Part shown: piece after piece, positions 1-13,155 of the stretch
Layout: every line of letters starts with the position of its first letter
Numbering within the stretch: the first letter of the stretch is position 1
NCBI GenBank assembly: GCA_021789095.1
Contig: JAJYJX010000057.1
Coordinates: forward strand, 1 to 13,155
Direction: 5' to 3'
Origin: a bacterium
Lineage (GTDB): Bacteria; JAMCPX01
DNA: 13,155 nt
The notes under the pieces: generated by a model
The model's input: the letters and a program-made list of their open reading frames with translations, nothing else
What the model was told of the DNA's origin: nothing
Databases searched by the model: none
Position numbers and translations under genes: made by a program

Positions 1-23
1 ACTAATAATTGCTTATTTTAAAC

Positions 24-40
24 ATAAGTAAATTACTTAT
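24..40. promoter_or_regulatory. Perfect 17-bp palindrome upstream of the sulfite reductase gene (putative operator)
   Basis: The sequence ATAAGTAAATTACTTAT has two perfect 8-bp arms around a central A at position 32. It ends 12 nt before the ATG of the reductase gene and just before its GGAG ribosome binding site at 44-47. As RNA it could form only a weak A/U-rich hairpin with a 3-nt loop, so a dimeric repressor or activator site is the likelier reading. The regulator is unknown. The left window edge hides any -35 element. Confidence 0.45.
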
Positions 41-52
41 ATTGGAGTAACA

Positions 53-2389
53 ATGCAAATTTTAAAGGAATTTACAAAAACAGAGCTTGACGAGTTTAAG
101 GAACAGATAGAACGGTTCTTAGCCGGTACTATCAATGAAGAGAAGTTCAAGATCATAAGGTTAAATCAGGGCATATACAGCCAGCGCCAACCCGGATTTT
201 ACATGGTAAGAACAAAGCTACCTCAGGGCAGGATATTTGATTACCAACTCGAACGCATTGCTGAGGTTGCGGAAAAGTTCGCACGCGGTCTTGCCCATCT
301 GACCACCAGACAGGACATACAGATACATTGGGCAGCACTGAAGGACGTAATAGACATACTGACAGCTTATGCAGAAGCAGGCCTCACTACCAGAGAGGCA
401 TGCGGCAACTCGGTCAGAAACATTACCGCCTGTCCTCTTGCAGGTATATGCCAAAAAGAGATATTCAATGTATCGGATATTGCGCATGAAACGACAGAGC
501 ACTTTTTGCGTAACCCCCTGTGCCAGAACCTGCCGAGGAAATTCAAGATATCGTTCAGCGGGTGCGGTGATGACTGTGCTTATAGCAGGATCAACGATAT
601 AGGGTTTATTGCAATAGAAAAAGACGGCGTCCCGGGATTCAAGGTATATGTTGGCGGCGGACTCGGGGGGCATCCAAGATCCGCTCACCTGTTCAAAGAT
701 TTCATAAAATATGATGGGGCGATCCACTTTGCCGACGCAGTCGTAAGGGTGTTCGACAGGCATGGCAACAGGACAAACAGGAACATGGCAAGGCTGAAGT
801 ACGTGTTTGAGGAAAAAGGGGCTGATGCAATCCATGCACTGATAGAAAAAGAATATGAAGTTGTCAAAGATATTTATGGCGAGCATACGCAAACCGGTGT
901 GCACATCAATGGCAACACCACAGTCAGCGCTTGTGAATTGAAAAGTCAGGAGACCGGGGGACCCATGGCTTCATGGATAAAGCACGATGTAATCATGCAG
1001 GCCCAGCAGGGCTACTGCGCTGCAATAGTCCATCTGCCCTATGGCGATACAAATTCACAACAGCTCAGGGACGTTGCGAAGCTGTCCCGTCTTTACGGCA
1101 GCGGGGAAATAAGGAGCTCCCCGGACCAGAACTTCATCATACCATGGATAAGTACCGATAATCTGGATGGCCTCTATGAAGAGCTTCAACGTACCGGGCT
1201 GGTCACACCGGAAAACACAACACTTGATATCGTAAGCTGCCCTGGCGCAAAAACATGTAACCTCGGGATAGCGCGATCCCAGGGACTTGCCCAGGCAATA
1301 CACGATGATATAAACGCAGACCTGAAAGGCGATTTCTCCAATATCTCAATAAGGGTATGCGGCTGCCCGAACTCATGCGGACAGCATTACATCGGCAATA
1401 TAGGTTTCAGCGGCATGGCACGGCGCATTGGCGAAAGGCACGCCCCGTTTTACCAGGTTTATCTTGGAGGCAACGGCAAACAGGACGGCTTTAACCTTGC
1501 AAAACCATTCCTCAAGATACCGGCAAAGCACATCCCGTCTTTAACAAAAAGGATCATCGGACTGTATAACGACACAAAACATAACACCGAACCGTTCAAT
1601 ACCTGGGTTACCAGATACGGCGAAGAAAAACTTGCAGAGGAATTACTTGTGTATTCCTATCTTCCGGAATATGAGCGTGCTCCGGAATTTTATTACGATT
1701 ACGGGATGGATGAGCCGTTCAGTATAAAGGACATCGGGAAAGGCGAGTGTGCCGGCGGCGTCGTAGATACCATAGAGATCTATCTCAACCGTGCGGAGAC
1801 GAAGATCATGGACGCCGATACCTTTGCCGGTCGTGCTCTTTCCGGTCAAGCCCTTGAACAGGCAAAGGCCGCACTCGGCTATGCCGTGCAGGCACTGGTC
1901 GTCATGCAGGGAGTGGACCCGGATACCGCGGCACAGGACATAAGCGCGTATATTGAAAAATTGGAAACAGACCACATTATAGATCATACGGTAAAAGAGC
2001 TTTATCATGGATTGAACAAGCCGGAGGAGCACGGGGATGCAGGTCAGGCGGTCAATGATGCGAGGAAGATTATTCACAAAATAAGGCAGATCACAGAATC
2101 ATTTGATGCAGCACTGTTGAGCGGCAGGCCCATAAAGGGAACAACGAACGTAGAGGATACAATGGCAAAAGGATTACTGGATTTGAAAGGCGTAAAATGC
2201 CCGTACAATTATGTAAAAGCGAAGCTGAAGCTCGAGGAGCTGGCCAGCGGTGACGAGCTTGAGATATACCTCGACGACGGTGAACCGATAACGAATGTAC
2301 CGCGGAGCCTTGAGGACGACGGCAACACGATTGTTTCAATCGATAAGCTCGACGACACCCATTTCAAGCTGCTGGTAAAAAAGGCTTAA
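53..2389 (+). CDS. Siroheme nitrite/sulfite reductase with C-terminal TusA-like domain
   Basis: This is a cytoplasmic siroheme/[4Fe-4S] enzyme expected to reduce sulfite to sulfide or nitrite to ammonia with six electrons. The ferredoxin-like half-repeats and cofactor motifs of the NiR/SiR family fill residues 1-560. R86 (TTRQ), R122 (SVRN) and K163/K165 (PRKFK) match the anion- and siroheme-contacting residues known in E. coli SiRHP. The cluster motif C396-x5-C402 ... C438-x3-C442 is complete. Unusually, the first half also has C127-x5-C133 ... C171-x3-C175. Residues about 565-695 form a helical linker region. Residues 706-778 are a TusA/SirA-like domain with C716 in KCPYNYVK and a conserved DDGEPITNVP. 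GGAG at 44-47 lies 5 nt before ATG. The gene stands alone on its strand and converges on ccdA. Substrate preference cannot be settled from sequence, although the paired lysines favour sulfite. Confidence 0.9.
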   Translation: MQILKEFTKTELDEFKEQIERFLAGTINEEKFKIIRLNQGIYSQRQPGFYMVRTKLPQGRIFDYQLERIAEVAEKFARGLAHLTTRQDIQIHWAALKDVIDILTAYAEAGLTTREACGNSVRNITACPLAGICQKEIFNVSDIAHETTEHFLRNPLCQNLPRKFKISFSGCGDDCAYSRINDIGFIAIEKDGVPGFKVYVGGGLGGHPRSAHLFKDFIKYDGAIHFADAVVRVFDRHGNRTNRNMARLKYVFEEKGADAIHALIEKEYEVVKDIYGEHTQTGVHINGNTTVSACELKSQETGGPMASWIKHDVIMQAQQGYCAAIVHLPYGDTNSQQLRDVAKLSRLYGSGEIRSSPDQNFIIPWISTDNLDGLYEELQRTGLVTPENTTLDIVSCPGAKTCNLGIARSQGLAQAIHDDINADLKGDFSNISIRVCGCPNSCGQHYIGNIGFSGMARRIGERHAPFYQVYLGGNGKQDGFNLAKPFLKIPAKHIPSLTKRIIGLYNDTKHNTEPFNTWVTRYGEEKLAEELLVYSYLPEYERAPEFYYDYGMDEPFSIKDIGKGECAGGVVDTIEIYLNRAETKIMDADTFAGRALSGQALEQAKAALGYAVQALVVMQGVDPDTAAQDISAYIEKLETDHIIDHTVKELYHGLNKPEEHGDAGQAVNDARKIIHKIRQITESFDAALLSGRPIKGTTNVEDTMAKGLLDLKGVKCPYNYVKAKLKLEELASGDELEIYLDDGEPITNVPRSLEDDGNTIVSIDKLDDTHFKLLVKKA

Positions 2390-2415
2390 CCCAAAAAATG
2401 CACTTTTTGAGTTAA
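2386..2415. terminator. Hairpin terminator between convergent genes
   Basis: The arms 2386-2397 and 2404-2415 pair with one internal mismatch (C2391/A2410) around a 6-nt loop, and the left arm overlaps the TAA of the reductase gene. Read on the minus strand, the hairpin is followed closely by a run of six T (2382-2377), as expected of an intrinsic terminator for the ccdA operon. On the plus strand the T-run lies inside the right arm, so termination in that direction is less certain. The position between two facing stop codons supports the call. Confidence 0.6.
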
Positions 2416-2425
2416 CCATAATCGG

Positions 2426-3172
2426 TTATTTTGCTTCGATGTTTATATTTGGCATTAACTGCTGGAAATAGTTCGATACCGTTGCAAATCGATTGCTGAC
2501 AAGCAGCACTCCGATCATGATAAGGAATACCCCCGAAGCTATTGTCACAGCCTTTACATATTTTCTGATTTTTTTGAAGTAAACAAGAAAGCTGTTTATG
2601 GCAAGTGAAGATAGAAAGAACGGTACCCCGAGCCCAAGCGAATACGCGGTCAACATGATTACACCCGAGTACACGGTCTTCATGTTCATAGCGAGATACA
2701 GTATTGCACCAAGTATGGGGCCTATGCACGGGGTCCAGCCCGCACCGAATGTTATGCCTACAAGCAGCGTGCCCAGATAACCTGCCGGCTTATTCTTGAG
2801 ATGCACCTTTTTTTCACTCTCGAGAAACTTCAGATTTATAAGTCCCGTTATATGTATGCCGAACAGGATTACTATAATTCCGCCAACAATCCTTATTGCT
2901 TCTTTGTATTTGCTGAAAATATTGCCGATAGCCGTTGCAGAAGCACCAAGGGCTACAAATACAATGGTAAATCCGACAATAAATATTAAAGAATGAATGA
3001 TGGTTAATTTCCTTACAGATGCTTTATTCTGCTCCTGATTAAAATCTTCGAATGACAGGCCTGTTATGTAGGTTATGTAGGAGGGTATTATAGGCAGCAC
3101 GCATGGCGATACAAACGAAAATAAACCCGCAAGGAACGCTATGAAAATAGAAACATTGACTGATTCAACCAT
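2426..3172 (-). CDS. ccdA: CcdA-family thiol-disulfide transmembrane electron carrier
   Basis: This 248-aa inner-membrane protein has about six hydrophobic helices, at roughly residues 6-30, 56-82, 92-114, 132-162, 166-195 and 207-226. The family takes electrons from cytoplasmic thioredoxin and passes them through a membrane cysteine pair to extracytoplasmic thioredoxin-like partners. The two expected cysteines are present: C24 in FVSPCVLPIIPSY (helix 1) and C149 in GWTPCIGPIL (helix 4). The length is typical of stand-alone CcdA, without the periplasmic domains of full DsbD. Its ATG overlaps the stop of the upstream thioredoxin-like gene by one base (TAATG), which implies translational coupling. 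The likely partners are the two TlpA/ResA-like proteins encoded upstream. The function could be cytochrome c maturation or general periplasmic thiol reduction; no haem-handling gene is in view to decide. Confidence 0.92.
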   Translation of the reverse strand: MVESVNVSIFIAFLAGLFSFVSPCVLPIIPSYITYITGLSFEDFNQEQNKASVRKLTIIHSLIFIVGFTIVFVALGASATAIGNIFSKYKEAIRIVGGIIVILFGIHITGLINLKFLESEKKVHLKNKPAGYLGTLLVGITFGAGWTPCIGPILGAILYLAMNMKTVYSGVIMLTAYSLGLGVPFFLSSLAINSFLVYFKKIRKYVKAVTIASGVFLIMIGVLLVSNRFATVSNYFQQLMPNINIEAK

Positions 3173-3759
3173 TATTGCTTCTTATACGGCTCATGTATAA
3201 GCTTGTAAAAATCATCCACGTAACCCTGTTCGTTCCACGGTCTCGCACCGGTTACAATGGTATCAATTATACCGTCCTTTTTTATAATAAAGGTCGTTGG
3301 GATGGAGTTTACCCTGTATTTTTCTGATACGGAGCCGTCGTCTATAAGTACAGTAAAATTCAAACCCATGCTGTGTGCAAATAACCTGACATTATCCGGA
3401 TCGCTCTCATCGACATTAACGGCAAGTATTACGAACGGCTGATCCTTGAGACTCTGTGATAATTTCTCCATTGACGGAAGTTCCATCTTGCACGGAGGGC
3501 ACCACGTAGCCCAGAAATTAAGGAATACAACTTTACCTCTGTAATCAGAGAGTTTGACAACATTGTTATCCGTCGTTTTCAGGGAAAAATCAGGCGCAGG
3601 AGCATTTTCGTCAGGTGCACCGGCATTTGTCCGGCTTCCGTCCGGGTTGGAAACCTTCCCGCTTATATAGCCTATAACGCCAATAATAAACATTATGCCT
3701 ATAATCGAGCCTATGATAATAAGACCGCTCCTTCCCAGCGCCTTCTCTTTTGTTGTCAT
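3172..3759 (-). CDS. Membrane-anchored TlpA/ResA-like thioredoxin-fold protein (WCPPC)
   Basis: This 195-aa protein has a cytoplasmic N-terminus, one membrane anchor at about residues 12-33, a low-complexity linker to about 55, and an extracytoplasmic thioredoxin fold. The active site is W86-C87-P-P-C90 in NFWATWCPPCKMELP, and the cis-proline is P154 in NSIPTTF. WCPPC is typical of TlpA/ResA/CcmG-type reductants that receive electrons from CcdA. GGAGG at 3764-3768 precedes the ATG by 4 nt, inside the end of the upstream gene, with which it overlaps by ATGA. It is the middle gene of the three-gene operon. A role in reducing apocytochrome c is plausible but not shown by the sequence. Confidence 0.88.
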   Translation of the reverse strand: MTTKEKALGRSGLIIIGSIIGIMFIIGVIGYISGKVSNPDGSRTNAGAPDENAPAPDFSLKTTDNNVVKLSDYRGKVVFLNFWATWCPPCKMELPSMEKLSQSLKDQPFVILAVNVDESDPDNVRLFAHSMGLNFTVLIDDGSVSEKYRVNSIPTTFIIKKDGIIDTIVTGARPWNEQGYVDDFYKLIHEPYKKQ

Positions 3760-4316
3760 TGTCCCTCCGCCATGAGTGTGGATAGATAACTCATAACATT
3801 ACCAGATGTCCAGTCAAGCGGCCCTATAATGTGCTTGATCAGCTTGTGATCCTGGTTCAATATGAATGTCTCCGGAACTCCTGTTATACCATAAGCTGAT
3901 GCAACATTTTCCTCCGGATCCAGAAGTACAGGGAAGGTTATGGAATATTTTTTAACAAACCTGTTAACCGGCCTCATATGGTGATCTATACTTATAGCCA
4001 CCAATGCAACACCCTTTGAGCGCAGATGCTTGTACATCTCTTCAAGTGAAGACGCTTCTTCGTTGCACGGTCCGCACCAGCTTGCCCAAAAATTGACAAG
4101 GATAATCCTGTCATTGTAATCATTCAGTGTTTTTTCCTTGCCGGAGATGTCTTTCAGGGAAAAAGACGGCACAAAATCACCTTCTGACGGTCCTGCAACA
4201 TTTTCTTGCTGTTTTATCTGGTGCACGCCACTACCCTTAGGGATCACCTTGAGCATCACGAATGCAACCAAACCCAGCAATGCGGTTATTATAAATGCAT
4301 ACCTTGTAATCTTCAT
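3756..4316 (-). CDS. Membrane-anchored TlpA/ResA-like thioredoxin-fold protein (WCGPC)
   Basis: This 186-aa protein has an uncleaved-anchor-like segment at residues 6-23, a linker, and an AhpC/TSA-thioredoxin fold from about residue 45. The active site is W80-C81-G-P-C84 in NFWASWCGPC, and the cis-proline is P148 in GVPETF. It opens the operon and overlaps the next gene by ATGA at 3756-3759. The two paralogues are diverged and differ in their dipeptide (GP versus PP), which usually shifts redox potential, so they may act in series or on different clients. No strong Shine-Dalgarno is visible before the ATG. The stretch just upstream is A/T-rich. The start is chosen because it gives a normal anchor of typical length. 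Confidence 0.86.
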   Translation of the reverse strand: MKITRYAFIITALLGLVAFVMLKVIPKGSGVHQIKQQENVAGPSEGDFVPSFSLKDISGKEKTLNDYNDRIILVNFWASWCGPCNEEASSLEEMYKHLRSKGVALVAISIDHHMRPVNRFVKKYSITFPVLLDPEENVASAYGITGVPETFILNQDHKLIKHIIGPLDWTSGNVMSYLSTLMAEGQ

Positions 4317-4352
4317 AGTTTTATTTTAAAATACATATTAAGCGCTCAGGGA

Positions 4353-4382
4353 ATAATATAAGATATACATGCTAAAAGTCAA
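4353..4382 (-). promoter_or_regulatory. Putative sigma70-type promoter of the tlpA-tlpA-ccdA operon
   Basis: On the minus strand TTGACT (4382-4377) is followed after 16 nt by TATATT (4360-4355), or after 18 nt by TATTAT (4358-4353). Transcription would start near 4346, about 30 nt before the first TlpA-like ATG. The -35 lies just downstream of the mazG stop, so read-through from mazG is also possible. Confidence 0.45.
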
Positions 4383-4384
4383 AA

Positions 4385-5032
4385 TTATCTTTGTGCCAGT
4401 ATTTTCAGTTTCTTTATAAGCGTCCTGTTGGTTTTTCTTAAAAGGTCCTCGGGGTTTATGGCATTCTTTCGTGACAATGTTACTGCATATAAAAGAAGAT
4501 CCGATATTTGTTTCTCCATCTTCGGTTTTGTTCCCCCCTTTATTATTGACGAAACATGAGTGTCAACCCTGACGGGTTTAAGTCCGAGTCTTTGTGCTTT
4601 TTCCAGCAATCTGTACGATGCGAGAAGTGAAGGCATTTGAAGCGGTATATCAAAGACCTTTGAACCTTTTTCGCTGTGTTTCTGCATGCCCCAGTTTTTC
4701 AATACATCCTCTTTGGAACTTACACTCTTGGTCCCGAACACATGCGGATGCCTGTGTACCAGTTTGCTGTTGATGCCTTCAAGAACATCATCAATATCGA
4801 ACCAGCCTTTTTCCTGCGCAAGCCTTGCTATGAAAACAACCTGCAATGCGAGATCGCCCAGCTCCTCTCTTATATCGTCCGGCTTGCCTGTTTCTATTGC
4901 ATCAACGACCTCGTAAGCCTCTTCAATTACATACTGTTTGAGATTGTCTATATCCTGCGCCCTATCCCACGGGCAGCCGTTATCGCTGCGCAGCCTTGCC
5001 ATTATCCCGACCAATTTATCAAATGACTTCAT
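4385..5032 (-). CDS. mazG: MazG-family nucleoside triphosphate pyrophosphohydrolase with a reduced second half
   Basis: This 215-aa all-helical NTP pyrophosphatase would hydrolyse (d)NTPs or damaged nucleotides to NMP and PPi in the cytoplasm. The first MazG module is intact: GCPWD at 19-23, the metal-binding EEAYE at 37-41, EELGD at 56-60, and HRHPHVFG at 93-100. The C-terminal half is short. It keeps LLEKAQRLGLKP and the closing helix (DLLLYAVTLSRK, then KTNRTLIKKLK), but the helix that would carry a second ExxE motif is missing, and the equivalent of EELGDL reads EKQISDL (173-179). Two-domain MazG proteins are usually about 260 aa. AAAGG at 5045-5041 lies about 8 nt before the ATG. The upstream gap contains a possible TATAGT -10. 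The family call is firm; whether the protein is active is less certain. Confidence 0.9.
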   Translation of the reverse strand: MKSFDKLVGIMARLRSDNGCPWDRAQDIDNLKQYVIEEAYEVVDAIETGKPDDIREELGDLALQVVFIARLAQEKGWFDIDDVLEGINSKLVHRHPHVFGTKSVSSKEDVLKNWGMQKHSEKGSKVFDIPLQMPSLLASYRLLEKAQRLGLKPVRVDTHVSSIIKGGTKPKMEKQISDLLLYAVTLSRKNAINPEDLLRKTNRTLIKKLKILAQR

Positions 5033-5077
5033 TCTTTAACCTTTCTTTTTTTCTTTATACTATACACGTTAAATACA

Positions 5078-5100
5078 GAAAATACAGTAAACCCCGTTAG
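5078..5100 (+). repeat. 23-bp direct repeat, copy A
   Basis: This 23-bp stretch, ending in AGTAAACCCCGTTAG, matches 6729-6751 at 22 of 23 positions (C5085 versus A6736). It directly borders the long inverted repeat at 5101-5213. Copy B borders a different structured element, so this looks like the shared end of a dispersed repeat family. It may also supply upstream promoter DNA for mazG. Confidence 0.75.
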
Positions 5101-5213
5101 CCCGAAAAATGCAATAGGAGAGTTTGCTCATGCGCTCGGGGTACTCATCTGGGAGATGGGCACCCCTTCGCTCATTACTTAAACTCCCCTATTTCTCAAA
5201 CGTATTTTCCGGG
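5101..5213. repeat. 113-nt imperfect long inverted repeat in the mazG-Kelch intergenic region
   Basis: The two halves fold back on each other. 5101-5110 pairs with 5204-5213 at 9 of 10 positions. 5113-5125 pairs with 5181-5193 at 12 of 13. GGGGT at 5138-5142 pairs with ACCCC at 5162-5166. 5144-5150 pairs with 5154-5160 around a GGG loop. It occupies the 240-bp gap 5033-5272, which has no convincing gene. There is no T-run next to it on the minus strand, so it is not a classical intrinsic terminator for the Kelch gene. It may be a non-autonomous mobile repeat, or a structured RNA element in the 3' region of the lipoprotein transcript. Confidence 0.7.
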
Positions 5214-5272
5214 TCAGAAAAGATTGTAACTCAGCTTATGGTCTGCGGGTATCTGTCTTAAGCAAAACAGGG

Positions 5273-6871
5273 TTATGGATTGTAGATTTCTGCTGTGTCA
5301 GGGAACGTTATGTCAATAGTTAACGGATTTATTGCGGAGAAACCAGAGACTATCAGGGCGGAGCCGTCCTGCAGATTCTGGGCTGTATAACCTGCACGTG
5401 GGATAGAAAGTGACGGGTATTTTACAAAGGATTTCGATACAGGGCTGAATACCTCTGCCGAACATGTCGGTGTAAAAACAGGCGTGGTTATACCGCCGGC
5501 AATCAGGACATTCCCGTCACCCAGGAGGATATCAGAGAACAACGCACGGGGTAAAGTCATGCTGTAATAACTGTGAACAACCCTGTTAAAAGGGTCTATA
5601 AGCATCAACTGTGAAACCGGCTGCCAGTATGCATTAACCCCGCCGTTGACAAGGATCTCTTCTTCGTCGTGTATAAATGCTGAAGACGGAAAATAGGTTG
5701 TACAGGTAATATTGTTTGACAATGTAAACCCGGATAACTGGAAAAACTCGGCATTGCTGCCAGCACTATTTCCGCATGCCAAAAATACTTCATCATCGGA
5801 ATAAACGACAGTGGTCTGGAATGACCTTGCAAAAGACATTGCGTATGTAGCAAACTTGCCTGTTTTTATGTCTACAAGTTCAGCACTGTTTGCAGAGCGG
5901 TTTGTGCTTATGCCTCCTGAAATGAGCAAGGTGTCCCCTGTTAAAATATCAGCCGTATGCCCAGCTCTCGGCATGGTTAATGTCAGTCCTTTATAAAAAT
6001 TGTCCGATACAGGATCATAAACTTCTATCGATGTTTTCGTGTGTTCCCCAGGTACAGTTATAGAGCATGCAGTCATGTTGCAGTTTATATTTACAATATC
6101 CGTACCTCCGATAACCGCAATACTGCCGTCGGACAATGCATTCGCAGTAAAGAAAACCCGCGTCTCGGTCATTTGCGGCCCCGGGCTGAACGTGCCTGTT
6201 TTGGGATCGTAGCGCTCTGTTTGCGACGTTGCATTGTATTGGACACATCCCTGCCCACACGGCGACTGCCCTTTTACAATACCTCCCATTATTATATAGG
6301 TGCCGTCTGGCAGCTGGCTTGATACTGCAAACGCCCTTGGTATGGGTTTCGATTCAAGCCGTGTGAAGACACCTGTCCCGGTTATAAGTGTATCAACATT
6401 ATTTACACTACCAGCTATGATCCTGATCCCTGTCGTCTTGCCCCTTGCAATAACAGCACCGGATGCGTCCTTCACCTCTACACCGACAGTGCGGTTATAG
6501 CCTTCGGGTATGCCGTTGATGGTTACACCGGAAGGGTTTGCTGCAACACTTACATCCTTAACAATGGGACTGAAGTCTTTGCCGGTTATTGTGATTATAA
6601 CATTATCGGCATGCTGCGGCAGGCTAAGGGTATTCAGCACAGTAACAGGCTGCGGTGGTATAGAATGGATACTCAAGCTTATACTGCCATCTGTCCGTGA
6701 GCCTGAACACCCACAGATAACAAACAAGGAAAATAAAGTAAACCCCGTTAGAAAGGATGTGGCTTTGAACCACACCCTTTCTATAAAGCATTTAAATACT
6801 ATCCCATTATCGCCGCCATACATAGCGGGGCTTTCTGACGGGATAAAAACTGAAACTTTATGCAGACGCAT
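5273..6871 (-). CDS. Kelch-repeat (seven-blade beta-propeller) lipoprotein
   Basis: This 532-aa predicted exported lipoprotein has a hydrophobic stretch at residues 40-54 ending in ICGC, which gives a lipidation cysteine at C55. Residues 62-165 look like a beta-sandwich domain. Seven Kelch-type motifs follow, near residues 177, 236, 300, 347, 394, 440 and 490; several open with PRA and each ends in a hydrophobic strand with GG, CG or SG. Seven motifs fit one seven-bladed propeller. The binding partner is unknown. The ATG at 6871 has GAAGAG about 7 nt upstream and lies 12 nt after the stop of the upstream NHL gene, so the two probably form an operon. The first 35 or so residues before the hydrophobic stretch are odd: residues 10-43 are encoded by a 99-bp repeat element. 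Alternative starts are ATG at 6823 and GTG at 6775, the latter with AAAGG too close. Confidence 0.82.
   Translation of the reverse strand: MRLHKVSVFIPSESPAMYGGDNGIVFKCFIERVWFKATSFLTGFTLFSLFVICGCSGSRTDGSISLSIHSIPPQPVTVLNTLSLPQHADNVIITITGKDFSPIVKDVSVAANPSGVTINGIPEGYNRTVGVEVKDASGAVIARGKTTGIRIIAGSVNNVDTLITGTGVFTRLESKPIPRAFAVSSQLPDGTYIIMGGIVKGQSPCGQGCVQYNATSQTERYDPKTGTFSPGPQMTETRVFFTANALSDGSIAVIGGTDIVNINCNMTACSITVPGEHTKTSIEVYDPVSDNFYKGLTLTMPRAGHTADILTGDTLLISGGISTNRSANSAELVDIKTGKFATYAMSFARSFQTTVVYSDDEVFLACGNSAGSNAEFFQLSGFTLSNNITCTTYFPSSAFIHDEEEILVNGGVNAYWQPVSQLMLIDPFNRVVHSYYSMTLPRALFSDILLGDGNVLIAGGITTPVFTPTCSAEVFSPVSKSFVKYPSLSIPRAGYTAQNLQDGSALIVSGFSAINPLTIDITFPDTAEIYNP
6729..6751 (+). repeat. 23-bp direct repeat, copy B
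   Basis: This matches 5078-5100 at 22 of 23 positions. Here it lies inside the Kelch lipoprotein gene, where its complement encodes about residues 41-48 of the hydrophobic signal region. It overlaps the left end of the 99-bp element described separately. Confidence 0.75.
6744..6842. repeat. 99-bp structured element with terminal inverted repeats, inside the Kelch gene 5' end
   Basis: The ends CCCGTTAGAAAG (6744-6755) and CTTTCTGACGGG (6831-6842) are inverted repeats matching at 11 of 12 positions. Inside are two further hairpins. The arms 6749-6762 and 6770-6783 pair at 13 of 14 positions with a 7-nt loop. The arms 6813-6818 and 6823-6828 pair with loop TACA. The layout resembles a miniature mobile or REP/BIME-like palindromic element. 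It carries no gene of its own, and the lipoprotein frame stays open across it. No target-site duplication was identified. Confidence 0.6.
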
Positions 6872-6882
6872 AAAAGGCTCTT

Positions 6883-9800
6883 CTATTGAAGGACAATCTC
6901 TTTTATTTGTTTATCAGCGGTATCCGATACAAACAGATTACCGTTCCCGTCAAATGCAATGCCAAAAGGCGAAGCGACACTTGCAAATGGCAGCACCGTG
7001 CCTGCAGGGTCGCTTCTATAAACTATGCCGGCAGCTTGATCGGTAATATAAAGATTGTGCTGATCGTCGAGAGCGAGCCCCATTGGCAATATAAATCCTG
7101 AAGCAAATACACTTACCCCGCTGCCCTGAACCACCTTTGCAATTGTACCATTATGGTTGTTTGCAGCATAGAGATTGCCCGGTGAAAGGAAGGCAGCACC
7201 CATTGGTCCAGAAAGCCCTACTGCAAATGTTGAAACAACCCCTGAAGAAGTAACAATGGATACTGTATTGTTAAGATAGTTCATCACATAATAAAGATTG
7301 TTGGTATTATCTGCTGCAATGCCGGTAGGACCGCTGAACCCTGAAGCAAACACGTTTACATTATTGCCGGATATTCTCAGCAGTGTTCCATCGAGGAAAT
7401 TGGTCAACAGCACATTCCCTGCATTATCAAACGCAAACCATGATACCGAAGTAATACCAGATGCAAAGGTTGTAATTGTATCAATACTGCTTATACGATA
7501 GATACTATTATTGCTGCTGTCAGACGCATAAACAAAGCCATCATTGCCTCTTACCATTGCTTCCGGTGCATTCAAGCCAGATACATAGCCACTCACCGTA
7601 TGAATTAATCTGTATATTTTACCGTCTGATTCACTTGCAACATACAAACCTCCACTTTCATCAATAGCTATACCTGTAGGGTTTTGTATACCTTTAGCAA
7701 AGACACCTGCTCCATTTGCCGGAGTAACAATCGAGACAGAATTACCTCCATAATTTGATACGAACAATTCACCTTTACCATCAAGCTTTATATCCGACGG
7801 CATACTGAATCCCGATGCGTATGTTGTCGTTACTGTACCTGCTGCTGTAACCATGGATATTGAATTACCGGCACTATTGGCTATATACACATTGCCATTT
7901 GCATCCAATGCGATTCCCTCTGGCTTATACCCTACCGATGCAAAAAAGTATCTTTTGCCATCCGATGTCGCTGTAAACACAATGCCAATATGATCGGTTA
8001 CATATAATAGCCCTGCCTGGGGGCTGAATGCAATACCCCATGGGGTAAAAAAGAAAGATTGTATAGAGCATCCCCCGAATACAGAAGCATTACCAGTATA
8101 TGTTATAGATGAAATATAATACCCTGCCAATGAAGATATAGACGGAGCTACAAATAGATTATTCTGAAACCCCGTTGTTATGCCTTTGGGACTAATGATA
8201 TGTGAAGCAGTACAGGCAGATCGATCAAGCGGGTTTATAAATGGTAATACACGTCCTTCCGTGGTTACCATGGAAATAGAACCGCCGCCTGTAGCTTCAG
8301 AGCCTTGGTTTGCTACAAACATTGTACCGGATGTACTGAATGTAATACCCCATGGCTTGTAAAAACCCTGCGCATAAACCTGGAAGCTGTTGTTGACCTT
8401 TGATATTGAATTGGTGTCATGGTTTGCAGCATATACAGACCCATTGTTATCCATCACCAGTCCAAAAGGATCTGATAAACCCACTGCATAGGTAAAAGTA
8501 GACCCAGACAATGTGACTTCCCTGATTACATTGTCATTGGATGTAACATAAAGGCTATAATCGCTATCACTTATAATATAACGAGGCGAGACAAGGTTTG
8601 AGACAAAGGTCGAAACAACTCCCATAAGATCTACAACCGCTATGGTTCCATTTCCATTATTTACAACCTTAAATGTCTTCCCTCCAGATGGCCCTGTAAA
8701 TACAATGCCCATGGGTTTATTCAAGCCTGTAGCAAAGGTAGATACCGCATCGTTCAGATCAACCTTTGATATGGTATTGTTCCCGTAATTCGTCACATAC
8801 GTATTGCCTGCATCGTCAAAGGCAATGCCAGCAGGCATGGAAAAGCCCGATGCAAAGGTATAGCCTGTAACAGGATTACCAAGTATAAGCTTCTGAACCG
8901 TTCCATCCCCTTCGCATGCAACATAAAGGATTGATGATGGGGCATAGTACAGACCTAAAGGCTTGTTTAAGCCTTTGTATATGGTTGTTTGTGTGAGTCC
9001 ACCGGGCAATACTTTTATAATTGTGCCATCATTGTAATTGGCAACATACATGTTTCCGCTTTCATCCATTGCAAGTCCGGTTGGCTGATTTATGGAGTAA
9101 AATATTTTTGTTACAGTAAAGCCCTGTGCTGATGAGGCAATACCATTCACCGATACAACAACACCTCCTTTAACAGCATTGTCAGGTACCTTTGTCTTTA
9201 TAAGGTTATCAGCCCAGCTTATCACTGTTGCAGGTATCCCTGAAAAGGTAACACTGCTCGTTCCCTGATTTACACCAAATAGATTGCCTGCGATGGAAAC
9301 CTCGTCACCTCTTTCCGCTGTATCCGGCGAAAGAGACGTTATTGATGGATGTAATGTTAATGGAATCCCGTTGCTCACGTTGTTATTTACAACCACATTG
9401 ATCATGCCCGTTGCCGCATGGGTAATATTGCCGACAGCCGCGGTTATATGATTGTTTGACCATGCTGAAACAGGCAATACAGTGCCGGCATAGTCTACTG
9501 TACTGCCTCCCTGGTTCGTACCGAACCCTGTACCCTGGATCATCATAACATCGTTGAGCATTACATCGGCTTTGTCTATACCGGATAAAAACGGCATGAC
9601 AGTAAAGTCCTTTGCATTGCTTGTTTTAATACCCGAAACAACGCTTAACTTTACCGTACCTGATGTTATATCCGGAACAATCACTTGTATTTCTGTATCC
9701 GACCATGCGCTGGCAGTGATTTCTATATCACCAAATTTCACGGTCCCCTGTGTCGAACCAAAACCAGAACCGCTGAGCACTATACCGGTATCCGCATATC

Positions 9801-9948
9801 CTGTTCCAGGACTCACGTCATTTATAGTAATATTGTTGGAGCTATTATTGCCTGACCGTGCATCTGATGCGCTGTGCTTGTCAGAACATCCGGCTATTGC
9901 TGTTAAAAAAACTAAAAATACCGCAAACAAGCCTTGCTTCATACCCAT
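6883..9948 (-). CDS. Large lipoprotein with three IPT/TIG domains and 18 NHL-like repeats
   Basis: This predicted exported lipoprotein has 1021 aa from the chosen start. A hydrophobic signal (LFAVFLVFLTA) ends in lipobox AIAGC with C21. Three IPT/TIG immunoglobulin-like domains follow, at about residues 42-117, 120-199 and 201-279, with motifs such as GTGFGTNQG. From about 285 to the end come 18 NHL-type repeats, typically P-x-GIAFD-x-x-GN-x-YV-x-N then ISKV. Eighteen repeats would make three six-bladed propellers. An in-frame ATG exists at 9960, but GGAGG (9958-9954) lies inside that reading and is spaced 5 nt from the ATG at 9948, so 9948 is preferred. Such proteins are usually surface or periplasmic binding scaffolds; streptogramin-lyase-like annotations of such repeats are fold-level only. 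The Kelch lipoprotein gene follows 12 nt downstream. Confidence 0.85.
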   Translation of the reverse strand: MGMKQGLFAVFLVFLTAIAGCSDKHSASDARSGNNSSNNITINDVSPGTGYADTGIVLSGSGFGSTQGTVKFGDIEITASAWSDTEIQVIVPDITSGTVKLSVVSGIKTSNAKDFTVMPFLSGIDKADVMLNDVMMIQGTGFGTNQGGSTVDYAGTVLPVSAWSNNHITAAVGNITHAATGMINVVVNNNVSNGIPLTLHPSITSLSPDTAERGDEVSIAGNLFGVNQGTSSVTFSGIPATVISWADNLIKTKVPDNAVKGGVVVSVNGIASSAQGFTVTKIFYSINQPTGLAMDESGNMYVANYNDGTIIKVLPGGLTQTTIYKGLNKPLGLYYAPSSILYVACEGDGTVQKLILGNPVTGYTFASGFSMPAGIAFDDAGNTYVTNYGNNTISKVDLNDAVSTFATGLNKPMGIVFTGPSGGKTFKVVNNGNGTIAVVDLMGVVSTFVSNLVSPRYIISDSDYSLYVTSNDNVIREVTLSGSTFTYAVGLSDPFGLVMDNNGSVYAANHDTNSISKVNNSFQVYAQGFYKPWGITFSTSGTMFVANQGSEATGGGSISMVTTEGRVLPFINPLDRSACTASHIISPKGITTGFQNNLFVAPSISSLAGYYISSITYTGNASVFGGCSIQSFFFTPWGIAFSPQAGLLYVTDHIGIVFTATSDGKRYFFASVGYKPEGIALDANGNVYIANSAGNSISMVTAAGTVTTTYASGFSMPSDIKLDGKGELFVSNYGGNSVSIVTPANGAGVFAKGIQNPTGIAIDESGGLYVASESDGKIYRLIHTVSGYVSGLNAPEAMVRGNDGFVYASDSSNNSIYRISSIDTITTFASGITSVSWFAFDNAGNVLLTNFLDGTLLRISGNNVNVFASGFSGPTGIAADNTNNLYYVMNYLNNTVSIVTSSGVVSTFAVGLSGPMGAAFLSPGNLYAANNHNGTIAKVVQGSGVSVFASGFILPMGLALDDQHNLYITDQAAGIVYRSDPAGTVLPFASVASPFGIAFDGNGNLFVSDTADKQIKEIVLQ

Positions 9949-9953
9949 ATTAT

Positions 9954-9958
9954 CCTCC
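9954..9958 (-). promoter_or_regulatory. Ribosome binding site that sets the NHL lipoprotein start
   Basis: A perfect GGAGG on the minus strand lies 5 nt before the ATG at 9948. It overlaps codons 2-3 of the longer reading that would start at 9960, which argues against the longer start. Confidence 0.8.
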
Positions 9959-9968
9959 ATTAAAACGA

Positions 9969-9998
9969 TATATATGCGTTGATGTAAGGATGTGTCAA
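9969..9998 (-). promoter_or_regulatory. Putative sigma70-type promoter of the NHL-Kelch lipoprotein operon
   Basis: On the minus strand a perfect TTGACA (9998-9993) is followed after 18 nt by TATATA (9974-9969), or after 17 nt by ATATAT. The start of transcription would fall near 9962, giving a leader of only about a dozen bases before the chosen ATG. It lies in the 68-100 nt gap after the upstream membrane-protein gene, so the lipoprotein operon is probably transcribed on its own. Confidence 0.6.
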
Positions 9999-10028
9999 GC
10001 TTTTTTGTTTCGTATGAACCGGGTTGGA

Positions 10029-12041
10029 TTACTGTATGTGATCCAGCAGTGTCCGGGCATCTGAAAGTTTTGGATCAAACTGCAAAGCCCTTTTTAAACT
10101 TTTTTTCGCCTGATCGTTCATGCCTGCAAGGTAATAATAATAACCCATCACATAATTCATGAATGCCTTGTTTTTAACAGTCGCACCCTCCTGATATTCA
10201 AGGACGGTATTCAGCATGTTAAAGCTTTTTTTCATCCTACCGGTATCGCCGTTCAATCCGTGCTCGATCCCGTACCACAGCAATATCCTTGGATTATATC
10301 TCATTATTCGTCTTGCACTATCAATCTGTTTCAGCCCGTTATTATAATCTGCATTGTTATAGATAAGTGCAATGCCGTACTCTAGATGAGCCATTGCGCT
10401 GTACGGCACCTCCCTTACGAGATTTTGCAGCTCTTCAATGAGTCCTGGCTGCGTAAAATAAGCATCTGGTGAAAACAACGGCGCAGTCGAATACAGGAAT
10501 GAGTACGGATCAAAAACGTCATAAGCATAATCTTTTATGATTCCATCGTTACCTGTTCCGCTTTTTACATAGATCTGCGCATAATCGTCGAAATACACAA
10601 GCTTCCATGCAGGAGCGGGAAACAACCTGCCATAATTCCTTGGCACATATGTTTCTACAAGCGCATAGGCAACATCGTATTTTTGCATAAGATCATCGAA
10701 CTCTGCAGGATTATCCATGGCATCATTTACTTTAGAGAACAAGAGCCTTTCAGGCTCAAGTCTGGTATCAATAAAGTCCTTAATGTCCGGATAACCGAGG
10801 AATATCACAGCGCCGCCGAAGTTGATTGCATTATAGATATTACCCTTCATATGATGTTCGAGGATGAAGTTTATAGCCCTGTCAGGATAGAATTGCCTTT
10901 GTATGCCTACGCCTTTATACCCTACATAATCGTTTTTCCATTGGTATACTTCATAGGAAAACGGAAGTATAAGACAGGCCGCATAAACAGGGATAAGGAA
11001 CAAATAACCCTTTTTCATATTTCTTATCCATGAGAGCCACCTGTCTACTGTTATACCTGCACCGCATGCAACGCCGATCAAAGCCATAATAACCATCCTG
11101 CGCATATCAAACGATAACGGAATCATGACAAGTCCGAATAAAACATACCTCAGCGGCATTCTGAAAAGACCTGCGATTAATATAACAGTGAACACAACGA
11201 GTCCGGCAAACATTGCCGGGCTCTGGGATAAAGAAGGAGGCATAAACTCTGTAACATATTCAAGCCCGCTTTTTGAACCAAGTGATGTAACATGATGAAA
11301 CAGGAATGTGTAAAGATGGTAGGTGCTTGGTGTTATCAATGTAACAAGGCATGCAATAAAGAATATTATCAACCTTTCATGGAACAATCCCGGTTTTATG
11401 TCCTGCTTCAATAACGATAGAAAGCCTTCCATCAGCCACGCAAACAAAAATAGAATGCCGAATACAGCACCGGGATGAGCGTTGACCCAAACAAGCATTA
11501 CAAAAGGCATAAGCCACAAAAACCTTTTGTTTTCCATGCCGGGTAAAGAGGTAATAAATACAAACATCGCCAGACACAGGTATGTAATGAGCTGGGGCCT
11601 GTCAACGAAGTAAGAACCCGCGGTAATGAATATACCTGCTATTATAGCCAAGCTGACATACCTGTTGATCCTATAATTCTGAAATGACAGGTAAAGTAAT
11701 ACAGCGCTACCCCCTGTAACAATTGCCTTTATTATTACCAGACCTGCAACACCAAAGAGCCTGTAAATAATAAACCAGACAACCTCGAACAGCCATTCCA
11801 CAGGGTAGATCTTTGTGCCGGCAAGGGTGTACGAGAATATGTCATGGTACGGAAAACTATGTGTACTGAGTATGTATTGGCCGAGTTTCAGGTGCCACAA
11901 TGTATCAGCTTCAAAGATGTTGTTAAACGCGAAGATAAAAGCAAACAAAAATACCAGGGGCAGGAACACAAGATCCCATTCCCTGTTTTCCGGTAGATTA
12001 TTTTTCTTACAATTCATACAGCTTTGTATATACAACGACAT
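10029..12041 (-). CDS. Polytopic GT-C-like membrane protein with a TPR-like C-terminal tail
   Basis: This 670-aa protein has a polytopic N-terminal region, about ten hydrophobic helices between residues 24 and 362. An early extracytoplasmic loop EADTLWHLKLGQYI (44-57), followed by FPYHDIFSYT and VEWLFEV, is typical of uncharacterised GT-C-fold membrane glycosyltransferase-like proteins, where the acidic residue and H50 would be candidates for the donor or metal site. Residues 385-495 form a soluble domain (RAINFILEH, DTRLEPERL). Residues 546-669 contain two or more TPR-like helical pairs, the clearest at 626-669. No strong Shine-Dalgarno precedes the ATG at 12041. An in-frame ATG at 12017 is an alternative. 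It lies 54 nt downstream of the YggT-family gene. A cell-envelope glycan or lipid-linked sugar role is inferred only; no sugar-biosynthesis neighbour is in view. Confidence 0.75.
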   Translation of the reverse strand: MSLYIQSCMNCKKNNLPENREWDLVFLPLVFLFAFIFAFNNIFEADTLWHLKLGQYILSTHSFPYHDIFSYTLAGTKIYPVEWLFEVVWFIIYRLFGVAGLVIIKAIVTGGSAVLLYLSFQNYRINRYVSLAIIAGIFITAGSYFVDRPQLITYLCLAMFVFITSLPGMENKRFLWLMPFVMLVWVNAHPGAVFGILFLFAWLMEGFLSLLKQDIKPGLFHERLIIFFIACLVTLITPSTYHLYTFLFHHVTSLGSKSGLEYVTEFMPPSLSQSPAMFAGLVVFTVILIAGLFRMPLRYVLFGLVMIPLSFDMRRMVIMALIGVACGAGITVDRWLSWIRNMKKGYLFLIPVYAACLILPFSYEVYQWKNDYVGYKGVGIQRQFYPDRAINFILEHHMKGNIYNAINFGGAVIFLGYPDIKDFIDTRLEPERLLFSKVNDAMDNPAEFDDLMQKYDVAYALVETYVPRNYGRLFPAPAWKLVYFDDYAQIYVKSGTGNDGIIKDYAYDVFDPYSFLYSTAPLFSPDAYFTQPGLIEELQNLVREVPYSAMAHLEYGIALIYNNADYNNGLKQIDSARRIMRYNPRILLWYGIEHGLNGDTGRMKKSFNMLNTVLEYQEGATVKNKAFMNYVMGYYYYLAGMNDQAKKSLKRALQFDPKLSDARTLLDHIQ

Positions 12042-12095
12042 AGGAATGAATGAAATAATTTAGATTGCCAACGAAGAAAACACCGTTGTTCCTTT

Positions 12096-12395
12096 TCAGG
12101 ATCGCAGCTTGAAAGCAAGCAGCAGCAGTGCCTTTACTATAAGTGATTTCACAAATATGATGATGAAAAATGCTATTACAGGCGAGAAATCTATTCCATA
12201 GCCAGAACCCACTGGTATGAGTCTGCGCAGCGGTCCCAGCACTGGTTCTGTCACTCTGTAAAGTAAGTTTACAGCAGGGTTGTACGGATCCGGATTCACC
12301 CAGCTTAACAGTGCCCGTATAATGATAAGCCAATAATAAACCGTAAGTACTACGCTTACAATCTGTGCCAGTAGTATAAGAAAGCCTGAAAACAT
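12096..12395 (-). CDS. yggT: YggT/YlmG-family integral membrane protein
   Basis: This 99-aa protein has two hydrophobic segments (about residues 5-29 and 68-95) and the family signature between them: RALLSWVNPDPYNPAV (28-42), then TEPVLGPLRRLIP (49-61). YggT/YlmG proteins are conserved small membrane proteins linked to cell division and osmotic tolerance in bacteria and to plastid nucleoid or division functions in plants; the biochemical role is unknown. The length is that of a single-module homologue, about half that of the duplicated E. coli protein. The gene starts 52 nt beyond tRNA-Asp with no visible terminator or strong Shine-Dalgarno between, so it may be transcribed from the tRNA promoter. 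The usual yggS/proC/divIVA neighbours are absent here. Confidence 0.9.
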   Translation of the reverse strand: MFSGFLILLAQIVSVVLTVYYWLIIIRALLSWVNPDPYNPAVNLLYRVTEPVLGPLRRLIPVGSGYGIDFSPVIAFFIIIFVKSLIVKALLLLAFKLRS

Positions 12396-12447
12396 ATGCG
12401 TAACATATCACATTCTGACACAGATTGAAACTCTTGCGTATAAGAAA

Positions 12448-12522
12448 CGGGGCCGACGGGGGTCGAACCCGCGACCTTCCGCGTGACAGGCGGACGTTCT
12501 AACCAAACTGAACTACGGCCCC
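12448..12522 (-). tRNA. tRNA-Asp (anticodon GTC)
   Basis: This 75-nt cloverleaf has acceptor arm GGGGCCG/CGGCCCC, D-stem GTTC/GAAC, anticodon stem TCCGC/GCGGA with loop CTGTCAC, and T-arm GCGGG-TTCGACC-CCCGT. The discriminator base is G, as expected for aspartate. CCA is not encoded; GTTTC follows. It lies 8 nt downstream of tRNA-Val in the same transcription unit. Confidence 0.96.
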
Positions 12523-12530
12523 ATAAAACG

Positions 12531-12603
12531 TAGGCGGAACAGGATTCGAACCTGCGACATCCACCGTGTAAGAGTGGCGCTCTACCAACTGAGCTATCCG
12601 CCT
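12531..12603 (-). tRNA. tRNA-Val (anticodon TAC)
   Basis: This 73-nt cloverleaf has acceptor arm AGGCGGA/TCCGCCT, D-stem GCTC/GAGC, anticodon stem CCACT/GGTGG with loop CTTACAC, and T-arm GCAGG-TTCGAAT-CCTGT. The discriminator base is A. CCA is not encoded. It is the first gene of the tRNA unit, directly after a near-consensus promoter. Confidence 0.96.
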
Positions 12604-12618
12604 GCAAGAACATTTTCA

Positions 12619-12646
12619 ATTATATAAAGTATATTTTGTTTGTCAA
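12619..12646 (-). promoter_or_regulatory. Near-consensus sigma70 promoter of the tRNA-Val/tRNA-Asp unit
   Basis: On the minus strand TTGACA (12646-12641) and TATAAT (12624-12619) are both perfect hexamers with a 16-nt spacer. Transcription would start near 12612, about 8 nt before the 5' end of tRNA-Val. The promoter sits immediately after the greA stop codon. No terminator for greA is seen in between. Confidence 0.8.
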
Positions 12647-12659
12647 CCATGTTGTGGAT

Positions 12660-13151
12660 TTATTTGTCCAGTTTGTCATACGAGATGTCTAAAACCTCAT
12701 ACTCCCTTACCGCCCTTGAAGTCTGGATCTCCACTACATCTCCCTTCCTGCAGCCTATAAGCTCCCGTGCAAGCGGGGAGGTGATCGATATGCTTCCGTT
12801 TGAAACATCAGCCTCTTCCTCTCCGACTATCAGGTAGCTGACAACGCTGTTGGTATTTACATCCTTAAGCGAAACAAATGCGCCGAAAGCCACCTGCCCT
12901 GTATCCATCTTGCTCTTATCAATCTCTATTATCTCCGCATTCGCAAGCTTATTCTTGATCTCCGCTATCCTTGCATCAAGGTAAGCAAGTTTTTCCTTTG
13001 CACTTTCATAATCCGCATTCTCGCTCAAATCCCCGTGTCCTCTTGCTTCGGAAAGCGCCTCCACAACTTTTGGCCTCTCATTTTGCTGAAGCGCCTTCAG
13101 CTTCTCTTTCAAACTTTCGTAACCCGATTTTGTGACCGGAAATCTATGCAT
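12660..13151 (-). CDS. greA: Transcription elongation factor GreA
   Basis: GreA binds the secondary channel of RNA polymerase and stimulates cleavage of backtracked transcripts. This 163-aa protein has the N-terminal coiled coil (residues 8-76) with the conserved acidic tip RGHGDLSENADYESAKEKL, where D41 and E44 correspond to the catalytic acidic pair of the family. The C-terminal FKBP-like domain (80-158) contains the conserved SITSPLARELIGCRKGDVVEI. Full family length is present. Only 4 nt lie upstream of the ATG at 13151 before the window ends, so its promoter and Shine-Dalgarno cannot be seen, and a slightly earlier start cannot be formally excluded. The tRNA promoter begins a few bases after its stop. 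Confidence 0.96.
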   Translation of the reverse strand: MHRFPVTKSGYESLKEKLKALQQNERPKVVEALSEARGHGDLSENADYESAKEKLAYLDARIAEIKNKLANAEIIEIDKSKMDTGQVAFGAFVSLKDVNTNSVVSYLIVGEEEADVSNGSISITSPLARELIGCRKGDVVEIQTSRAVREYEVLDISYDKLDK

Positions 13152-13155
13152 GTTA

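Follow-up and report, generated by a model that had tools for sequence, protein, structure and literature searches.

A small repeat bounded by terminal inverted repeats (TIRs) is inserted in frame in the signal peptide of a Kelch-repeat lipoprotein, and the sequences make it probable that the inserted residues are removed with the leader and that the same principle operates in prepilins. The lipoprotein gene lies in the window, the whole analysed stretch of 13,155 nucleotides (Table 1). A sequence-only reading of the window had described a 99-bp element with TIRs, in frame in this gene. The element is real and in frame, but its core is 101 bp and the full unit is 105 bp, equal to 35 codons, with TIRs of 13 nt.

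Table 1. Features of the window, with positions counted from its first letter
Feature	Position	Strand	Evidence or context
Kelch-repeat lipoprotein gene with in-frame insertion	5273..6871	-	Pfam Kelch_6, E 1.5e-17; orthologues
ATG start 5' of the element	6869..6871	-	SD-like GAAGAG at 6878-6883, 6 nt upstream
Alternative ATG within the element, residue 17	6821..6823	-	AGAAAG upstream
Host hydrophobic core and lipobox, residues 44-55 (FTLFSLFVICGC), lipid-anchor Cys55	6707..6742	-	lipobox ICGC by eye
NHL/TIG lipoprotein gene, upstream neighbour	6883..9960	-	stop codon 11 nt ahead of the Kelch ATG
Element core, 101 bp, MITE-like palindromic repeat in the Kelch gene	6743..6843	-	BLAST, covariance model, alignment with 25 other copies
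TIR at the start-codon end: TCCCGTCAGAAAG; in the consensus, CCCCGTTAGAAAG	6831..6843	-	
TIR, distal end: CTTTCTAACGGGG; encodes F-L-T-G	6743..6755	-	
Direct repeat TTTA, target copy; spans F9 plus base 1 of codon 10	6844..6847	-	
Direct repeat TTTA, second copy; spans F44 plus base 1 of T45	6739..6742	-	
Strong hairpin GAAAGGGTGTGG..CCACATCCTTTC; some two-sided changes in the family keep pairs	6751..6781	-	
Smaller palindrome CCCCGCTATGTATGGCGG	6813..6830	-	sequence, fold, alignment
Two adjacent tRNA genes	12448..12603	-	between the YggT and GreA genes

The element is one copy of a dispersed family. Other copies had been anticipated in its own genome, and they are there: BLAST gives at least 27 matches, and a covariance model derived from 26 copies gives 59. 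With up to one mismatch allowed, TIR half-sites number 154, against 13 for a reversed control. The family is present in eight of the nine genomes examined from its phylum and was not found in 51 genomes outside the phylum searched with the same DNA, and shorter elements with the same ends occur sporadically in five genomes outside the phylum. As in MITEs, the 101-bp core is short, dispersed in many copies and without a transposase of its own, and TIRs are found across the copies (CCCCGTTAGAAAG/CTTTCTAACGGGG). It differs from REP elements, which are palindromes of 20-40 nt with a GTAG/CGTC tag and an adjacent RAYT; the unit is 105 bp and the consensus ends lack the tag. TTTA stands on both sides of the element and occurs as a single copy in empty pilin sites. 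Flank covariation of the copies is 72, slightly above shuffles (mean 63.6, maximum 75), and the two flanking TTTA copies could be constant element sequence instead of a duplication. Y1 transposase genes are present in the genome. No element ends were found around them in the expected orientation, so the Y1 transposase was rejected as the mobilising enzyme, and this search, which covered the Y1 family, gave no transposase carrying these TIRs.

The gene strand folds strongly at the element (z = -5.5), and none of 200 shuffles was equally good. An Rfam search gave no match above the gathering score at the element, sub-threshold sRNA matches there were set aside as chance, and in the window only two tRNAs reach the threshold. 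A search of a plasmid collection gave no match. The consensus frame FTPLESPAIYGGDNMINFKFLIERAWFKATSFLTGFT is stop-free, and 21 of 25 copies of the 105-bp unit are open in this frame, mostly outside genes; most copies have no long open frame spanning them. A stop-free frame is thus weak evidence for function, and it was dropped as a sign of selection, since the open frame in the window is expected from the family. Tandem elements with one common TTTA junction occur at two loci (L173, G000:C107, and L175, G008:C68), and the G000 pair lies between two tRNA-like genes. Downstream of the Kelch gene, positions 5071-5216 of the window hold a second, different repeat-like stretch that begins TAAACCCCGTTAGCCCGAAAAATGCAATAGGAGAGTTT. 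Similar stretches, ccgagaaatgcaataaggaagtttacttattcgctc close to another element in L166 and TTTACCCCGTTAGCCCC in L237, suggest that there is a further subfamily.

Orthologues of the Kelch gene have short signal peptides and no repeat. Seven records from six genomes (records G002 and L082 appear to be one genome) are 50-65% identical to the window protein, with signal peptides of about 15-25 residues, and none has residues 10-43 of the window protein without the repeat. Together with the copies elsewhere in the genome, they bear out the proposal that a stop-free repeat was inserted into signal-peptide codons. The insertion adds 35 residues (10-44) between F9 and T45. Removing one 105-bp unit from the window gene gives MRLHKVSVFTLFSLFVICGC, a normal lipoprotein signal (MRLHKVSVF|TLFSLFVICGC), and the start, the SD-like sequence and the spacing to the upstream gene appear intact in the window gene.

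The hydrophobic core of the signal is host sequence, because the strongest hydrophobic 12-mer of the filled leader starts at F44, in the host codons right after the element. The export signal had been thought to begin inside the element; what the element supplies is SFLTG (39-43) and the preceding positively charged stretch (R32, K36) ahead of the core. The hydrophobic 12-mer scores 2.57 in the collapsed leader, 2.32 with the insert, and 2.36-3.07 in the orthologues. The filled leader has a long n-region of 40 residues and a core slightly weaker than those of the orthologues. An n-region, a hydrophobic core (FTLFSLFVICGC) and an ICGC lipobox, read by eye, are all present, the lipobox after the element being as normal as had been claimed, and the signals of the orthologues are typical of lipoproteins.

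The gene is better read with translation beginning upstream of the element. The sequence-only reading saw a sensible ATG and ribosome binding site there, and the start was placed there because the ATG lies directly behind the stop codon of the NHL gene, as in several orthologues. The NHL/TIG gene is the neighbour in several orthologous Kelch loci too, and several orthologues likewise begin close behind it. Of the two outcomes first suggested, a 35-residue extension or an altered start, the extension is therefore preferred. It is unlikely that the element supplies the start as a mobile 5' end, with translation from the ATG at 6823 (or the GTG at 6775) and a signal of 38 (or 22) residues. AGAAAG lies upstream of the ATG at 6823 at a usable distance, MYGGDNGIVFKCFIERVWFKATSFLTGFTLFSLFVICGC would be a plausible signal, and at L014 and L171/L174, too, good leaders would result from internal starts within or next to the element. 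However, the ATG at 6871 has its own SD-like sequence and lies 11 nt past the upstream stop, much as in several orthologues, while the GTG at 6775 lacks proper spacing from its AGAAAGG. In the pilin gene GspG, moreover, the SD, the ATG and the first five to six codons upstream of the insert match those of empty orthologues.

It is distinctly unlikely that the insertion crippled the Kelch gene, and that the gene is now drifting to a pseudogene with a frame kept open by luck. The element splits the original hydrophobic core, and the openness of most copies of the 105-bp unit in the same frame means that an open frame is no proof of use. However, the 490 codons after the element are intact, as are the start and the SD, and the window copy differs from the consensus at 15 of 111 positions, comparable to other copies, so there has already been some time for decay.

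The preferred reading is that a non-autonomous element inserted at a TTTA(C) site coding for F-T in the signal peptide and that the lipoprotein remained exportable. The insertion would have moved the old n-region (MRLHK) off the hydrophobic core and placed a new charged stretch, ERVWFKATSFLTG, directly before the core. Translation most likely begins at the ATG at 6871 and gives a signal peptide 35 residues longer. Sec would export the protein, Cys55 would receive the lipid, and signal peptidase II would cut at that residue. A cut at this cysteine would remove the element peptide and leave the mature lipoprotein unchanged and presumably working normally. In closely related strains of this species that lack the element, the N-terminus is predicted to be MRLHKVSVFTLFSLFV.

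Elements with the same ends are found in the leaders of prepilins. Eight pilin genes of this genome pass the Pfam cut-off, and five of them contain such an element in frame, placed precisely at the prepilin motif G-F-T; about a dozen prepilin-leader elements were counted in all. Pilin leaders across the phylum were scanned for a 13-nt inverted repeat plus TTTA across the G-F-T motif, scored out of 17. Twelve leaders score 13-17, and none of 400 shuffles is as good. The filled leaders belong to FimT-like genes (G000, G007), to GspG, GspH and GspJ (G000), to PilW-like genes (G000, G001, G004, G005, G007) and to two near-identical pilins of G008, the gene types being named by the analyst from the N-terminal motif. 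The insert units are all multiples of three (102-114 bp), which the scan requires and with which the open frames agree. Empty pilin orthologues have background scores. A score of 11 of 17 alone was not trusted, because apparently empty PilA leaders reach it, and the GspG inserts of G001, G004 and G008 were called from SD-ATG spacing instead of the leader score. GspI has no insert in eight genomes; its motif is GFS without TTTA, and all eight score at background. PilV has no insert in seven genomes despite GFT, and the site alone is thus not decisive. Since common descent explains the sharing of PilW and GspG inserts among genomes, the independent insertions into pilin genes are perhaps eight or nine.

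Several of these leaders have individual features. A pseudopilin of this genome carries an in-frame copy (MKLHRLVKNRGFTPLES...FLTGFTLLEILIS), and G072, from another phylum, has a 33-bp palindromic unit at the same position in a pilin leader. The leader insert of the PilW-like gene of G001 (L221, G001:C33, near 26483-26548) consists of two tandem copies (RMRNALKRLSQRSGLLQKGLADVDGFTPLHLEGSLFGRMRNALKRLSQRSGLLQKGLADVTGFTLVEM). The GspJ leader of G004 (L172, G004:C150:6939-6965) shares 20 nt (TTCTAACGGGGTTTACCCTG) with the element end and has no other end upstream; the stretch may be either a deletion remnant or natural sequence that the element end resembles. In G008 (L171/L174, C129 and C208) the open frame of the filled pilin leader also takes in a second common repeat, GTCATTCCCGTGAAAACGGGAATCCAG, on its upstream side. 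The view that the duplicated GFT reflects ordinary leader duplication or gene conversion among pilin genes, unrelated to the mobile family, draws on the common LHLK...DVT pattern of the PilW and FimT inserts of G000 and on the tandem stretch of the G001 PilW, but it is very unlikely, as the 13-nt TIRs of the inserts are perfect or nearly so, with TTTA flanking them, and the dispersed family itself is matched by the GspJ insert of G000 (covariance model, E 1.7e-9). The CCCCGTTACATC subfamily is an example of the pilin-type inserts.

The ends of the element restore the motif that it interrupts. At the near junction, the target GGN TTT ACN (G-F-T) followed by the element reads G-F-T-P-L-E, and at the far junction ...CTA ACG GGG TTT ACN reads L-T-G-F-T. 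With its terminal ...ACGGGG, the element restores T-G|F-T when it inserts at GGN-TTTAC, and the far junction thus provides a new prepilin motif directly ahead of the mature pilin. The insertion in the Kelch lipoprotein uses the same phase as those in the pilins (VF|T). Prepilin peptidase would cut after the G of the rebuilt T-G|F-T, and the insert would be discarded; such cleavage, like that of the lipoprotein leader, is expected from the known pathways. It is proposed that related elements accumulate in prepilin leaders because the rebuilt motif lets the peptidase discard the insert.

Empty and filled sites are seen most clearly in GspG, and their comparison agrees with translation through the insert. 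Four genomes have an empty site, consisting of GAGGAGG or AGGAGG, an ATG, five or six codons and GFTLIEIMVVV, while in four others, five codons after the same SD and ATG, a 102-bp insert precedes GFTLIEIMVVV. The distance from ATG to GFT is 15 or 18 nt in the empty genes and 117 nt (15 + 102) in the filled ones. G001, G004 and G008 have one old insert in common. Among these three, dN/dS is 0.40-1.02 for the insert and 0.02-0.06 for the mature pilin, and the insert remains open and in frame while its residues drift. The inserted peptide appears to evolve nearly neutrally, as expected of a leader that is translated and discarded.

In-frame copies are also found outside pilins. In a secreted protein of G004 (L167) the element lies between MKINLFR and the hydrophobic core (MKINLFR[FTPFET...]LFSLVFLFVTAVKSYA), and a DUF1571 protein (L014) has a copy in the opposite orientation with a signal-like stretch. 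In another phylum, a 72-bp palindromic unit lies in frame and in the opposite orientation near the start of a polysaccharide deacetylase (L241, G101:C30:232356-232432) and regenerates V-N on both sides (MYHHVNPVRS...SNGVNELPDSF). Copies away from leaders occur, besides this deacetylase, in a metallophosphoesterase (L213), a MacB/FtsX-type permease (L215) and a DUF1858-DUF2249 linker (L235), and strict confinement to leaders was rejected on this account. Because in-frame copies occur in mature proteins too, leaders are favoured, by insertion preference or by survival, without being exclusive. It is possible, though doubtful, that the family is adapted to leader peptides and persists cheaply in genes through the rebuilt far-side site and removal by host peptidases. 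The traits concerned would be a stop-free unit with a length that is a multiple of three and ends giving F-T-P-L-E on the left and L-T-G-F-T on the right.

The wider pattern in pilin leaders is of more interest than the Kelch case alone, and its recurrence could not be seen from the window. Selfish DNA in protein genes may live in the part that is cut off and regenerate the cut site. Natural extensions of Sec and prepilin leaders by 35 residues are material for studying how much the export machinery tolerates. Also, genomes with such elements may have wrongly annotated starts of prepilins and lipoproteins.

The element resembles several known repeats without matching any of them fully. Rickettsia palindromic elements (RPE) were reportedly treated by Ogata et al. 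in 2000. Passages in two papers describe RPE as palindromes of 105-146 bp with TIRs that are tolerated in frame in unrelated genes (PMC2229807, PMC10969869). The present element is likewise palindromic, bounded by TIRs and tolerated in frame in unrelated, otherwise conserved genes (the Kelch gene, pilins, metallophosphoesterase, MacB/FtsX-type permease). In contrast to RPE, it belongs to another phylum, and many of its inserts occupy leaders of the cleaved type, where they restore the motif that they break. It is filed as RPE-like and not as RPE, the likeness being to descriptions of RPE and not to an RPE reference sequence. Like Correia/NEMIS, RUP and other bacterial MITEs, it is small, TIR-bounded, non-autonomous and dispersed, with a putative A/T-rich target repeat; unlike in Correia/NEMIS and RUP, its flank is TTTA instead of TA, and no autonomous partner was identified around the Y1 genes. 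Elements derived from IS200/IS605 insert next to TTAC. The hairpin, the TTTAC at the junction and the Y1 transposase genes in the genome recall these and REP/RAYT systems, but the element has clear TIRs and repeats on both sides, and no element ends in the expected orientation were found around the Y1 genes. YPAL/RU-2 and ERIC/RU-1 form open-frame fusions, including pestis YPO1552, in which the element is residues 1-30 of the protein (Delihas 2007, PMC2759123). Here, in contrast, the element lies between the original n-region and the core, and empty orthologues are available. No description of MITEs within prepilin leaders, or of a processing motif being rebuilt, was found in the open-licence literature. 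Taken by itself, the window feature adds one more case of what is already known; what appears new is that a processing motif is rebuilt repeatedly.
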